Assembly (NCBI GenBank): GCA_003141855.1
Contig: PLNS01000006.1
Location: 114,565 to 171,397, forward strand
Direction: 5' to 3'
From: Candidatus Bathyarchaeota archaeon
GTDB taxonomy: Archaea > Thermoproteota > Bathyarchaeia > Bathyarchaeales > Bathycorpusculaceae
DNA: 56,833 nucleotides
The number at the start of each line of letters is the position of its first letter. Position 1 is the stretch's first letter. Positions 1 through 56,833 of the stretch are shown one piece after another. Under the pieces are notes generated by a model. It searched no databases, was not told where the DNA came from, and saw only the letters and a list, made by a program, of their open reading frames with translations. Made by a program: the position numbers and the translations under genes.

Positions 1-155
1 CCATAATTGAGCGTGTAGAGGGTGCCGCCTTTGTTTTGCCGAACCAAGCAGAAACCCGTTGCGCCGTCGCTAATCAGGCAACGCCTAGCGCACAGGCTGC
101 ATTTTACTTTGCTTTCTTTCTGCTTTTCGTAAAGCATGGCTTCATGTAAAGACAT
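1..155 (-). CDS. amrS: AmmeMemoRadiSam system radical SAM enzyme, N-terminal fragment
   Basis: Only the first 51 codons are in the window and the gene continues past the left edge. The frame opens with ATG at 155-153. It shows the family's N-terminal pattern: a short amphipathic start (MSLHEAMLYEKQ), then a CSLCARRC cysteine set and a second cysteine in GFCLVRQN. This matches the N-terminus of the radical SAM proteins that occur with Memo and AMMECR1 homologues. The radical SAM CxxxCxxC motif itself would lie outside the window. The biochemical role of the family is not settled. It lies downstream of the MNT gene on the same strand with a 149-base gap that holds no other frame. Identification is by remembered sequence pattern. 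Confidence 0.72.
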   Translation of the reverse strand, partial: MSLHEAMLYEKQKESKVKCSLCARRCLISDGATGFCLVRQNKGGTLYTLNY

Positions 156-304
156 AACTTATCCACAAATAGAATAGAGTGTTTTTGTTTAAAAGCATTA
201 ATTACAAGAGCTTGCTACGCAAAGGATTCTCGTTTTTATTCTTCTATGTATTATTGAAATTCTTTAGCATTTTACTCGCTTGCTTCTTAAGTTGAGGAAC
301 TACG

Positions 305-646
305 TTAAGTAAACCCTATCTTTTTTTCATAAATAACGCGCATCTCTTTCTTTACGTCTTCCGCTACGTAGGGGTTTAAGCTGCTGAAAACTCCAAGATC
401 CACCTTTCTCTTGAACACCTTACTCAATTCGCCTTCCAAACGAACCAAATCCAAGAGTGTTTTTCCTTTTCTCTGGTCGAATTCGATTGCAATATCAACA
501 TCGCTTTTTTTGTTTTGTTCCCCTCTGACAAAAGATCCAAACACTGCCAAAAAGACAACATCGTTTTCTTTGCAAATCTCAGCTAACTTTTCTTCTAAAC
601 CCTTCTTCCTTAGCACTTTGGGTAACTTTTGAATTTGAATCTCCAT
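305..646 (-). CDS. MNT-type nucleotidyltransferase (orphan antitoxin-like)
   Basis: A 113-residue minimal nucleotidyltransferase of the polymerase-beta fold. The signature GSFVRGEQNKKSDVDIAI at about residues 37-54 gives the GS and the two catalytic Asp residues of the GSxxxG...DxD motif. A third acidic position is expected near VDLG (about residue 82). MNT proteins usually act as antitoxins that AMPylate a HEPN toxin encoded beside them. No HEPN gene is visible: amrS lies downstream and a divergent antitoxin-like gene lies upstream. It could therefore be a solitary MNT or the remnant of a pair. The start is ATG at 646. Confidence 0.85.
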   Translation of the reverse strand: MEIQIQKLPKVLRKKGLEEKLAEICKENDVVFLAVFGSFVRGEQNKKSDVDIAIEFDQRKGKTLLDLVRLEGELSKVFKRKVDLGVFSSLNPYVAEDVKKEMRVIYEKKIGFT

Positions 647-758
647 GATTCTTTAAAGCCCACGCAGACTTAAGCCTTTTCGGGATTCAGTAGCCTATAT
701 TCGAATGCCCGAACAAAACATTTTAGGAATGTTTGAACAAATATCATAACGTTATTAG

Positions 759-995
759 GTGTCAAAATTGGGCAAATATGCCACAATCTCAGTTCCCGTC
801 GAAGTTAAAAAATGCTTGGAGAAAGCCAAAGCAAACAAAACATGGGGTGAATTCCTCCTTGAAATGTACACTGAACAGCAACGGCTTAAAGGTGAGAAGG
901 CTTTCAAAGAACTTACACGGCTACTCTCCAAGGAAGACATTAAAGCTATAGTTGAATCAAGCAAAGAATTTAGGGAGCAGTTTAGCCTCCGATGA
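759..995 (+). CDS. VapB-like antitoxin, toxin partner missing
   Basis: A 78-residue protein starting at GTG 759. The N-terminal strand YATISVPVEV and the following helices (KTWGEFLLEMY, EKAFKELTRLLS, and a C-terminal ESSKEFREQF) match an archaeal VapB-type antitoxin family, recognised from memory. In that family the antitoxin stop overlaps the start of a PIN-domain VapC as ATGA. The ATGA is present here at 992-995, but the frame that follows runs antisense through the 3' end of hisI and stops after 33 codons with no PIN features. The toxin gene has been lost or replaced at this junction. The stop is only 2 bases from the hisI stop, so the genes converge. Confidence 0.75.
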   Translation: MSKLGKYATISVPVEVKKCLEKAKANKTWGEFLLEMYTEQQRLKGEKAFKELTRLLSKEDIKAIVESSKEFREQFSLR

Positions 996-997
996 CC

Positions 998-1348
998 CTA
1001 AGACTTTTGCGTATTTTGCAACAGAGGGTTGTGGAAGCAGGTGGCTGCTCCTGTGTGGCATACGTTGCCTACTTGTTCTACCACGTACAATAGGGCGTCG
1101 TAGTCGCAGTCGGTTGTTACGGAGATGATTTTTTGCGTGTGCCCCGAGGTTTCGCCCTTGACCCATAGTTCGTTTCTTGATCGGCTCCAGTAGGTGGCTT
1201 TTTTTGTCTTCAGCGTGTTCTCCACGGCTTCCCTGTTAGCGTAAGCCAGCATCAACGTCTCCTTTGTCTGGGCGTCCTGAACGACCACCGGGATGAGTCC
1301 GTTGCCTTTTTTGAAGTCTAACTTTTCAAGCAATTCTTTTGTCGTCAT
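998..1348 (-). CDS. hisI: phosphoribosyl-AMP cyclohydrolase
   Basis: 116 residues, the length of a stand-alone HisI. The enzyme opens the adenine ring of PR-AMP in histidine synthesis. Visible motifs are the [16 protein letters not shown] stretch (about residues 53-68) and the zinc/magnesium site DCDYDALL followed by CHTG. There is no C-terminal HisE (PRA-PH) domain, unlike the bifunctional HisIE of many bacteria, and no separate hisE is seen in the window. It is the last gene of the leftward his operon. Its start overlaps the hisF stop by 4 bases, suggesting translational coupling. Confidence 0.96.
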
Positions 1349-2148
1349 GGTCTAATATTCACCCCCGCTTTACGCAAGTAATCCTTCACAACTGGAACGG
1401 GATACTTGTTGTAGTGGAAAATTGAAGCTGCCAGCGCCGCGTCCGCTTTGCCTTCGGTGAAGACGTCGAGGAGGTGCTTTGGGATTCCTGCGCCGCCGCT
1501 TGCGATGACGGGCACGTTGACGCGTTCGGAAATGGCGCGGGTTAACTCGATGTCGTAGCCGTCTTCGGTGCCGTCCTTATCCATCGAAGTCACAAGGAAC
1601 TCGCCTGCGCCAAGCTGTTCAGCCTGCAGCGCCCAAGCTATGGCGTCGATGCCTGTAGGTTTTCTTCCGCCGTAAGTGTTAACTTCAAACCAAACTTTGC
1701 CCTCGCCTGTTTCAACCATGATTTTGCCGTCGCTGGGTTTGCGGTTTCTCTTCGCGTCTATTGCGTTGACTACGCATTGCCTTCCAAAAACATCTGCCAA
1801 CTCCGTAATCACTTTGGGGTGTTCAACCGCCGCCGTGTTAACTGCAACTTTATCCGCGCCGCTGCACAGGACGAGTCTTGCGTCGGCTACGTTGCGGATT
1901 CCGCCGCCCACCGTAAATGGAATGCTGATGGCTTTGGCTACGCCTTCCACTACGCCGCGCAGGATATCTCTGTTTTCTGAGGAGGCGGTTATGTCTAGGA
2001 AGACCAGTTCGTCGGCGCCTTCGTCGGAGTAGCGTTTTGCCATTTCAACAGGGTCACCAGCATGCTTTAACTGCAGAAAATTGATGCCTTTGACTACTTT
2101 TCCGTGGTCAACATCGAGGCATGGCACAACACGTTTTGCTAATGGCAT
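1345..2148 (-). CDS. hisF: imidazole glycerol phosphate synthase, cyclase subunit
   Basis: 267 residues, a TIM barrel. It opens with [21 protein letters not shown], whose CLDV carries the catalytic Asp near residue 12. VTSMDKDGT supplies the second catalytic Asp near residue 180, and both barrel halves carry phosphate-binding Gly-rich ends (VGGGIR and ASGGAG). It works with HisH, which feeds ammonia through the barrel, to make IGP and AICAR from PRFAR. It lies two bases after the hisA stop and overlaps hisI by 4 bases. It is slightly longer than the usual ~252 residues because of an insert around [10 protein letters not shown]. Confidence 0.97.
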
Positions 2149-2150
2149 TT

Positions 2151-2876
2151 TTAGGCTCCTACTTTTTCTATGGCTTCTTTTAACGTGAACCGTCCCTCAT
2201 AAAGGGCTTTCCCGATGACCGCGCCTTCCACTCCGACGCGTTTGAGAGCTGCGAGGTCGTTTATGCTTCCGATTCCCCCTGCCGCTATGACTTTTGCGTT
2301 GGGGAACTTGACGGCTTGGCTGAGTGTTTTTAGGTCGGGACCAGAGAGCATACCGTCTTGGGCAATGGAAGTTATCAGAAACCGCTCAACGCCGAGCGTA
2401 CTATACTTTTCCAGCGCCTCTTGTACGGTCATAGCGGTTGCGGTTTTCCAGCCCTCAACCATGATTTTGCCATCCTTATTGTCCAAAGCAACAATAACCG
2501 ACTCAGCCCCGAACCGCTGTTGAATCTTGCCAATGGCTGATGGGTCGCTGAAGGCTAAGGCGCCTAGGATGACTTGGCTAATGCCTGTTTTGAAGAGTTT
2601 CTCTGCGATTTCGAAGCTTCGTATTCCGCCGCCAACCTGAATGGGTAACGAAATGTTTTTTGCAATCTCAGCGATGACTTCATGGTTGTTTCCGTTGCCG
2701 AAAGCCGCATCCAAATCAATAATATGCAACTTCCCCGCGCCCTCGTCACGCCACCGCTTCGCAGCTTCAATGGGGGTGCCGAATTTGTTTTCATAGGTCT
2801 TGGCGGTTTTTGCTTCGCCGCGTGTTAACCGGACGATTTTGCCATCCATTAAATCGATTGCTGGGATCAACTTCAT
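2151..2876 (-). CDS. hisA: ProFAR isomerase
   Basis: 241 residues from the ATG at 2876, giving MKLIPAIDLMDGKIVRL. This start is preferred over an in-frame upstream codon at 2894 because GGTGA sits 7 bases before the ATG, and that GGTGA also contains the hisH stop codon. The protein is the HisA TIM barrel, which converts ProFAR to PRFAR. The expected catalytic Asp residues are in AIDLMDG (about residue 8) and in SIAQDGM near residue 170. VGGGIR and AAGGIG form the two phosphate sites. It sits between hisH and hisF in the operon. Confidence 0.96.
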   Translation of the reverse strand: MKLIPAIDLMDGKIVRLTRGEAKTAKTYENKFGTPIEAAKRWRDEGAGKLHIIDLDAAFGNGNNHEVIAEIAKNISLPIQVGGGIRSFEIAEKLFKTGISQVILGALAFSDPSAIGKIQQRFGAESVIVALDNKDGKIMVEGWKTATAMTVQEALEKYSTLGVERFLITSIAQDGMLSGPDLKTLSQAVKFPNAKVIAAGGIGSINDLAALKRVGVEGAVIGKALYEGRFTLKEAIEKVGA

Positions 2877-2883
2877 CCAAAAG

Positions 2884-3489
2884 TCACCTAACAACGGTTT
2901 TAACGAAGTTTTTTAGGATTTTTAAGCCTATGTCTCCTGATTTTTCTGGGTGGAACTGGGTGCCGTAGATGTTTTTGCTGGCTATGGCTGAGGTGAAGGT
3001 TGTTCCGTACTCGGTGGTTGTGCAGACTATTGACTTGTCCTTGGGCACTGGGTAGAGCGAGTGGACGAAGTAAACGTAGGTGCCTTCCGCTACGCCTTCG
3101 AAGAGCTCGTTTTGCTGGACGAAGTTTAGCGTGTTCCAGCCCATATGTGGCACCTTCACGGTTTTGGGTAACTGGACGTTTTTGCCCTTGAAAAACGCCA
3201 AGCCGTTTCCTGGTCCTTCCTCGCTTTTCTCAAAGAAGAGTTGTAATCCTAGGCAAATACCAAGGAGCGGTGTGCCGTCTTTGATTTTGTTTTGGAGTGT
3301 TTCTTTAACTGCGCCAAGTTTGCTTGATGCTGCGGTGAAGCTTCCGACCCCTGGCAGCGCGATGGCGTCTGCTTTAGCCAAGTCCTTTGCGGAAGTACCA
3401 ATAGTGGAGTTTAAGCCTGCTTTTTCCAGAGCCGTTTTTAGGCTGAGGAGGTTGCCTACGCCGTAGTCGAAGATTACTGCTTGCGGCAT
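2884..3489 (-). CDS. hisH: imidazole glycerol phosphate synthase, glutaminase subunit
   Basis: 201 residues, class I glutamine amidotransferase. The nucleophile elbow is GICLGLQ near residue 79. The His-Glu pair is in TQFHPEKSG near residues 180-182. The oxyanion-strand motif PGVGSF is near residue 47. It supplies ammonia from glutamine to HisF. The start overlaps the hisB stop by one base, and its own stop lies inside the hisA ribosome-binding site, typical of the packed operon. Confidence 0.96.
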   Translation of the reverse strand: MPQAVIFDYGVGNLLSLKTALEKAGLNSTIGTSAKDLAKADAIALPGVGSFTAASSKLGAVKETLQNKIKDGTPLLGICLGLQLFFEKSEEGPGNGLAFFKGKNVQLPKTVKVPHMGWNTLNFVQQNELFEGVAEGTYVYFVHSLYPVPKDKSIVCTTTEYGTTFTSAIASKNIYGTQFHPEKSGDIGLKILKNFVKTVVR

Positions 3490-4064
3490 CAGATGACTCC
3501 CTTGGAGCTGGGCACGCCTTTGCGTCTGGGATCCATGGCTACCGCTTGCCGCAGCGAAAGTGCGAGGGCTTTGGTGGCGGCTTCTGCCTTGTGGTGGTCG
3601 TTGCTGCCATACTCAACGAATACGTGGACGTTTGCTTGGAGTGCGGTGGCGAGGGATTCGAAGAAGTGGTTGATGTCTTCGGTGGGCATGTCTTCTACTT
3701 TTTTGCCTTTGAGTTTGAGGTCGATTTTGAAGTAGGGGCGCTTGACGAGGTCGACGGCTGCAAATGCCAAGGAGCAGTCCATGGGTGCGGCTGCGTTGCC
3801 GAAGCGTGCGATGCCTTCGCGCGTGCCTAAGGCTTTGTTGAGTGCTTCGCCCAAGCCCAGTGATAGGTCTTCTACTGAGTGGTGCACCAAGTCGCCCTTC
3901 ACCGACGCAGTTATGTCGATTAAACTATGCGTTGCAAGCGAGGTGAGCATGTGGTCTAAGAAAGGCACAGCCGTGTTTACGTTTGCTTTTCCTTCGCCAT
4001 CAAGGTTCACGCATACTTTAACTTCGGTTTCTTTGGTTTTACGGTAAACTTCTTGGGTCCTCAT
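3489..4064 (-). CDS. hisB: imidazoleglycerol-phosphate dehydratase
   Basis: 191 residues, the monofunctional dehydratase with no phosphatase domain. The manganese-binding repeats are visible as FLDHML (about residues 35-40) and HHSVED (about 61-66), repeated in the second half as INHFFESLA and DHHKAEA. It catalyses IGP to imidazole acetol phosphate. It overlaps hisC by 4 bases upstream and hisH by one base downstream. Histidinol-phosphatase must be encoded elsewhere. The HAD gene at 48167-48901 has no visible link to that role. Confidence 0.97.
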   Translation of the reverse strand: MRTQEVYRKTKETEVKVCVNLDGEGKANVNTAVPFLDHMLTSLATHSLIDITASVKGDLVHHSVEDLSLGLGEALNKALGTREGIARFGNAAAPMDCSLAFAAVDLVKRPYFKIDLKLKGKKVEDMPTEDINHFFESLATALQANVHVFVEYGSNDHHKAEAATKALALSLRQAVAMDPRRKGVPSSKGVI

Positions 4065-5185
4065 GTTTCTTCCTCTTGAATTTCTTTTAATGCTTCGATT
4101 AGTTTAGCGTTCATTTCTGGCAAACCAACAGTGACTCGGAAGCAGTTTTCGTACTGGAGGATTTTGCCCCATTTCTTGACCATAATGCCTTTCCCAAGCA
4201 GCTTCTCGTTCACTTCGTCACAGGGCTTCTGGGTGTTTACCAGCAGGAAGTTGGCTTGCGAATCGAAAGCTTGTACACCGTCTATTTCGTTTAGTGCCTT
4301 TATCAGTTTTACCCGTTCACGCTTCATTTCCCTGACGGATTCCATCATCAAATCAACATTGTCCAGCATCTTGGAGCCCATCCTGAGTGTGAAACCGCTA
4401 ACAGGATAGGGCAGCGGGGTTTTTTCTGTCAAAATTTTAGCTAACTCGGGGTTTGCGACGGCGTAACCAAGCCGAAGCGCTGCTAAACCGAAGGCTTTGG
4501 AGAAGGTTCTGAGAATTATCATGTTCTCAAACTCCCGTATCCTCGGCACAAAAGAGTAGTCAGCGAATTCACCGTACGCCTCATCTAAAATGACTATGCC
4601 CGGGAAAGCTTTGGCTAATTTTTCTACGTCTTCCGCTTTGTATTGGGTTGAAGTGGGGTTGTTCGGTGAGCAGATGTAGAGGAGTCTTGTTTTGTCTGAA
4701 AAATTGGAAAGCATTCCTTTGACGTCCAGTTGCAGGTTGCTTAAGAGCGGCAATGTGATGTATTCGCCTTCTTGCCGCTTAACGCAGAGTCGTGGGATTG
4801 TAAATGTTGGTGCAAACGAGATTGCGATGTCGCCTTTCTTGATGAAGAGCCGTATGATGCGGTCGATTAGTTCGTCGCTTGCGTTGCCGACCACGAGGAA
4901 GTCCTTTGGAACTTTAATATAGCCAGTGAGCTTCTCGCGCAGTTTGACCTCTTCGTCTTCTGGGTACAACCGCAAGTCGATTTCCTCAGCCAACTCCTTA
5001 ACCAGCTTAGCCTGCTTAACTCTTGGCATAAACAGATTCTCGTTGAAGTTGAGCTTGATTATCTGTTTTGTAGTAACGCCTAGTTGCTTCGCTACGGTTT
5101 CAGGCGTCGCTCCTGCAGAGTAGCAGTCTATCGCTTGGAGTTTTACAAGTTTTTGTTTTAGCCATTTTTTGTAGGATTCGCTCAT
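4061..5185 (-). CDS. hisC: histidinol-phosphate aminotransferase
   Basis: 374 residues, a fold-type I PLP enzyme. Landmarks are LNFNENLF near residue 44, the GNASDELID cofactor-phosphate region, SPNNPTS near residue 174, DEAYGEF (Asp and Tyr contacting PLP) near residue 201, and the Schiff-base lysine in RTFSKAFGLAALRLGY near residue 230. It converts imidazole acetol phosphate to histidinol phosphate. Both ends overlap neighbours by 4 bases. The first ~30 residues include a helix with TPETVAKQLGVTT, as often seen in archaeal HisC. Confidence 0.95.
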   Translation of the reverse strand: MSESYKKWLKQKLVKLQAIDCYSAGATPETVAKQLGVTTKQIIKLNFNENLFMPRVKQAKLVKELAEEIDLRLYPEDEEVKLREKLTGYIKVPKDFLVVGNASDELIDRIIRLFIKKGDIAISFAPTFTIPRLCVKRQEGEYITLPLLSNLQLDVKGMLSNFSDKTRLLYICSPNNPTSTQYKAEDVEKLAKAFPGIVILDEAYGEFADYSFVPRIREFENMIILRTFSKAFGLAALRLGYAVANPELAKILTEKTPLPYPVSGFTLRMGSKMLDNVDLMMESVREMKRERVKLIKALNEIDGVQAFDSQANFLLVNTQKPCDEVNEKLLGKGIMVKKWGKILQYENCFRVTVGLPEMNAKLIEALKEIQEEET

Positions 5186-6483
5186 TTTTCAAACCTTGCC
5201 TGTATTGCTTTGTAGTGGTTTGGAAGGTTTTCTGCTTCCGTCATAACTTTGATGCTGTCTTTTACTCTTTCTAGGCCCGTTCTTGTGCTTTCAACTATGC
5301 TTACTCGCCGCATAAAGTCCAAAGCAGATAAGCCTGAGAACGATTGAGCAAAGCCGCCTGTCGGTAGGACGTGGTTGGTTCCGCTGCCGTAGTCGCTTAA
5401 TGCAACGGGGCTGTAGGGACCTAAGAGTATGAGTCCAGCGGTTAGTTTCTCAGCCAACGCTTTAGCATTGGCGGTCATGACTTCCAAGTGCTCAGGAGCA
5501 AACTGGTTCACTAAACTAATTGCCTCATCCATACTGTTGCAGATTATTATGAACCCGTACTTGGATAGTGCTTCTGATATTTTGTCGCCTCTTTCTGCTG
5601 AAGCTGCAACTTTTGCGAGATTCTCCTGAACCTGCAAAGCAACCCTCTCTGAAGTCGTTATGAGTCCAGCAACGCTGTCTCCACCATGCTCAGCCTGCGA
5701 AACCATATCAAAAGCAATCAGCCGTGCATCAGCCGACTCATCCGCCAACACGAGCACTTCACTTGGACCAGCAGGCATATCAATCGCAACATCCGTCGAA
5801 ACCAGAACCTTCGCAGCAGTCACGTACTTGTTGCCTGGACCAACGATTTTGCGCACGGGCTTTATGGTTTTTGTGCCATATGCTAAAGCGGCTATGGCGT
5901 GGGCTCCGCCAACCCTGTAAACCTCATCGACACCGCAGATGTCGGCGGCGACAAGAACAAGAGGGTTAACTTTGCCTTTAGCGTCTGAGGGTGAACAAAC
6001 GACTATCCTTGGAACACCCGCCACTTTGGCTGGAACCGCAGTCATGACGAGGGTGCTTGGGTAAGCGGCTTGTCCGCCTGGAACGTAGCATCCGACACTT
6101 TCGATTGGACGCAGAACCGTCTGAACGGCAATTCCGTCATTAGCGGTTTTGATGTCGGTTTGGGTGAGCAGCTGTTTTTGGAAGGCGTTGACTTTTTCCT
6201 TCATGAATTGGAGGGCGGAGATTTGCTGTTTGGGAACTTTCGTGTAGGCTTCCTTGATTTCTCCCGATTTCACTTTGAGAGCTCGCAAGTTCAGTTCGGC
6301 TTTGTCAAATTTCAGCGCAAACTCCACAAGCGCTCCATCGCCGTCTGCTTTAACTTGATTTATTATGGCTTTAACGGTGCAATCGACTTCTTGAGTAGCC
6401 TTTTCGTCCGCTTTCTGCCGTTTAAACCAGTCCGCTGGCAGCGCGTCTGATTTCCAGACTCTCACTTGGCCTTGCTTTTGCAC
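5182..6483 (-). CDS. hisD: histidinol dehydrogenase
   Basis: 433 residues, the family's normal length. It oxidises histidinol to histidine in two NAD-dependent steps. GCYVPGGQAAYPST (about residues 132-145), the PAGPSEVLV stretch, the zinc-ligand region QAEHGGDS and the catalytic FAPEHLE near residue 330 are all visible. The GTG at 6483 is chosen because GAGGAG lies 5 bases upstream. The start lies 22 bases inside hisG. A second GTG at 6465 overlaps the hisG stop as GTGA but has a poorer upstream site. Confidence 0.96.
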   Translation of the reverse strand: MQKQGQVRVWKSDALPADWFKRQKADEKATQEVDCTVKAIINQVKADGDGALVEFALKFDKAELNLRALKVKSGEIKEAYTKVPKQQISALQFMKEKVNAFQKQLLTQTDIKTANDGIAVQTVLRPIESVGCYVPGGQAAYPSTLVMTAVPAKVAGVPRIVVCSPSDAKGKVNPLVLVAADICGVDEVYRVGGAHAIAALAYGTKTIKPVRKIVGPGNKYVTAAKVLVSTDVAIDMPAGPSEVLVLADESADARLIAFDMVSQAEHGGDSVAGLITTSERVALQVQENLAKVAASAERGDKISEALSKYGFIIICNSMDEAISLVNQFAPEHLEVMTANAKALAEKLTAGLILLGPYSPVALSDYGSGTNHVLPTGGFAQSFSGLSALDFMRRVSIVESTRTGLERVKDSIKVMTEAENLPNHYKAIQARFEK

Positions 6484-7463
6484 GGATTCTCCTCTCTCTT
6501 ACCGATTTCGTCTAAAGCCAGCACCTGCCGCGGCTCGTAAACGACTAAGCCTTGGGCTAGTTTACGAATCTTGGGCAGGAGCTCGATTAAGCAGTCTTTT
6601 TCGATGACGGTGTTTACGCTAACCCAAGTATCGTCTGCCAACGGTGCTATAGTTGGGTTCTTTAAAGCGGGCAATTCAGTGAGCAATCTCTGAAGATTCG
6701 CCTTTTTAACATTAACAAATATATGGATTCGCTTGGAACCGTCCACGACGCCTTTAAGCAGGGCAACTATGTCGTAGATTTTCTCTCGCTTCTCGGGGTC
6801 TTCGAGGCTTTTCTTGTTGGCGATAAGCACAGCGGCAGACTTCATGACGGTTTCTATGATTCTCAAGTTGTTTGCATCTATGGTGGTGCCGGTTTCGGTT
6901 ACGTCCATTATGCAGTCGGAGTCTTCTGGCGGCTTAGCCTCAGTCGCACCGAAGGAAAGGAAAATCTTTGCTCGTGCGTTGTCGCCTTTTTTCCACCAGG
7001 GGGTTACAAGCATGGGGTCGGCATTGCCGAATCGTTTCTTGTATTGGGGTGTGTTTTTGAGGTATTCGGAGGCTATGTTTAGGTATTCGGTGCTGACTCG
7101 GAAGTTTTTGCCTTGACTCCAAACCGATTCCATGTAGTCGCCCATCGTGCTTTTTTCGCTCACGCTCTTTGGGACGGCTATGACGAGTTTGATTTTTCCG
7201 TATTCGAGGTTTTGGAGGATTTCTACGTCTGCGCGGTTTTCTTTAACCCAATCTTCCCCCGTGATGCCGAGGTCTTGTAGGCCTTCGTTGACGAAGACGG
7301 GGATTTCTTGAGGTCGAAGCACCTTCATTTCGATTTGGGGGTCGTTTATGGTGGGTCGGTATGTGCGGTCAGTTCCTGAGAGTTTGTATCCTGAACGCGC
7401 GAAGAATTCGGAGGTTGCTTTTGATAGGGAACCTGCTGGGATTGCAAATTTTATTTTATCCAT
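6462..7463 (-). CDS. hisG: ATP phosphoribosyltransferase, long form
   Basis: 333 residues from the ATG at 7463, giving MDKIKFAIPAGSLS. GGTGA sits 8 bases upstream. The in-frame GTG at 7475 is part of that ribosome-binding site, so it is unlikely to be the start. The PRPP-binding loop is DVTETGTTIDANNLRIIE near residues 190-207. A C-terminal ACT-like regulatory domain (about residues 240-320) makes this the long, histidine-feedback form that does not need HisZ. It is the first enzyme of the pathway and the first gene of the operon. An upstream open frame ends in ATGGATAA, overlapping this start. Confidence 0.95.
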   Translation of the reverse strand: MDKIKFAIPAGSLSKATSEFFARSGYKLSGTDRTYRPTINDPQIEMKVLRPQEIPVFVNEGLQDLGITGEDWVKENRADVEILQNLEYGKIKLVIAVPKSVSEKSTMGDYMESVWSQGKNFRVSTEYLNIASEYLKNTPQYKKRFGNADPMLVTPWWKKGDNARAKIFLSFGATEAKPPEDSDCIMDVTETGTTIDANNLRIIETVMKSAAVLIANKKSLEDPEKREKIYDIVALLKGVVDGSKRIHIFVNVKKANLQRLLTELPALKNPTIAPLADDTWVSVNTVIEKDCLIELLPKIRKLAQGLVVYEPRQVLALDEIGKREENPCKSKAK

Positions 7464-7740
7464 AAATTTTTTCACCTAAATTTTTAGAGAGGTATCTAAG
7501 GGTTTTTTGTTCTGTTAAAACGGTTGTTTGACGGGGGGCGCCTAATTCCAAATAACTAAATGTTTCACTACTTATGCGGTCTTGATTGCTTTTATTTGCA
7601 ATGAAGGCAATCGCCCTGTATGAACACAATCCCTCATCATATACCACTGGAAGACACCTGAACGCCTGTCTTCCTAATAAATCTGTTTCCTGATATTTAA
7701 CTGTCGGACACGGCTCGGTTCTAAACTGAACCTGATTTGT
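7456..7740 (-). other. start-less protein-like reading frame between the 7721 gene and hisG
   Basis: Minus-strand frame with codons from 7740 down to a TAA at 7458-7456 that overlaps the hisG start (ATGGATAA). It reads like real protein, for example LPVVYDEGLCSYRAIAFIA and LELGAPRQTTVLTEQKT, but has no ATG, GTG or TTG before a GTG at 7647. It becomes protein-like just where the upstream gene ends in another frame. Options are: the C-terminal part of the 7721-8305 gene split by a frameshift near 7730, a 63-residue gene starting at GTG 7647, or chance. No family is recognised. Confidence 0.4.
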
Positions 7741-8305
7741 GCTTCTTAATCTCAAAAACCAACGGAGGCACCGAATTCCGCGTTTCCAGCTCCACATCCA
7801 GCAAGCCTTCCATGATGCCCTTCCAAATCTCACAATCGTGGATGAAAGGCGTTTTCAAAAGCAAAAACTTGTCTTTAAGGTAGAAATCGCCGAACCCCTG
7901 CACTTTTAGCCTTTTGAACACGGCTTCCCAATTCTCCTGCTTGCTCGCATCTACGCCCAGCGTTGACTGTATGGAAACTTTTAAGGCGTCGCCCATCTTT
8001 TCGCCGACTTCGGGCCATTTTTCTTTGGGAATCTGCTGGGTTAGTATGTTGAGTAATTCGACGTTAACGAAGGCGGTGCGGCTTATTCCATAGTAGTATT
8101 CGCCTGGGAAGTGCCAATCGTAAATCATCATGCTCTTGTAGATGTCGAGCATTTTGGAAATGAGCGGTTTTATTCCAAGCTCTTTGCCTTCTTTAATTAG
8201 TGACTCGATGAATTCGCGCTCGCCCCTTTCTAGGATGACGGTTGTTCTTTTTGCTTCTTCACTTTTTTCTCTTGGCGCATCAGAGTTTCGTTTGGTGTCG
8301 AGCAT
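7721..8305 (-). CDS. hypothetical protein with ribbon-helix-helix-like N-terminus
   Basis: 194 residues starting at ATG 8305. Residues ~20-55 (RTTVILERGEREFIESLIKE...LISKMLDIY) have the strand-helix-helix pattern of RHH or CopG-type DNA-binding proteins. The rest is an unrecognised alpha/beta domain ending in PPLVFEIKKHK. An A/T-rich TATA-like stretch at about 8325-8335 places the start at or near the 5' end of the mRNA. It lies on the same strand upstream of hisG, so a regulatory link to the his operon is possible but unproven. The reading frame may be interrupted at its 3' end (see 7456-7740). Confidence 0.7.
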   Translation of the reverse strand: MLDTKRNSDAPREKSEEAKRTTVILERGEREFIESLIKEGKELGIKPLISKMLDIYKSMMIYDWHFPGEYYYGISRTAFVNVELLNILTQQIPKEKWPEVGEKMGDALKVSIQSTLGVDASKQENWEAVFKRLKVQGFGDFYLKDKFLLLKTPFIHDCEIWKGIMEGLLDVELETRNSVPPLVFEIKKHKSGSV

Positions 8306-8344
8306 AGAGCCTATTCTTATAGTAATATTTAATATGCCTTATGT

Positions 8345-8372
8345 ATTCAGCAAGCATATTCAAACTCAAGGT
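8345..8372 (-). promoter_or_regulatory. 28-nt upstream element, copy 1
   Basis: This 28-nt stretch (core AGCAAGCATATTCAAACTC on the plus strand) recurs at 11233-11260 with a single mismatch. Each copy lies just upstream of the TATA-like box of a minus-strand gene (8305 here). A shared activator or operator site is a reasonable inference. The rest of the 8306-8636 gap (8373-8636) holds no gene or clear signal. Confidence 0.45.
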
Positions 8373-8636
8373 TTCCGCGTTTTCTATTAGTAGTTGTGGC
8401 AGAAAACTCCCTATACCACAACAACAACCAACGGATTGTCCAGTTTGCTGTGTTTTGCTGTAGGCGTTGGGTTCAGGTTGCAGGCTGGTTGTGCACGTTG
8501 CCACAAGCAGTACAACGCGAACATTAACTAAACAAGCCAACACCGATTGGATTTCACTTTGGAAAGTTTAGCAAAAACAGGAGGAGCTAGTGCTCCTTTC
8601 TATCCGTGCTTTTGGCAAGCGCTAACAAAAAAAAGG

Positions 8637-9206
8637 TTAGGGTTTTTTGTTCATCTCGTGGCGTATCCACCAGATGAGCCCTATGGTTGCAGGAATCGCG
8701 AAGATAGCAACTATCCAGATTAGTATTGTAACCATTGAACCTACGACGTAGTCTAATGTGTAAGTTGAGATAGCAACATTCCAGTTTCCGTCAACGTAGA
8801 CCTTGAGGGCGAAGGCAATGAAAAGCAACGGTGATATTGCTCCTCCTGCCCTGCTTGACCGTGAGCGTTTCCCAGATAGATGATATTCGTTCTTTTCTTC
8901 ATCAGGCAGTCTCTTCCACCATTGCCAACCTATTACTGCGCCTATGATTGCTGGAATACCGATGATTACGAGTTCCCAGAAAATCAAATGCAAAATAAAT
9001 GACACAACATTTGCCATCGACCAGAGACCCAGGGTTGAGGGTACAAGACCTGTTGCTTGAGCATCTCCTGTGAACCATAGGAAGATGTAGACTGCGCCTA
9101 TAAACGCCAAAACAGCGGCTGCTATAAATACGGCAAATATGGACCAGTGTTTTCTTATGAATTTCCCCCAGTCAGAACCTTTTTCAGCTTCAATTTGCTC
9201 AGTCAT
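8637..9206 (-). CDS. four-helix membrane protein of unknown function
   Basis: 189 residues from ATG 9206, with GTGAGG a few bases upstream; a GTG at 9218 is an alternative start that overlaps the previous stop. The protein has a charged N-terminus, then hydrophobic segments at about residues 25-47, 63-92, 123-137 and 150-180. WKRLPDEEKNEYHLSGKRSRSSR forms a basic cytoplasmic loop. No family is recognised. It directly follows the DUF996-type gene in the same operon, so the two membrane proteins probably function together. Confidence 0.75.
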   Translation of the reverse strand: MTEQIEAEKGSDWGKFIRKHWSIFAVFIAAAVLAFIGAVYIFLWFTGDAQATGLVPSTLGLWSMANVVSFILHLIFWELVIIGIPAIIGAVIGWQWWKRLPDEEKNEYHLSGKRSRSSRAGGAISPLLFIAFALKVYVDGNWNVAISTYTLDYVVGSMVTILIWIVAIFAIPATIGLIWWIRHEMNKKP

Positions 9207-9214
9207 CAAATCCC

Positions 9215-9898
9215 TCACTTTGTATTCGTTTCTGATTGGCTATAATTGTTTTGGTTTATTGGCTTGCTCTCAATTGTCTTTCCTTGCTCTGGCTGTGTTG
9301 GCGGCGGAGTGTAACCAGAACCGTTTGGTTGTGGGGTGTATTGTTGGTACTGGCGGGATTTCATGGTGAAGAATCCTATTGTTGCAAATATCCAAGCGAT
9401 GGGTATCAGTAGCAAGCCGATGCCGAAGATAATTGTCAGTATTGAACCCACCCATAGCAATGTACCAGCAGTGGTAAATGATGCTTCCCCTGATTTCTGC
9501 GCAAGTGTGTTGAAGGTTCTTCTTAGGTGCGATGCTGCGAGTACATAAAACACGAACGCAACGACGAGCCCAACTAAGAAAGCTATCAAGCCAATTCCAA
9601 AGCCTGCTGTGAGCACAAAGTCTGCTGTAAAGCCAGTTGCAGACCAAACGCCAAGTGTGATTGCTGCAATTGCTACTGCCGCCGCTACTATAGCGATTAT
9701 GTAGAATTTGACGCCTTTCAAGGAGTCTTGGTAGATTTTCTCGTCCTGATAGTAGCTTGAGAATTCTTTCATACCCCTTAAGAGTAGAACTACACCGATT
9801 ATGCCTAATACCCAGCCCACATAAGGAATTAAGCTGAGCAAAAGCAGTACTGAGCCTTCAATGGCTAAAGTTTTGCTATATTCGAAATTGACATTCAT
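9215..9898 (-). CDS. DUF996-like integral membrane protein
   Basis: 227 residues with about five membrane segments. The opening pattern (EGSVLLLLSLIPYVGWVLGIIG, then LLRGMKEFSSYYQDEKIYQD) matches DUF996 membrane proteins common in archaea, recognised from memory. The C-terminal 50 residues are Pro/Gln/Asn-rich and soluble. The start ATG 9898 follows GGAGG with an A-rich spacer. A TATA-like box (GCTATATCC, read on the minus strand, near 9950) and palindromic operators at 9967-10016 lie upstream, facing the divergent regulator gene at 10113. Confidence 0.82.
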   Translation of the reverse strand: MNVNFEYSKTLAIEGSVLLLLSLIPYVGWVLGIIGVVLLLRGMKEFSSYYQDEKIYQDSLKGVKFYIIAIVAAAVAIAAITLGVWSATGFTADFVLTAGFGIGLIAFLVGLVVAFVFYVLAASHLRRTFNTLAQKSGEASFTTAGTLLWVGSILTIIFGIGLLLIPIAWIFATIGFFTMKSRQYQQYTPQPNGSGYTPPPTQPEQGKTIESKPINQNNYSQSETNTK

Positions 9899-9966
9899 TT
9901 TTTTTCCTCCGTTGTTTTTGTTTTTCTGTTTCCTTACATGTTGGATTCTGGATATAGCCCTAACAT

Positions 9967-10016
9967 TTAGAATAACAACTCAAAAACACCCCCAACGTTT
10001 AGAGTGGCAACTCTAA
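9967..10016. promoter_or_regulatory. tandem palindromic operators between divergent genes
   Basis: TTAGAGTGGCAACTCTAA at 9999-10016 is an inverted repeat with 7-base arms. A degenerate copy (TTAGAATAACAACTCAAA) lies at 9967-9984, 32 bp away centre to centre, about three DNA turns. A half site TTAGAGT follows near 10020. They abut the minus-strand TATA-like box at ~9951 and precede the plus-strand TATA-like stretch at ~10077-10088. The adjacent winged-helix gene at 10113 is the natural candidate for the binding protein. Confidence 0.6.
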
Positions 10017-10112
10017 GGGTTAGAGTCATAAGCAAAAGCACGTTGCAGCTGAAAAACACAAACGAAGGTAGGTGAAGCTTTTATCTTTACCGTTACAATA
10101 TCAAGGGCAGGG

Positions 10113-10595
10113 TTGAATTTGACGAAGTCACGTGGAATAAATGCAGATCTTCAGTCGCCTAGGACTAAACTGCTTTATTTCATTTATTCTGCCCCAAGCA
10201 GCAAAATTAAGGCTGAACCAGGCGTAAAATCCAGCATCAGTTCTGCGTTGGGTTACAAGTCTGACGGACATTTCCACTACGATTGGAATTACCTAATGAA
10301 CGCAGGAATGATTGAGGAAAAACAGGGTCACTTTCTTGTCACTGACACAGGAAAGAAGGAATTTGCTTTGCAATCAACAGCCGCCATGAACAACTGGATA
10401 ATGGTTGTTATGGGGATTGCAATGGTTTTTTTCACCATTGGACTTAACTTGGGGTTTTTGCCGAAGGAAAGTGTAGCGTTTTTTGGGGCAGCATTAATTC
10501 TTATTGGGTCCTTGTTCTTGATTATAGGCCGAAGAAACAAGCCCGCACTGCCACCTAAAGCTAAAGCTTTGCTAAAGGAATTAAATCGTCACTAA
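10113..10595 (+). CDS. winged-helix regulator with C-terminal membrane hairpin
   Basis: 160 residues, TTG start (10113, or the next TTG at 10119) behind AGGGCAGGG. Residues ~15-90 resemble a winged-helix domain (TKLLYFIYSAPSS, then WNYLMNAGMIEEKQGHFLVTDTGKKEF, typical of the recognition helix and wing). Two membrane helices follow at about residues 93-112 and 120-140, with a basic tail. A membrane-anchored transcription regulator is the likely identity. It is divergent from the DUF996-type operon, with palindromes between the two that could serve both promoters. Confidence 0.75.
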   Translation: MNLTKSRGINADLQSPRTKLLYFIYSAPSSKIKAEPGVKSSISSALGYKSDGHFHYDWNYLMNAGMIEEKQGHFLVTDTGKKEFALQSTAAMNNWIMVVMGIAMVFFTIGLNLGFLPKESVAFFGAALILIGSLFLIIGRRNKPALPPKAKALLKELNRH

Positions 10596-10796
10596 ACTTT
10601 GTCCAACCGCGTGCAGGGAGTTTCAGACCTAAATTTTAATCCAACCAACTGACTACTACTCCACTCAACCCTCAACTCTGGCTCCATCTATACATACCTC
10701 TCCATACAGCGTGCTCACACGCGCGCTCGCACATTTGCACTTGAGAAATAATTTTTTTGTTTGCTTCGCTGGCAACGAGCACACGCTCACACACGC

Positions 10797-10955
10797 ATGG
10801 GCGCAATCACACTAATTTTGTTAGGTGTAACCATGTTTATAGATTGGTCTTTTCCATTTGGAACAATTCTCTGGATAGCAACCTTCACTCTCGCAGCAAT
10901 AACTCTCTATCTGAATTATCGCCTAAACATGAAAAGGGAGCCAAGAGTCGCCTAA
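10797..10955 (+). CDS. small two-helix membrane protein
   Basis: 52 residues from ATG 10797. Two hydrophobic segments (AITLILLGVTMFIDW and TILWIATFTLAAITLYL) are followed by a basic tail (RLNMKREPRV). There is no strong ribosome-binding site. An in-frame TTG at 10761 would add a His/Arg-rich leader that looks non-coding. Its 3' end overlaps the convergent gene at 10952 by 4 bases. No family is recognised. The upstream 10596-10796 segment has no other gene. Confidence 0.4.
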   Translation: MGAITLILLGVTMFIDWSFPFGTILWIATFTLAAITLYLNYRLNMKREPRVA

Positions 10956-11170
10956 ATTTTAATCTTGGCGTCTGGTTCAACCTTGACGGTAACGTCTGGT
11001 CCTTTTATTCCAGCTAAGGGTGGAAGGATATGGGAAATAAATTGTTCTGCAGTACATGGGCGAACTGTACCGTTTCGGCTGTATTCTTTCCAACCGTCCT
11101 CTTCTTTTCTGAACTTCTGCAGCCATGTATCTTTGAACATGATGTAGATTGTACACTCAGAATTTTTCAT
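10952..11170 (-). CDS. conserved-looking small hypothetical protein
   Basis: 72 residues with a balanced composition. An N-terminal strand pair (ECTIYIMFKDTWLQKF) is followed by TVRPCTAEQFISHILPPLAG and a C-terminal strand VTVKVEPDAKIKI. The AEQFISHILPPLAG stretch looks familiar from small archaeal hypothetical proteins, but no function is known. ATG 11170 is about 30 bases from a TATA-like AATTTTAATA, so the leader is short. The 28-nt upstream element at 11233-11260 links it to the 7721-8305 promoter. Confidence 0.65.
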   Translation of the reverse strand: MKNSECTIYIMFKDTWLQKFRKEEDGWKEYSRNGTVRPCTAEQFISHILPPLAGIKGPDVTVKVEPDAKIKI

Positions 11171-11232
11171 AATTATTCTTTTAGCAAAGGGGTATTAAAA
11201 TTAGCGCAAAAACCAATGACTTTGAGATAGCC

Positions 11233-11260
11233 ATTCAGCAAGCATATACAAACTCAAGGT
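11233..11260 (-). promoter_or_regulatory. 28-nt upstream element, copy 2
   Basis: It matches 8345-8372 in 27 of 28 positions and has the same orientation. It lies upstream of the TATA-like box of the 72-residue gene ending at 11170. The exact role (activator site or a short dispersed repeat) cannot be decided from sequence alone. Confidence 0.45.
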
Positions 11261-11314
11261 GCTCGAGAAACTATATGGTTAGTTGTTAGATACAGAAGCC
11301 CATTTAGACGACTA

Positions 11315-12778
11315 CTAGACGGTGTTTTTACTATTGCTTGCGCTTCGGCGCTTCTTCAAGAAAAGAACCGCGCCTACACAGACAACTGCACCAACCGATG
11401 CAGCAGAAGCACCCACAATAAGCTGCGTCGAGGGAAGAGTCTCTTGTTGAGTCATTGGCTCTGCAATGGTAAAGTAGATTGTTGGTGAGACGCCAATGTT
11501 CCGTGCATTGTCTGTTGCATAAATCGTCAGGTTATGTGCGCCGTAAGTTAATCCTGTTAGAGTGATGTTTCCAGAGATTTCAATTGCGGTGTCGTTGTCA
11601 AGCACATAACTTATCGAGGAAACGGATTCGTTAACGGTAAAATCCAAAGTAATGTTAGTGGTGGTGTAGGTTGCTTGTTGGGGAAAGATAACTTGAATTT
11701 TCGGCGGTATGCAATCGTAAGAAGGGTCAGGTGTTCCATAAGCGAAGGGTAGATACTGCTCGTTAGTCGCATATTTCTCAATAGAGGAACTGTATGGAAG
11801 GCCATTCGCAGTAGGGAAATTATTGTAGCCCCCAATCGCATATAATGAGTCATTCACGACTGCAATAGCAAAATCAAAACGAGGGGAAGACATATTAGCG
11901 CCAGTTGTCCACCCGTCAGTCGCAGGGTCATAAACCCGAACAGACCCTGCAGATTCGCCCGGCCAAAGCTTCATTGTTGGACCAAAAACATAGATTCGCT
12001 TAGGTGCATTTACGCCTGTAGTTGCACCAGATGCACAATAACGGATACCCGACGGTGATAATGCTCCTTGGCTCCAAGAGTCGGTTGCAGGGTCATAAAT
12101 TTGATTAATGTTAGACCTAGGGATTGACGAGAGACCACCAATTATGTAAATTCTATTGCCAACAACGGCAGAGGAATAATCAGCTGTCGCATCCGGCATT
12201 GGCATACCCGTTGTCCAAGAATCAGATACAGGGTCATACACCTCATTTAAGGACGTTTGAGACCCCCCGAATGCAGAATCGTCAAAATTAAACCCCCCGA
12301 TCAAATAGATTTTACCATTAACTACATTAGCCTGCACCGCCCACCTCGCTGTAGGCATAGCGGTTCTGTTCTCCCAAGTATCCGTTTTAGTGTTGTACAC
12401 TTCGTTTATTCCACCAGGTCCGCCTATGCAGTAAATCTTGTCACCAAAAACAGCTATAGCAAATTCAGCTCTAGGAGTAGGCATAGAAGTCTTGAAAACC
12501 CATGTGTCTGTTTCAGGATCATACATTTCATTTGTACCTACCACCCCGCCTGTTGATGGCAATTGTCCGTACCTATCCTCGCCGCCTCCACTATAAGTCG
12601 TACCTCCAATGGCATAGATTTTTCCATCCACCACCGCAACACCCAAGCCACTTCTCGCCACATGCATCGGCGACTTCTCAACCCAAGAATTAGCAGAACC
12701 AGCAGAAACAGGTTGATAGAGAACAAAGTATGTAACTATAAGAATAATAACAAGCAATAATGCGAAGGTTCCTTTCAT
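11315..12778 (-). CDS. secreted, membrane-anchored Kelch-repeat protein
   Basis: 487 residues. An N-terminal signal segment (FALLLVIILIVTYFVLYQPVSAGS) is followed by about six Kelch blades with the usual GG dyads: KIYAIGGTTYSGGG, KIYCIGGPGG, KIYLIGGFN, RIYIIGGLSS, RIYVFGP, SLYAIGGYNN. A beta-sandwich segment (about residues 363-440) and a C-terminal membrane helix with a basic end (VGAVVCVGAVLFLKKRR) come last. It probably sits on the cell surface as a beta-propeller binding or enzyme domain; the ligand is unknown. ATG 12778 follows AGGAG. Two GTCAAG palindromes lie upstream. Confidence 0.88.
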   Translation of the reverse strand: MKGTFALLLVIILIVTYFVLYQPVSAGSANSWVEKSPMHVARSGLGVAVVDGKIYAIGGTTYSGGGEDRYGQLPSTGGVVGTNEMYDPETDTWVFKTSMPTPRAEFAIAVFGDKIYCIGGPGGINEVYNTKTDTWENRTAMPTARWAVQANVVNGKIYLIGGFNFDDSAFGGSQTSLNEVYDPVSDSWTTGMPMPDATADYSSAVVGNRIYIIGGLSSIPRSNINQIYDPATDSWSQGALSPSGIRYCASGATTGVNAPKRIYVFGPTMKLWPGESAGSVRVYDPATDGWTTGANMSSPRFDFAIAVVNDSLYAIGGYNNFPTANGLPYSSSIEKYATNEQYLPFAYGTPDPSYDCIPPKIQVIFPQQATYTTTNITLDFTVNESVSSISYVLDNDTAIEISGNITLTGLTYGAHNLTIYATDNARNIGVSPTIYFTIAEPMTQQETLPSTQLIVGASAASVGAVVCVGAVLFLKKRRSASNSKNTV

Positions 12779-12817
12779 AATTTACTCCTGAGCAACTCGG
12801 CAATTAAAAGCTTTTTT

Positions 12818-12866
12818 GTCAAGGTTTCTTTACCAATTGCCTGTTACTCAGTCAAGATTTCTTGAC
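12818..12866. promoter_or_regulatory. paired GTCAAG palindromes upstream of the Kelch gene
   Basis: GTCAAGATTTCTTGAC at 12851-12866 is a perfect inverted repeat with a 4-base spacer. A near copy, GTCAAGGTTTCTTTAC, lies at 12818-12833, 33 bp away. Both are upstream of a TATA-like CTTTTAATTG (minus strand, about 12801-12811) for the gene starting at 12778. The arrangement suggests cooperative binding of a dimeric regulator. Confidence 0.55.
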
Positions 12867-12966
12867 AAACTATTATAGAAAAACTCAAGATGTCAGACCC
12901 TGCACACTTAACTAAACACCCAAACGCAGAAGAATAGTTAATAAAACAGGCTTTGTCCTTATGGGA

Positions 12967-13023
12967 TGCCGATGAAGAACCTAATTAGCTGATTTGATGA
13001 TGCACCCTAGGGTATCTGAGGCA
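12967..13023 (+). ncRNA. candidate C/D-box guide sRNA
   Basis: In 57 bases there are: a 4-bp terminal stem TGCC (12967-12970) / GGCA (13020-13023), a C-box core GATGA (12971-12975), D' CTGA (12989-12992), C' TTGATGA (12994-13000) and D CTGA (13016-13019). The guides are 13 and 15 nt, as in archaeal dual-guide sRNAs. A TATA-like AGTTAATAAAAC at 12936-12947 would start transcription close to 12962. The D guide is complementary to a target containing TACCCTAGGG. The C box deviates in its first two bases. Confidence 0.55.
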
Positions 13024-13027
13024 AAAT

Positions 13028-13261
13028 TTACTCAATCACTTTCTTTCGGATAAGGAACACCAGCAGCACGAGACCAACTACGAATAGGACAGCGCCAACA
13101 GCAATGGAGGCAAAGTAATCAACGTGAAGGGAATCTGACAGTAAGAACGGAATGTAAGTTGGACCGACAAAGAGCAAGAACACCGCGACAATAGTCAATG
13201 CTACTTTCATGAATTTCGAGTCTAAACCGCTAACTTGTACATTTTCAATATTTTCTGTCAT
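13028..13261 (-). CDS. small two-helix membrane protein
   Basis: 77 residues starting at ATG 13261. It has a polar N-terminus, two hydrophobic helices (about residues 19-40 and 50-71) and a short basic C-terminus (IRKKVIE). It begins 15 bases after the PAC2 gene stop on the same strand and is probably cotranscribed. No family is recognised. Confidence 0.6.
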   Translation of the reverse strand: MTENIENVQVSGLDSKFMKVALTIVAVFLLFVGPTYIPFLLSDSLHVDYFASIAVGAVLFVVGLVLLVFLIRKKVIE

Positions 13262-13276
13262 GCAACGCCCAACTTT

Positions 13277-13981
13277 CTACTCTTCAGGTGCATTGTTTTC
13301 TGCAAGCCCTTCTTTTATCTCTTTTCCTAATGCCTTCATTAAAAACTTGAAAACCAAGAATCCAGCCCCTTTATCAGCCTTAAAACCCATAGTTGTACCA
13401 AGTAAACTGATGCCGTCAATTTTTCTTTCCTTAGCCAACGCGAGCGTGAGTCCTGTTCCGCCGACAATTCTGCCCTTGCTGTAGATGACTGCGCCTTTCT
13501 CCATAAACTCAGTTGCCAACCGTGGCGACGTAGCGGCGATGTAAACCTGCGTTTTATCCTCAGTTATAGGAACCCCACCCATGGTTACGATGAATTTGCA
13601 ACCTAACGTTTCAACAAAATCAAGCACTGAATCACAAACTGTATAATGCGCAACCACATCGTCAAACGAGGGCTGAATCTCACCTGTCATGATGACCAAG
13701 TTGTTCTTTTCCATGGGAGCATAATAGAACTCGTATCGGGGCAAATGGCAAATGCCCTTGGTGTTTATGGCAACGTAATCGGGAAAAGAAGGCGAATACA
13801 ACTCGGCAAACGGCTTCGCATCAAAGAACTTTATAAGCAGATGCGCCGCAATCCTCCCCACGTTCCCGAACCCCGGAAGTCCTTGAACAAAAATTGGATT
13901 TTCAAGAGTCGGAGTCGAAAGTCTACGCAAATACGGCTTATCCAAAGCAAACCATCCGTCCATAGAAAGAATGTTCGACAC
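13277..13981 (-). CDS. PAC2 family protein
   Basis: 234 residues from GTG 13981, which follows AAAGGA with a 5-base spacer. A later ATG at 13963 (MDGWFALDKPYLRRL) is an alternative. NPIFVQGLPGFGNVGRIAAHLLI at residues ~25-47 is the PAC2 signature (G-PG-GNVG). VIMTGEIQP and FIVTMGGVPI follow, and the C-terminal KADKGAGFLVFKFLMKALG is typical of archaeal members. The family includes proteasome-assembly chaperones in eukaryotes; the archaeal function is uncertain. A TATA-like AAATATTAATA lies near 14015-14025. Confidence 0.9.
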   Translation of the reverse strand: MSNILSMDGWFALDKPYLRRLSTPTLENPIFVQGLPGFGNVGRIAAHLLIKFFDAKPFAELYSPSFPDYVAINTKGICHLPRYEFYYAPMEKNNLVIMTGEIQPSFDDVVAHYTVCDSVLDFVETLGCKFIVTMGGVPITEDKTQVYIAATSPRLATEFMEKGAVIYSKGRIVGGTGLTLALAKERKIDGISLLGTTMGFKADKGAGFLVFKFLMKALGKEIKEGLAENNAPEE

Positions 13982-14074
13982 TAAAATCCTTTTGCCGCAA
14001 AGCGAAAAAGAAACTATTAATATTTGACATCTCAAGTAATAGGATGCATCCCTAAAAAAGACGCCAAAACCTGT

Positions 14075-14175
14075 AGCGGGGTGGGGTAGCCAGGATTAAC
14101 CCGCTGGGCTCATAACGGCGCTTTGCGCTGTGAGATACCCAGAGATCACTAGTTCAAATCTAGTCCCCGCTACCA
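14075..14175 (+). tRNA. initiator tRNA-Met(CAU) with a 22-nt intron
   Basis: Acceptor AGCGGGG (14075-14081) pairs with CCCCGCT before A and an encoded CCA (14173-14175). The T arm is ACTAG-TTCAAAT-CTAGT. The anticodon CAT lies at 14111-14113 in the loop of a CTGGG/CCCAG stem. The A1:U72 pair and the three G:C pairs next to the anticodon loop mark an initiator. Between A37 (14114) and position 38 (14137) lies a 22-nt intron (14115-14136) that folds as CGGCGC-TTT-GCGCTG, the bulge-helix-bulge context of archaeal tRNA introns. Confidence 0.92.
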
Positions 14176-14224
14176 AAAACTAACAAGAATTTTACAAGGC
14201 AGCCATCCTTTACCCTTTTTTGAC

Positions 14225-14248
14225 TATATAAGGGAGGGGGTAGGTCGC
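14225..14248 (+). repeat. TATA + GGGGGTAGGTC dispersed motif, copy A
   Basis: A TATATA stretch runs into AGGGAGGGGGTAGGTCGC. The same 24 bases occur exactly, on the opposite strand, at 48114-48137, with a related copy at 45494-45516. The following 14249-14509 holds no gene. It has two GAGAGCAACAG/CAGAGCAACAG-like copies (near 14250 and 14302) and a TATA-like AAATAAATAG near 14460 that may serve the gene at 14510. Confidence 0.6.
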
Positions 14249-14509
14249 CCAGAGCAACAGAGCTTTGTTTTTTAGGCTTAAATGGAGGGGCCATGGCACC
14301 GAGAGCAACAGGTCTACAAAACCTATAGAAGAAAAATGATTACTATTTCTTTAAGAATACACTTTTTGCACCTTGATTTGAAAGTTTGTAGCTGACAACA
14401 GCCGATGCTTAATCTGCGTTTGAGCTTAACCCTAAATACAGCACCGCTCACTGTAAAAGTAAATAAATAGGTTGACATAACATTACAGAAACTTCGTTTG
14501 GTGAATTCG

Positions 14510-16318
14510 GTGAAACGAACTAATGCAATCCTCTTGATTATGGCTTTCTCATTACTAGTTATATTGCCAGTTGCTTTGCCTTCTGGCACTGTTTCCGCCC
14601 AAACCAGCGGCTACAACATTGATAGCGTAGACCATCAGGTTCAAGTCATGTATTCTGGGCACGTAGTTATACTGGATACGATTCATGTTTCCGGACAGGT
14701 AACTGACGGCTTCATGATTGGGTTACCCTACAAGTACAGCGCTGATGTCCTCAAGGGCTTCGCTTACGATGACACTCATGTTTACCTATTGAATTTAGGT
14801 GTTCAACTAGGCGACCGCAGTGGATTCTACGGCGCGACAGTTGATTTCAACGGAAACACACCCAGCGTTTTCACGGTTGCCTTTGTCCTATCCAATCAAC
14901 TCATTACCGAGCAAGGCAGTGGTGTTTCCGTGCTTGATTTTCCAGCTTACCCCAGTTTAGCAAAAGATGTTGGCACCTGCAACGTAACGATTTCTTTCCC
15001 GGGCGTCCCCACAACCTTAACAGTTACAAAGGATGACGGGGTCGTTAACGATGCGGTTTACACAAAAACAAACCTTCCAGCATACACATATTCTGTGGGT
15101 GCAGCCAGTTTCCAATTGCCCACTGGAACCCTACAGTTAACAACAGTAAGCAGCTTAAACCGCCAAATAACCATCGATCCAACAGGCAAAGTAACCGTCG
15201 CTGATAGCTACCGAATCATCAGCAATTCCACAACTACCCTAAAATCCTTCGTGGCAACTTTACCATCCGACGCTTCTAATGTAGCAATAAGGGATGAATT
15301 CGGAAGAGCAGTAGCAACTGACTTTGAATATTCTGCAACAGGCAACATACTTCTCGCTAACGCCACCCTAATAACATTTTTAACTAGTGGACAATCAACG
15401 ACGCTAACAGCGCAGTACAACTTGCCCAGCGCAACGCTTCAGGGCTCCAACTATATTTTACCTGATTTTAAGCTCTTTCCAGACTTCATCTATTACGTTA
15501 ACCAGGCAACTATAACGTTTACACCGCCTGAAGGAGCAACGATTGTAAGTCCACAGGTAGCATCCCTTGATTCATCTTCAACGTTAACGAGGCAAACCTA
15601 CCAAGACATCCTTACCATAACAAAAGATAGCTTAAGCTACGTGGATTACCTTGTACCTCAACAGAACTCCATCCAACTATCCTTCGATTACAATCCAGTG
15701 TGGGTTTCTCTTAGACCTACCTTTTGGGCTTTATTCTTGGCGGTGGTCGGATGCGTAGCTGTAGTTTTTGTTAGAAGACACAAACCGAAAGAGGAAACAT
15801 ACGCAGATAAAACCGAACGGTTATCAACACTTGAAACCGAACCAACAACCTCTACACAGCAAGCAAAGGGTTCCGAGCTAAAGACGGGCCAGCATACTTC
15901 TGCAGGTAACATTAGAGAATTCATAGACGCTTACGAAGACAAAAAACAGTTAAAAGCTGAATTGAAATCGATGGATTCAAAAGCGCAGAAAGGAAAGATT
16001 CCAAGACGCCAATACAAGGTTCAAAGAAACGCCATAGAGATTCGTTTAGAAGGCATAAACAGAAACATAGAAAGAACAAAAGAAACCTTCCGAGGCTCAA
16101 CCGGCGGCTATGCGGATTTGGTCAAGCAACTGGATTTGGCTGAAGCAGATTTAGTTGAAGCTGAAGAAAACATCAAAAACCTAGAATCACGCCAAAGCAC
16201 GGGTGAAATTTCACTTGAAGTCTACAAGAGAAGCATCGGTGACTACCAGAAACAAAGAGACAAAGCTGAATCAGCCATTAACGGAATCTTGCTGAGATTA
16301 CGTGAAAAAATACGTTAA
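14510..16318 (+). CDS. secreted membrane-anchored protein with cytoplasmic coiled coil
   Basis: 602 residues from GTG 14510, which has GGTGA 5 bases upstream; TTG 14498 and GTG 14501 are alternatives. A signal peptide (NAILLIMAFSLLVILPVALPSGTVSAQ) leads a ~380-residue extracytoplasmic beta-rich region. A single membrane helix (about residues 400-420, FWALFLAVVGCVAVVFV) is followed by RRHKPKE and a ~170-residue cytoplasmic part rich in Lys/Glu/Gln. That part contains long coiled-coil helices (EFIDAYEDKKQLKAELKSMD through IKNLESRQSTGE). The topology suggests a link between surface and cytoplasm; no enzyme motif is seen. Archaeal hypothetical. Confidence 0.82.
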   Translation: MKRTNAILLIMAFSLLVILPVALPSGTVSAQTSGYNIDSVDHQVQVMYSGHVVILDTIHVSGQVTDGFMIGLPYKYSADVLKGFAYDDTHVYLLNLGVQLGDRSGFYGATVDFNGNTPSVFTVAFVLSNQLITEQGSGVSVLDFPAYPSLAKDVGTCNVTISFPGVPTTLTVTKDDGVVNDAVYTKTNLPAYTYSVGAASFQLPTGTLQLTTVSSLNRQITIDPTGKVTVADSYRIISNSTTTLKSFVATLPSDASNVAIRDEFGRAVATDFEYSATGNILLANATLITFLTSGQSTTLTAQYNLPSATLQGSNYILPDFKLFPDFIYYVNQATITFTPPEGATIVSPQVASLDSSSTLTRQTYQDILTITKDSLSYVDYLVPQQNSIQLSFDYNPVWVSLRPTFWALFLAVVGCVAVVFVRRHKPKEETYADKTERLSTLETEPTTSTQQAKGSELKTGQHTSAGNIREFIDAYEDKKQLKAELKSMDSKAQKGKIPRRQYKVQRNAIEIRLEGINRNIERTKETFRGSTGGYADLVKQLDLAEADLVEAEENIKNLESRQSTGEISLEVYKRSIGDYQKQRDKAESAINGILLRLREKIR

Positions 16319-16384
16319 AACACCTAAACCCTTTTATTTTACTCATCGACTTTTGAGTAAAAATATCCCCGAGGTAAGACAAAA

Positions 16385-16564
16385 ATGGTAAAAATTGTTG
16401 TCGATCCTAAATGCACTGGATGCGAAACTTGTGTCAATACTTGCCCTGTCGGCGTATACGAAATAAAAGACGGCAAGTCTGTGCCCAGCAAATCAAGCGA
16501 ATGTCTGGTTTGCAGAGCGTGTGAAGCACAATGTCCTGAAGGTGCAATTCAGGTAGTCGAGTAA
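16385..16564 (+). CDS. 2[4Fe-4S] ferredoxin
   Basis: 59 residues starting at ATG 16385. Two cluster-binding motifs are complete: CTGCETCVNTCPVGV (residues ~10-24) and CLVCRACEAQCPEGA (~40-54), each CxxCxxxC(or xC)xxxCP-type, so it is a clostridial-style low-potential electron carrier. GAGGT lies 10 bases before the start and a TTTTATTTTA TATA-like box lies near 16332. It stands alone, with no oxidoreductase directly beside it. Confidence 0.93.
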   Translation: MVKIVVDPKCTGCETCVNTCPVGVYEIKDGKSVPSKSSECLVCRACEAQCPEGAIQVVE

Positions 16565-16692
16565 ACTAAGGTTCTCAGCTAATCTCTCATTCAGTTGAGA
16601 GAGTTTTCCCTTTTATTAGTCAAATTTTTCCGCAAGCATTTTTTGAGGTCAGGAGGGTCCATTGTCCCTTTTTTTAAAGGGGCGGATTTGAG

Positions 16693-16881
16693 TTAATCTT
16701 CGATGTTTAGTAAAAACTCGACTATTCTGGCGAGTTGTTTTGCTGTTGCAAGGTCTAGGCTTTGTTCTTCTTCTATGTTTACGAGCGCATTATCGGTTTC
16801 CATAGTCACCCTATTAGCTGCTTTTGTTATAACAATATCTCTGGCTGGTACTTCGAAGTTCGAAGTAGCGGGAAATTGCAA
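16693..16881 (-). CDS. small hypothetical protein, probably leaderless TTG start
   Basis: 62 residues: MQFPATSNFEVPARDIVIT, a strand-rich middle (NRVTMETDNALVNIEE) and a C-terminal helix (ATAKQLARIVEFLLN). The start codon is TTG at 16881. A TATA-like ACATATAAAT near 16903 places the transcription start at about this codon, and no ribosome-binding site is visible, consistent with a leaderless mRNA. No family is recognised; the composition looks coding. Confidence 0.5.
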   Translation of the reverse strand: MQFPATSNFEVPARDIVITKAANRVTMETDNALVNIEEEQSLDLATAKQLARIVEFLLNIED

Positions 16882-17036
16882 GTTAACGTTTTAACATTTA
16901 TATGTAAATTTAACGGTGTTAGTTTCGTGTGAGTGCATGGAAGATTTATGTGAAACCGATTAATTCAGGTTTTACCCATGAAAAATGATTTGAGCCAAGT
17001 AAAAGTTATATGTTAAAACAGCGCTAAAGTTTGTTT

Positions 17037-17312
17037 ATGCCAGACAAAATTCACTGTTGCCACATACTAGTCAAAACAGAAACAGAAGCAAAAAACGCCA
17101 AAGCCCGCCTAGACAAGGGCGAAAAATTCGGCGCCGTAGCCCAGCAAGTTTCCCAATGCCCATCCGGAAAGAAAGGCGGAGACCTTGGCTCTTTCACAAG
17201 AGGCAAGATGGTTAAGGAATTTGAGAAAGCCGCCTTCGAACTTGAGAAGGGTCAAACTTCTGGTCTTGTTAAGACTCAGTTTGGGTACCACATCATAAAG
17301 CGAATAGAATAA
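17037..17312 (+). CDS. parvulin-type peptidyl-prolyl isomerase
   Basis: 91 residues, a single parvulin domain with no signal or membrane anchor, so cytoplasmic. ATG 17037 is preferred over TTG 17031, since a TATA-like TTATATGTTAAAA (about 17006-17018) implies a start very near the ATG. The family landmarks are present: HILVKTE near the N-terminus (first active-site His), the central CPSGKKGGDLGSF and the C-terminal TQFGYHIIKRIE with the second His. It catalyses cis-trans proline isomerisation, like the single-domain archaeal parvulins known from Cenarchaeum. Confidence 0.95.
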   Translation: MPDKIHCCHILVKTETEAKNAKARLDKGEKFGAVAQQVSQCPSGKKGGDLGSFTRGKMVKEFEKAAFELEKGQTSGLVKTQFGYHIIKRIE

Positions 17313-17394
17313 AGTGATGCAAAACAGGGCCAAGTTTGCCCTGACAGCATTTTTGTGCTACCTGACTAAATCACTAACTAACGGAGGAATCTAA

Positions 17395-18144
17395 GTGACT
17401 AACCCAAACCTTAAGCTCGCCAAAACGGAACGCACCCTATTCATAGTTTGCTTAGTGTTTCTTTTGGGTTTTTTGCTCGTCACACTTTTCAGAGCAAGCT
17501 TCCGTCCGATGGATGTTGCGGTTAACCTGTGGATTCCATCGATCCAATCAAGTGCATTGACGTTTTTTGCTGAAGGAATAGCCTTAATCTTTGACACAAC
17601 CAGCCTCGTCATATTTTCCTTAGTGATTTCTGGCGTCCTTTTCCTGAAAAATTACAAAGCTCAAGGTCTTCTGCTTTTGGGAGCGATGGGCGGCGATGCC
17701 TTGATTGTTTCAGTGATAAAAACCCTAAACCATGTTGCTAGGCCAACGAATGGGATTCTACTTGATTCTGGTTTTGCTTATCCGAGCGGTCACAGTGCCG
17801 GCTGCATAGTTTTCGGTGGAGTGCTTGCTTATTTTGCTTGGCAGCACTGGCAAAGCACGCGTTCAAGGGCATTAATTGGCGCAGGCATGGGTGTAGTGGC
17901 GGGTGTTGTGGGTTTTGACAGGATTTACTTGAATGTTCATTGGCTGAGTGATGTTTTTGGCGGGTGGCTGTTTGGTGCGTTTTGGCTGTCGTTTGCTGTT
18001 TTGGTGTTTCGGCAGTTACAAATGGCTGGAAAGCTTGAGTCGGAAAAGTTTGGTTTGGTTGCCAAGTTGCTCTATGCGGGGGCTGTCGTGGTTGCGGTTT
18101 TTGTTGTTTTGTATGGTTTGTTTGGTAATTACTCGGGTTTTTGA
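17395..18144 (+). CDS. PAP2-family membrane phosphatase
   Basis: 249 residues with about six membrane helices. The three phosphatase motifs are visible: KTLNHVARPTNG (KxxxxxxRP, about residues 108-117), PSGHSAG (about 131) and DRIYLNVHWLSDVFGG (RxxxxxHxxxD, about 178-189). It probably dephosphorylates lipid pyrophosphates or phosphatidate-like lipids at the membrane. GTG 17395 follows GGAGG with a 7-base spacer, a strong site. A Cu ATPase gene follows 73 bases downstream, without an obvious functional link. Confidence 0.94.
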   Translation: MTNPNLKLAKTERTLFIVCLVFLLGFLLVTLFRASFRPMDVAVNLWIPSIQSSALTFFAEGIALIFDTTSLVIFSLVISGVLFLKNYKAQGLLLLGAMGGDALIVSVIKTLNHVARPTNGILLDSGFAYPSGHSAGCIVFGGVLAYFAWQHWQSTRSRALIGAGMGVVAGVVGFDRIYLNVHWLSDVFGGWLFGAFWLSFAVLVFRQLQMAGKLESEKFGLVAKLLYAGAVVVAVFVVLYGLFGNYSGF

Positions 18145-18217
18145 TTATAAAGATATATCTTTTACAGACACATTTATATTGATAAACAAACAATAACTAC
18201 CAAACGAGAGGAGAAAA

Positions 18218-20323
18218 ATGACAAAAGTACGAGACCCCGTATGCGGCATGGACGTCGACACAGAAACCGCCCTAAGCGCCAAAATAGGCGACCGAACCTA
18301 CTACTTCTGCAGCCAACAATGCGTCGACGTCTACACCGCACCTGAACGCGAACTAAAAGCAATGAAACGCAGAGTTGCTGTTACATTAATCGGTGTAGTA
18401 GCAGCCCTTGGATTAAGAGTATTCACTCTTTTTGGCATAGTCGCAGCCATAATGTATTTTGATGTAGTCGGCGGACTCAGAGTCTACGATATAGCGATAT
18501 TTATCGTGTCTACACCTGTCGTCTGGATTGCGGGTTTCAGAATATACAAAGGCGCTTATCTGTCACTTAGAAACCGCAAAATAAACATGGATGTCCTTGT
18601 CACGGCAGGAGTTCTCGCAGGTTGGATATACGGAGCCTTAAACGTGGTCTTCTTATCCACTGCAGAAGCAGGCTCAGGATACCTAGAAATAGCCATCGGC
18701 ATCTTAGCCTTCGTCCTACTGGGCAAATACATCGAAGAATTAATCCGACGCCGCTCAGCCGCCTCAATACGCAAACTACTCGAACTCCAACCAACCATGG
18801 CAAGAGTCGTCAAAGATGGAAAAGAAGTTGAGGTGCCAATAGACGAAGTACAAACAGGCGACACAATCATAGTTAAACCAGGCGAAAAAATCCCCATCGA
18901 CGGCAAAGTAATCGCAGGCTACTCATCAGTAGACGAAAAACTCCTAACTGGAGAAAGCATCCCAGTTGAGAAAAACGTCGGCAGCGAAGTCATAGGCGCC
19001 ACCATCAACAAAACTGGTCTCCTAACCATTCAAGCCACAAGAGTGGGCGACCAAACCGCACTCTCACAAATCGTCCATTTAGTTGAAGAAGCACAAGCGT
19101 CAAGTGCGCCAGTTCAAAAATTCGCCGACCGCGTTGTCGGATGGTTCGTGCCCATGATATTTACTGTTGCAGCAATTTCATTCGGTTACTGGTACTTTAC
19201 AAGTGGCTTTACAACCGCGTTTCTGGTACTCTTAGCGGTGCTGTTAATAGCTTGCCCATGCGCTTTAGGCATAGCTACTCCGACAGCAATTCTTGCTGGT
19301 GTCGGAAAAGGCGCAGAATACGGCGTACTGCTCCGCAGCGGCGAATACATTGAGAAAGCAAGGAAACTCAGCACTGTCGTATTCGACAAAACAGGCACAT
19401 TGACGAAGGGTGAACCAAGCGTAACCGACATTAAAACTTACAATTCCTACACAGAACAAGATGTGCTGCAGTATGCAGGCGCCGCCGAGAAGGGTTCTGA
19501 ACATCCCTTAGCAGAAGCAATACTGAATATAGCAGAAAAGCTCAAAGTAACAATTCCTAAAGCCGACAGTTTTGAAGCGTTACCTGGCAGAGGCGTCCAA
19601 TGCACTGTCGGAGGCAAAAGGGTATTGCTTGGCAACCGCAAGTTAATGCAGGAACAAAACGTACCCATCAGCGAGTTAGAAGCTGACCATTCAGCGCTGG
19701 AAACTCAGGGCAAAACCGTAATGATTCTCGCTGTAGATGGTGTTGTGGCCGGGTTGATTGCTGCTATGGATACAGTAAAGGAGAACGCTGCCGAGGCAAT
19801 TGAGCAGTTGAAGGGCATGAACTTGGAAGTTGTAATGCTGACAGGAGACAATGAGCGAACAGCAAAAGCCATCGCCCAACAGTTGGGCATAACCCGTGTT
19901 ATTGCAAACGTTTTGCCATGGCAAAAAGTGGATACAATCAAACAGTTGCAGGGCGAAGGAAAAGTTGTGGCAATGGTTGGTGACGGAATAAACGATGCAC
20001 CAGCACTGGCACAAGCGGACATCGGCATTGCTATTGGCAGTGGAACTGACATTGCAAAGGAAACAGGCGGCATAGTGCTGATTAGAGACGACTTGCGAGA
20101 TGTAGCATTAGGCGTGGAACTTAGCAAGAGAACCATGCGGAAAATCAACACCAACCTGTTCTGGGCTTTCGCTTACAACGTAGTGATGATTCCAATTGCA
20201 GCCATGGGCTTGCTAAACCCGATGTATGCCGCTGGAGCAATGGCGATAAGCAGCCTAACTGTCGTGAGCAACTCAGCACTGCTAAAGCTGGCTAAGTTTA
20301 AATCAACCAAAGTAAAACAATAA
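18218..20323 (+). CDS. copA: P1B-type Cu(I)/Ag(I) ATPase with N-terminal YHS domain
   Basis: 701 residues. Residues 1-45 form a YHS metal-binding domain (DPVCGMDV...[12 protein letters not shown]) instead of the usual CxxC HMA domain. The P-type core is complete: TGES near residue 245, the CPC ion-binding motif in [11 protein letters not shown] near 346, the phosphorylated Asp in [11 protein letters not shown] near 389, the [10 protein letters not shown] locus near 427 and GDGINDAPA near 587. It exports cuprous or silver ions from the cytoplasm. AGGAG precedes ATG 18218. The free YHS protein at 20350 follows 26 bases later and likely serves the same metal. Confidence 0.95.
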
Positions 20324-20349
20324 ACAGTCAACGCGAGGTGAAAAAAAGT

Positions 20350-20541
20350 ATGGCTAAAGATCCAGTTTGCGGCATGATGGTAGACGAGAAAAAAGCGAAA
20401 CTCAAATCCGACTACAACGGCAAAACATTCTATTTCTGCGCTGCCTCCTGCAAAGCAACCTTCGACAAATCTCCAGCAAAATTCGCTGGCGGCTCTGGTA
20501 CAACAGGACACAGCTGCAACTGCGGCCACGACCACTGCTAA
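20350..20541 (+). CDS. YHS-domain metal-binding protein with Cys/His-rich tail
   Basis: 63 residues from ATG 20350, with GAGGTGA 8 bases upstream. KDPVCGMMVDEKKAKL and YFCAASCKATFDKSP are the two halves of the YHS fold, close in sequence to the N-terminal domain of the preceding ATPase. The tail GHSCNCGHDHC provides extra soft-metal ligands. It is probably a cytoplasmic copper buffer or chaperone that hands metal to the ATPase; this is inference from domain sharing and the operon position. A T-rich run at 20563-20585 may terminate transcription. Confidence 0.9.
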   Translation: MAKDPVCGMMVDEKKAKLKSDYNGKTFYFCAASCKATFDKSPAKFAGGSGTTGHSCNCGHDHC

Positions 20542-20614
20542 ACCATTAAGGTTTAGCCTTTAACGTTCTTTTCTTTTTTGTTTCTTTCACATTCTTGTTT
20601 AGTGTTTTGTCCAG

Positions 20615-21301
20615 TTATGGCATGTTGACTTTGTCGCTCACATGTAGCGATGAAGGTTGGAATGCGCCTAACAATACGTGTTCAGCGAACAAGTCCTCGT
20701 TGAACGCCCCAACAAACTCCACCGTCTCATTAATTATTATCTTCGGAACCCCAATCACGTTGTACTTCATGGCTAAGTCTGGGAACTCGCTGGTTTCTAT
20801 GACGTCAGCTTTGACCATGTCGCTTTCGATGGCTAATTTATGCGCAACAGCAGCTGCGACGGGGCAGTGTGGGCAGGTTAAGGTAACGAAAACTTGAATG
20901 TGTACGGGCGCTTTGACTTCTGTTAGAATCTGTTTGGTTTTGTCGGAGAGGTCGGTTTTGCCCTTTGAAACGTTGATGACTGCTTCGATCAAGGTTTGAA
21001 GCTCATAACCATAGGGGATGCCGTAGATTCTCACGCCGTAATCTTTTTTGCCTATTATGGCTAAAGCGGGAATCTTGTCAATCCCGTATTCCTTAGCTTT
21101 AGCAAAATCAGCCACAAAATCGTAAACTTCCGCAGTTATTTTATCGTTGAGGGTTGCTAGTTCTTGAGCGAGCTTTCTTGTGTCTGAGCAGAATCGGCAC
21201 TCAAACTCCTGCGTGAAAATGATGATTTTTACTGGATCAACCAGTTTTTCTTTAAAATCTTTTTTTAGTAATTCTTTTTTGTCGTCAGGTAGTAAACTCA
21301 A
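20615..21301 (-). CDS. protein disulfide oxidoreductase (two thioredoxin folds)
   Basis: 228 residues, the size of archaeal PDO/glutaredoxin-like proteins. The first fold carries FECRFCSDT (CxxC at about residues 35-38), the second TLTCPHCPV (about 148-151). Each is followed by a cis-Pro loop (KIPALAII, GVPKIII). PDOs make or shuffle disulfides in the cytoplasm and can receive electrons from a thioredoxin reductase-like flavoprotein. The start TTG 21301 has GAGGAGG 6 bases upstream. It diverges from the FprA gene across a promoter region that holds an inverted repeat. Confidence 0.93.
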   Translation of the reverse strand: MSLLPDDKKELLKKDFKEKLVDPVKIIIFTQEFECRFCSDTRKLAQELATLNDKITAEVYDFVADFAKAKEYGIDKIPALAIIGKKDYGVRIYGIPYGYELQTLIEAVINVSKGKTDLSDKTKQILTEVKAPVHIQVFVTLTCPHCPVAAAVAHKLAIESDMVKADVIETSEFPDLAMKYNVIGVPKIIINETVEFVGAFNEDLFAEHVLLGAFQPSSLHVSDKVNMP

Positions 21302-21333
21302 GCTTTTGCCTCCTCAAAATGTTGCCAGTCTTG

Positions 21334-21375
21334 CTCTATAGGTAACTTTGTTGTTTCCGACATATAACTATAGAG
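21334..21375. promoter_or_regulatory. inverted repeat in the PDO/FprA divergent promoter region
   Basis: CTCTATAG at 21334-21341 is mirrored by CTATAGAG at 21368-21375, 26 bases apart, between two divergently transcribed redox genes. The arms include TATA-like bases, so they may be parts of the two promoters and not a regulator site. Confidence 0.35.
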
Positions 21376-21466
21376 TTTGCAGGCGGTTTGGGGAACGAAA
21401 GTCATATAAGAGTTTTCGCGAGATTTTCTTTGTTAAGTAAAGTTCGAGTTTTGGAGAAGATAAAGA

Positions 21467-22654
21467 ATGGTTAAAGTTACCCTAAAGGACGGAGTATACT
21501 GGGTTGGCGTAATCGATTGGAACATACGAGACTTCCACGGGTACGTTACTAACCGAGGAAGCACCTACAACGCCTACCTAATCCAAGATGAGAAAACAGC
21601 CTTAATCGACACAGTCAAAAAAGAGTTTTCTGACGAGCTTATCCAAAAAATTACTGAATTAACCAGTTTTGACAGCATCGATTACATCGTCGTTAACCAT
21701 GTGGAAATGGACCATTCAAGCAGCCTGCCCATAATTGCCAAGCTTGCAAAGAACGCCAAGATAATAGCGTCTGTAAGAGGCAAAGAAGCGTTAATCGACC
21801 ATTACGGCTCTGATTTTGACCGTGTTGAAACCGTTAAGACCGGTGACGAGTTGAAAGTTGGAAAGAAAACCTTGCGGTTTGTTGAGGCGCCGATGTTGCA
21901 TTGGCCCGACAGCATGTTTACCTATCTTGTCGAAGACAAGATTTTGATGCCTAACGACGCTTTTGGGCAGCACCTTGCCAGTTCCAAGCGGTTTGACGAT
22001 GAGGTTGACGAGCATGTCTTGATGGAGGAAGCAGCGATATACTACGCAAACATCCTCATGCCGCTAGCGCCGCTTATAACGCGCAAAATTCAAGAAGTCA
22101 TTCAGATGGGGATTCCTATCGAGATGATTGCTCCAAGCCACGGCATAATCTGGCGAAAAGACCCCATGAAAATAGTCAATTCATACATGAACTGGAGTGC
22201 AGGAGCAGCCAAAAACAAGGTTGTTGTTGTTTTTGATACGATGTGGCATAGCACTGACACGATGGCAAGAGCCATAGCCGACGGAATCGCCAACCAAGGG
22301 GTAGAAGTTAAACTGCTAAAGCTTCGCTCTTCCCCTAACTCGGAAGCGGTAACTGAAATCCTTGACGCAAAAGCAGTCCTTGTGGGTTCTCCGACGCTAA
22401 ACAATCAAATGTTCCCCACGTTAAGCTCATTCTTAACCTACATCACTGGGCTGAAACCTAAAGGCAAACTCTGGGGCTTCTTTGGCTCTTACGGTTGGGG
22501 AGGCGGAGCAGTCAGAAACATGATTGAAACAGCTAAGAAAGCAGGCTTTGACGTATACGAGCCGGGCGTTGAAGTAAAATACGTTCCTGACGGGGAAGAT
22601 TTGAAAAAATGCTTTGAGTTTGGGCAGCAAATAGCCCAAAAAATCAAAGCTTAA
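21467..22654 (+). CDS. FprA-type flavo-diiron protein (F420H2/O2 oxidoreductase family)
   Basis: 395 residues. The N-terminal metallo-beta-lactamase-like domain has the diiron ligands NHVEMDHSSSLP (HxExDH near residues 79-84), then LHWPD and SHG near residues 147 and 224. From about residue 250 (KVVVVFDTMWHSTDTMARAI) it is a flavodoxin domain binding FMN. The family reduces O2 to water (or NO) in anaerobes, with F420H2 as donor in methanogens; the donor here is unknown. GGAGAAG precedes ATG 21467. Rubrerythrin and SOD follow, a typical oxygen-defence set. Confidence 0.95.
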   Translation: MVKVTLKDGVYWVGVIDWNIRDFHGYVTNRGSTYNAYLIQDEKTALIDTVKKEFSDELIQKITELTSFDSIDYIVVNHVEMDHSSSLPIIAKLAKNAKIIASVRGKEALIDHYGSDFDRVETVKTGDELKVGKKTLRFVEAPMLHWPDSMFTYLVEDKILMPNDAFGQHLASSKRFDDEVDEHVLMEEAAIYYANILMPLAPLITRKIQEVIQMGIPIEMIAPSHGIIWRKDPMKIVNSYMNWSAGAAKNKVVVVFDTMWHSTDTMARAIADGIANQGVEVKLLKLRSSPNSEAVTEILDAKAVLVGSPTLNNQMFPTLSSFLTYITGLKPKGKLWGFFGSYGWGGGAVRNMIETAKKAGFDVYEPGVEVKYVPDGEDLKKCFEFGQQIAQKIKA

Positions 22655-22661
22655 ATTTTTT

Positions 22662-23165
22662 CTAATTTATTTTCATGAATTTGTCTTTTAGTGTCGCGCA
22701 GATGGGGCACATGTCCGGTGTGTTGCCTTCGAAGGTGTTTCCACAAACTGGGCACACGTAGTAGTCGGCTTTGGCTGGTTCTTTCTTGTTTTTGAGGGCG
22801 TCGAGTGCTTTTTGGTAGAGGTTTGCGTGGATTTGCTCAACTTTGTTTGCGTAGTCAAAGCTGACTTGGGCTGGTTTGTTTCCTTCTTTTTTGGCTTCAG
22901 CAAGGAAATCAGGGTACATTTTCTTGAACTCGTAGGTTTCGCCGGAGACTGCTGTGCCGAGGTTTTCAAGGGTTGATTTTACCTGTCCCATTACCCGCAG
23001 GTGATTTAGGGCGTGGACGGTTTCTGCTTCTGCCGCAGCTCTGAAGAGTTTAGCGGTTTGTGTTAAGCCTTCTTCCTCTGCCTTCTTAGCGAAAGCCAAA
23101 TACATCCTGTTGGCTTGGGATTCGCCTGCGAAAGCAGCTTTAAGGTTCTCGTCAGTTTTAACCAT
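22662..23165 (-). CDS. rubrerythrin
   Basis: 167 residues from ATG 23165 (MVKTDENLKAAFAGESQANRMY); upstream in-frame codons would add a hydrophobic stretch not seen in the family. The ferritin-like four-helix part carries the Glu/His ligands (AGESQANRMYLAF, AEAETVHALNHL and later helices). The C-terminal rubredoxin-like knuckles are CPVCGNTF and CPICA. It reduces hydrogen peroxide using the diiron site, with electrons through the rubredoxin domain. It converges on fprA with 7 bases between stops and diverges from SOD. Confidence 0.95.
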   Translation of the reverse strand: MVKTDENLKAAFAGESQANRMYLAFAKKAEEEGLTQTAKLFRAAAEAETVHALNHLRVMGQVKSTLENLGTAVSGETYEFKKMYPDFLAEAKKEGNKPAQVSFDYANKVEQIHANLYQKALDALKNKKEPAKADYYVCPVCGNTFEGNTPDMCPICATLKDKFMKIN

Positions 23166-23341
23166 AAAATTCACTGAAAACAGTAAAGGAACAAGCAGGT
23201 AATAAGCTATACCATGCACAGGAGAAGGCTAGTGCTCTGAAGTAACCTCCCTTGTGTATCTACCGAAGGCTAAGTTTTGCTTTAAGTAAAGTATATTAGT
23301 TGTTTTTTGCTTAGGAATTATTTGATTTTTGGTGAAATTTT

Positions 23342-23953
23342 ATGGAGAAAATAAAATCATTTACTCTACCCAAACTACCCTACGATTATAACGCTCTTGC
23401 ACCCTACATTTCCGAACAACAACTAAAACTCCACCATGACAAGCACCATCAAGCCTACGTGAACGGCGCCAACGCAATTTTTGAGAAACTTGACAAGGCA
23501 CGCAGCGAAAACGCTGATGTCGACATGAAAGCCATGCTGAAAGAGTTGTCCTTCAATGTTGGCGGACACCTTTTGCACACGACGTTCTGGGAGAACATGG
23601 CGCCAGCAGGCAAAGGCGGAGGAAAACCAGGCGGAGCAGTCGCGGACATGATTGATATGGGCTTTGGAAGTTTTGAGCGGTTCAAAAAAGAATTCACGAT
23701 GGCTGCTGCCAGCACTGAAGGTTCAGGATGGGCAGCTTTAGCCGTACACCCATGCATTGGGAGACCACTCATAATGCAGATCGAAAAACACAACGTGAAC
23801 GTTTACCCAACATTCAACATCTTGATGGTTTTGGACGTTTGGGAACACGCTTACTACCTTGACTACAAGAACGAGCGCCCGAAATTCGTTGAAGCCTTCT
23901 GGAACATCGTCAACTGGGACAAAGTCAACAAAAACCTCAGCCTCTTCAAGTAA
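23342..23953 (+). CDS. sod: Fe/Mn superoxide dismutase
   Basis: 203 residues. Metal ligands are visible: [11 protein letters not shown] (first His near residue 30), [10 protein letters not shown] (second His), and the Asp and His of [12 protein letters not shown] near residues 165-169. The metal, Fe or Mn, cannot be set from sequence alone. It dismutates superoxide in the cytoplasm. It is divergent from rubrerythrin over 176 bases, so one intergenic region may carry both oxidative-stress promoters. Confidence 0.96.
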
Positions 23954-24030
23954 GCTTTTTTCTGCTTACTTTCTTTAGTTTTTTGTTTAATTAAAAAAAT
24001 TATAAGCGCCCTAAAATCAGCGCTTGCCAT

Positions 24031-24348
24031 TTAAGGTGGCGGCGTAATTTTTATCGCTTGTGTCGGACACTGCATTTCACAAGCTAGGCATTGTATGCAA
24101 TCTTTCTCTCTTGCAGGGTCAGATTTTCGTTCAGAAAGCGGATGGCCAGGCGAATCAGCCCAATCATAGAGTGAAACGGGGCAAACGTCGATGCATACGC
24201 CGTCTCCGACGCATGAATCCCAGTCTACAGCGCTGGTTGTTCCATGTATTCCTAGTTTCTGTGGGGCTTCAACGGGTCCCCAAACTTTGTGACCGTTATG
24301 TTCACTTGCTACTTGTCGTTTTGTTTGAAAATCAGGGTCTATCGGCAA
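24031..24348 (-). CDS. zinc-type (Sulfolobus-like) ferredoxin
   Basis: 105 residues with the ~40-residue N-terminal extension typical of thermoacidophile zinc-containing ferredoxins. His residues in the extension and the Asp near the end could bind zinc. Cluster motifs are CVGDGVCIDVCPVSLYDW (a Cx5C spacing with Asp, suggesting a 3Fe-4S or Asp-ligated cluster) and CIQCLACEMQCPTQAI for [4Fe-4S]. It carries electrons, for example for 2-oxoacid oxidoreductases. The TTG start at 24348 has GGTGA 4 bases upstream. Confidence 0.92.
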   Translation of the reverse strand: MPIDPDFQTKRQVASEHNGHKVWGPVEAPQKLGIHGTTSAVDWDSCVGDGVCIDVCPVSLYDWADSPGHPLSERKSDPAREKDCIQCLACEMQCPTQAIKITPPP

Positions 24349-24451
24349 AAAATCACCATATTTACTTCGGGAAACCGCTAATATTAGGGTTTCTCCCTAA
24401 CTAAAGCCGCAAAGCATTTTGGGCTAAGCAGCGTAACCTAGTGTGGTTTGA

Positions 24452-25231
24452 ATGAGTCAATATTACCTGCCCGTTGGCATGAGATACTCTACGCTTGAAG
24501 AAAGAAAGCAATTCTACACCCAAGAATTCAACCCCCAAAAGGCAGCCGAATGGTTTAGCGGCGGGCTTGGCAGAACAAAGTTTGCGGTAATCATAGGCAG
24601 GCACACAAAGATTTACCCAGAAAAATACAAGCAAGACGCCTCAACCACGATAATAATCGACGAATACAAAAACATAGAAGACGTGCGCCAACAAATCCTC
24701 GAGTTTTTGCCAGAAGCAGTCTACTACGACCGAAACCTATACGACCAAAACGACAACAAAATCAGTCAGGAACTCGCTTTTGACCTTGACCCTGAAAACA
24801 TAACCTGCCCAATCCACGGCACATTGGCGGATAAGATGAAGCGAAAACAGGGGTTGAGTTTTTGTGAGGTTGAATTGGAGATGGTTAAGAAGGAAACAAT
24901 CGGGCTCTACGATTTTTTGGAGACCCGTTTTTCTGATGTCAGGGTTGTTTATTCTGGCAGAGGTTTTCACCTTCACGTTCTTGACCAAAAAGCATCCCTG
25001 TTGAGCTCTGAAGAGCTGCTTAACCTTGCCCAGCAAGCAAAACAACTGGGCTTCCACATCGACGAATGGGTAACCTCGGGGGAATTCCGCTTGATTCGAT
25101 TGCCCTACAGCCTAAACGGTTTAGTCTCAAGAATCGCGTTACCACTAAGAAAGGATGAAATAGAAAGCTTCGACGCCGTCCACGACGAGCGGTGCCTACC
25201 ACAGTTTTTAGGCAAAGAAGTTACTTTTTGA
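24452..25231 (+). CDS. PriS-like archaeo-eukaryotic primase
   Basis: 259 residues, shorter than the usual ~330-350 of archaeal PriS. Motif I is ELAFDLDPEN near residue 112 (DxD), followed by a putative zinc-knuckle region with CPIH and a later Cys. Motif II is VVYSGRGFHLHV near residue 170 (SxxFHxH), and RLIRLPYSLNGLVSRIALPL resembles motif III. The N-terminal EERKQFYTQEF and EWFSGGLGRTKFAVIIGRHT also fit. It may be the replicative primase small subunit of this lineage or a divergent paralogue. No large subunit is adjacent. Confidence 0.82.
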   Translation: MSQYYLPVGMRYSTLEERKQFYTQEFNPQKAAEWFSGGLGRTKFAVIIGRHTKIYPEKYKQDASTTIIIDEYKNIEDVRQQILEFLPEAVYYDRNLYDQNDNKISQELAFDLDPENITCPIHGTLADKMKRKQGLSFCEVELEMVKKETIGLYDFLETRFSDVRVVYSGRGFHLHVLDQKASLLSSEELLNLAQQAKQLGFHIDEWVTSGEFRLIRLPYSLNGLVSRIALPLRKDEIESFDAVHDERCLPQFLGKEVTF

Positions 25232-25313
25232 CTTCTGTTGCTTTCTTTTCTTTTTTGCTGTAGTAGGCTTGTTTTTTCTTTTCTTCTTCTGCAGTCTTCG
25301 GTTTTTTAGACAT
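25221..25313 (-). CDS. 30-residue Lys-rich microprotein (candidate)
   Basis: ATG at 25313 is preceded by AGGGAG with a 5-base spacer. The frame encodes 30 residues, mostly Lys, Glu and Ala with two adjacent Tyr (KKQAYYSKKEKK), and ends with TAA at 25221. The end overlaps the convergent primase gene by 11 bases. A TATA-like TCTTTTAAGC lies about 40 bases upstream. Such basic peptides can bind nucleic acid or the ribosome, but no family is recognised. Confidence 0.45.
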   Translation of the reverse strand: MSKKPKTAEEEKKKQAYYSKKEKKATEVKK

Positions 25314-25434
25314 AAAAACTCCCTAAAAACAATATCTTGGTAGCGCTTAAAAGACTTTTTGAACCAAGAATTTGTAATTGAAAGCTTTATTTGCATTCAA
25401 TTCTTCATTTTAATGTGTATACATTGGGGTTTTT

Positions 25435-26808
25435 ATGGAGCAGTTTGACGTTTTGGTTATCGGTTCGGGCTCTGGAATGCTTGTTGCTTCAGTCGCGGTT
25501 GAGCAGGGATTCAAAGTTGCGTTGGTTGAGCATGGAAAAATGGGCGGCACATGCATAAACGTGGGCTGTGTGCCCTCGAAAATGCTGATTTACCCCGCAG
25601 ACATCCTTACCACCGTTAAAGATGCAGACAAGCTGGGCATCCATGCAACCGTGGATTCTGTTGACTTTAACAACATCATGACGAGGATGCATACGCTCGT
25701 TAGCCATGATTCGGGGCATCAAGCAGCAGCCGTCGAAGCCACGCCTGACTTGACGTGGTTTAAGGAAACAGGCGAATTCATCTCCGATTACACTATGCAA
25801 GTGGGTACGCGCACGATTACCGCCAAAGTGGTTTTCATTGTTTCGGGCGCACGTACCGCAGTACCTCCAATCAAGGGCATAGAAAACGTAGGCTACCTGA
25901 CAAGCGACACCGTTTTGGAACTGCAAACGCAGCCAAAGAGCATCATTATCGTCGGCGGAGGATACATCGGCATGGAGTACGGGCATTTCTTCTCAGCCAT
26001 CGGCACCAAAACCACCATAATACAGCGACCCTACCGCGTGGTGCCCGATGAAGAGCCAGAAATCTCCGATTTACTAAAAACTGAAATGGAGAAGCGCATG
26101 GAAATCTACACGGGCTACGAAGCCCTCGAAGCAAGGCAGGAAGGCCCAGTTAAAACGATTGTTGCCAGAAACCGCCAAGACGGCACTATCAGGGAGTTCT
26201 CGGCTGAAGCCATCATGGTTGCCACGGGCAGAGTATCCAACACCGGCATACTCAAGCTTGAAAAAACAGGCGTAAAACTTGACGAGCGCGGCTTCATAAA
26301 AGTAGACGATTACCTTGAAACCAGCATGAAGAACATTTTTGCTTTCGGCGACGCCATCGGCAAGCAAATGTTCAAGCATGTAGCCAATTATGAAGCAGGC
26401 GTAGCTTGGCACAACTCCATTCATGACCATAAGGTTAAGGCGGATTTTTCCGCGGCGCCACATGCCGTTTTTACGCATCCGCAGATTGCTTCGGTGGGCT
26501 TGAAGGAAGAAGAAGCCAAACAGCAGAAGTACAAGGTTTTGGTTGGAAGAGCTCTATACAAGGACACGGCTATGGGTGCTGCGTTGGGGTTCCCTGAAGG
26601 CTTCGTGAAAGTCATCGTTGAGAGCGAAACAGGCAAAATCTTAGGCGCTCACATCATAGGTCCCGAAGCCTCAATTCTCATCCAAGAAATCGTCAACGCC
26701 ATGGTCACTGAAAAAGGCGGTTTTGCGCCAATAGCCCAAGGCATGCACATCCATCCTGCGCTGAATGAGGTAGTGCAGAACGCTTTCGGCGACCTCCAAC
26801 CAGCATAA
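25435..26808 (+). CDS. pyridine nucleotide-disulfide oxidoreductase (class I)
   Basis: 457 residues of the dihydrolipoamide dehydrogenase/mercuric reductase/mycothione reductase group. It has an N-terminal FAD site (VLVIGSGSGMLVA), the redox disulfide in GGTCINVGCVPSKM (Cys about 38 and 43), a NAD(P) site (IIIVGGGYIGMEYG near residue 170), the second FAD motif (IFAFGDAIG) and the C-terminal catalytic His-Glu pair (MHIHPALNEVV). No lipoyl or MerA HMA domain is present, and no 2-oxoacid dehydrogenase genes are near. The substrate is open; a low-molecular-weight disulfide is plausible in this redox region. Confidence 0.9.
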   Translation: MEQFDVLVIGSGSGMLVASVAVEQGFKVALVEHGKMGGTCINVGCVPSKMLIYPADILTTVKDADKLGIHATVDSVDFNNIMTRMHTLVSHDSGHQAAAVEATPDLTWFKETGEFISDYTMQVGTRTITAKVVFIVSGARTAVPPIKGIENVGYLTSDTVLELQTQPKSIIIVGGGYIGMEYGHFFSAIGTKTTIIQRPYRVVPDEEPEISDLLKTEMEKRMEIYTGYEALEARQEGPVKTIVARNRQDGTIREFSAEAIMVATGRVSNTGILKLEKTGVKLDERGFIKVDDYLETSMKNIFAFGDAIGKQMFKHVANYEAGVAWHNSIHDHKVKADFSAAPHAVFTHPQIASVGLKEEEAKQQKYKVLVGRALYKDTAMGAALGFPEGFVKVIVESETGKILGAHIIGPEASILIQEIVNAMVTEKGGFAPIAQGMHIHPALNEVVQNAFGDLQPA

Positions 26809-26871
26809 GGCATTTTTCGTTAATCTAAACAGTTATATTCGCCTTAACCCAGAGTTTTAATGGTGAGACTT

Positions 26872-27156
26872 ATGCAGTTCTCCAAGATTTCTGGTAAAAA
26901 AAATAACCACAAGGTTACCGTTTTTGCTTTAAGCACCTGCGTTTGGTGCAAAATGACAAAGCAGTACCTAAACGACAACGGCGTTGAATACGAATACGTT
27001 GACGTGGACTTGCTCGATGACAAAGAGAAGAGCCAGGTTCATGCAACTATCACTAGCAAAGGCGGAGCATTAAGCTACCCCACCACAATCGTAGACGACA
27101 AAACGGTAATCACTGGTTTCCGCAAGGACCAGCTTAAAGAGGCACTTGGTCTTTGA
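26872..27156 (+). CDS. glutaredoxin-like protein
   Basis: 94 residues from ATG 26872, with GGTGA 5 bases upstream; the ATG at 26860 would put that site inside the gene. It is a thioredoxin fold: VTVFALSTCVWCKMTKQYL with the CVWC active site at about residues 23-26, a cis-Pro in LSYPTTIV and the C-terminal GFRKDQLKEAL. Its stop overlaps the FTR-rubredoxin start by 4 bases (TTGA), so the two are translationally coupled. The FTR-like protein is therefore the likely reductant. Confidence 0.93.
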   Translation: MQFSKISGKKNNHKVTVFALSTCVWCKMTKQYLNDNGVEYEYVDVDLLDDKEKSQVHATITSKGGALSYPTTIVDDKTVITGFRKDQLKEALGL

Positions 27157-27716
27157 CCACCATAGAGCAGACCCGCAAAAGAGCTGAAGCCGACGCAAAA
27201 ACATACGGGTACTACCTCACGCCTCAACCTGACCTTTTGCAAATGTTCCTTGAAGGGTTAAAGGTAAACGAGGACCGTTACGGTTACCCCTCATGCCCCT
27301 GCAGGCTTGCAACAGGCAACTTCGAGATTGACCGCGATATAATTTGTCCCTGCGACTACCGCGACCCCGACGTCGCCGAATTCGGCGCATGCTACTGCAG
27401 ACTCTACGTTAACAAAGCAGTCTTTGAGAGCCAAAACTTGCCTGAAGTTCCCGAACGCAGACCCCTCGAAAAACAGGAAAGAGCATACGGAACCCAAGTC
27501 GTAGCGCAACAAGCGCCTGCACAGGGAGAACAAGAAAAACCCGCCGCGCCAGCCGCTGCGCAACCGCAAAAGGCAGAGATAAAAAAGAAGTTATGGTACT
27601 GCAAACAATGTGGCTACGTGGTTTTCCGCGAGGACCCGCCGTACGTTTGCCCAATATGCAAAGCTAAAAGGGAAATGTTCGCCGAAATAGAAACTAAAGT
27701 CGAATTCAAAGGCTAA
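27153..27716 (+). CDS. ferredoxin-thioredoxin reductase catalytic domain fused to rubredoxin
   Basis: 187 residues, TTG start. Residues ~1-95 are an FTR catalytic-chain domain with all six cysteines in place: CPC-x14-CPC-x12-CYC (about residues 48-85), which bind the [4Fe-4S] cluster and form the redox disulfide. A Pro/Ala/Gln-rich linker (about residues 115-148) leads to a rubredoxin-like domain (YCKQCGYV...YVCPICKA). Similar FTR-rubredoxin fusions are known in methanogens as ferredoxin:disulfide reductases. It likely passes ferredoxin or rubredoxin electrons to the glutaredoxin encoded by the overlapping upstream gene. No FTR variable chain is present. Confidence 0.93.
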   Translation: MTTIEQTRKRAEADAKTYGYYLTPQPDLLQMFLEGLKVNEDRYGYPSCPCRLATGNFEIDRDIICPCDYRDPDVAEFGACYCRLYVNKAVFESQNLPEVPERRPLEKQERAYGTQVVAQQAPAQGEQEKPAAPAAAQPQKAEIKKKLWYCKQCGYVVFREDPPYVCPICKAKREMFAEIETKVEFKG

Positions 27717-27717
27717 A

Positions 27718-27867
27718 CTATTTTCCGATTTCTATCTCGATTTTCTTCCAATCTTCTTTTATCCCTTTCAGGGAAGTTACAGCGCCAGTTATTGTTCCAT
27801 TCAACATTCTTCCAACAAACTCGTTTAGGGGAATTTCTTTTCCGTCAACTTTCAATTTTAAACTCAA
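27718..27867 (-). CDS. 49-residue conserved-looking small protein
   Basis: TTG start at 27867 behind GGTGAGTA. The frame reads as a short strand-helix-strand protein: LKLKVDGKEIPLNEFVGRML, then TGAVTSLKGIKEDWKKIEIEIGK. The pattern (NGK-like strand, PLNEFV, an internal G-V-SLKG, I-I-I end) resembles short archaeal hypothetical proteins found in methanogens, from memory. It converges on the FTR-rubredoxin gene with one base between stops. Confidence 0.68.
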   Translation of the reverse strand: MSLKLKVDGKEIPLNEFVGRMLNGTITGAVTSLKGIKEDWKKIEIEIGK

Positions 27868-28000
27868 ACCTACTCACCTATGGAGGGTTAAATGTGGAAA
27901 AGTAAAAAGGTTTCCGTTGACAGATTATGCGTAAAAACTCTTTAATCCCCAACCAGTTAATTTCTTATAAACACCAATAGTGCTCTAAGGAGACACTGCT

Positions 28001-28660
28001 TTGAAAAGACCTGAAATATTCCTCGAACCCAAACAAAGAACAGCAAAAATAATTGAACTCCTCGAAAAACAGTACCCAAACGCCAAAACTGCCCTAAACT
28101 ACACCAACCCACTAGAAATCCTCGTAGCCACCATGCTCTCGGCGCAGACAACCGACGTGACCGTCAACATCGTAACGCAAACCTTATTCAAAAAATACCG
28201 CACCGCCGAAGACTACGCAAACGCTGACATAAAAGAGCTGGAACAGGACATTCGCTCAACAGGCTTCTACCACAACAAAGCCAGAAACCTCCAAAATTGC
28301 TGCCGACTCCTCATAGAAAAATTCCACTCCCAAGTTCCCAAGACAATGGAGGAACTGCTGGAGCTACCGGGTGTTGCAAGAAAAACCGCCAACATCGCCC
28401 TCTACAACGCTTACGGTACCATCGTTGGCATCGCCGTGGATACCCACGTCCGCAGGCTCTCAGAACGGCTTGGATTAACCCAGCAAAAAGACCAAGACAA
28501 AATAGAAAAAGACCTAATGCAAATCACTCCCAAAATGAAATGGATGGAACTCACCGACTTGCTAATTTTCCACGGCAGGCAAATATGCATAGCAAGAAAG
28601 CCCAAATGCGAAGTATGCGTATTAAACAAGATTTGCCCCTCAGCCTTCACTTTCGGCTAA
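28001..28660 (+). CDS. nth: endonuclease III (DNA glycosylase/AP lyase)
   Basis: 219 residues. The helix-hairpin-helix and catalytic lysine lie in ELPGVARKTANIALYNAYG (about residues 113-131). The catalytic Asp is in AVDTHVRRLSERLGL near residue 146. The C-terminal [4Fe-4S] loop is CIARKPKCEVCVLNKIC (Cx6Cx2Cx5C). It removes oxidised pyrimidines from DNA. The start TTG 28001 has AAGGAGA about 8 bases upstream. It is followed by a peroxiredoxin gene, fitting the oxidative-damage theme. Confidence 0.96.
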   Translation: MKRPEIFLEPKQRTAKIIELLEKQYPNAKTALNYTNPLEILVATMLSAQTTDVTVNIVTQTLFKKYRTAEDYANADIKELEQDIRSTGFYHNKARNLQNCCRLLIEKFHSQVPKTMEELLELPGVARKTANIALYNAYGTIVGIAVDTHVRRLSERLGLTQQKDQDKIEKDLMQITPKMKWMELTDLLIFHGRQICIARKPKCEVCVLNKICPSAFTFG

Positions 28661-28714
28661 ACATTACCCATTTATACGAGCGCCTCTTTTCTTTTTCTAG
28701 TGAGGACTACTTTT

Positions 28715-29194
28715 ATGGTAAACCAAATTAAAGTCGGAGACAAGGTACCCGATTTCACTTTGCCCGACGTGGACATGAAACCCCGAAGCCTAAAGGAGTT
28801 TTTAGGAAAAAAAGTCGTGTTAGCTTTTTTCGTTGGCGCTTTCACTTCAACGTGCACCAAGGAGATGTGTGAGTTCCGCGATTCGATGGCTCGGCTGATT
28901 GATTTGAATGCTCAAGTTGTCGGAGTCAGCGTTAACGACCCTTTTTCGAATAAGGGGTTTGCTGAGAAAAACAGGCTGCCTTTTCCCATATTGAGCGATT
29001 ATAAGCGCGAAGTCATCAAAACATACGGGTTGGAACTGGCTGATTTTGCTGGATTGAAGGGTTACACGGTTGCAAAACGCTCAATCTTCATTCTCGATGA
29101 GGCGGGCACTGTGCGGTATGCGTGGGTTTCTGATAATCCAGCTGTTGAACCGAACTATGAGGAAATACAGAAAGTCCTAGAACAGATCACTTAG
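28715..29194 (+). CDS. peroxiredoxin (AhpC/TSA family)
   Basis: 159 residues from ATG 28715 ([20 protein letters not shown]), with GTGAGG upstream. The active site is [17 protein letters not shown]: a threonine and the peroxidatic Cys near residue 48, with another Cys 5 residues on. The arrangement resembles Prx5/AhpE-like or thiol-specific antioxidant members. It reduces peroxides; the reductant may be the local glutaredoxin or PDO. It converges on a methyltransferase gene with an 8-base overlap. Confidence 0.92.
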
Positions 29195-29795
29195 GCAAGG
29201 GCTTTTTCTTCATCAGGGCAGTATAAAAGAATCGGATGACACCGTCGCCTTCCAACGAAGAGTAATGCCGAACTTCGCCTAACTCAAAGGCTCCAGAAAA
29301 TAAGTCAATTATTTGCTGTTTGGTAAAGTGGTTCCAGCTATGCCCATTCTTGTAGCTAAAACAAGTAAGCATGTAAACGCCGCCTTCTTTGAGGACTCGG
29401 TGAACACCTGCTATGAACTTAAATCGCTCCTCAACTTCAACGTGGTGGAAGCAACCCATGTCAAAAACAAAATCGAACGCTTCATCGTTGAAGGGCAAGT
29501 CAATGAAGCTCTCCGCCAAAAAATTAATATCCACTTTTGCTTGGTGCGCTTTTTTCTTTGCAATCTCAATGGCGGTCCGCGAAATGTCGAGGCCTGTCAC
29601 GTCAAAGCTGTTTTGGGCAAGATAAACTGTGTTGGTTCCCGCTCCGCAGCAAATATCCAACGCTTTGCCCCTAGGTATGATGAGTCCTTTTTCCATGTAT
29701 TCGACCAGTATGGGTCGGGGTTTGCCGAGTTCCCAACCTAACTCTTCAAGCGGATACTGACGGTAATACTCATCCCACTCCGTATAATCAGACAT
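29187..29795 (-). CDS. class I SAM-dependent methyltransferase
   Basis: 202 residues, Rossmann-type. Motif I is [16 protein letters not shown] (about residues 42-57), motif II region [18 protein letters not shown], motif [16 protein letters not shown] near residue 110, and a post-motif [13 protein letters not shown]. The N-terminal [20 protein letters not shown] is typical of a small-molecule methyltransferase subgroup. The substrate is unknown. Note that the DICCG has two Cys in the SAM loop. Confidence 0.9.
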
Positions 29796-29870
29796 AACAA
29801 GCCACTATAGTTAACGTGACGCAGAAATTTTAACCTTCAAAGTAGACTTTTGGCGCTGTATTGTTTTGGA

Positions 29871-29970
29871 GCATATTTGGATCCTAATAGAAATAGGATG
29901 CAGAAACCTATAGGGGGTAGGTCACTAATCGCATTTTCAGCTGTCAATAACTTGTTAAAAATTAATGCTG
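29871..29970 (+). repeat. 100-nt duplicated intergenic element, copy B
   Basis: It lies in the 29796-30110 gap, which holds no gene. It aligns along its length with 45397-45492: both start GCATATTT, share CCTAATAGAAATA and GATGCAGAAACCTA, then GGGGTAGGTC, then a TTTTC-GCTG segment. Both contain the inverted repeat ACCTA-N7-TAGGT. In this copy ATCCTA-N7-TAGGAT also forms a hairpin. Both copies end 130-140 bases before a plus-strand gene. It could be an ncRNA or a regulatory element. Confidence 0.6.
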
Positions 29971-30110
29971 GTTGAATTTTAAATGAAGAAGGGAATGCAG
30001 ATTTAGATGCAAAAGACTATTCTCGTCTTCATGGGATTTTATGGAAGCGCAAAAAGTTATTAGGTTCTCTAAAAGATAGTTGAGTGTTGTTGTAACGGTG
30101 ACTATTTAGA

Positions 30111-30977
30111 GTGGCCTTTGAAATCCAAGAGTTACCTGACGTTATCCGAGTTATTGTCCTGTTAAACCTCAGCGAAGGCGCTAAAATAAAAAAGGCAACC
30201 CTTAAATACCGAATCGACCGCGTCTGCGTCAACTATGTCTGCATAGAAACAAGCGAGCTCGATAAAGCGCTAAAAGAAATGTCCACCGAAGGCCTCATAA
30301 TTGAAAAAGACGAGTCGGTGCAGTTAACGGCTCAGGGTCAGCGCTTGGGCAAAGAATGGGAAAACCTCCTGCTAAAGAAGGAACCCATCATGGAAGTTGT
30401 CGCTGGCTTAGTGGACGGCTCAATAACCAGCCTAGTCGTCATTCTCTCAGCATTCATAGCAACATTCACAGCTAGCTCAATATTTCATGACGTAAGAACA
30501 GTAATTTTCACTGCCTTCCTCACCTTGAGTGCCGTAGCAATCACCAACTTCTCCAGCTTCCTGCTCGGTGGAATCACCGAAGACTTAGCCGACATCATGA
30601 CATTGCAGAACTTGATGAACTACAGCCTAAGCGACATACCGGACAAGAAAGAACGCGACAAATCCCTAATGTTGGTCCAGAAGCTATTCACGTTGCTCAG
30701 TAAGGAGATTCACAGGTCGAACCTTTACGCGGCAATTATCTGTGGTACCACAACCTTTCTCGCAGGCATCGTTCCAATAGCCACCTACCTTGTTCTTCCA
30801 CCAATCTACAACATCGTTGTATCACTCATCGTTGTAGCCGTTATCTCTGGGGTTTTCCTCGCAAGATACCGTTCAAAGAAAACTCGAGTGAACTGGAAGA
30901 TTACACTTGCCGAAACCATAGCCATTGTTATAATCGCAACAGTTGTATCCTTACTGCTTGGTGCATTACCTGCTTAA
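30111..30977 (+). CDS. VIT/CCC1-like membrane transporter with N-terminal winged helix
   Basis: 288 residues. Residues ~1-85 form a winged-helix-like domain (DVIRVIVLLNLSEGAKIKKATL, then LIIEKDESVQLTAQGQRLG). Residues ~95-285 have five membrane helices starting GLVDGSITSLVVILSAFIATF, reminiscent of the first helix of the VIT1/CCC1 iron-manganese transporter family. It could be a metal transporter sensing its cargo through the attached domain, but transport is inference. The GTG 30111 start has no strong ribosome-binding site. Confidence 0.78.
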   Translation: MAFEIQELPDVIRVIVLLNLSEGAKIKKATLKYRIDRVCVNYVCIETSELDKALKEMSTEGLIIEKDESVQLTAQGQRLGKEWENLLLKKEPIMEVVAGLVDGSITSLVVILSAFIATFTASSIFHDVRTVIFTAFLTLSAVAITNFSSFLLGGITEDLADIMTLQNLMNYSLSDIPDKKERDKSLMLVQKLFTLLSKEIHRSNLYAAIICGTTTFLAGIVPIATYLVLPPIYNIVVSLIVVAVISGVFLARYRSKKTRVNWKITLAETIAIVIIATVVSLLLGALPA

Positions 30978-31399
30978 GCTAAACGGTGATGCTCAACCAT
31001 CAAGCACTTATCCATAACCACAACCAACCCAGCACGCCTTGCCGCTTCCGCCGCCTGCTCATTAACAATGCCCAGCTGCATCCAAACCACAAAAGGCCTA
31101 CCAAACTTGGCTTTAAGCTGGATGGCTTGCTCAACAATCGGCGGTACATCTTCCGAACGCCTAAAAACGTCAACGATGTCGATGGTTTTCTGGATTTCCA
31201 CGGGAATGTCAAGGAGGCTCCTGTAGCTTTTTTCACCCAAAACCTCGTCGGCGAAGGGGTTAACGGGTATGATGCGGTAGCCGTGTTGTTGTAGGTAAGC
31301 GCTTACTTTGTGGCTGTCTTTTTCGGGCTCTTTGGATAACCCAACGACAGCGATGGTTTTTGCTTTTTGCAAAATATCTCTTATTTGGTCCTGACTCAA
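30974..31399 (-). CDS. CoA-binding domain protein (YccU-like)
   Basis: 141 residues, a single CoA-binding Rossmann domain. TIAVVGLSKEPEKDSHKVSAYL gives the nucleotide-binding loop near residue 18. RIIPVNPFADEVLGEKSYRSL and DIVDVFRRSEDVPPIVEQAI are family hallmarks, and the end has VVMDKCLMVEH. The function in vivo is not established. TTG 31399 follows GAGGAA. It converges on the VIT-like gene with a 4-base overlap. Confidence 0.93.
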   Translation of the reverse strand: MSQDQIRDILQKAKTIAVVGLSKEPEKDSHKVSAYLQQHGYRIIPVNPFADEVLGEKSYRSLLDIPVEIQKTIDIVDVFRRSEDVPPIVEQAIQLKAKFGRPFVVWMQLGIVNEQAAEAARRAGLVVVMDKCLMVEHHRLA

Positions 31400-31428
31400 A
31401 CCGAAATTCCTCTATGAAAAAGGTTAGT

Positions 31429-32361
31429 TTATGGTGCTTCGCTGAGTTTTAACTCAAAGAAGTGTTCCCTGCCATTGCGCAAAGCAAAGATTCTCACGTT
31501 CTCGCCGACTTTTCTTTTGTGAACCTGCGCGACTAAATCCTCAATTCGACGCAATTCGACGTTGCCGATTTGCAGGATTATGTCGCCGTCTGCCATGTCT
31601 GCGGCTTCTGCGGGGCTTCCCTCGGCAACCTTCGTCACCAAAACGCCGTGGTCGACTGGGAGACCGTAGTAGCGTGCGATTTCCTTGGTTAAGCTCAAAC
31701 CCACTATGCCAAGCCAGGGATTTCTTCTTGCACCCTGAGTAAGTATGTCGTCGGTGCAGCTTTTGGCGGAGTTTATGGGAATCGCAAACCCAATGCCCTG
31801 CGCATACGGGATAATGGCAGTGCTAATAGCTACAACTTTGCCAGCCATGTCAACAAGCGGACCGCCACTGTTCCCAGGATTAATCGACGCGTCAGTCTGC
31901 ACAAGGTTCTCAATCAAGCCTCGCTCAGAATCGATTGTGCGGTTTATGGCGCTGACTACTCCTGAAGTCACGCTTGGTCCGCCAGCCAAACCAAACGGGT
32001 TCCCTATGGCGTAAACGTGTTGCCCAACCCTGAGCTTATCAGAGTCGCCCAGTTGAGCGGACTGCAAATCTTTTGCATTAACTCTCACAACCGCTATATC
32101 ATGGATGGCGCATGAACCCGCGATGGTGCCTTCGAGAACTTGGTTGTTCCAGAGGGTCACGTTGATTTTTTCTGCTCCGCCGACCACGTGGTTGTTGGTC
32201 AGGATTAAGCCGTCTGTGTCAATGATGGTGCCTGAACCCATGCCTCCCACTGGCACCGCCTGATAGAAAATGTTGTGGACCAGTTTTACTGTGCTGATGT
32301 TGACTACGCTTTTGCTTACTTTTTCTATGGTATCTAAAACAGCGTTCTCATCGTACGACAA
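31429..32361 (-). CDS. HtrA-like serine protease with PDZ domain, cytoplasmic
   Basis: 310 residues with no signal peptide or membrane helix, so apparently intracellular. The chymotrypsin-like triad is His58 (TNNHVVGG), Asp88 (IHDIAVVRV) and Ser165 (NPGNSGGPLV). A PDZ domain covers about residues 215-305 (GVLVTKVAEGSPAEAADMADGDIILQIG). It probably degrades or refolds damaged proteins. Most bacterial HtrA proteins are exported, so the missing leader is notable. The TTG 32361 start is preceded by GGGGG/CCCCC-rich sequence, a weak site. Confidence 0.94.
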   Translation of the reverse strand: MSYDENAVLDTIEKVSKSVVNISTVKLVHNIFYQAVPVGGMGSGTIIDTDGLILTNNHVVGGAEKINVTLWNNQVLEGTIAGSCAIHDIAVVRVNAKDLQSAQLGDSDKLRVGQHVYAIGNPFGLAGGPSVTSGVVSAINRTIDSERGLIENLVQTDASINPGNSGGPLVDMAGKVVAISTAIIPYAQGIGFAIPINSAKSCTDDILTQGARRNPWLGIVGLSLTKEIARYYGLPVDHGVLVTKVAEGSPAEAADMADGDIILQIGNVELRRIEDLVAQVHKRKVGENVRIFALRNGREHFFELKLSEAP

Positions 32362-32480
32362 AGGGGGTTCCTCAAAAACCAGTTAAACGCCGTTTTTAAT
32401 AAATCTTCAAACCCTTTGTTTTACCCTTTTATGGAAAGTTTTATGGGGCGCTTGTTTCAAATACTTTTGAGGGCATGACA

Positions 32481-32705
32481 ATGGCAAAGGCTAAGATGGA
32501 TGAACGTGGCAGAATTCTTATCCCTCTTGAAGTCCGTGAGAAACTCGGTTTAAAGGCTGGAACAACCGAATTTGAACTATCCGCTGAAAATGGTGCGTTA
32601 ATTTTGAGACGAATCATCTCCGAGCCATTGCCTGTTGATGCTAGGCATCGGAAGTGGGGTAAGGAAGCATTTTTGAATGCTGGAGAGACAACGTTTGGCG
32701 AATAA
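32481..32705 (+). CDS. AbrB/MazE-type DNA-binding protein
   Basis: 74 residues from ATG 32481, with GAGGG upstream. KAKMDERGRILIPLEVREKLGLKAGTTEF is the swapped-hairpin AbrB/SpoVT fold, and the C-terminal half (LPVDARHRKWGKEAFLNAG) could bind a partner. Such proteins act as transition-state regulators or as VapB-type antitoxins. No toxin gene follows; the next gene is convergent. A solitary regulator is the simplest reading. Confidence 0.88.
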   Translation: MAKAKMDERGRILIPLEVREKLGLKAGTTEFELSAENGALILRRIISEPLPVDARHRKWGKEAFLNAGETTFGE

Positions 32706-32740
32706 TAGCGCAGGTGGCCTTGGGAAGACTTAATTGCCAC

Positions 32741-33130
32741 CTATTCTCGGCAGAAGAAGCATTTTTCTGCCCATTCTTGGGGCATTTGTTTTTGGCAGTG
32801 TGTGCACATTAAGCCTTTTTCTCGGATGGCTGTGCATGTTTGGCAGAAGAGTTTGAGGAGTTCTGTTTTGTTGTCGGGTTGTTTTATGAGGTGTGTTACC
32901 ATTTGGTCTATTAGGGCTATTACTTCAGTTGTGCCTTCGATGTTTAATAGGTTGCCTCTTTCGCGTCCAACGTACCTGCTGACTGCGGACTGTGATAAGC
33001 CAAGAAGGTCTGCGGTTTGCTTTTCGTTTAAGCCGTGTTTTTCCACGATGGACCTTGCCATTATTGCCTTTACTGCTGGCAGGACTGTTTTTACTCCAAC
33101 TTCGCATGGCAGTATCGTTTTGTACACCAA
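32741..33130 (-). CDS. HTH transcriptional regulator with C-terminal zinc-ribbon-like cysteines
   Basis: 129 residues. The helix-turn-helix is GLNEKQTADLLGLSQSAVSRYVG (about residues 34-56). The C-terminus has CTHC and CFFC pairs that could bind zinc or another metal. The TTG 33130 start lies 25-30 bases from the TATTTAAATAT box at 33154-33164, so the mRNA has almost no leader. Two palindromes directly upstream of that box suggest autoregulation. It is divergent from the two-winged-helix protein at 33281. Confidence 0.88.
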   Translation of the reverse strand: MVYKTILPCEVGVKTVLPAVKAIMARSIVEKHGLNEKQTADLLGLSQSAVSRYVGRERGNLLNIEGTTEVIALIDQMVTHLIKQPDNKTELLKLFCQTCTAIREKGLMCTHCQKQMPQEWAEKCFFCRE

Positions 33131-33153
33131 CTACCCTTATTTTTGGGGGAAAC

Positions 33154-33198
33154 TATTTAAATATGTCGTCTGTCATAAGTTATGACGCGTGTCATGAC
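33154..33198. promoter_or_regulatory. TATA box and GTCAT palindromes in a divergent regulator promoter
   Basis: TATTTAAATAT (33154-33164) is the TATA box of the minus-strand gene. GTCATAAGTTATGAC (33172-33186) is a perfect 15-base palindrome and GTCATGAC (33191-33198) is a second one. They lie between the HTH gene starting at 33130 and the winged-helix gene at 33281, so they may control both. Confidence 0.65.
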
Positions 33199-33280
33199 GG
33201 GTAGCAACAACAAAACAAAGTTTCACCAAAACGCCCACTCCTTGACCCTTCTGACACACGCGAAAAGGAGAAAAAAATAA

Positions 33281-34228
33281 ATGGGCAATGTTCTATCATC
33301 AATCCGAAACAGCGAACACAAGAAAGACTTAACTGGAATGCTCAGGTCACTAGATGCAGAATGCAGAAACTGTGCACCAACCTCACCACTAGAATGCATA
33401 ACTCGCTGTCAAGTATACAAATTAAAAAATGAACTAAGAAAACTCCGCGAAACAATGGATAATCCAAACTACATAAAAGAATTATTCAACGTCCTAAAAA
33501 ACCAAACACGCCTCCACATCCTAAAAGCAATCGTTAACGGCAGGTACTCAGTCAGCCAGCTTCAGCAAGAACTAAAGAAAACTGGGCACTCACACAGCCA
33601 AGACACCATAAATGAAGAATACCTACAGCCCTTAATGGCAGTTGGACTAGCAACCGAATCAAGAGACGAATACTACGCAACCACATTCGGCGGACGCTTA
33701 ACAAACTTACTAGGAGCCTTCCCCGAATTCGCAGAAATGCTCCCATCCCATTCCGAATGCTACGAAGAAACCCTTCTGCGAGCCTTACTGTCAGGCCCTA
33801 AAACTTTTGAAGAAATAGAAAGCTTAATCTCGTCAAAGATAGCGTCGCGGATCCTTAAGCGCTTACGCTCAGTTGGTTTAATAGAAACCCCTGAAGAGCG
33901 AGATTACATATTCTTCTTTAAATCTAAACGTGACCCAGGCAAAGAAACCTTCACGGATACAGAACGCAAAATCTACGACACAATCTCCACTGAAGGAATC
34001 TCAGCGGGGAAACTTGCCAAAGAAACAAAACTCTCAATGAGAAGAACCTACAAGTACCTAAGAGGCTTGAAAGGCAAAAAACTCGTCTTCATAAGAAGAA
34101 CCCCCAAAGCCTACGGTTTAACCTGCAAGGGTGAAATGTTAGCCTCTGTACTAAATGAGCTTCAGCAAATAGTCGACGAGACATGGAGCTTTTCACAGCA
34201 AGTCATCAACAGCAACGATAACGCGTAG
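33281..34228 (+). CDS. regulator with two winged-helix domains and an N-terminal Cys cluster
   Basis: 315 residues. Residues ~25-50 hold a cysteine set (CRNCAPTSPLECITRC) that could bind a metal or an FeS cluster. Residues ~65-145 are an ArsR-like winged helix (YIKELFNVLKNQTRLHILKAIV, SVSQLQQELK), a second region spans ~165-215 (LLRALLSGPKTFEEIESLI) and a last HTH lies at ~230-290 (ISAGKLAKETKLSMRRTYKYLRGL). AAAGGAG precedes ATG 33281. With a possible redox/metal sensor at its N-terminus, it might regulate the stress genes nearby; this is inference. Confidence 0.85.
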   Translation: MGNVLSSIRNSEHKKDLTGMLRSLDAECRNCAPTSPLECITRCQVYKLKNELRKLRETMDNPNYIKELFNVLKNQTRLHILKAIVNGRYSVSQLQQELKKTGHSHSQDTINEEYLQPLMAVGLATESRDEYYATTFGGRLTNLLGAFPEFAEMLPSHSECYEETLLRALLSGPKTFEEIESLISSKIASRILKRLRSVGLIETPEERDYIFFFKSKRDPGKETFTDTERKIYDTISTEGISAGKLAKETKLSMRRTYKYLRGLKGKKLVFIRRTPKAYGLTCKGEMLASVLNELQQIVDETWSFSQQVINSNDNA

Positions 34229-34246
34229 CAACCTTTTCTTTTTCTG

Positions 34247-34732
34247 TTATCCGCCGCCAGGAGCCCCATGGAACGGAACGTTTTCCCAGAGCATCTTCCA
34301 CCAATCAGCCTCTGTGATGGTTTCGCCATGAACGATTATTTCTAAAACCATCTTTAACATCGCGTGGTGTCTACACTCATCATTCAATATCGCTTTCAAG
34401 AGGAAGACAACCTTCTCGTTCTCGATGTCAGGTATCATGGCTTGGAGCTTCTGAATTAATTTCGCCTCTATCTCAATGTGCTTCTCAACCAGTACCCTTT
34501 GCTCATCAAGATTATCCTGAGTTAACGCGGTAGAAGCATTAATCAACAAAGTAATGGCTGCCGAATAAAGCTCTGCATGCTTCACAGAATCCAACGACAC
34601 ACCCTTCAAAACCCCTTTAACAGCCGGATTCTTCATACCAACAAGCGCTTTTTCAAGAGAAGCTACTATTTCGTTTTCAACAGTAATCTGGTTCTTCAAA
34701 AAATCAAGGAGATTATCCTTCTTTTTTTCCAT
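34247..34732 (-). CDS. ferritin-like/rubrerythrin-type four-helix protein
   Basis: 161 residues. Helical segments carry Glu and His in diiron-type positions: ITVENEIVASLEKAL (Glu near 20), SVKHAELYSAAI (His-Glu near 53), HIEIEAKLIQKL (Glu near 95) and NDECRHHAMLKM (Glu-His near 130). There is no rubredoxin domain. It ends in FHGAPGGG. It may store iron or scavenge peroxide. It starts at ATG 34732, and the flavodoxin gene ends 24 bases upstream on the same strand, so a shared transcript is likely. Confidence 0.82.
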   Translation of the reverse strand: MEKKKDNLLDFLKNQITVENEIVASLEKALVGMKNPAVKGVLKGVSLDSVKHAELYSAAITLLINASTALTQDNLDEQRVLVEKHIEIEAKLIQKLQAMIPDIENEKVVFLLKAILNDECRHHAMLKMVLEIIVHGETITEADWWKMLWENVPFHGAPGGG

Positions 34733-34756
34733 AAACTTTTCTCCTAACGCTTAGTG

Positions 34757-35200
34757 TTAAGCCCGATTCATCAAGCTTTCGGAAACCCTCTTTCCAAGGT
34801 CCCTGCACCCATTGAGCATACTTTGGTCGGGAGTGTACTTTGCAAGTAAGAGCGATTCAACCACTTGCATCTCAAACTTGTTCTTCATAATCTCCAAGAT
34901 AAGCTTTGGTGCTTCACCGCTCCACCCATAGGAACCAAACGCTGCGCCTGTCTTGCCCTTCAAACTTATGCCCTGTACGGCAACATCCTCAAAGAGGTTC
35001 TTGAAGTCAACGGGCATATCGTGATTGTAAGTTGGTGCCCCGACAAGTATGGCATCATATGAGCTTAAGCTTTCAGCGTCTACATAATAGTTTAATTCCA
35101 CTTCAACCTTACCACTGCTCTGGGCACCTTCAGCAACAGCGTTTGCCATTCTTTCCGTGTTCCCAGTTCGACTATAATAAAGAACAAGGACTTTCTTCAT
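34757..35200 (-). CDS. flavodoxin
   Basis: 147 residues from ATG 35200 (MKKVLVLYYSRTGNTERMANAV), preferred over 35206. The FMN phosphate loop is SRTGNTE at residues ~10-16. The second loop is VGAPTYNHDMP near 56, and the third AAFGSYGWSGEAP near 90. It is a soluble one- or two-electron carrier. It is the upstream partner of the ferritin-like gene and might supply it with electrons. Confidence 0.95.
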   Translation of the reverse strand: MKKVLVLYYSRTGNTERMANAVAEGAQSSGKVEVELNYYVDAESLSSYDAILVGAPTYNHDMPVDFKNLFEDVAVQGISLKGKTGAAFGSYGWSGEAPKLILEIMKNKFEMQVVESLLLAKYTPDQSMLNGCRDLGKRVSESLMNRA

Positions 35201-35308
35201 AAACAAAAATTAAAGAGTAAAGTTATTTCAACATTTTGCTGTTACTTTTGGGACAATCAGCAAGAAAAGAGCGGATTTACGAATTCAATTTCCCCTTTTA
35301 TTGCGTAG

Positions 35309-35566
35309 CTACCCATGTGACCGCCTTGCTCGGCCAGATGGACCTTTAGTTCCAGTCGTCCTATTTCTGTTTCCTCTGCTTTCTCCGCCTTTCCGCCCAA
35401 TTTCCCTGTAGAATTCTGAGCCACGCTCCTCAGCCACTTTCTCGCCGCCTTTCCGCCCAATTTCCCTGTAAAATTCTGAACCTCTTTCCCGCGCCACCTT
35501 CTCGCCACCTTTCCTGCCCGCCTCCTGCCTAGTCATCTTCCTTCCTGCTTCACTTTTCACCGCCAA
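35309..35566 (-). CDS. KGG-repeat stress protein 6
   Basis: 85 residues from TTG 35566, chosen because GGAGGTGA lies 7 bases upstream as in the other five paralogues; ATG 35584 would lie upstream of that site. It has three KGG-type units: RKGGEKVARERGSEFYREIG, RKGGEKVAEERGSEFYREIG and RKGGESRG. The C-terminus departs from the paralogues' KEHEEE end. In another frame the DNA from about 35400 to 35257 reads LKVHLAEQGGHMGSYAIKGE, so a frameshift near 35390 is possible. KGG proteins are hydrophilic, stress-induced and of unknown mechanism. Confidence 0.75.
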   Translation of the reverse strand: MAVKSEAGRKMTRQEAGRKGGEKVARERGSEFYREIGRKGGEKVAEERGSEFYREIGRKGGESRGNRNRTTGTKGPSGRARRSHG

Positions 35567-35625
35567 AACCATTTCACCTCCCATAACTGAAAAAAACGCC
35601 TTGTTATTCTAGTTCGATAGGATAG

Positions 35626-35645
35626 CTTCTTAAGCATATGTGGGC
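35626..35645 (-). promoter_or_regulatory. KGG-cluster promoter box, copy 3
   Basis: Read on the minus strand it is CCACATATGCTTAAGAAG, fitting the shared pattern CACATANGYTTAWGA seen also at 36903 and 37700. It lies about 60 bases upstream of the TTG at 35566. The TTAAG part could be the TATA box. The remaining 35646-35747 shows nothing else. Confidence 0.5.
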
Positions 35646-35747
35646 TCCAACAAGCAATCACAAACCCATCAGGCATAAGCGCAGTAAACCGCTTGCTACC
35701 CGAGCACTAAAAAAATAAACCTTTGAAAATAAAAGAAGGCTTGTTGC

Positions 35748-36032
35748 TTATTCTATTTTGCCTATTTCTTTAGTTATGTCTATAGGCGAAGTGTAGGTTT
35801 TTTCTGGCAGTTTATTTATCAAGTCCATGACTTCTTCAGGCGCATCCTTGTTTTGGGCATTGTCGACTAGTTTTTTCTTTTCAGCGGGGTAATGCATTCC
35901 AGCCAGATACTTTTCCACTATTGCTGGGCTAACGTGTCCAGACCTTCCGCTTCTATCTGTGTATTGCCTTCTTGTTCCTCTACCTTGGCCGATTCCTCTT
36001 CGCCTATTAATGGATGTTTCTTGTTTACTCGT
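35748..36032 (-). CDS. DUF2795 protein with apparent ACG start
   Basis: 94 residues. The C-terminal ~55 residues match DUF2795: SPAIVEKYLAGMHYPAEKKK, then LVDNAQNKDAPEEVMDLINK and YTSPIDITKEIG. The N-terminus is Arg/Gly-rich. There is no ATG, GTG or TTG in frame between an upstream TGA (part of GGAGGTGA) and a GTG at 35918, which would cut into the domain. An ACG sits at 36032, exactly 6 bases after GGAGGTGA, where the neighbouring KGG genes have TTG. Non-canonical ACG initiation or a base error is possible. It lies within the KGG stress cluster. Confidence 0.75.
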   Translation of the reverse strand, partial: TSKQETSINRRRGIGQGRGTRRQYTDRSGRSGHVSPAIVEKYLAGMHYPAEKKKLVDNAQNKDAPEEVMDLINKLPEKTYTSPIDITKEIGKIE

Positions 36033-36108
36033 TTTCTTTCACCTCCAAACAAAAAAATTTAAAAATAAAATTGAAGAAAAATGAAAACACGAATTACGTT
36101 TAAGGTGT

Positions 36109-36279
36109 TTACTCTTCTTCGTGTTCTTTTCCTTCCTGAATAAGCTTGCGGACTTTTTGACCGCCTTTGTGGCCTATTTCGCTGTAGAATTCTTCTCCGT
36201 GGGTTTCAGCGGTTTTTTCACCGCCCATTCTTCCAGCTTCTTCAACGGTCATCTTTCCCTTCTTTTTCTCATTAGCCAA
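36109..36279 (-). CDS. KGG-repeat stress protein 5
   Basis: 56 residues from TTG 36279, 6 bases after GGAGGTGA. MTVEEAGRMGGEKTAETHGE, EEFYSEIGHKGGQKVRKLIQ and the acidic end EGKEHEEE follow the cluster's pattern. It has two KGG-like units (RMGGEK, HKGGQK). It is followed by the DUF2795 gene 76 bases downstream. Confidence 0.85.
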   Translation of the reverse strand: MANEKKKGKMTVEEAGRMGGEKTAETHGEEFYSEIGHKGGQKVRKLIQEGKEHEEE

Positions 36280-36339
36280 ATATATTCACCTCCTTAAACC
36301 AACCACTTGCCAAAAATTTTCGATGTTGAAGAAACTGAG

Positions 36340-36522
36340 TTATTCTTCCTCGTGTTCTTTTCCTTCCTCGATGAGCCTTCGTACTTTTTGCCCACCTTTA
36401 TGACCTATTTCTTCATAGAATTCGCGACCATGAGTTTCAGCAGTTCTTCGCCCACCTTTTTGACCGCCCAATCGTCCTGCCTCTTCAACACTCATTTGGC
36501 CTTTTCTTCTTTCTTCAGCCAA
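36340..36522 (-). CDS. KGG-repeat stress protein 4
   Basis: 60 residues from TTG 36522, 6 bases after GGAGGTGA; the ATG three bases earlier is an alternative. Units are RLGGQKGGRRTAETHGREFY and EEIGHKGGQKVRRLIEEGKE, ending in HEEE. It is very hydrophilic with no hydrophobic core, so likely disordered or folding only on binding. It lies between paralogues 3 and 5. Confidence 0.85.
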   Translation of the reverse strand: MAEERRKGQMSVEEAGRLGGQKGGRRTAETHGREFYEEIGHKGGQKVRRLIEEGKEHEEE

Positions 36523-36586
36523 CATGATTCACCTCCTGTTTTAAAAATCGATTCAATGATGGATAATTTTTAAAAAATGTAGAAGT

Positions 36587-36838
36587 TTATTCTTCCTCGT
36601 GTTCTTTTCCTTCCTCGATTAATTTCCTGACTCTTTGGCCACCGCGGTGACCTGCTTCTTCTAAGCTTGTTTTGCCTTTGGCTTCAGTTGACCCCTCATG
36701 CTGCTTAGCTCGCTGGGAGCCTCCTTTGCTGCCTATTTCACTGTAGAATTCGGGACCGTGAGTCTCAGCGGTTTTGGAGCCGCCCATTCTTCCAGCTTCT
36801 TCAACAGTCATCTTACCTTTCTTTTTGTCTATACTCAA
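36587..36838 (-). CDS. KGG-repeat stress protein 3
   Basis: 83 residues from TTG 36838, 6 bases after GGAGGTGA; an ATG at 36844 lies too close to that site. It has three units: RMGGSKTAETHGPEFYSEIG, SKGGSQRAKQHEGSTEAKGK and HRGGQRVRKLIEEGKEHEEE. The middle unit resembles that of paralogue 1, suggesting duplication. A promoter-like box lies 65 bases upstream at 36903. Confidence 0.85.
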   Translation of the reverse strand: MSIDKKKGKMTVEEAGRMGGSKTAETHGPEFYSEIGSKGGSQRAKQHEGSTEAKGKTSLEEAGHRGGQRVRKLIEEGKEHEEE

Positions 36839-36902
36839 AAACATTCACCTCCAAAAAAAAGTTAAACGGTTGCTTTTTCTTCAATTCCTAGCTTGAAACA
36901 TA

Positions 36903-36920
36903 CTTCATAAACGTATGTGG
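36903..36920 (-). promoter_or_regulatory. KGG-cluster promoter box, copy 2
   Basis: Minus-strand CCACATACGTTTATGAAG, matching the shared CACATANGYTTAWGA pattern. It lies about 65 bases upstream of the TTG of paralogue 3, consistent with TATA plus leader. The 36921-37046 stretch beyond it has no gene. Confidence 0.5.
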
Positions 36921-37046
36921 CTGTTCGTCCACAGCAACACAGAAAAAACCTTTTTGCGAGCAAAAAATAGCGTCAAAAAATAAAAACAGAAATTTTAGAG
37001 GTACGAGTAGTGAATGAAAAAAGGACAAAATAAAGTTAAGGTGGAA

Positions 37047-37235
37047 TTACTCTTCTTCGTGCTCCTTTCCTTCCTGAATAAGCTTACGGACTCGTTGTCC
37101 GCCTCTTTGTCCACCTATTTTTCCGCCTTTACGGCCTATTTCGCTGTAGAATTCTTCTCCATGAGTCTCAGAAGTCTTAAGGCCACCTCTCCTACCTGCC
37201 TCTTCAACTGTCATTTTGCCTTTCTTTTCTTCCAA
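37047..37235 (-). CDS. KGG-repeat stress protein 2
   Basis: 62 residues from TTG 37235, 5 bases after GGAGGTGA; in-frame ATGs at 37253 and 37250 lie upstream of that site. Units are RRGGLKTSETHGEEFYSEIG and RKGGKIGGQRGGQRVRKLIQ, ending EGKEHEEE. The KGGKIGGQRGGQ stretch is a local triplication of the GG module. It follows paralogue 1 on the same strand after 90 bases with T-rich runs that may terminate or attenuate transcription. Confidence 0.85.
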   Translation of the reverse strand: MEEKKGKMTVEEAGRRGGLKTSETHGEEFYSEIGRKGGKIGGQRGGQRVRKLIQEGKEHEEE

Positions 37236-37325
37236 AAAAATCACCTCCATCAAAAAATAAATTAAAACCTAAGGAACGGAGAAAAAAATAAGCTAAAACA
37301 CAAAAAATGTTCCAATTGAGGTTGC

Positions 37326-37643
37326 TTATTCGTCCTCATGCTCCTTTCCTGCTTGTATTAGTCGTCGGACTCTTTGCCCGCCTCTGTGGCCGGCTTCTTC
37401 AAGACTTGTTTTGCCCTCTGCTTCTGCTGAACCTTCATGTTGCTTGGCGCGTTCGGAGCCTCCTTTGCTGCCTATTTCACTGTAGAATTCTGGACCGCGT
37501 TCCATTGAGACTTTTTCTCCGCCTTTGCGTCCTATTTCTTCGTAGAATTCTCGTCCATGAGTTGAAGCGGTTTTTTCTCCGCCTTTCCTGCCTGCTTCAG
37601 CAACGGTCATTTTGCCTTTTCGTTCTTCAGTTCGTGTACTCAA
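37326..37643 (-). CDS. KGG-repeat stress protein 1
   Basis: 105 residues from TTG 37643, 5 bases after GGAGGTGA. It is the longest member with four units: RKGGEKTASTHGREFYEEIG, RKGGEKVSMERGPEFYSEIG, SKGGSERAKQHEGSAEAEGK and HRGGQRVRRLIQAGKEHEDE. Similar KGG (con-10/GsiB-like) proteins in bacteria rise under starvation or general stress; their molecular role is unknown. It is the first gene of the cluster, with a promoter-like box at 37700. Confidence 0.86.
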   Translation of the reverse strand: MSTRTEERKGKMTVAEAGRKGGEKTASTHGREFYEEIGRKGGEKVSMERGPEFYSEIGSKGGSERAKQHEGSAEAEGKTSLEEAGHRGGQRVRRLIQAGKEHEDE

Positions 37644-37699
37644 AAAATTCACCTCCTACTAAACTACGGAAAAGTTAACATAGATAGAGCCGAATAACC

Positions 37700-37717
37700 G
37701 CTCATAAACCTATGTTG
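37700..37717 (-). promoter_or_regulatory. KGG-cluster promoter box, copy 1
   Basis: Minus-strand CAACATAGGTTTATGAGC, a close match to the boxes at 36903 and 35626. It lies about 60 bases before the TTG of paralogue 1. TTTATGA is a plausible TATA box and the ACATA part may be a transcription factor B or regulator contact. On the other strand, ATTTAAATATC near 37836-37846 looks like the TATA region of the radical SAM gene at 37881. Confidence 0.5.
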
Positions 37718-37880
37718 TAGTGGCATAGCAGTAACATGCCAACTAAGCATCAAAAAAAATCAGGGCAGCATGGATAATTAGACATAAATTAGCTCACGAT
37801 ATGATTGTTAAATGCTAACCTGCATTATAAATTAATTTAAATATCTCCAACATGTCAACTAAATAATACTGGGTACACCA

Positions 37881-39356
37881 ATGAAAGTGCTTCTCATCAA
37901 TCCGCCTCAAACGTTTTATCCAGGCTCAGAACAGCCTGCAGGCAACCTGCCCATTGGTTTAATGTACATAGCCGCGGTGCTAAAGAAAGCCGATTGCAAC
38001 GTTGAAATTTTAGACGCTTTCATAGCGGCCACGTTCCAAAAAAACGGTGAAACGATAAGGGTTGGCATGCCCTTTGAGCAGATAAAACAGGAAATACAAA
38101 ATCGAAAGCCAGACATCGTGGGCATATCGGGGCCATTCACCTGCCAAATAGAAAACTCCATAAAAATAAGCAACTTAACCAAAGAAGCTGACCCAAATAT
38201 TCTAACGGTAATGGGCGGTCCACACGTGACCTTGGTGCCTAAAGAGTTCTTGGAAGAAGCCAAAGACGTGGATATTGCTGTTACCAGTGAGGGAGAATAC
38301 GCCATGCTTGACATTGCCCAAGCCTTTGAAGGCAAAAAACAGCTGAGCGAAGTTCGAGGAATTGCTTATCGCCAAAATGGAAAAGTCGTGCTGAATCCAT
38401 CGAGGCCGCTTATAGAGAATTTGGATGAGTTGCCCTACCCTGCCTACGATTTGGTGGATATGGAGCAGTACCTTAACCCCAAGAAGATTGGTTACCGCAG
38501 TTTCAGAGACCGCGCAATTTCGATGATTACGAGCCGCGGTTGCCCGTTCAACTGTTGTTTTTGCGCAGTCCATTTGCACATGGGTAAACGGTTCAGGGCG
38601 CATTCCGCCGACTACGTGTTAAAACACATAGAATACGTTGTTGACAAGTTTGATGTGAAAAATATTTTCTTTGAAGATGACAACTTAACCCTTGACCTTG
38701 CACGCTTTGAAGCAATCTGTGACGGATTAATCGCCAAACAGGTTAAGATTGGCTGGGAGACTCCTAACGGTGTCAGGGCAGACTGCTTAAACCTCAACCT
38801 GCTCAAGAAAATGAAAAAGTCAGGTTGCCAAAGCGTCTTTTTCGGCGTTGAGTCAGGCGACCAGCAAATCTTGGACAACGTTATCTGCAAGAGCCTTGAC
38901 CTAAACCGAGTGGTTGAAGTCGCCAAAATCTGCAAGGACATCGGCTTGAAAACGGGTGCTTTTTACATTATTGGTTTTCCAGGGGAGAAGAAGGAGAACA
39001 TGCAGAGAACCGTTGATTTTGCCCTCAGATTAAAAAGAGACTTTGATGTAGGCATGCACTTGTTTATGGCAACGCCGTCCTACGGCACAAGGTTATATGA
39101 AGAATGCAAAGCTAAAGGTTACATCCAACAAGACTTGGCTTGGAACGCTTTCGCCCAGGCAAGACAACCAAAGGGGATGCCCCTGATTACAACTGGCGAT
39201 TTCACGCCATCAGAGGTGAAAGAGATAGCTGCAAAAGCACTTGCTGAGTACAAGAAATTATCCCTGATAAACCACCTTAAAAATCCAGGCAAAGCGTTGA
39301 AGACCGCGTTTGACCAGCCGCAACTCATCGTGAAGTACATCAAAAACTTGTTTTAA
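37881..39356 (+). CDS. B12-binding domain radical SAM protein
   Basis: 491 residues. The N-terminal ~150 residues are a cobalamin-binding Rossmann fold (VLLINPPQTFYPGSEQPAGN at the start, DIVGISGPF, MGGPHVTLVP), but the DxHxxG cobalamin-ligand motif is not evident, as in BchE/HpnP-type enzymes. The radical SAM cluster motif is TSRGCPFNCCFCAVH (CxxxCxxC near residues 221-228). FEDDNLTLD and GVESGDQQILDNV follow. The C-terminal ~100 residues belong to the HpnP/BchE-like class. It could methylate or cyclise an inactive carbon in lipid, cofactor or natural-product synthesis; the substrate is unknown. Confidence 0.92.
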   Translation: MKVLLINPPQTFYPGSEQPAGNLPIGLMYIAAVLKKADCNVEILDAFIAATFQKNGETIRVGMPFEQIKQEIQNRKPDIVGISGPFTCQIENSIKISNLTKEADPNILTVMGGPHVTLVPKEFLEEAKDVDIAVTSEGEYAMLDIAQAFEGKKQLSEVRGIAYRQNGKVVLNPSRPLIENLDELPYPAYDLVDMEQYLNPKKIGYRSFRDRAISMITSRGCPFNCCFCAVHLHMGKRFRAHSADYVLKHIEYVVDKFDVKNIFFEDDNLTLDLARFEAICDGLIAKQVKIGWETPNGVRADCLNLNLLKKMKKSGCQSVFFGVESGDQQILDNVICKSLDLNRVVEVAKICKDIGLKTGAFYIIGFPGEKKENMQRTVDFALRLKRDFDVGMHLFMATPSYGTRLYEECKAKGYIQQDLAWNAFAQARQPKGMPLITTGDFTPSEVKEIAAKALAEYKKLSLINHLKNPGKALKTAFDQPQLIVKYIKNLF

Positions 39357-39365
39357 CAGTAATTT

Positions 39366-39444
39366 TGGCGGGCTCGCTGGGATTTGAACCCAGGATTCTC
39401 GGCTCCGGAGGCCGATGCCTTAATCCGTGCTAGACTACGAGCCC
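39366..39444 (-). tRNA. tRNA-Arg(CCG)
   Basis: The minus strand folds as acceptor GGGCTCG/CGAGCCC, D arm GTCT...AGGC, anticodon stem TCGGC/GCCGA with loop CTCCGGA (anticodon CCG, codon CGG, Arg), and T arm CTGGG-TTCAAAT-CCCAG. A discriminator G and an encoded CCA (39366-39368) complete it. No intron is present. It lies 9 bases after the radical SAM gene stop, convergent to it. Confidence 0.95.
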
Positions 39445-39486
39445 ACAACTGCCAAACCAAACAGGCCTTTCTGATTTAAAGCTAAC

Positions 39487-39987
39487 TTATTCTTGAATTA
39501 ATTCCTCGTCTATCCACCAAGCCTTCTTCTTGCCAGATTTTTCGCCAGCGTAGTATTCGATTATTGATTTTCCAACTTGTTTTTTGGAGGTTTTCTGGAT
39601 TTTTCTAAGCCGGTTGAGGACGAGCCAGCGGTTTGTTTTAATGTAATCTGCCAGTTCGGGGGTGGTGGCGGATTTGTAGTGGAGCAGGTACTCCATTATT
39701 TTATGGTCTAACTCGTCGATGCAGTAGGAGTGGGGGTTGATTTTTCCATGTTGGAAGGTGAGGATTTCTAGGTCGGCGAGGTATTTTCGGATTTGACCGA
39801 ATTCCTGCTCGATTTTACCCATGCGCTCCTCTATGGCTAAGAGTTTGTCTGCTTTGGGTGTTTTTTGCAGTTTTTCGCTTATGGCTTCCCTGATAAATGT
39901 GCTTCTGTCGCCTTCAGGGATACGTAATGCCATTTCTTGGTAGACTTCTTCAGGGATTTTCACCGAGACTATTCTGACTTCGCTCAA
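39487..39987 (-). CDS. transcription regulator with RHH and winged-helix domains
   Basis: 166 residues from TTG 39987. Residues 1-40 are a ribbon-helix-helix (VRIVSVKIPEEVYQEMALRI, DRSTFIREAISEKL). A coiled-coil helix (AIEERMGKIEQEFGQIRKYLADLE) follows, then a winged-helix-like C-terminal domain (IDELDHKIMEYLLHYKSATT, NRWLVLNRLRKIQ). Two DNA-binding modules in one small protein are unusual but seen in archaeal regulators. Target genes are unknown; no enzyme gene shares its strand here. Confidence 0.82.
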   Translation of the reverse strand: MSEVRIVSVKIPEEVYQEMALRIPEGDRSTFIREAISEKLQKTPKADKLLAIEERMGKIEQEFGQIRKYLADLEILTFQHGKINPHSYCIDELDHKIMEYLLHYKSATTPELADYIKTNRWLVLNRLRKIQKTSKKQVGKSIIEYYAGEKSGKKKAWWIDEELIQE

Positions 39988-40106
39988 GACTGGCTCCTCA
40001 GCACATCATAATCACACTAAGTCTATTTCATTTTTTCCATAAGCGCGCTAAAAGATTTATGAAAAACTTAAATGCATTGGTTTCCTCGCTTTAAGTGGGG
40101 TTGCGT

Positions 40107-40223
40107 GTGGCGAAAAGTTTCACGATCTCTAAAATAAAATGTTATGTCGGCTCACTGACCGCACATCGTATTGTTTCTAAACTTTTTGCCGCCGTTGAAA
40201 AAAACCTGCGAAATTGGAGGTAA
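40107..40223 (+). CDS. 38-residue leader ORF upstream of the aldolase
   Basis: GTG 40107 opens a frame ending TGG-AGG-TAA at 40223, so its last codons form the aldolase's own GGAGGT ribosome-binding site. The peptide is basic and amphipathic (MAKSFTISKIKCYVGSLTAH then RIVSKLFAAVEKNLRNWR). A TATA-like ACTTAAATGC near 40066-40075 could drive it with a short leader. It may be a translational-coupling leader peptide or a chance frame. The rest of 39988-40106 shows no gene. Confidence 0.35.
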   Translation: MAKSFTISKIKCYVGSLTAHRIVSKLFAAVEKNLRNWR

Positions 40224-40229
40224 AAAAAG

Positions 40230-41147
40230 TTGATTGATTACTCTCAAAAAGAACTATTAATTCTAGCCTTTGACCATCGGGCTTCCTTCCTTGAAAAAAT
40301 GTTCGAAATAAAAAATCGTCAACCAACACCTGAAGAAAAGAAGCAAATTGAAGATTACAAGAAAATCATTTTTGAAGGCTTCAAGCTGTCCCTTAAGAAG
40401 AATGTTCCAAAAGAAATTGCTGGCTTGTTGGTAGATGAGGAGTTTGGAAGCAGTGTTCTTCGAGAGGCTAAAAAAGGCGGCTTAACGTTTGCTATGCCTG
40501 TTGAGAAATCCGGTCAGGAAGAATTTGATTTTGATTATGGTGAGAACTTTGCTAAACACATCGAAGAGTTCGATCCTACCTTTGTGAAAGTGCTGGTACG
40601 CTACAACCCCGAAAGCGAAGCGACTTTAAACAAAAGACAACTTCAAAGACTGAAAAAACTCACCGATTACCTAATACATGCAAAAAAACCGTTCCTTTTT
40701 GAACTTATTGTGCCTTCACTGCCAGCCCAACTCACCAAACTCGGTGGATCAAAAGAAAAGTATGACCAAGAGTTGCGGCCTAAACTGATGGTTGAAAGCA
40801 TCAAAGAAATTCAAGCGGCGGGAGTCGAGCCAGCTATTTGGAAGCTGGAAGGGGTAGACAAACCGGAATCTGCTAAGGCTGTAGTAAAGCAAGCTCAAAG
40901 TAACGGAAGAAAAGTCGGAGTTATAACTCTTGGGCGGGGAGAATCCAAAGAAAAAGTGCAAGAATGGCTCAAAGTTGGCGCCAAAATACCGGGCATCATA
41001 GGATTTGCCGTTGGAAGAACGATTTTCTGGCAACCACTAGCAGACCATAAAGCAGGCAAGACCACCAGAAAAGAAGCCGTTGAACAAATTGCCCAAAACT
41101 ACGGTGAGTTTACAGAGTTATGGCTAAACGAGTGCAAGAGGCGATAA
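40230..41147 (+). CDS. LacD/IolC-type (DUF2090) aldolase
   Basis: 305 residues, TIM-barrel aldolase-like. LLILAFDHRASF at the N-terminus, LLVDEEFGSSVLREA near 67, FVKVLVRYNP near 118 (Lys120), FLFELIVP near 155 and IWKLEGVD near 203 (Lys205) match the tagatose-1,6-bisphosphate aldolase/DUF2090 group that forms the C-terminal domain of bacterial IolC. Lys205 corresponds to the Schiff-base lysine of LacD by remembered alignment. TTG 40230 has GGAGGT upstream. It is one base from a class II FBPase gene, so it may work on fructose 1,6-bisphosphate or a relative; this is inference. Confidence 0.85.
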   Translation: MIDYSQKELLILAFDHRASFLEKMFEIKNRQPTPEEKKQIEDYKKIIFEGFKLSLKKNVPKEIAGLLVDEEFGSSVLREAKKGGLTFAMPVEKSGQEEFDFDYGENFAKHIEEFDPTFVKVLVRYNPESEATLNKRQLQRLKKLTDYLIHAKKPFLFELIVPSLPAQLTKLGGSKEKYDQELRPKLMVESIKEIQAAGVEPAIWKLEGVDKPESAKAVVKQAQSNGRKVGVITLGRGESKEKVQEWLKVGAKIPGIIGFAVGRTIFWQPLADHKAGKTTRKEAVEQIAQNYGEFTELWLNECKRR

Positions 41148-41148
41148 A

Positions 41149-42132
41149 ATGACTTCGTTGAGATCCTTATCCCCATCCTTAACAAGAATCACCACCGCCG
41201 CAGCAGTAGGCGCAGCGCTCCACATAGGTAAAGGAGACCCGGACAAAGTTGACCAAACCGCTCTGGATTTTTCTAGGGCAGTTCTAAACCAGACGGAAGT
41301 TGACGGCGAAGTAATCTGCTGCGAAGGACCCAAAGACAACGCTCCAGCGTTCAGTTACAAAGAAAAAGTCGGCACTGGCACTGGCCCTAAAGTGGAATTC
41401 GTCATAGACCAAGTCGACGGTACAACGGCGGCTTCCAAGGGAAAGAAGGACGCTATCTCAGCTTTAGCATGTGCGCCAGCAGGTTGTCTGCAAGTTCTTC
41501 CAGACGACGGATACTACTTCAAGATAGCAACCGACGGTCAATCCAAGGGCAAAATCTCACCCGACATGACCGTAGAAGAAATCGTGCAGACTGTGGCTTC
41601 CCAGAAGCATCGACCTATTTCAAATTTCACCGTCATCATGTTAGAGCGGGAGAGGCATAATGACTTGCTTGCTAGGCTAAGAAAAATGGGCGTAAGAATC
41701 ATCCTGATAACTGACGGCGACATTGCAGGATCCATCGTTACTTGTCTACCCAATTCAGGCGTTGACTTGCTCATCGGCGCAGGCGCAGGCGCTGAAGCAA
41801 CCATAGCTGCAACAGCCGTAAAATGCTTAGGCGGAACAATGCTCGTTAAGGTTTGGAAAGATAAAAAAGATGATGCAAACCGAATGCAGAGACTAAAAGC
41901 CGCAGGCGTCGACATCGAAAAAACCTATACCGAAGACGAATTGGCAAAGGGGAATGAAATGATCTTTGCTGCTTCAGGGATAACTAAAGGTGAAATGCTT
42001 GATGGTGTGCGATTTACTTCTTCGGGAGCAATCGTCAATTCTTTCTGCACAAGATTGCCAAGCGGGACTATTGAAAAATCAGAAACCATTTTGAAGTTCA
42101 GCGGACACCCAATTTATAGTCAAATAACTTAA
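41149..42132 (+). CDS. glpX: class II (GlpX-type) fructose-1,6-bisphosphatase
   Basis: 327 residues. GEVICCEGPKDNAPAF (about residues 56-71), FVIDQVDGTTAASKGKKDAI (about 86-105; the Asp residues of DxxDGT bind metal) and GAGAGAEATIAATAVKCLGG near 208 are GlpX hallmarks. It hydrolyses fructose 1,6-bisphosphate in gluconeogenesis. Most archaea instead use the bifunctional class V FBP aldolase/phosphatase, so a GlpX here is notable. It begins one base after the aldolase gene, with GAGGCGAT upstream, and is almost certainly cotranscribed. Confidence 0.92.
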   Translation: MTSLRSLSPSLTRITTAAAVGAALHIGKGDPDKVDQTALDFSRAVLNQTEVDGEVICCEGPKDNAPAFSYKEKVGTGTGPKVEFVIDQVDGTTAASKGKKDAISALACAPAGCLQVLPDDGYYFKIATDGQSKGKISPDMTVEEIVQTVASQKHRPISNFTVIMLERERHNDLLARLRKMGVRIILITDGDIAGSIVTCLPNSGVDLLIGAGAGAEATIAATAVKCLGGTMLVKVWKDKKDDANRMQRLKAAGVDIEKTYTEDELAKGNEMIFAASGITKGEMLDGVRFTSSGAIVNSFCTRLPSGTIEKSETILKFSGHPIYSQIT

Positions 42133-42252
42133 TTGTTCCCTCTTCCCTTCATTTTCTTTTGGTTTTGCTATTGGAGCGTTAGCAAAAATTTTTGTCAAAG
42201 AACAGATAGTAATGCCTAATTTTTCAACGGATAGAAAATGACGTACTCTATG

Positions 42253-42816
42253 CTATTCGGTTGGAATCGGTTGACCTGCTAACTTTGCCAACTCAAGATA
42301 CCGCTGCTCAACGATTCCGCGCAGTTGCTTGCGTAGGTCTTCTCCAGCTACATTTCTTTTTTTCAACAAAGCTGCTTTTTTGGCTAATTCTTCATCACCG
42401 AGTCCTTTAAACCAGGCTTCAAAATCGCCGCGTTGCAGGTGGAATTCTACCGATGCCGCGTCCGCTCGGTCGAGTTTGTTTGCGAAATCTCTCAGGTTGT
42501 GTGCGTGGAGGCTTAGTGGTTTGCCTACGGTGACGTAGAAGTTGAATGCTTTATCGTGTGGTGCGTAGGCTAGTATTGCGGCGGCTTTTTCTTTAGTTGT
42601 TTCGGGTATGCCGAGGGCTCTTTTTCCTTTCTCTGTTATAACGTACAGTCCTTTCTCGGGTAAACTCGCACACCCCATTTTGATGAGCCCTAAAAGGTGC
42701 ATATTGACTGGCTGGAACTCTTTTTTTGCTTCCTTGGCGATTTCCATAGCTTTCATCGGCTTCTCGTTTAGGAGCATGGTTTCCAGTATTTCTTGTTTCA
42801 TAGGCGATAAACTCAT
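42253..42816 (-). CDS. winged-helix plus DUF5752-like protein
   Basis: 187 residues from ATG 42816, with AGGTG 6 bases upstream. Residues ~1-70 are a winged helix (MKQEILETMLLNEKPMKAME, then LYVITEKGKRALG). Residues ~85-187 (KAFNFYVTVGKPLSLHAHNL, ADAASVEFHLQRGDFEAWFK, GDEELAKKAALLKKRN) resemble DUF5752, often found near glycosyltransferases in archaea; recognised from memory. It is divergent from the GT4 gene at 42947. Confidence 0.78.
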   Translation of the reverse strand: MSLSPMKQEILETMLLNEKPMKAMEIAKEAKKEFQPVNMHLLGLIKMGCASLPEKGLYVITEKGKRALGIPETTKEKAAAILAYAPHDKAFNFYVTVGKPLSLHAHNLRDFANKLDRADAASVEFHLQRGDFEAWFKGLGDEELAKKAALLKKRNVAGEDLRKQLRGIVEQRYLELAKLAGQPIPTE

Positions 42817-42946
42817 TTCGGGCACCTGCTGTAAATGCTATGCAAAACGGTCTAATCAAAGTTTTCCTCTTGAATCAATGGCATTTTGGGTTCCAAGCGG
42901 TTGGCGCAGATAAGTAAAGCTTTAGTACAAAGGTTCATAATGCTAA

Positions 42947-44221
42947 ATGAATAATGGTGACTTTAAAGACATGAAGATTGCCGTTTTTGTTTACGAGTAC
43001 CCACCAAAAATCGTCGGTGGACTTGGCACTTATGCCGCGGAGATTACGCGCAAGTTTGTTTTAAACGATCATGATGTTACGGTTTTTACGATGAACGATG
43101 ATGCTGGTTCTTTGCCGACTAGGGAGATTTGGCGTGGAATAGAAATCCATCGTCCGTTGCACATTGACATTTCAGATTCCCTGCCTGACGTGATTGCGGA
43201 TGACATTAAGAAGTGGGGGAGGGGACTGCATTTGTTTGGCAAGCTGATGGTTTACAATTACTTGTCAGCGGCTAAACTCATCAACGAGTTGATTAAGAAA
43301 GAAGGCATGAAATACGACATTGTCGTCGCTCACGATTGGCTCTCCGCCATGGGTGGAATCACGGTTAAACGGGAAACTGGGATGCCGTTGGCTTTCCATG
43401 TTCACTCAACCGAGAAAGGGCGAACGTTGGGAAACGGCTCAAGCGTGGTTAGCAACATAGAGTTGCGCGCTGGCAAGATGGCTGACCTGGTTGTAACAGT
43501 CTCGTATGCCATGAAGGATGAGCTTATACAGCTTGGTTTTCCCAAAGAAAAGATTCAAGTCTGCTACAACGGGGTTGACCCGCAAAAGTACAATCCTGAA
43601 AACGTGTCCAAGCAGAACATTCAAAGAATCAGAAGCAAATACGGCATCAAAGATGACGAGTTAATGATTCTGTTTCTCGGACGGCTTGTCGCTGTTAAGG
43701 GCGTTGACAAGTTGATTATGGCTATGCCCCACATACTGACCAAGATTCCTAAGGCAAGACTGGTGGTTGTTGGCGTTGGCGACTTGCAGGAATACCTATC
43801 AAACCTGACCAGAACCATCAGGTTAGACGAGTACGTCAAGTTCTGCTTTGACTTCATCCCCGAAGAAGAGCGAATCCTGCATTATGCAGCCTGCGACATA
43901 GCAGTGTTTCCAAGCCACTACGAACCCTTCGGCATAGTTGCAATTGAAGCCATGAGCATGGAGAAACCCGTTGTCGTCGGCGCTGCTGGAGTTAGCGGAA
44001 TGCGGGAAATAGTGATTTGCTGCGGCGAAGAACAATGCGGCTACCACATAGACCCAAACAACCCCTCCGACATTGCTTGGGGCGTAATCAGCGCATTGGA
44101 AAACCCTGAAAAACGAAAAATACTAGGCAAGAACGGCAGAAAACGCGTCTTAGCAGAGTTCACATGGAGCAAGATTGCCGAGAAAACCGTGGAGCTCTAC
44201 GAAACAATCGTTAAACGGTAA
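42947..44221 (+). CDS. GT4-family glycosyltransferase (glycogen synthase-like)
   Basis: 424 residues, GT-B fold. VFVYEYPPKIVGGLGTYAAE carries the N-terminal substrate-binding GG loop, IVVAHDWLSAMGGI follows, FLGRLVAVKGVDKLI opens the C-terminal half near 237, and VFPSHYEPFGIVAIEAMSME holds the Ex7E motif near 327-335. It transfers sugar from a nucleotide sugar, possibly for glycogen-like polymer or surface glycan. ATG 42947 would be leaderless given a TATA-like CTTTAGTA ~25 bases upstream; ATG 42971 (GGTGA 10 bases upstream) is an alternative. A nucleotidyltransferase follows 5 bases later. Confidence 0.92.
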   Translation: MNNGDFKDMKIAVFVYEYPPKIVGGLGTYAAEITRKFVLNDHDVTVFTMNDDAGSLPTREIWRGIEIHRPLHIDISDSLPDVIADDIKKWGRGLHLFGKLMVYNYLSAAKLINELIKKEGMKYDIVVAHDWLSAMGGITVKRETGMPLAFHVHSTEKGRTLGNGSSVVSNIELRAGKMADLVVTVSYAMKDELIQLGFPKEKIQVCYNGVDPQKYNPENVSKQNIQRIRSKYGIKDDELMILFLGRLVAVKGVDKLIMAMPHILTKIPKARLVVVGVGDLQEYLSNLTRTIRLDEYVKFCFDFIPEEERILHYAACDIAVFPSHYEPFGIVAIEAMSMEKPVVVGAAGVSGMREIVICCGEEQCGYHIDPNNPSDIAWGVISALENPEKRKILGKNGRKRVLAEFTWSKIAEKTVELYETIVKR

Positions 44222-44226
44222 ATCCT

Positions 44227-44841
44227 TTGATTGACGACTTTGATTTAAAGCATCGAGTCGCAAGGGAAGCTGCCACCCTGCTTTATTTTGGAGCTGAAAA
44301 AGAGTACAAGCAAGCTAAAACAAAAGCTGCAGAAACATTCGGCGCCCACTTTTTACCTTCAAACCTTGAAATCGCCCTTGAATTGGACAAGATAGCGGAA
44401 GAAAACGAGGGCGCAAAAAGGAAAGAACGCTTAATCCAAATGCGCAAAGAGGCATTAGAAGTAATGCGGCTTCTTGGCGGGTTTTGTCCTGTTTTGATTG
44501 GGAGCGTTTGGCGTGGAACCATTAAGCAGGGAAGCGACATCGACATCGCCGTTTACACGGACGAGCCAGCAAAAATTGTAGGAATCCTCAAGGCTGGAGG
44601 GGTAAGGGTTTTGAAAACTGCTTGGACAACCGTTAACAAGCGTGGAGTAACCTTAGAGTCATTCCACATTTACGCTGAAACCTCATCGAAACATGGGCTT
44701 GAAATCGTAGTCCGCAACCGAGAGGAAGCGGGGAAAAAGAGGAAATGCGAAACCTTCGGCGACGAACTCAAAGGCTTAAACATCAAGGAACTCGAAAAAG
44801 TCCTCGACAACAACCCAACCCAACAGTTCATTCCCTCGTAA
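44227..44841 (+). CDS. nucleotidyltransferase-domain protein
   Basis: 204 residues from TTG 44227. An N-terminal helical region of ~85 residues precedes the NTase motif LIGSVWRGTIKQGSDIDIAVYTD (about residues 92-114; GS, DxD). A third acidic position is expected near GLEIVV, residues ~160. The size and leading helices differ from small MNT antitoxins and suggest an enzyme acting on RNA or a small substrate. It likely belongs to the glycosyltransferase operon, only 5 bases apart. Confidence 0.85.
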   Translation: MIDDFDLKHRVAREAATLLYFGAEKEYKQAKTKAAETFGAHFLPSNLEIALELDKIAEENEGAKRKERLIQMRKEALEVMRLLGGFCPVLIGSVWRGTIKQGSDIDIAVYTDEPAKIVGILKAGGVRVLKTAWTTVNKRGVTLESFHIYAETSSKHGLEIVVRNREEAGKKRKCETFGDELKGLNIKELEKVLDNNPTQQFIPS

Positions 44842-44919
44842 TTCTCGCTGAAAACTGTTTTTTCATCAAAAAAGAAAATAAATAACCCTTCAAATATTAT
44901 TTTTGTACACTGATGCAAG

Positions 44920-45324
44920 ATGGCAACCGATAAAAAATCTCTCAAGAAAATATTTCCACACCTCTACGATGAGTTAGAAACGGGAGAAGTTAAAGTTCCG
45001 ATTAACGCTGTACGTAAAAACCCATTGGAAGCTGAAGAAGCTGCTGTGGGCGAGGAATGTGAAGACTGCACCGAAGAAGAGTTTGCCCCATGCACTGAAA
45101 CGCCTGATAAGCTGCGCCATTTTAACCCTTCCGCCGTGGACTTTATTCGCCGATGCGACACGGAAGCGCAGGCGGAGGAAATTATTGCTTATCTGCAGAA
45201 GAAAGGAGAAATAACCCAGGAGAACGCCGAACAGCTGCGGTGCCAGCTTAAGCGGGATGGCGTACGAAGTTTCGGTTCCAAAAAAGAAGAGAACCATTAC
45301 TTTAGAGAAGGCGGCATATACTAA
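44920..45324 (+). CDS. DUF2095-like archaeal protein
   Basis: 134 residues from ATG 44920. LKKIFPHLYDELETGEVKVP and AVRKNPLEAEEA at the N-terminus resemble the DUF2095 family of archaeal proteins, from memory. An acidic stretch with CEDC and CTETP could bind metal. The C-terminal FIRRCDTEAQAEEIIAYLQKKGEITQ..LRCQLKRDGVRSFG is helical and may bind a partner. Function unknown. The sequence is cytoplasmic with no signal. Confidence 0.78.
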   Translation: MATDKKSLKKIFPHLYDELETGEVKVPINAVRKNPLEAEEAAVGEECEDCTEEEFAPCTETPDKLRHFNPSAVDFIRRCDTEAQAEEIIAYLQKKGEITQENAEQLRCQLKRDGVRSFGSKKEENHYFREGGIY

Positions 45325-45396
45325 ACCACCCTTCAACCCTTATGCCTTCGCAAGTAAAGAATAACTCCTAAACAAGTATCGACTGCTGAACCAGCG

Positions 45397-45516
45397 GCAT
45401 ATTTAGAGCCTAATAGAAATACGATGCAGAAACCTAAGAGGGGTAGGTCGATTGGCGTTTTCCGCTGCAATTAGTAGTTGAAATTGGGTGCTTTATATGA
45501 GGGAGGGGGAGGTCGC
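45397..45516 (+). repeat. duplicated intergenic element copy C plus GGGGGAGGTCGC motif
   Basis: 45397-45492 aligns with 29871-29970: GCATATTT, CCTAATAGAAATA, GATGCAGAAACCTA, GGGGTAGGTC and the TTTTC-GCTG segment are shared. Immediately after it, 45494-45516 reads TTATATGAGGGAGGGGGAGG then TCGC, a third TATA plus G-rich copy. The 45325-45623 gap thus holds two kinds of repeat and no gene. TATA-like AATTAATAAAG near 45571 may serve GAPDH. Confidence 0.6.
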
Positions 45517-45623
45517 TGTGAGCACTATCCTTTTCCAAATGAGCCCTAAGGGTTGGTGTTTTTGTCGGAAAATTAATAAAGTAAGAGACTCTTGTACAGC
45601 CTTATAGAAATAGGTGATTATTA

Positions 45624-46646
45624 ATGACGATAAAAGTTGGAATTAATGGTTTTGGAAGAATTGGAAGACTTCTCTATAGAGCAGCAATCGAAAAGAACGC
45701 TAAAATCGATTTTGTAGCCATCAACGACTTGGCAGACGCAAAGACTAACGCTCACTTGCTCAAGTACGATTCAGTGCACGGACGCTTTCCAGGCACTGTT
45801 GAAGTAAAAGGAAACGACCTGGTCGTTAACGGAAAAGACCTCAAATGCCTCAGCGTAAGAGACCCCGCACAACTGCCATGGAAAGACATGGGAGTTTACT
45901 TAGCAGTCGAATCCACAGGCTTATTCACTAACCGTGAAGGCGCAAGCAAACACTTAGCTGCAGGAGCAAAAAAAGTCCTCATTTCAGCCCCGGCAGAAAA
46001 CCCCGATGCAACCTTCGTTTTAGGCGTCAACGACAAAACATACGACACAGAAAAACACAACATCATCTCAAACGCCAGCTGCACAACCAACGGCTTGGCA
46101 CCAATCAGCAAAGTTTTAGCTGACAACTTTGGCTTAGAGAAAGCTTTCATGACAACCTGCCATAGCTACACAAACGACCAGAAAATCCAAGACATAGTCC
46201 ACAAAGACCTCAGACGCGCAAGAGCAGCAGCAATAAACATCATCCCGACAGGCACGGGCGCAGCAAAAGCAATCGGCTTAGTTTTGCCAAGCTGTGCTGG
46301 AAAAATGAACGGCATATCCCTGCGTGTTCCAACCCCAGACGTATCCATCGTTGACTTGGTTGCAGTGCTAGGCAAAGAAACGACTAAGGAAGAAATTAAC
46401 GCGGCTATGAAGAAAGCAGCTGAAGGAGAACTCAAAGGCATACTCCAGTACACTGAGGACCCAATCGTGAGTTCTGACGTACTTCACAGCACTTACAGCA
46501 GCGTTTTCGATGCAGGCTTAACCATGGTTTTGGGCGAAAAGAGCAACTTCGTGAAGGTCTTCGCATGGTACGACAACGAATGGGGCTTTAGCAACCGCAT
46601 GGTTGACTTCATCGAAATGGTCGGCAAAAAAGCAGGCTTCAAATAA
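45624..46646 (+). CDS. gap: glyceraldehyde-3-phosphate dehydrogenase, bacterial (type I) class
   Basis: 340 residues. [20 protein letters not shown] is the NAD site, [13 protein letters not shown] carries the catalytic Cys near 153, [12 protein letters not shown] follows with the catalytic His, and [14 protein letters not shown] is near the C-terminus. These are features of bacterial/eukaryotic GapA, unlike the archaeal type II enzyme with its different N-terminal GYGTIGKRVA. It interconverts GAP and 1,3-bisphosphoglycerate, together with the PGK that follows 61 bases later. ATG 45624 has GGTGA 6 bases upstream. Confidence 0.95.
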
Positions 46647-46707
46647 GCAAACAAGCTTAAATCCATCCTTCTTTTCCTTTTTTAAATTAAACAGAGACGT
46701 GAACAAC

Positions 46708-47940
46708 ATGGCAAAGTACAAAACACTTGACGATTTCAACGTTAAGAACAAAGTTGTCTTAGTTAGAGTTGACTTTAACTCAGAAATCGACCCAGCCACC
46801 AAGAAGGTTACAAGCGATGTGCGGATTCGCGCCCACGCAGAAACAACCCTCAAAGAACTCGCGGAGAAAGGCGCCAAAACCGTGGTCCTCGCGCATCAGG
46901 GACGCAAAGGCGACCCAGACTACACGCCACTCAAAGAACACGCCGAGATACTCGGGAAAATCCTCAAGTGCCCAGTAAAATACGTCGACGATGTCTTCGG
47001 CGACAAAGCCAAAACCGCCATTAAGAACCTGAAGGGCGGAGAAATCCTGGTTCTCGAAAACGTGCGCAGTTGGGATGGAGAAACCAAGAGCGGTACACCA
47101 GAGCAACAAAGCAAGACAGAGCTTGTGCAGAACCTTGCGCCTCTGGCAGATTTGTTTGTTAACGATGCTTTTGCTGCTGCGCACCGAGGGCACGTTTCCA
47201 TGGTTGGCTTCACCGCCGTTTTGCCAAGTGCGGCAGGGCGCATCATGGAACGCGAACTGAAATCGCTCAGCAAAGCGCTGGAAAAGCCCGAGAAGCCATC
47301 CGTTTACGTTATGGGCGGAGCAAAAGCCGACGACAGCCTTGAAATCAGCAAGTACGTTTTAGGCAAAGGCATCGCGGATTATGTTCTCACAGGCGGCGTA
47401 ACCGGACAATTGTTCCTTGCAGCCAAAGGCGTTGATTTGGGCAAGGGAAACATGGGTTACCTGGCAAAGAAAGAGTTGATGGGCTTGATTCCAGGCATTA
47501 AAGCGTTAGAGGAACAGTACGGCGATAAGATTCTTGTTCCAGTTGACCTCGCATTAGACGTGAACGGGAAACGCAAAGAAATCCCAGTCACCAAGTTGCC
47601 CACAGAAAACTCCACCATGGACATCGGCGCCAAAACCGTCGAAAACTACGCAAAAATCATCTCAACCGCCAAATCCATCGTCGTCAGCGGACCAATGGGC
47701 GTCTACGAAAACAAAGAATTCAACTATGGCACCAAAAAAGTCTTCGAAGCCATCGCAAACAGCAAAGCCTTCAGCCTAGCAGGAGGCGGAAACACCATCG
47801 CAGCCATCCAAGAATACGGCTTGAGCAAAAAAATCGGGTACATTAGCACGGCTGGCGGAGCACTAATCGAATTCCTCATGGGCAAAAAGCTTCCGGGCGT
47901 TGTCGCGCTGGAAACAGCAGTTAAAACCAAAAAAATCTAA
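46708..47940 (+). CDS. pgk: phosphoglycerate kinase, archaeal type
   Basis: 410 residues from ATG 46708 (MAKYKTLDDFNVKNKVVLVR); earlier in-frame codons read through the intergenic region. VDFNSEID (substrate Asp/Asn), LAHQGRKGD near 63, VFVNDAFAAAHRGHVSMVGF near 148 (substrate-binding His/Arg), YVMGGAKADDSLEI near 202 (ADP site) and SLAGGGNTIAAI near 356 follow the archaeal PGK pattern. TTTTTTAAATTAAAC just upstream is a likely TATA box, giving a short leader. T-rich 47941-47970 may terminate the pair. Confidence 0.95.
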   Translation: MAKYKTLDDFNVKNKVVLVRVDFNSEIDPATKKVTSDVRIRAHAETTLKELAEKGAKTVVLAHQGRKGDPDYTPLKEHAEILGKILKCPVKYVDDVFGDKAKTAIKNLKGGEILVLENVRSWDGETKSGTPEQQSKTELVQNLAPLADLFVNDAFAAAHRGHVSMVGFTAVLPSAAGRIMERELKSLSKALEKPEKPSVYVMGGAKADDSLEISKYVLGKGIADYVLTGGVTGQLFLAAKGVDLGKGNMGYLAKKELMGLIPGIKALEEQYGDKILVPVDLALDVNGKRKEIPVTKLPTENSTMDIGAKTVENYAKIISTAKSIVVSGPMGVYENKEFNYGTKKVFEAIANSKAFSLAGGGNTIAAIQEYGLSKKIGYISTAGGALIEFLMGKKLPGVVALETAVKTKKI

Positions 47941-48060
47941 CCCTTTTTCCTTTTTTGTTTTTCTTTAAAAAAACAAATTAACAACTTCCAAAAACAAACA
48001 GTAACCAATTGTAACTTTCTACTGTAGTTCCTGCTTAGAAAATCTCTAGTGCTCTTGTAG

Positions 48061-48140
48061 TCTATACCCCCTCTATTTATAGGCCGAAAGAAAAAAGTCG
48101 TCTACTACTCTAAGCGACCTACCCCCTCCCTTATATATAG
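48061..48140 (-). repeat. two TATA + GGGGGTA motifs, copy D
   Basis: On the minus strand the segment 48114-48137 exactly repeats the 24 bases at 14225-14248 (TATATA then AGGGAGGGGGTAGGTCGC). A degenerate second copy, CCTATAAATAGAGGGGGTA, lies at 48066-48083, about 50 bases further on. They lie between the convergent pgk and HAD gene ends. The rest of 47971-48166 has no gene. Confidence 0.6.
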
Positions 48141-48166
48141 AACTAAGCGCTGGTAGAACAGAAAGA

Positions 48167-48901
48167 TCAGAAGGAAAAGATTTGATTCAGGGTTTCTAAA
48201 ATCGTTGCCAAGTCTTTTGCTATGTAGTCTGGCTCTTCTTTGCTCTCTAAGAGGTCTTTTAACGTGTTAAATTGTGATGGAACAAAAATGGTTTTTAGTC
48301 CTGTTTGTTTGGCTCCTTTGATGTCTTCGATTGGGCTGTCGCCGATGTAGACGGCTTCATGCGCTCCAACTTGGAGTCGGTTTAGGGCATCTTGGAATAT
48401 GAGGCGGCTTGGTTTTCGCCACCCAACTTCCTCTGAAACCACGACCACGTTGAAGAATTCGCTTATGCCTACTTTTCTTAGGCTTTTGTAGATGACTGGT
48501 GCATAGGTGAAGTTTGAAATTAACGCTACTTTGCATTGCAGTTGGGCTTGTTTGATTAGTTTTTTTGCACCCTCATTCAGTTCAAGGGTGTCTATGAAGT
48601 CTTTGAAGAAAACGTTGAGTGCCGCTTTAATTCGGGGGTCATCCGCTGCGACTTTGAAGTCCAGATTGCACAGCGCTTCTGCCACCCAGACGGCGTTTGT
48701 TACTTCTTTTAGCTGTTCGTAGCGTATTTTGCGGTATTTCTCATGCGCCAAAATGTAAGCAGCCAAAAACTTGTCTTTGGCAACATCAAAGCCCTCGTTT
48801 ACCAAGGCATCGTGCAGTTTTTCGCGTGAGGCGTCCATGGTGTAGTTTCTGCAGTTGACCAAGGTGCCGATGTAATCGAAAATTACAGCTTTGCAGGGCA
48901 T
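48167..48901 (-). CDS. HAD-family hydrolase
   Basis: 244 residues. Motif I is AVIFDYIGTLV at residues ~5-15: the nucleophile Asp is present but the usual second Asp (DxD) is Ile, as in a FDxVGTL subgroup. Motif II ALISNF near 149, motif III GWRKPSRLIF near 178 (Lys) and motif IV YIGDSPIEDIKGA near 205 are intact. Probably a small-molecule phosphatase; substrate unknown. It begins 1 base after the hypB-like gene, so it is in the hyp operon. Confidence 0.9.
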   Translation of the reverse strand: MPCKAVIFDYIGTLVNCRNYTMDASREKLHDALVNEGFDVAKDKFLAAYILAHEKYRKIRYEQLKEVTNAVWVAEALCNLDFKVAADDPRIKAALNVFFKDFIDTLELNEGAKKLIKQAQLQCKVALISNFTYAPVIYKSLRKVGISEFFNVVVVSEEVGWRKPSRLIFQDALNRLQVGAHEAVYIGDSPIEDIKGAKQTGLKTIFVPSQFNTLKDLLESKEEPDYIAKDLATILETLNQIFSF

Positions 48902-48902
48902 T

Positions 48903-49649
48903 TTAAGGCGCTCTCTTTTTTGCTAAGATGACGCTGTCGGCTATTTGCCGGATTTTTTTGCCAACCGCAGTGTTAAGCAACTTGGCTACGTCGCCGATGG
49001 CATCTTCAACCTGCGGGTCAAAGGGGATTTCGCCAAGGTACACTAACCCTAACTTTCCTGTTTCGCCTGTGATGCCTTTTGCCTTGTCCATTTTCATGTT
49101 CTCGACAACACCGATGATGGGCATCTTCAACTCGCACAGCAGAGCTACTTGCTTCTTCACGGTTTCAAACGCCAACAATGAAGGCGTGGTAACGATTAGA
49201 AACTCTATCCGCTTAATGAGCCTAACCAGGTCGAGGATTGCGTCGCCGATTCCCGGCGGCATATCAATCACCAAAAAATCAAGCGTACCCCACTGCGTAA
49301 CCGTTAGGAGCTCGATTAGGGCGTTTGAAACATCGGCTCCACGCAACGGTGCGGGGTTATCGCCGACAAAATAGATGAGCGACATGTATTCTAAGCCGTG
49401 GACTGTGGGTGGCACGAGGCCTTTTTCTTCTTTGGGTTGCACGTTTTGGGCGCCGAGGATAATGTGGGTTGAGGGACTTGTGAAGTCTATGTCGAATAAG
49501 CCTACTCTGTAACCGCTCTTGGCAAGCGTTAACGCCAGCGTGGTTGCGACCATGCTTTTGCCCACGCCGCCTTTGCCGCTTGAAACCGCGATAATCCGGC
49601 TTATCCCACTTAAACGATGGCTAATCACGCTTATCCGCGGGTCAACCAT
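48903..49649 (-). CDS. hypB: MinD/Mrp-type ATPase, archaeal HypB-like hydrogenase maturation protein
   Basis: 248 residues. A deviant Walker A, SSGKGGVGKSMVATTLALTL, is near residue 24, LFDIDFTSPSTH carries the catalytic Asp near 52, and LDFLVIDMPPGIGDAIL is the switch II motif near 125. It lacks the C-terminal CxxC of Mrp. It lies directly behind hypA with a 2-base gap, as in Thermococcales, where HypB is a Mrp/MinD-type ATPase that complexes with HypA for Ni insertion. An alternative is a generic FeS-carrier Mrp. No GTPase-type HypB is seen. Confidence 0.85.
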   Translation of the reverse strand: MVDPRISVISHRLSGISRIIAVSSGKGGVGKSMVATTLALTLAKSGYRVGLFDIDFTSPSTHIILGAQNVQPKEEKGLVPPTVHGLEYMSLIYFVGDNPAPLRGADVSNALIELLTVTQWGTLDFLVIDMPPGIGDAILDLVRLIKRIEFLIVTTPSLLAFETVKKQVALLCELKMPIIGVVENMKMDKAKGITGETGKLGLVYLGEIPFDPQVEDAIGDVAKLLNTAVGKKIRQIADSVILAKKRAP

Positions 49650-49651
49650 CC

Positions 49652-50050
49652 CTATTTAGCCCCTTTTATATCTTGAAGCCAAACTCCGCGTCCGCAGACG
49701 ATTTCAAAGTCAGGACTGCCACATTTGGGACACTTAATGTAAGTGTGCGCTACCTCAGGAACAAAATGGATGGCTTCAGCCGTGGCTTTGTCGAGTTTTT
49801 TGAAGTTGAACTGCCATGCGGTGCCGCAAACCCTGCACTTAAGCGTGGACTTCGCCTTCAAAATACGGAATTTAGCGCTCTTAAAAATATCCGACTTCAT
49901 CTGCGAGAGAGCAAAACGCAGAATCGGGGGCTCAACTTGCTGAAGTTCGCCGACTTTTATGGTGACCTCTGTGACTTCCTTCAACTTTTCCTGCTCGGCG
50001 ATTTGTTTTGCGGATGTGAGGATAGCTTCAGCTAGTGCCCATTCATGCAT
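49652..50050 (-). CDS. hypA: hydrogenase nickel incorporation protein HypA, archaeal type
   Basis: 132 residues. The N-terminal MHEW gives the Ni-binding His2. The zinc domain has two CxxC pairs far apart: LKCRVCGTAW near 84 and IKCPKCGSPDF near 110, with an IHFVPEVAHTYI insertion between them, as in Thermococcus HypA. GRGVWLQDI closes the protein. It delivers nickel to [NiFe]-hydrogenase (or a Ni enzyme such as CODH). No hydrogenase structural genes are in the window. First gene of the hypA-hypB-HAD operon. Confidence 0.94.
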   Translation of the reverse strand: MHEWALAEAILTSAKQIAEQEKLKEVTEVTIKVGELQQVEPPILRFALSQMKSDIFKSAKFRILKAKSTLKCRVCGTAWQFNFKKLDKATAEAIHFVPEVAHTYIKCPKCGSPDFEIVCGRGVWLQDIKGAK

Positions 50051-50204
50051 AAACCTAACCTATCTTTTTCATCTTTAAAAGAATATTGTGTAAATGCCAA
50101 GAAAAAGCCTGATTTAAGCTGTGAAGACCAGTTTATGGTTAGCTTTAAATCTGCTTCGCCAATTACTTTTATGTTGTCTTTTACAAAGAAAAGTGGCGGT
50201 TTCT

Positions 50205-50771
50205 ATGGAAAAACAAATTAAAGTTCTGGCTTTTGCTGGCAGCCTAAGGAAGGGTTCATACAACAAAGCCCTAGTCCGCGCCGCCGTGGAGGTAGCGCCT
50301 GAGAACGTATTAATCGAAGTTTTTGACTTGGAAGGGATTTCGCCGTTCAATCAGGACTTTGAAGGCAATCCGCCTCAACGGGTTGTGGAGTTTAAGGAGA
50401 AAATCAGAAACGCCGACGCTCTCTTAATTGCTACCCCAGAGTACAATTATTCGGTTCCGGGAGTTCTTAAGAACGCGATTGACTGGGCTTCAAGACCCAG
50501 AGCGGATACGCCTCTTGAAGGCAAACCCGTCGCCATCATGAGCGCCTCAACCGGGAGGTTCGGCGGCGCCAGAGCGCAATATCACCTGCGGCAAACATTC
50601 ATTTTCCTTAACATGCAACCCGTTAACCGCCCCGAAGTCATGCTATCAGATGCACCGCACAACGTAGATGCAAACGGAAACGTAACCAACGAGCAAACAC
50701 GACAACTCATCAGGCAGTTGCTCGAAGCGCTCGCAGCATGGGCCATTAGGCTCAAAGAAAAGCCCCAATAA
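50205..50771 (+). CDS. NADPH-dependent FMN reductase
   Basis: 188 residues from ATG 50205 (MEKQIKVLAFAGSLRKGSYN); the longer in-frame version adds a hydrophobic leader that reads like non-coding DNA. Flavodoxin-like: GSLRKGSYNKAL binds FMN phosphate near residues 12-23, TPEYNYSVPGVLKNAIDWAS near 76 is the family signature, and SASTGRFGGARAQYHLR follows near 111. It reduces FMN or quinone-type substrates with NAD(P)H. Confidence 0.94.
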   Translation: MEKQIKVLAFAGSLRKGSYNKALVRAAVEVAPENVLIEVFDLEGISPFNQDFEGNPPQRVVEFKEKIRNADALLIATPEYNYSVPGVLKNAIDWASRPRADTPLEGKPVAIMSASTGRFGGARAQYHLRQTFIFLNMQPVNRPEVMLSDAPHNVDANGNVTNEQTRQLIRQLLEALAAWAIRLKEKPQ

Positions 50772-50853
50772 ACTATCACTTCCACAGTTTTATGCGTTGA
50801 TTCAGCAAAGCCTTAAAATGGCAAGGTGCCACAAAAGGGATTGGCGTTACAAC

Positions 50854-52152
50854 ATGAGAGTCATAGCTGACCTGCACATTCATGGCCGATACAGCCGAGC
50901 AACAAGCGAACAAATGAACATACCCGAAATCGCGAAGTACGCAAAAATAAAGGGATTGAACCTAGTGGGCACGGGCGATTTTACTCATCCGCAGTGGCTC
51001 AAAGAAATCAAGGAAACACTCATGCCCGAACAGGATTCAGGGCTCTTCAAATTAGCACACGCGGACTCTCCTATGCGTTTCATGCTGACAACCGAAGTTT
51101 GCACCATCTTTGATTACAAGGGCGAATCAAAAAAAGTCCACCACGTCATCCTAACCCCAACCTTGGAAACCGCTGTCCAGATTAATGAACGGCTTGCGTG
51201 TTTTGGCAGTTTAGCTTCTGACGGCAGACCCATCCTGAACGCGACCGCACCACAACTCGTTGAGGAAGTGATGGCGGTTTCGGGCGAGAACGTGGTTTTT
51301 CCAGCGCACGCTTGGACACCATGGTTTAGCATCTTCGGAGCCTTCAGTGGCTTTGACACCGTAGAAGATTGCTACCAAGATATGACCAAACACATCCACG
51401 CACTGGAAACGGGCTTGTCGTCTGACCCAGCGATGAACTGGCGCCTCAGCAAACTCGATAAGTTCGCGCTGGTTTCGAACAGTGACTGCCACAGCTTTTG
51501 GCCGTGGCGCATCGGCAGGGAAGCCAACGTTTTCGAACTGGAAAAATTCACCTACAAACAAGTCACCGACGCCATCGTCGCCAACGATTCTTCGCGCTTC
51601 AAGTTTACTATCGAAACCGACCCGGCATATGGCAAATACCATTGGACTGGACACCGAAACTGCAAAGTCTCCCTCTCACCCCAAGAAGCCATAAAATTTG
51701 GCAACGTTTGTCCTGTTTGCCGCAGAAACCTCACCAAAGGTGTAGAGCAACGCGTTGAGGAACTCGCCGACCGGCCAGCCGACTTTAAGCGTGATGGCGC
51801 GCCTGGGTTTTTGCGTTTGCTTCCGCTCTCCGAAATCATCGCGACGGTGCTTGGGACTGATTCGCCTTCGACTCAGGCGGTTTGGAGAAACTATAATTTG
51901 CTGACTGAGAAATTCGGCGACGAATACCATGTGCTTATTGATGCGCCTTCTGATGCGTTGGCTCAGGTGGTGGATGCTCCGATTGCTCAAGCCATCGTCA
52001 AGGTTAGGAATGGCACCGCCAAGGTTACGCCTGGATACGACGGCGTGTACGGTCAACTGGTTTTAGGCATCGATGCGCCGCCAGCGGTTAAGCCTAAGCC
52101 CAAACCAGCGCAGGCGACTGTTAAGCAGAAGAGCATGAGTGATTTCTGGTAA
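50854..52152 (+). CDS. endonuclease Q-like PHP phosphoesterase with PIP box
   Basis: 432 residues from ATG 50854. The PHP metal site is visible: IADLHIHGRYSRATS (HxH near residues 7-9), GTGDFTHPQW, PAHAWTPWFS near 150 and SNSDCHSFWP near 208. A zinc-type CPVCRR lies near 289. The C-terminus QKSMSDFW fits the PCNA-interacting consensus QxxhxxaA. This is the EndoQ pattern, an archaeal enzyme that nicks DNA 5' of deaminated bases and abasic sites and is stimulated by PCNA. Ribosome-binding site weak. Confidence 0.9.
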   Translation: MRVIADLHIHGRYSRATSEQMNIPEIAKYAKIKGLNLVGTGDFTHPQWLKEIKETLMPEQDSGLFKLAHADSPMRFMLTTEVCTIFDYKGESKKVHHVILTPTLETAVQINERLACFGSLASDGRPILNATAPQLVEEVMAVSGENVVFPAHAWTPWFSIFGAFSGFDTVEDCYQDMTKHIHALETGLSSDPAMNWRLSKLDKFALVSNSDCHSFWPWRIGREANVFELEKFTYKQVTDAIVANDSSRFKFTIETDPAYGKYHWTGHRNCKVSLSPQEAIKFGNVCPVCRRNLTKGVEQRVEELADRPADFKRDGAPGFLRLLPLSEIIATVLGTDSPSTQAVWRNYNLLTEKFGDEYHVLIDAPSDALAQVVDAPIAQAIVKVRNGTAKVTPGYDGVYGQLVLGIDAPPAVKPKPKPAQATVKQKSMSDFW

Positions 52153-52234
52153 AGCCATCCGTTTCCTAAACAAAACGATTTAATTCCCAAACAGTTCTAG
52201 TTAAAACGTTAACCCTTACAAAGGACGTTTACTC

Positions 52235-53620
52235 TTGAAAGACCTTCTCACCAAAATCAACAACACAGCCACCCAAAAGTACGGAGCACAATACGCCGAA
52301 GCCCGAGCCCAAAAACTCTACAAAACCATGCTTACCCTAAAAGAGGAACGGGTGGAAGCCGCTAAGCAAGGCATCGAAAACGGAGTTGCCTTGCGGGTGC
52401 TGGTGAATGGGGCGTGGGGTTTTGCTTCCGTGGGCTCGTTTGACAGCGCTATTTTGGAAGGTGCTGTTTCGGACGCTTGCAGGATGGCTAAATTGGCAAG
52501 CGAGCGATTAAAAACGCCGATAAAGCTTGCAGATGCCAAAGTCGTTAATGACCGCGTCATATCCAAACCAAAGAAGAATCCATCTGACATTCAGATGGAG
52601 GATAAAATAAAAACCGCTCTCGCAGTGAATAAGACGAGTTTGGGCTTTGATAAGCGCATTAAAAGTTGCTCAATAGATTATCTTGATTTGACTGGCTCCA
52701 GTTTTTTTGTGAACAGTGAGGGCACATGCGTTGAGCAGGATAAGTTGTATGTTTGGGCAAGGATAACTGCTTCAGCCGTAAACGAGGGCGTCTTCACTTT
52801 TAGCCGCGAAGAAATTGGCTCCACAACAGGCTATGAACTGTTCGACGAGCAAAACCCCGAATCGTTGGGAGTGAAGGTTGCGAAGCGCGCCATTGAACAG
52901 CTAAACGCTAAATCCCCGAAAGGCGGAAAGTTCCCCGTAGTTTTGGGACCGAACGTTGTTGGAGTGTTTGTGCATGAAGCCTTTGGACATTTAGCCGAGG
53001 CGGATTTGGCTCTTTCGGGCGGTGTGTTGGCGAGTAATTTTGGGAAAAAGATTGGTTCTGACTTGGTCACGTTCTATGATGATGGCACGATTGAGGGTGC
53101 GTTTGGCGCATTCAAGTATGATGATGAAGGCGTTGCAAGCCACAAAACATTGCTCATAAAAGACGGCGTCGTAACGGGCTTGATGCATAACCGCGAAACC
53201 GCGCAAAAATTCAACGCTGAACCCACCGGGAACGCTAGGGCGGAGGACTTCCGCGTGGAACCAATCATCCGCATGCGCTGCACCTACATGGCGCCAAGAG
53301 ACCAAACATTTGAAGAATTAATCGAAGATGTAAAGTCGGGTTATTACTTTAAGAGTTTTAGAGGCGGTCAAGCTAACCTTGACGGCACCTTCCAAGTCGG
53401 CATCCAAGAGGGCTACGAAATAGTTAACGGCGAAATAGGCGCCCCAGTCCGCAACGCATCCATAAGCGGAAACACCCTAGAAACCTTGCACCACGTCAGT
53501 GGCGTAGGTAAAGATTTCCTGTTGGACCCAGGTCGGTGCGGAAAGGGCCAGACAGCTTTTATTAGTGATGGTGGACCCCACATTAAAATCAATGAGGTGG
53601 TTGTCGGTGGCAGTGCTTGA
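52235..53620 (+). CDS. tldD: TldD-family metalloprotease subunit
   Basis: 461 residues from TTG 52235, with AAAGGA upstream. The zinc-binding signature is [17 protein letters not shown] near residues 246-262 (HExxxH). The C-terminal [40 protein letters not shown] and [20 protein letters not shown] are typical of TldD. Together with the overlapping tldE it forms a heterodimeric peptidase; in bacteria it digests modified peptides, and the archaeal substrate is not known. Confidence 0.95.
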
Positions 53621-54971
53621 AAAAAACACAATGATAAGTTTAGCAGAGAATGCGGTAAACGCGGCTCTGAAAAAAGGCGCCCAAGAAGCGGAAGCCTACG
53701 TTTACGAGGGACAAGCCACAAACATAGGAATCGAACTGGGACAAATCAGCAAAACCAACAGGATAATTGACCGAGGTTTGGGCATTAGAGTAGTCGCCAA
53801 CAAAGCGATAGGTTTCGCTTACACAAACATCGTTGATGATGCAAAAGCTGTTGAGAGCGCTGTTTCTAGTGCATTGAGTGCGGCGAAGGCAAGTAAACCT
53901 GACCCAGACTGGAACGGGCTCCCACAAAAGAAACCTTACTCCTCGACCGAGAAAACCTTTGACCAAAAAATCGTGGCGCTCAGCTCAGAAGACCTAGTTA
54001 ACATTGCCTCGACTATGCTGGATGCGGCTGGACAAGTAGACAAGCGAGTTTTCCCCATTGAAGGCGGCGTAGGCAGCGCTTACATTTCGAACGCCATCGC
54101 CAACTCCAACGGCATAACAGGTTTTGATAGGGGAACAGTGATAGAGTGCAGTTTGGCAACGTTGGCTAAGGAGGGCGGTTCAGTTACGCCTGTGTGTTTC
54201 GAGTTTAACGCTGCAAGAAACTACAACCTTGACCCTGTTTGGGTTGGAAAAGAAGCGGCGAAACTGGCGGTTTCAGCCCTAAAAACCAAGTCAGTTGAAA
54301 CCAAATCCGGCAAAGTGATTCTAACCCAGTTCGCGCTGCAGGACCTTTTATCTTATACTTTAGTCAACGCCATTAGAGCTGATAGCGTTCAGAGGGACCA
54401 GTCGCCGTTTAAGGGGAAAATCGGAGAAAAAGTTGCTTCAGAAAACCTAACCATTTACGATGACGGCTTGTTCGCTGGTGGGCTTCGCACTTCTGTTTTT
54501 GACGGAGAAGGCGTGCCGCATCAGAAAACAGCAGTCATAGAGAAGGGTGTTCTGCGCAACTTCCTGTACGATAACTATTCAGCGAAGAAGGAGGGCAAAG
54601 AAAGCACAGGTAACGCTTCAAGGGCTGGATACCTGTCAACGCCCAGCATAGACACCACAAACTTCCACATAATGCCAGGAAACAAAACGTCGGACGAAAT
54701 GCTAAGCGAAGTGGACGATGGCTTAATCGTCTACTACCTGCAAGGCGCACACAGCAGCAACCCTGTCAGCGGCGAATTCTCGGTCGTTGCAACCCCAGCA
54801 TGGAAAATCAAAAACGGAAAAATCACCCATTGTTCTCGGGGAGTTATGTTGGCTGGCAACATCTTTGAACTGCTCAAAAACGTTAGCGTAGTCGGTTCCA
54901 ATGAACGGCAGATGGGCTCGATGATTGCTCCGTGGATTGAGGTTGAAAATGTTCGAGTGATTGGAAAATGA
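53607..54971 (+). CDS. tldE: TldE/PmbA-family partner subunit
   Basis: 454 residues from GTG 53607 (GAGGTG 7 bases upstream); GTG 53613 is an alternative. The 14-base overlap with tldD suggests coupled translation. The N-terminal [22 protein letters not shown] and [20 protein letters not shown], then the C-terminal [54 protein letters not shown] are TldE features. It lacks the HExxxH motif, as expected for the non-catalytic partner. Confidence 0.95.
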
Positions 54972-55020
54972 GTTACAGATTCTAATCGCGGCAGGTTCAA
55001 CAAGTTTCCACTGCAGCCAC

Positions 55021-55033
55021 CGCATAGTATGCG
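55021..55033. terminator. small hairpin between convergent tldE and BNR genes
   Basis: CGCATAGTATGCG folds as a perfect 5-bp stem with a 3-base loop, followed by ATAATTTA. It lies in the 80-base gap between two convergent genes, where a bidirectional termination element would be expected. The stem is short. Confidence 0.35.
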
Positions 55034-55051
55034 ATAATTTATCGGTGTACA

Positions 55052-55583
55052 TTAGGGGTGGAGGGTGTAAGATTTCTGATTTATTCTCTTCCGGGCAATA
55101 ATTACTGTAGACGTAAGCAAGAGTAAAACTAAAATCAATGTAATTCCGAGCGCTTGGCGGGGGAATTCTGGTGCAGAAAATGGTTTGCTTGAATCGTTTG
55201 TAGAAGTTGGTTTTGCAGATTGAGGGGGTATATCTGAAGCTTGCGGGGAGGAGTTTGGCCAAAGTGAGGGTGTTGGCAGTTTTGATGAAGATGAATCTGT
55301 CGTTGCAGGTGAAGGCGTTAATGTGGGTATAGGTGTCGGAGTTGGTGCTGGAGAATCGGTAGGAGTTGGACTTGGGGTTTGGGTGTCTGTAGGTGACGGT
55401 GTAGATGTGGGTGTCGGAGTGGGCGTTGGACTAGACGTAGGGGAAGCTGTCGGTGTCGGAATGAGGATGGGGGCAGGAGTGGGAGTAGGATTAGGCGAAG
55501 GAGTTGGCGTCGGAGATGGAGACGGCGTTGGAGTAGGAGCAACAGTTGGCGTTGGAATTACAGTAGGCGTCGGGCTGGGATAT
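55052..55583 (-). pseudogene. frameshifted C-terminal part of BNR protein: Pro/Thr stalk and membrane anchor
   Basis: In a different minus frame from the main gene, codons from about 55583 to TAA at 55054-55052 continue the Pro-Thr-rich repeat ([16 protein letters not shown] and so on, ~85 residues). A Ser/Pro-rich stretch and then a membrane helix with basic end ([27 protein letters not shown]) follow. This is the natural anchor for the protein at 55558-56833. The two parts are out of frame by one base near 55575, so either the gene is frameshifted, it is phase-variable within the low-complexity repeat, or the assembly has an error. Confidence 0.8.
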
Positions 55584-56833
55584 CCGTAGGCGAGGGCATA
55601 GATGTAGGTGTCGGAGTGGGAACGGGTGTAGGAGTTGGAACAGGTATAGGTGAAAAAGTTGGCGTCGGAGTAGGAGCAGCAGTTGGTGTTGGACTTGGCG
55701 TTGGAGTCACAGTAGGCATAGGCGTCGGAGTCGGTGGCGGTCCAATTTGCTGTGTTATCGCAAACGTTTGTTCTGGACCATCAGAGTAAAAAATCATACC
55801 CTTTGAGTTACTTGAAAGCACGTTAGAGTGATGTAATGACTGGGAAATACCGGTGGCTTTTATGATTTGCCAGTTTACGCCATCGTCGCTTGCGACTATC
55901 CTTGAGGTGCCTGAGTAGAATTCCGCTGTGCTCGAGAAGAGCATTGTTTTGTTTAGCCAGACTGCCGAGATTACTGGGAAGTCACAGTCTGAAGGAAAAG
56001 TATAGACTGTTTGAGGGGTAAAGGCGACGTTTGAGCCGTTATCGTAGAATCGGTCTATGCGGTTGACTTGATAAGCCTGGTCTGTGCCAAGGTAAACCCA
56101 GTTGTCGTTAAACAGCATCAGGGAGTGAATTGTGGGGCCATAGCCCTGAATTTCTGCTGGTCGGTTAATAACAATACTCCAGGTTTTTCCAAGGTCTTTG
56201 CTTCGGAAGATTCGTTCGCATTGTGTGTTGTTATAGCCTTGTGCCCATTCTGAAGTAGCCACGTAGAGATAGCCGTTTGCAGGGTTAAATTTTACGTTAT
56301 GTAGATGTACTGAACCGAATGTCTGAATTATAGTCCACGTTGCTCCGTCATCAGCGCTTTTTAAAACTGATGGAAGTAGCGGTGAAATACTGTTGCTGTA
56401 GGTGGCGGTGTAGAGGTTTCCTGATGAGTCTTGTGTCATGGCGATGTAGAAACCATCGTTTTGGGTACCGTTAGTGTTAAGGACTTGTGTGAAAGAAGAA
56501 CCAAAGTTAGTGCTTCTGTAGAGCCTATTTGTGCCTGGAACTGAAACAAACAGTGTGTCGGGTGAATCCACGAAAATGGGCAATACATAACCAGTAACGG
56601 CACTAGTAGGGTTTGGTTGTTTTGGGAACTGGTAAATTAGCCTAAAGGATGTTCCGTTATTGTCACTTCTGTATAAGTTGTAATTGTTATCGCCTGCAAA
56701 TAGGGTACCGTTAGCCGCGAAAGTTGATCCGAACATTTGAGCTGTAAAGCTTGGGAAAGATGTTATCTGAAGTTGGCTTATGGAAGCATTAGCTTCGAAA
56801 AGCAAATAAAAAACAATTATTGAACAAAAAACA
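55558..56833 (-). CDS. secreted BNR/Asp-box repeat protein, 5' partial and frameshifted
   Basis: The frame runs off the right window edge. Residues before TTG 56805 read as a signal peptide ([17 protein letters not shown]), so the start lies beyond 56833. At least five Asp-box (BNR) motifs, SxDxGxxW-like, are seen: [36 protein letters not shown] and ASDDGVNW. They suggest a beta-propeller of the sialidase/sortilin type on the cell surface. The end is a Pro-Thr repeat broken by a frameshift to [10 protein letters not shown] stop; the rest follows in the next frame. Confidence 0.85.

Follow-up and report, generated by a model that had tools for sequence, protein, structure and literature searches.

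A DUF2795 gene in a member of the Bathyarchaeia starts with ACG. This start, which an earlier note on the same DNA had proposed, is confirmed as an observation: it is supported by 17 orthologues, an in-frame stop two codons upstream, coding constraint upstream from the first canonical codon (GTG 35918) and the occurrence of ACG and CTG starts elsewhere. The ACG is very probably a genuine start codon that evolution has maintained. We observe its position, its conservation, the limits of the coding sequence and the enrichment of ACG behind Shine-Dalgarno (SD) sequences; decoding by initiator Met-tRNA (Met-tRNAi), a lower yield and regulation by aIF1 are inferred.

Results

An ACG codon behind an extended SD sequence

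The host genome (G000) is a MAG of the Ca. Bathycorpusculum group of the Bathyarchaeia, 2.39-Mb in 30 contigs. The window, that is, the whole stretch of DNA that was analyzed, is 56,833 nucleotides long and corresponds to G000:C8:114565-171397. Positions given without a contig are window positions. ACG is a very rare start codon. The start region contains the following features:

35748..36032, minus strand: DUF2795 gene, 94 codons plus stop, ACG start; based on the open frame, a PF11387 match and 17 aligned orthologues
36030..36032, minus strand: ACG start codon; ACG in 14 and ATG in 3 of the 17 orthologues, 8-10 nt after GGAGG
36039..36046, minus strand: SD sequence GGAGGTGA, read from the sequence; contains the TGA that is the in-frame stop bounding the ORF upstream
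35916..35918, minus strand: GTG, the first in-frame canonical codon; rejected as start, being poorly conserved and with coding constraint extending upstream

The earlier note had held that ACG stands at the expected distance behind a perfect SD sequence and that the frame has no ATG, GTG or TTG ahead of the domain. Both points agree with the sequence. The minus strand reads TTT GGAGGTGA AAGAAA ACG AGT AAA CAA, with the SD at 36046-36039 and a spacing of 9 nt from GGAGG to ACG. The frame runs TGA (36041-36039)-AAG-AAA-ACG, and this TGA sits inside the SD sequence. Because the in-frame TGA precedes it, initiation cannot lie upstream from the ACG. Further into the frame, no ATG, GTG or TTG is met before GTG 35918, which is already within the DUF2795 domain. 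The gene thus meets our criterion for a non-canonical start: the start is other than ATG, GTG or TTG, and the leader region offers no canonical alternative.

Membership in the family is established by the PF11387 profile (59.9 bits versus a cut-off of 25, residues 35-86 of 94). The predicted fold has a disordered N-terminus followed by four helices (mean pLDDT 72.6). We found no meaningful PDB match by fold or by sequence, so no function can be derived from structure; to our knowledge, DUF2795 has no known function.

The ACG start is conserved in the genus

We searched 32 genomes of the genus with PF11387 and obtained 17 orthologues with a readable start. The start codon was ACG in 14 of them, ATG in three (G028, G025, G023) and never GTG or TTG. 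All 17 carried GGAGGTG upstream, which meets the criterion for a strong or extended SD, and the end of GGAGG was always 8-10 nt away from the start codon. In several orthologues, an in-frame stop (TAG or TAA) lies one or two codons ahead of the ACG. ACG and ATG replaced one another in three separate changes on the tree, also when only well-supported branches were counted. In the rest of these ORFs, only 12 of 114 Thr codons are ACG; a codon that merely encoded Thr would therefore not have remained ACG. A separate group of DUF2795 paralogues in the genus starts with TTG.

The alignment of orthologues from related genomes that the earlier note had asked for shows ACG at a fixed place after GGAGG in 14 of 17 cases. 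The note had also stated that ATG, TTG or GTG in relatives would refute the proposal. ATG is indeed found in three of 17, GTG and TTG in none. On the tree, the three ATG codons are independent replacements of a mainly ACG start, and they confirm its position rather than refute it.

The KGG neighbors keep TTG

The gene belongs to a cluster on the minus strand:

35309..37652, minus strand: six KGG genes and the DUF2795 gene; all with GGAGGTG; KGG start TTG (one ATG or TTG), DUF2795 start ACG
36109..36279, minus strand: upstream KGG gene (PF10685); GGAGGTGA followed by TTG; no overlap with the DUF2795 start

KGG genes were assigned by the motif PF10685, four of the six by sequence motif only. The KGG neighbors had been said to have TTG at exactly the place of the ACG, and this holds: behind GGAGGTG, TTG stands at a spacing identical or close to that of the ACG. 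Over the available loci, KGG start codons were TTG in 72 cases and ATG in six (some loci counted twice). A gap of 77 nt separates the upstream KGG gene (36109) from the DUF2795 start (36032). We also note that six genes with the KGG stress motif in a row (window 35309-37652, minus strand), each with its own GGAGGTG, form the strongest SD set seen in the genome.

hflX starts with ACG across the order

The ACG start is not an oddity of one gene; it recurs in several genes of the genome and of the order. One such case is hflX, the gene of a ribosome-splitting GTPase:

G000:C8:94572-95840, plus strand: hflX, ACG start, overlapping the 3' end of aMBF1; its relatives are loci L178-L237

The protein of the ACG-start gene meets the equivalog cut-off of TIGR03156 (HflX; 294 bits versus 216.75). 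In the genus, the start was ACG in 29 of 30 loci and ATT in the remaining one. In other genomes of the order, 25 of 30 loci had ACG, three ACA, one GCA and one GTG; each of the four loci with ACA or GCA has ATA or CTG one codon earlier. ATG and TTG were absent from the start position in all 60 loci. With ACG in 54 of 60 hflX loci and 14 of 17 DUF2795 orthologues, the criterion of conservation across species is met. In many hflX loci an in-frame stop immediately precedes the ACG, and pN/pS is 0.20 right after the ACG versus 1.07 upstream in the same frame. When we searched 398 genomes of the phylum, the ACG start of hflX was found only within the order; the four matches outside were at the chance level set by a backward-pattern control.

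The gene upstream from hflX is aMBF1 (TIGR00270), which usually runs 10-38 nt past the hflX start. Within this overlap, NTG followed by A at the hflX start would give TGA in the aMBF1 frame, and NTG may be avoided in part for this reason. In eight hflX loci with ACG, however, aMBF1 does not run past the hflX start (TAACG or earlier), and five further loci in which aMBF1 ends in this way start with ATA, ATT or CTG. Both genes of the aMBF1-hflX pair are linked to the ribosome, and the non-canonical start is conserved across the order.

ACG and CTG starts in other genes

The start of a SudB-like gene (PRK06222), at one common place behind GGAGG, is ACG in ten genomes from five genera, ATG in seven and GTG in one; a control for this ACG pattern gave no matches. 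The gene for ribosomal protein eS17 has CTG in 15 genomes of the genus, TTG in four, GTG in one and ATG in one:

G000:C8:230788-230549, minus strand: eS17, CTG start, stop codon immediately before

Position 1 of the NCBIfam profile is in register with the residue encoded by ACG or CTG for PRK06222, PRK08667 (hydrogenase membrane subunit), TIGR00286 (PvlArgDC) and PRK01151 (eS17). In addition, the two PvlArgDC copies of G000 have ACG and ATG, respectively, at the same start place. All these genes serve as the independent checks of ACG and CTG as starts.

We scanned the complete G000 assembly for ORFs that have 110 codons or more and lack a canonical start led by an SD, requiring an SD match of at least 5 nt and a spacing of 6-11 nt. 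Of all codons, ACG showed the strongest enrichment at this spacing (10 seen versus 2.5 expected, Poisson P 2.5e-4) and CTG came second (six versus 2.6). The P value precedes correction for ~60 codons and is modest afterwards. Neither four other spacings nor two scrambled SDs gave an ACG excess in G000, and a version of the scan with a 4-nt SD found 22 ACG versus 10.3 expected. In raw codon counts behind GGAGG, ACG did not stand out; it did so only when ORFs were limited to those without an SD-led canonical start, and loose genome scans without homology or spacing control are noisy. The case for ACG starts is carried by the comparative evidence and not by the enrichment P value.

Is the ACG the true start?

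Could the gene begin at GTG 35918, the first canonical codon in the frame, with the ACG and its SD accidental or part of a non-coding leader? In the 17 orthologues, this column holds GTG in four, other Val codons in nine and Ile or Leu in four, and two orthologues lack any canonical codon up to and including the domain start. Starting there would cut into the Pfam domain and leave the SD 116 nt away, and purifying selection acts on the 24 codons ahead of this GTG (pN/pS 0.26 versus 0.20 in the domain). We regard this start as extremely improbable. Since codons 2-10 evolve fast (pN/pS 0.75), it is not protein conservation but the SD and the codon pattern that identify the exact first residue. 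A sequencing or assembly error that hides an ATG (a T as the true base) or a TTG is likewise rejected, and is less probable still. All genomes used are draft assemblies, mostly MAGs, the host genome included, and ATG and ACG are one transition apart, but the ACG is found in genomes of 14 species, where an error could not repeat itself, and recurs in hflX and the SudB-like gene. We also considered C-to-U editing that would convert the ACG to AUG in the mRNA ahead of translation, as at the plastid starts ndhD, psbL and rpl2, where a genomic ACG is edited to AUG (PMC9845219). As at those sites, ACG alternates with ATG between species at one position, both in DUF2795 and in the SudB-like gene, and the CTG/TTG alternation of eS17 is likewise a C/T difference. 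Against editing, hflX has ATA, ATT or CTG in five lineages without ACG. ATA and ATT cannot be converted to AUG by a C-to-U change, and the plastid-type expectation that all replacements be explainable in this way is therefore not met. Moreover, the SD is the only motif that the sites have in common upstream, and we are not aware of comparable C-to-U editing of archaeal mRNA. We consider editing very unlikely, and initiation at the ACG itself remains our reading.

Two further candidates were rejected. An upstream start or a frameshift from the GTG inside the SD is excluded: the spacer is 8, 9 or 10 nt, so the frame is not conserved, and in-frame stops precede the ACG. A Thr-tRNA(CGU) acting as initiator was also discarded. 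The sole tRNA-Thr(CGU) has G as its first base and hardly differs from tRNA-Thr(UGU), which makes it look like an elongator; the initiator tRNA-Met of G000 carries an A1-U72 end. The initiator tRNA-Met gene (window 14075-14175, plus strand) has a 22-nt intron after the anticodon, and ARAGORN run without introns reports it as an undetermined tRNA.

Discussion

How the ACG might be used

In the mechanism that we propose, the extended SD GGAGGTGA would position the small ribosomal subunit on the ACG. Initiator Met-tRNA (anticodon CAU) would accept this codon in the P site, pairing at codon positions 1 and 3, and the protein would begin Met-Ser (ACG AGT) or Met-Asn. The imperfect pairing of ACG should make initiation less efficient than at the TTG codons of the KGG genes, whose SD is the same, and should increase its dependence on fidelity factors (aIF1). 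In this way, the choice of start codon would set a low, tunable dose of DUF2795. The same mode of starting recurs in hflX, the SudB-like gene, PvlArgDC and the hydrogenase membrane subunit, with CTG in the case of eS17. In S. solfataricus, aIF1 favors discrimination against non-canonical starts (as cited in PMC6237735).

The earlier note had suggested that the ACG could cut yield on purpose. This remains an inference without any measurement of yield or peptide or RNA data, and we put its chances at roughly even. Dose setting fits the pattern because one and the same SD is combined with TTG in the KGG genes and with ACG in DUF2795, each kept across species, and infC and sigR provide experimental precedents. 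It is also possible, though we are inclined to doubt it, that the machinery simply tolerates near-cognate codons and that ACG starts persist by drift, mutation bias or overlap constraint without setting expression. CTG, ATA and ATT starts would agree with this, including CTG in ribosomal protein genes that need high expression, as would the hflX starts in the aMBF1 overlap, where NTG plus A would create a stop. However, DUF2795 is free of overlap and yet has ACG in 14 of 17 orthologues and never GTG or TTG, whereas its KGG neighbors keep TTG (72 TTG, 6 ATG). Similarly, 12 hflX loci have non-NTG starts although aMBF1 ends at or before the start; one CTG is the exception.

Tentatively, dose setting by ACG might extend beyond DUF2795. 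ACG, together with CTG, could be a regular additional start in the order and define a start-codon regulon (hflX by aMBF1, DUF2795 and others) whose output would go up when aIF1 fidelity drops under stress. If it exists, such a regulon might do in archaea, and for many genes at once, what the IF3/infC/sigR logic does in bacteria.

Comparison with known systems

infC starts with AUU or AUC and is autoregulated by IF3. It resembles our cases as a deeply conserved non-NTG start in a translation-related gene, and hflX is comparable at the level of the order. Unlike IF3, HflX has no known role in start-codon fidelity, and the comparison does not imply direct autoregulation. The sigR gene of Streptomyces combines a AGGAGGTG site with a GTC start that is kept in 32 of 34 species and repressed by IF3, and a canonical codon breaks this control (PMC5472188). 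DUF2795 shares with sigR an extended ribosome-binding site, a genus-conserved non-canonical start, a link to stress and the fact that annotation programs miss it. On the contrary, sigR is a single bacterial gene with GTC and IF3, while here several archaeal genes have ACG and the factor, by inference, would be aIF1. Conserved ACG initiation is also known from the plant GGP uORF, where the weakness of the start is of consequence and changing ACG to AUG alters output (PMC11066809). That case involves eukaryotic scanning and a regulatory uORF, whereas DUF2795 is a main coding gene behind an SD.

A review of archaeal initiation gives AUG, GUG and UUG as the only starts and does not mention ACG (PMC7531240); its scheme of SD-led initiation with Met-tRNAi, aIF2 and aIF1 is otherwise like the one proposed here. 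Our literature search found no paper that treats archaeal ACG starts or the start codons that Bathyarchaeia use. The literature searched takes archaeal starts to be AUG, GUG and UUG only. Gene finders are built accordingly, and those that accept only ATG, GTG and TTG miss ACG starts. The conserved ACG of DUF2795, the order-wide ACG of hflX and the recurring ACG and CTG starts imply that the annotation of this large and abundant group of archaea has misplaced starts or has lost genes. In addition, these genes form a natural set in which two questions can be tested: how an archaeal initiation apparatus, eukaryote-like in type, takes near-cognate codons when there is no scanning, and whether doses in stress clusters depend on weak starts.

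Further apparent non-canonical starts

Three more genes of G000 were seen in passing. An 804-codon ORF (G000:C10:1295-3709, plus strand) looks FtsZ/tubulin-like in its N-terminal part and has an apparent ACG start; it has no NCBIfam match. The gene for uS11 (G000:C13:30333, minus strand) has an apparent CTG start that shares bases with the stop codon ahead of it (CTGA), and a stretch of 44 codons contains no canonical one. Finally, a putative signal-peptide protein (G000:C6:31335-31664, plus strand) has a hydrophobic leader that runs from an ACG behind GAGGTGA, the next canonical codon being 57 codons away.
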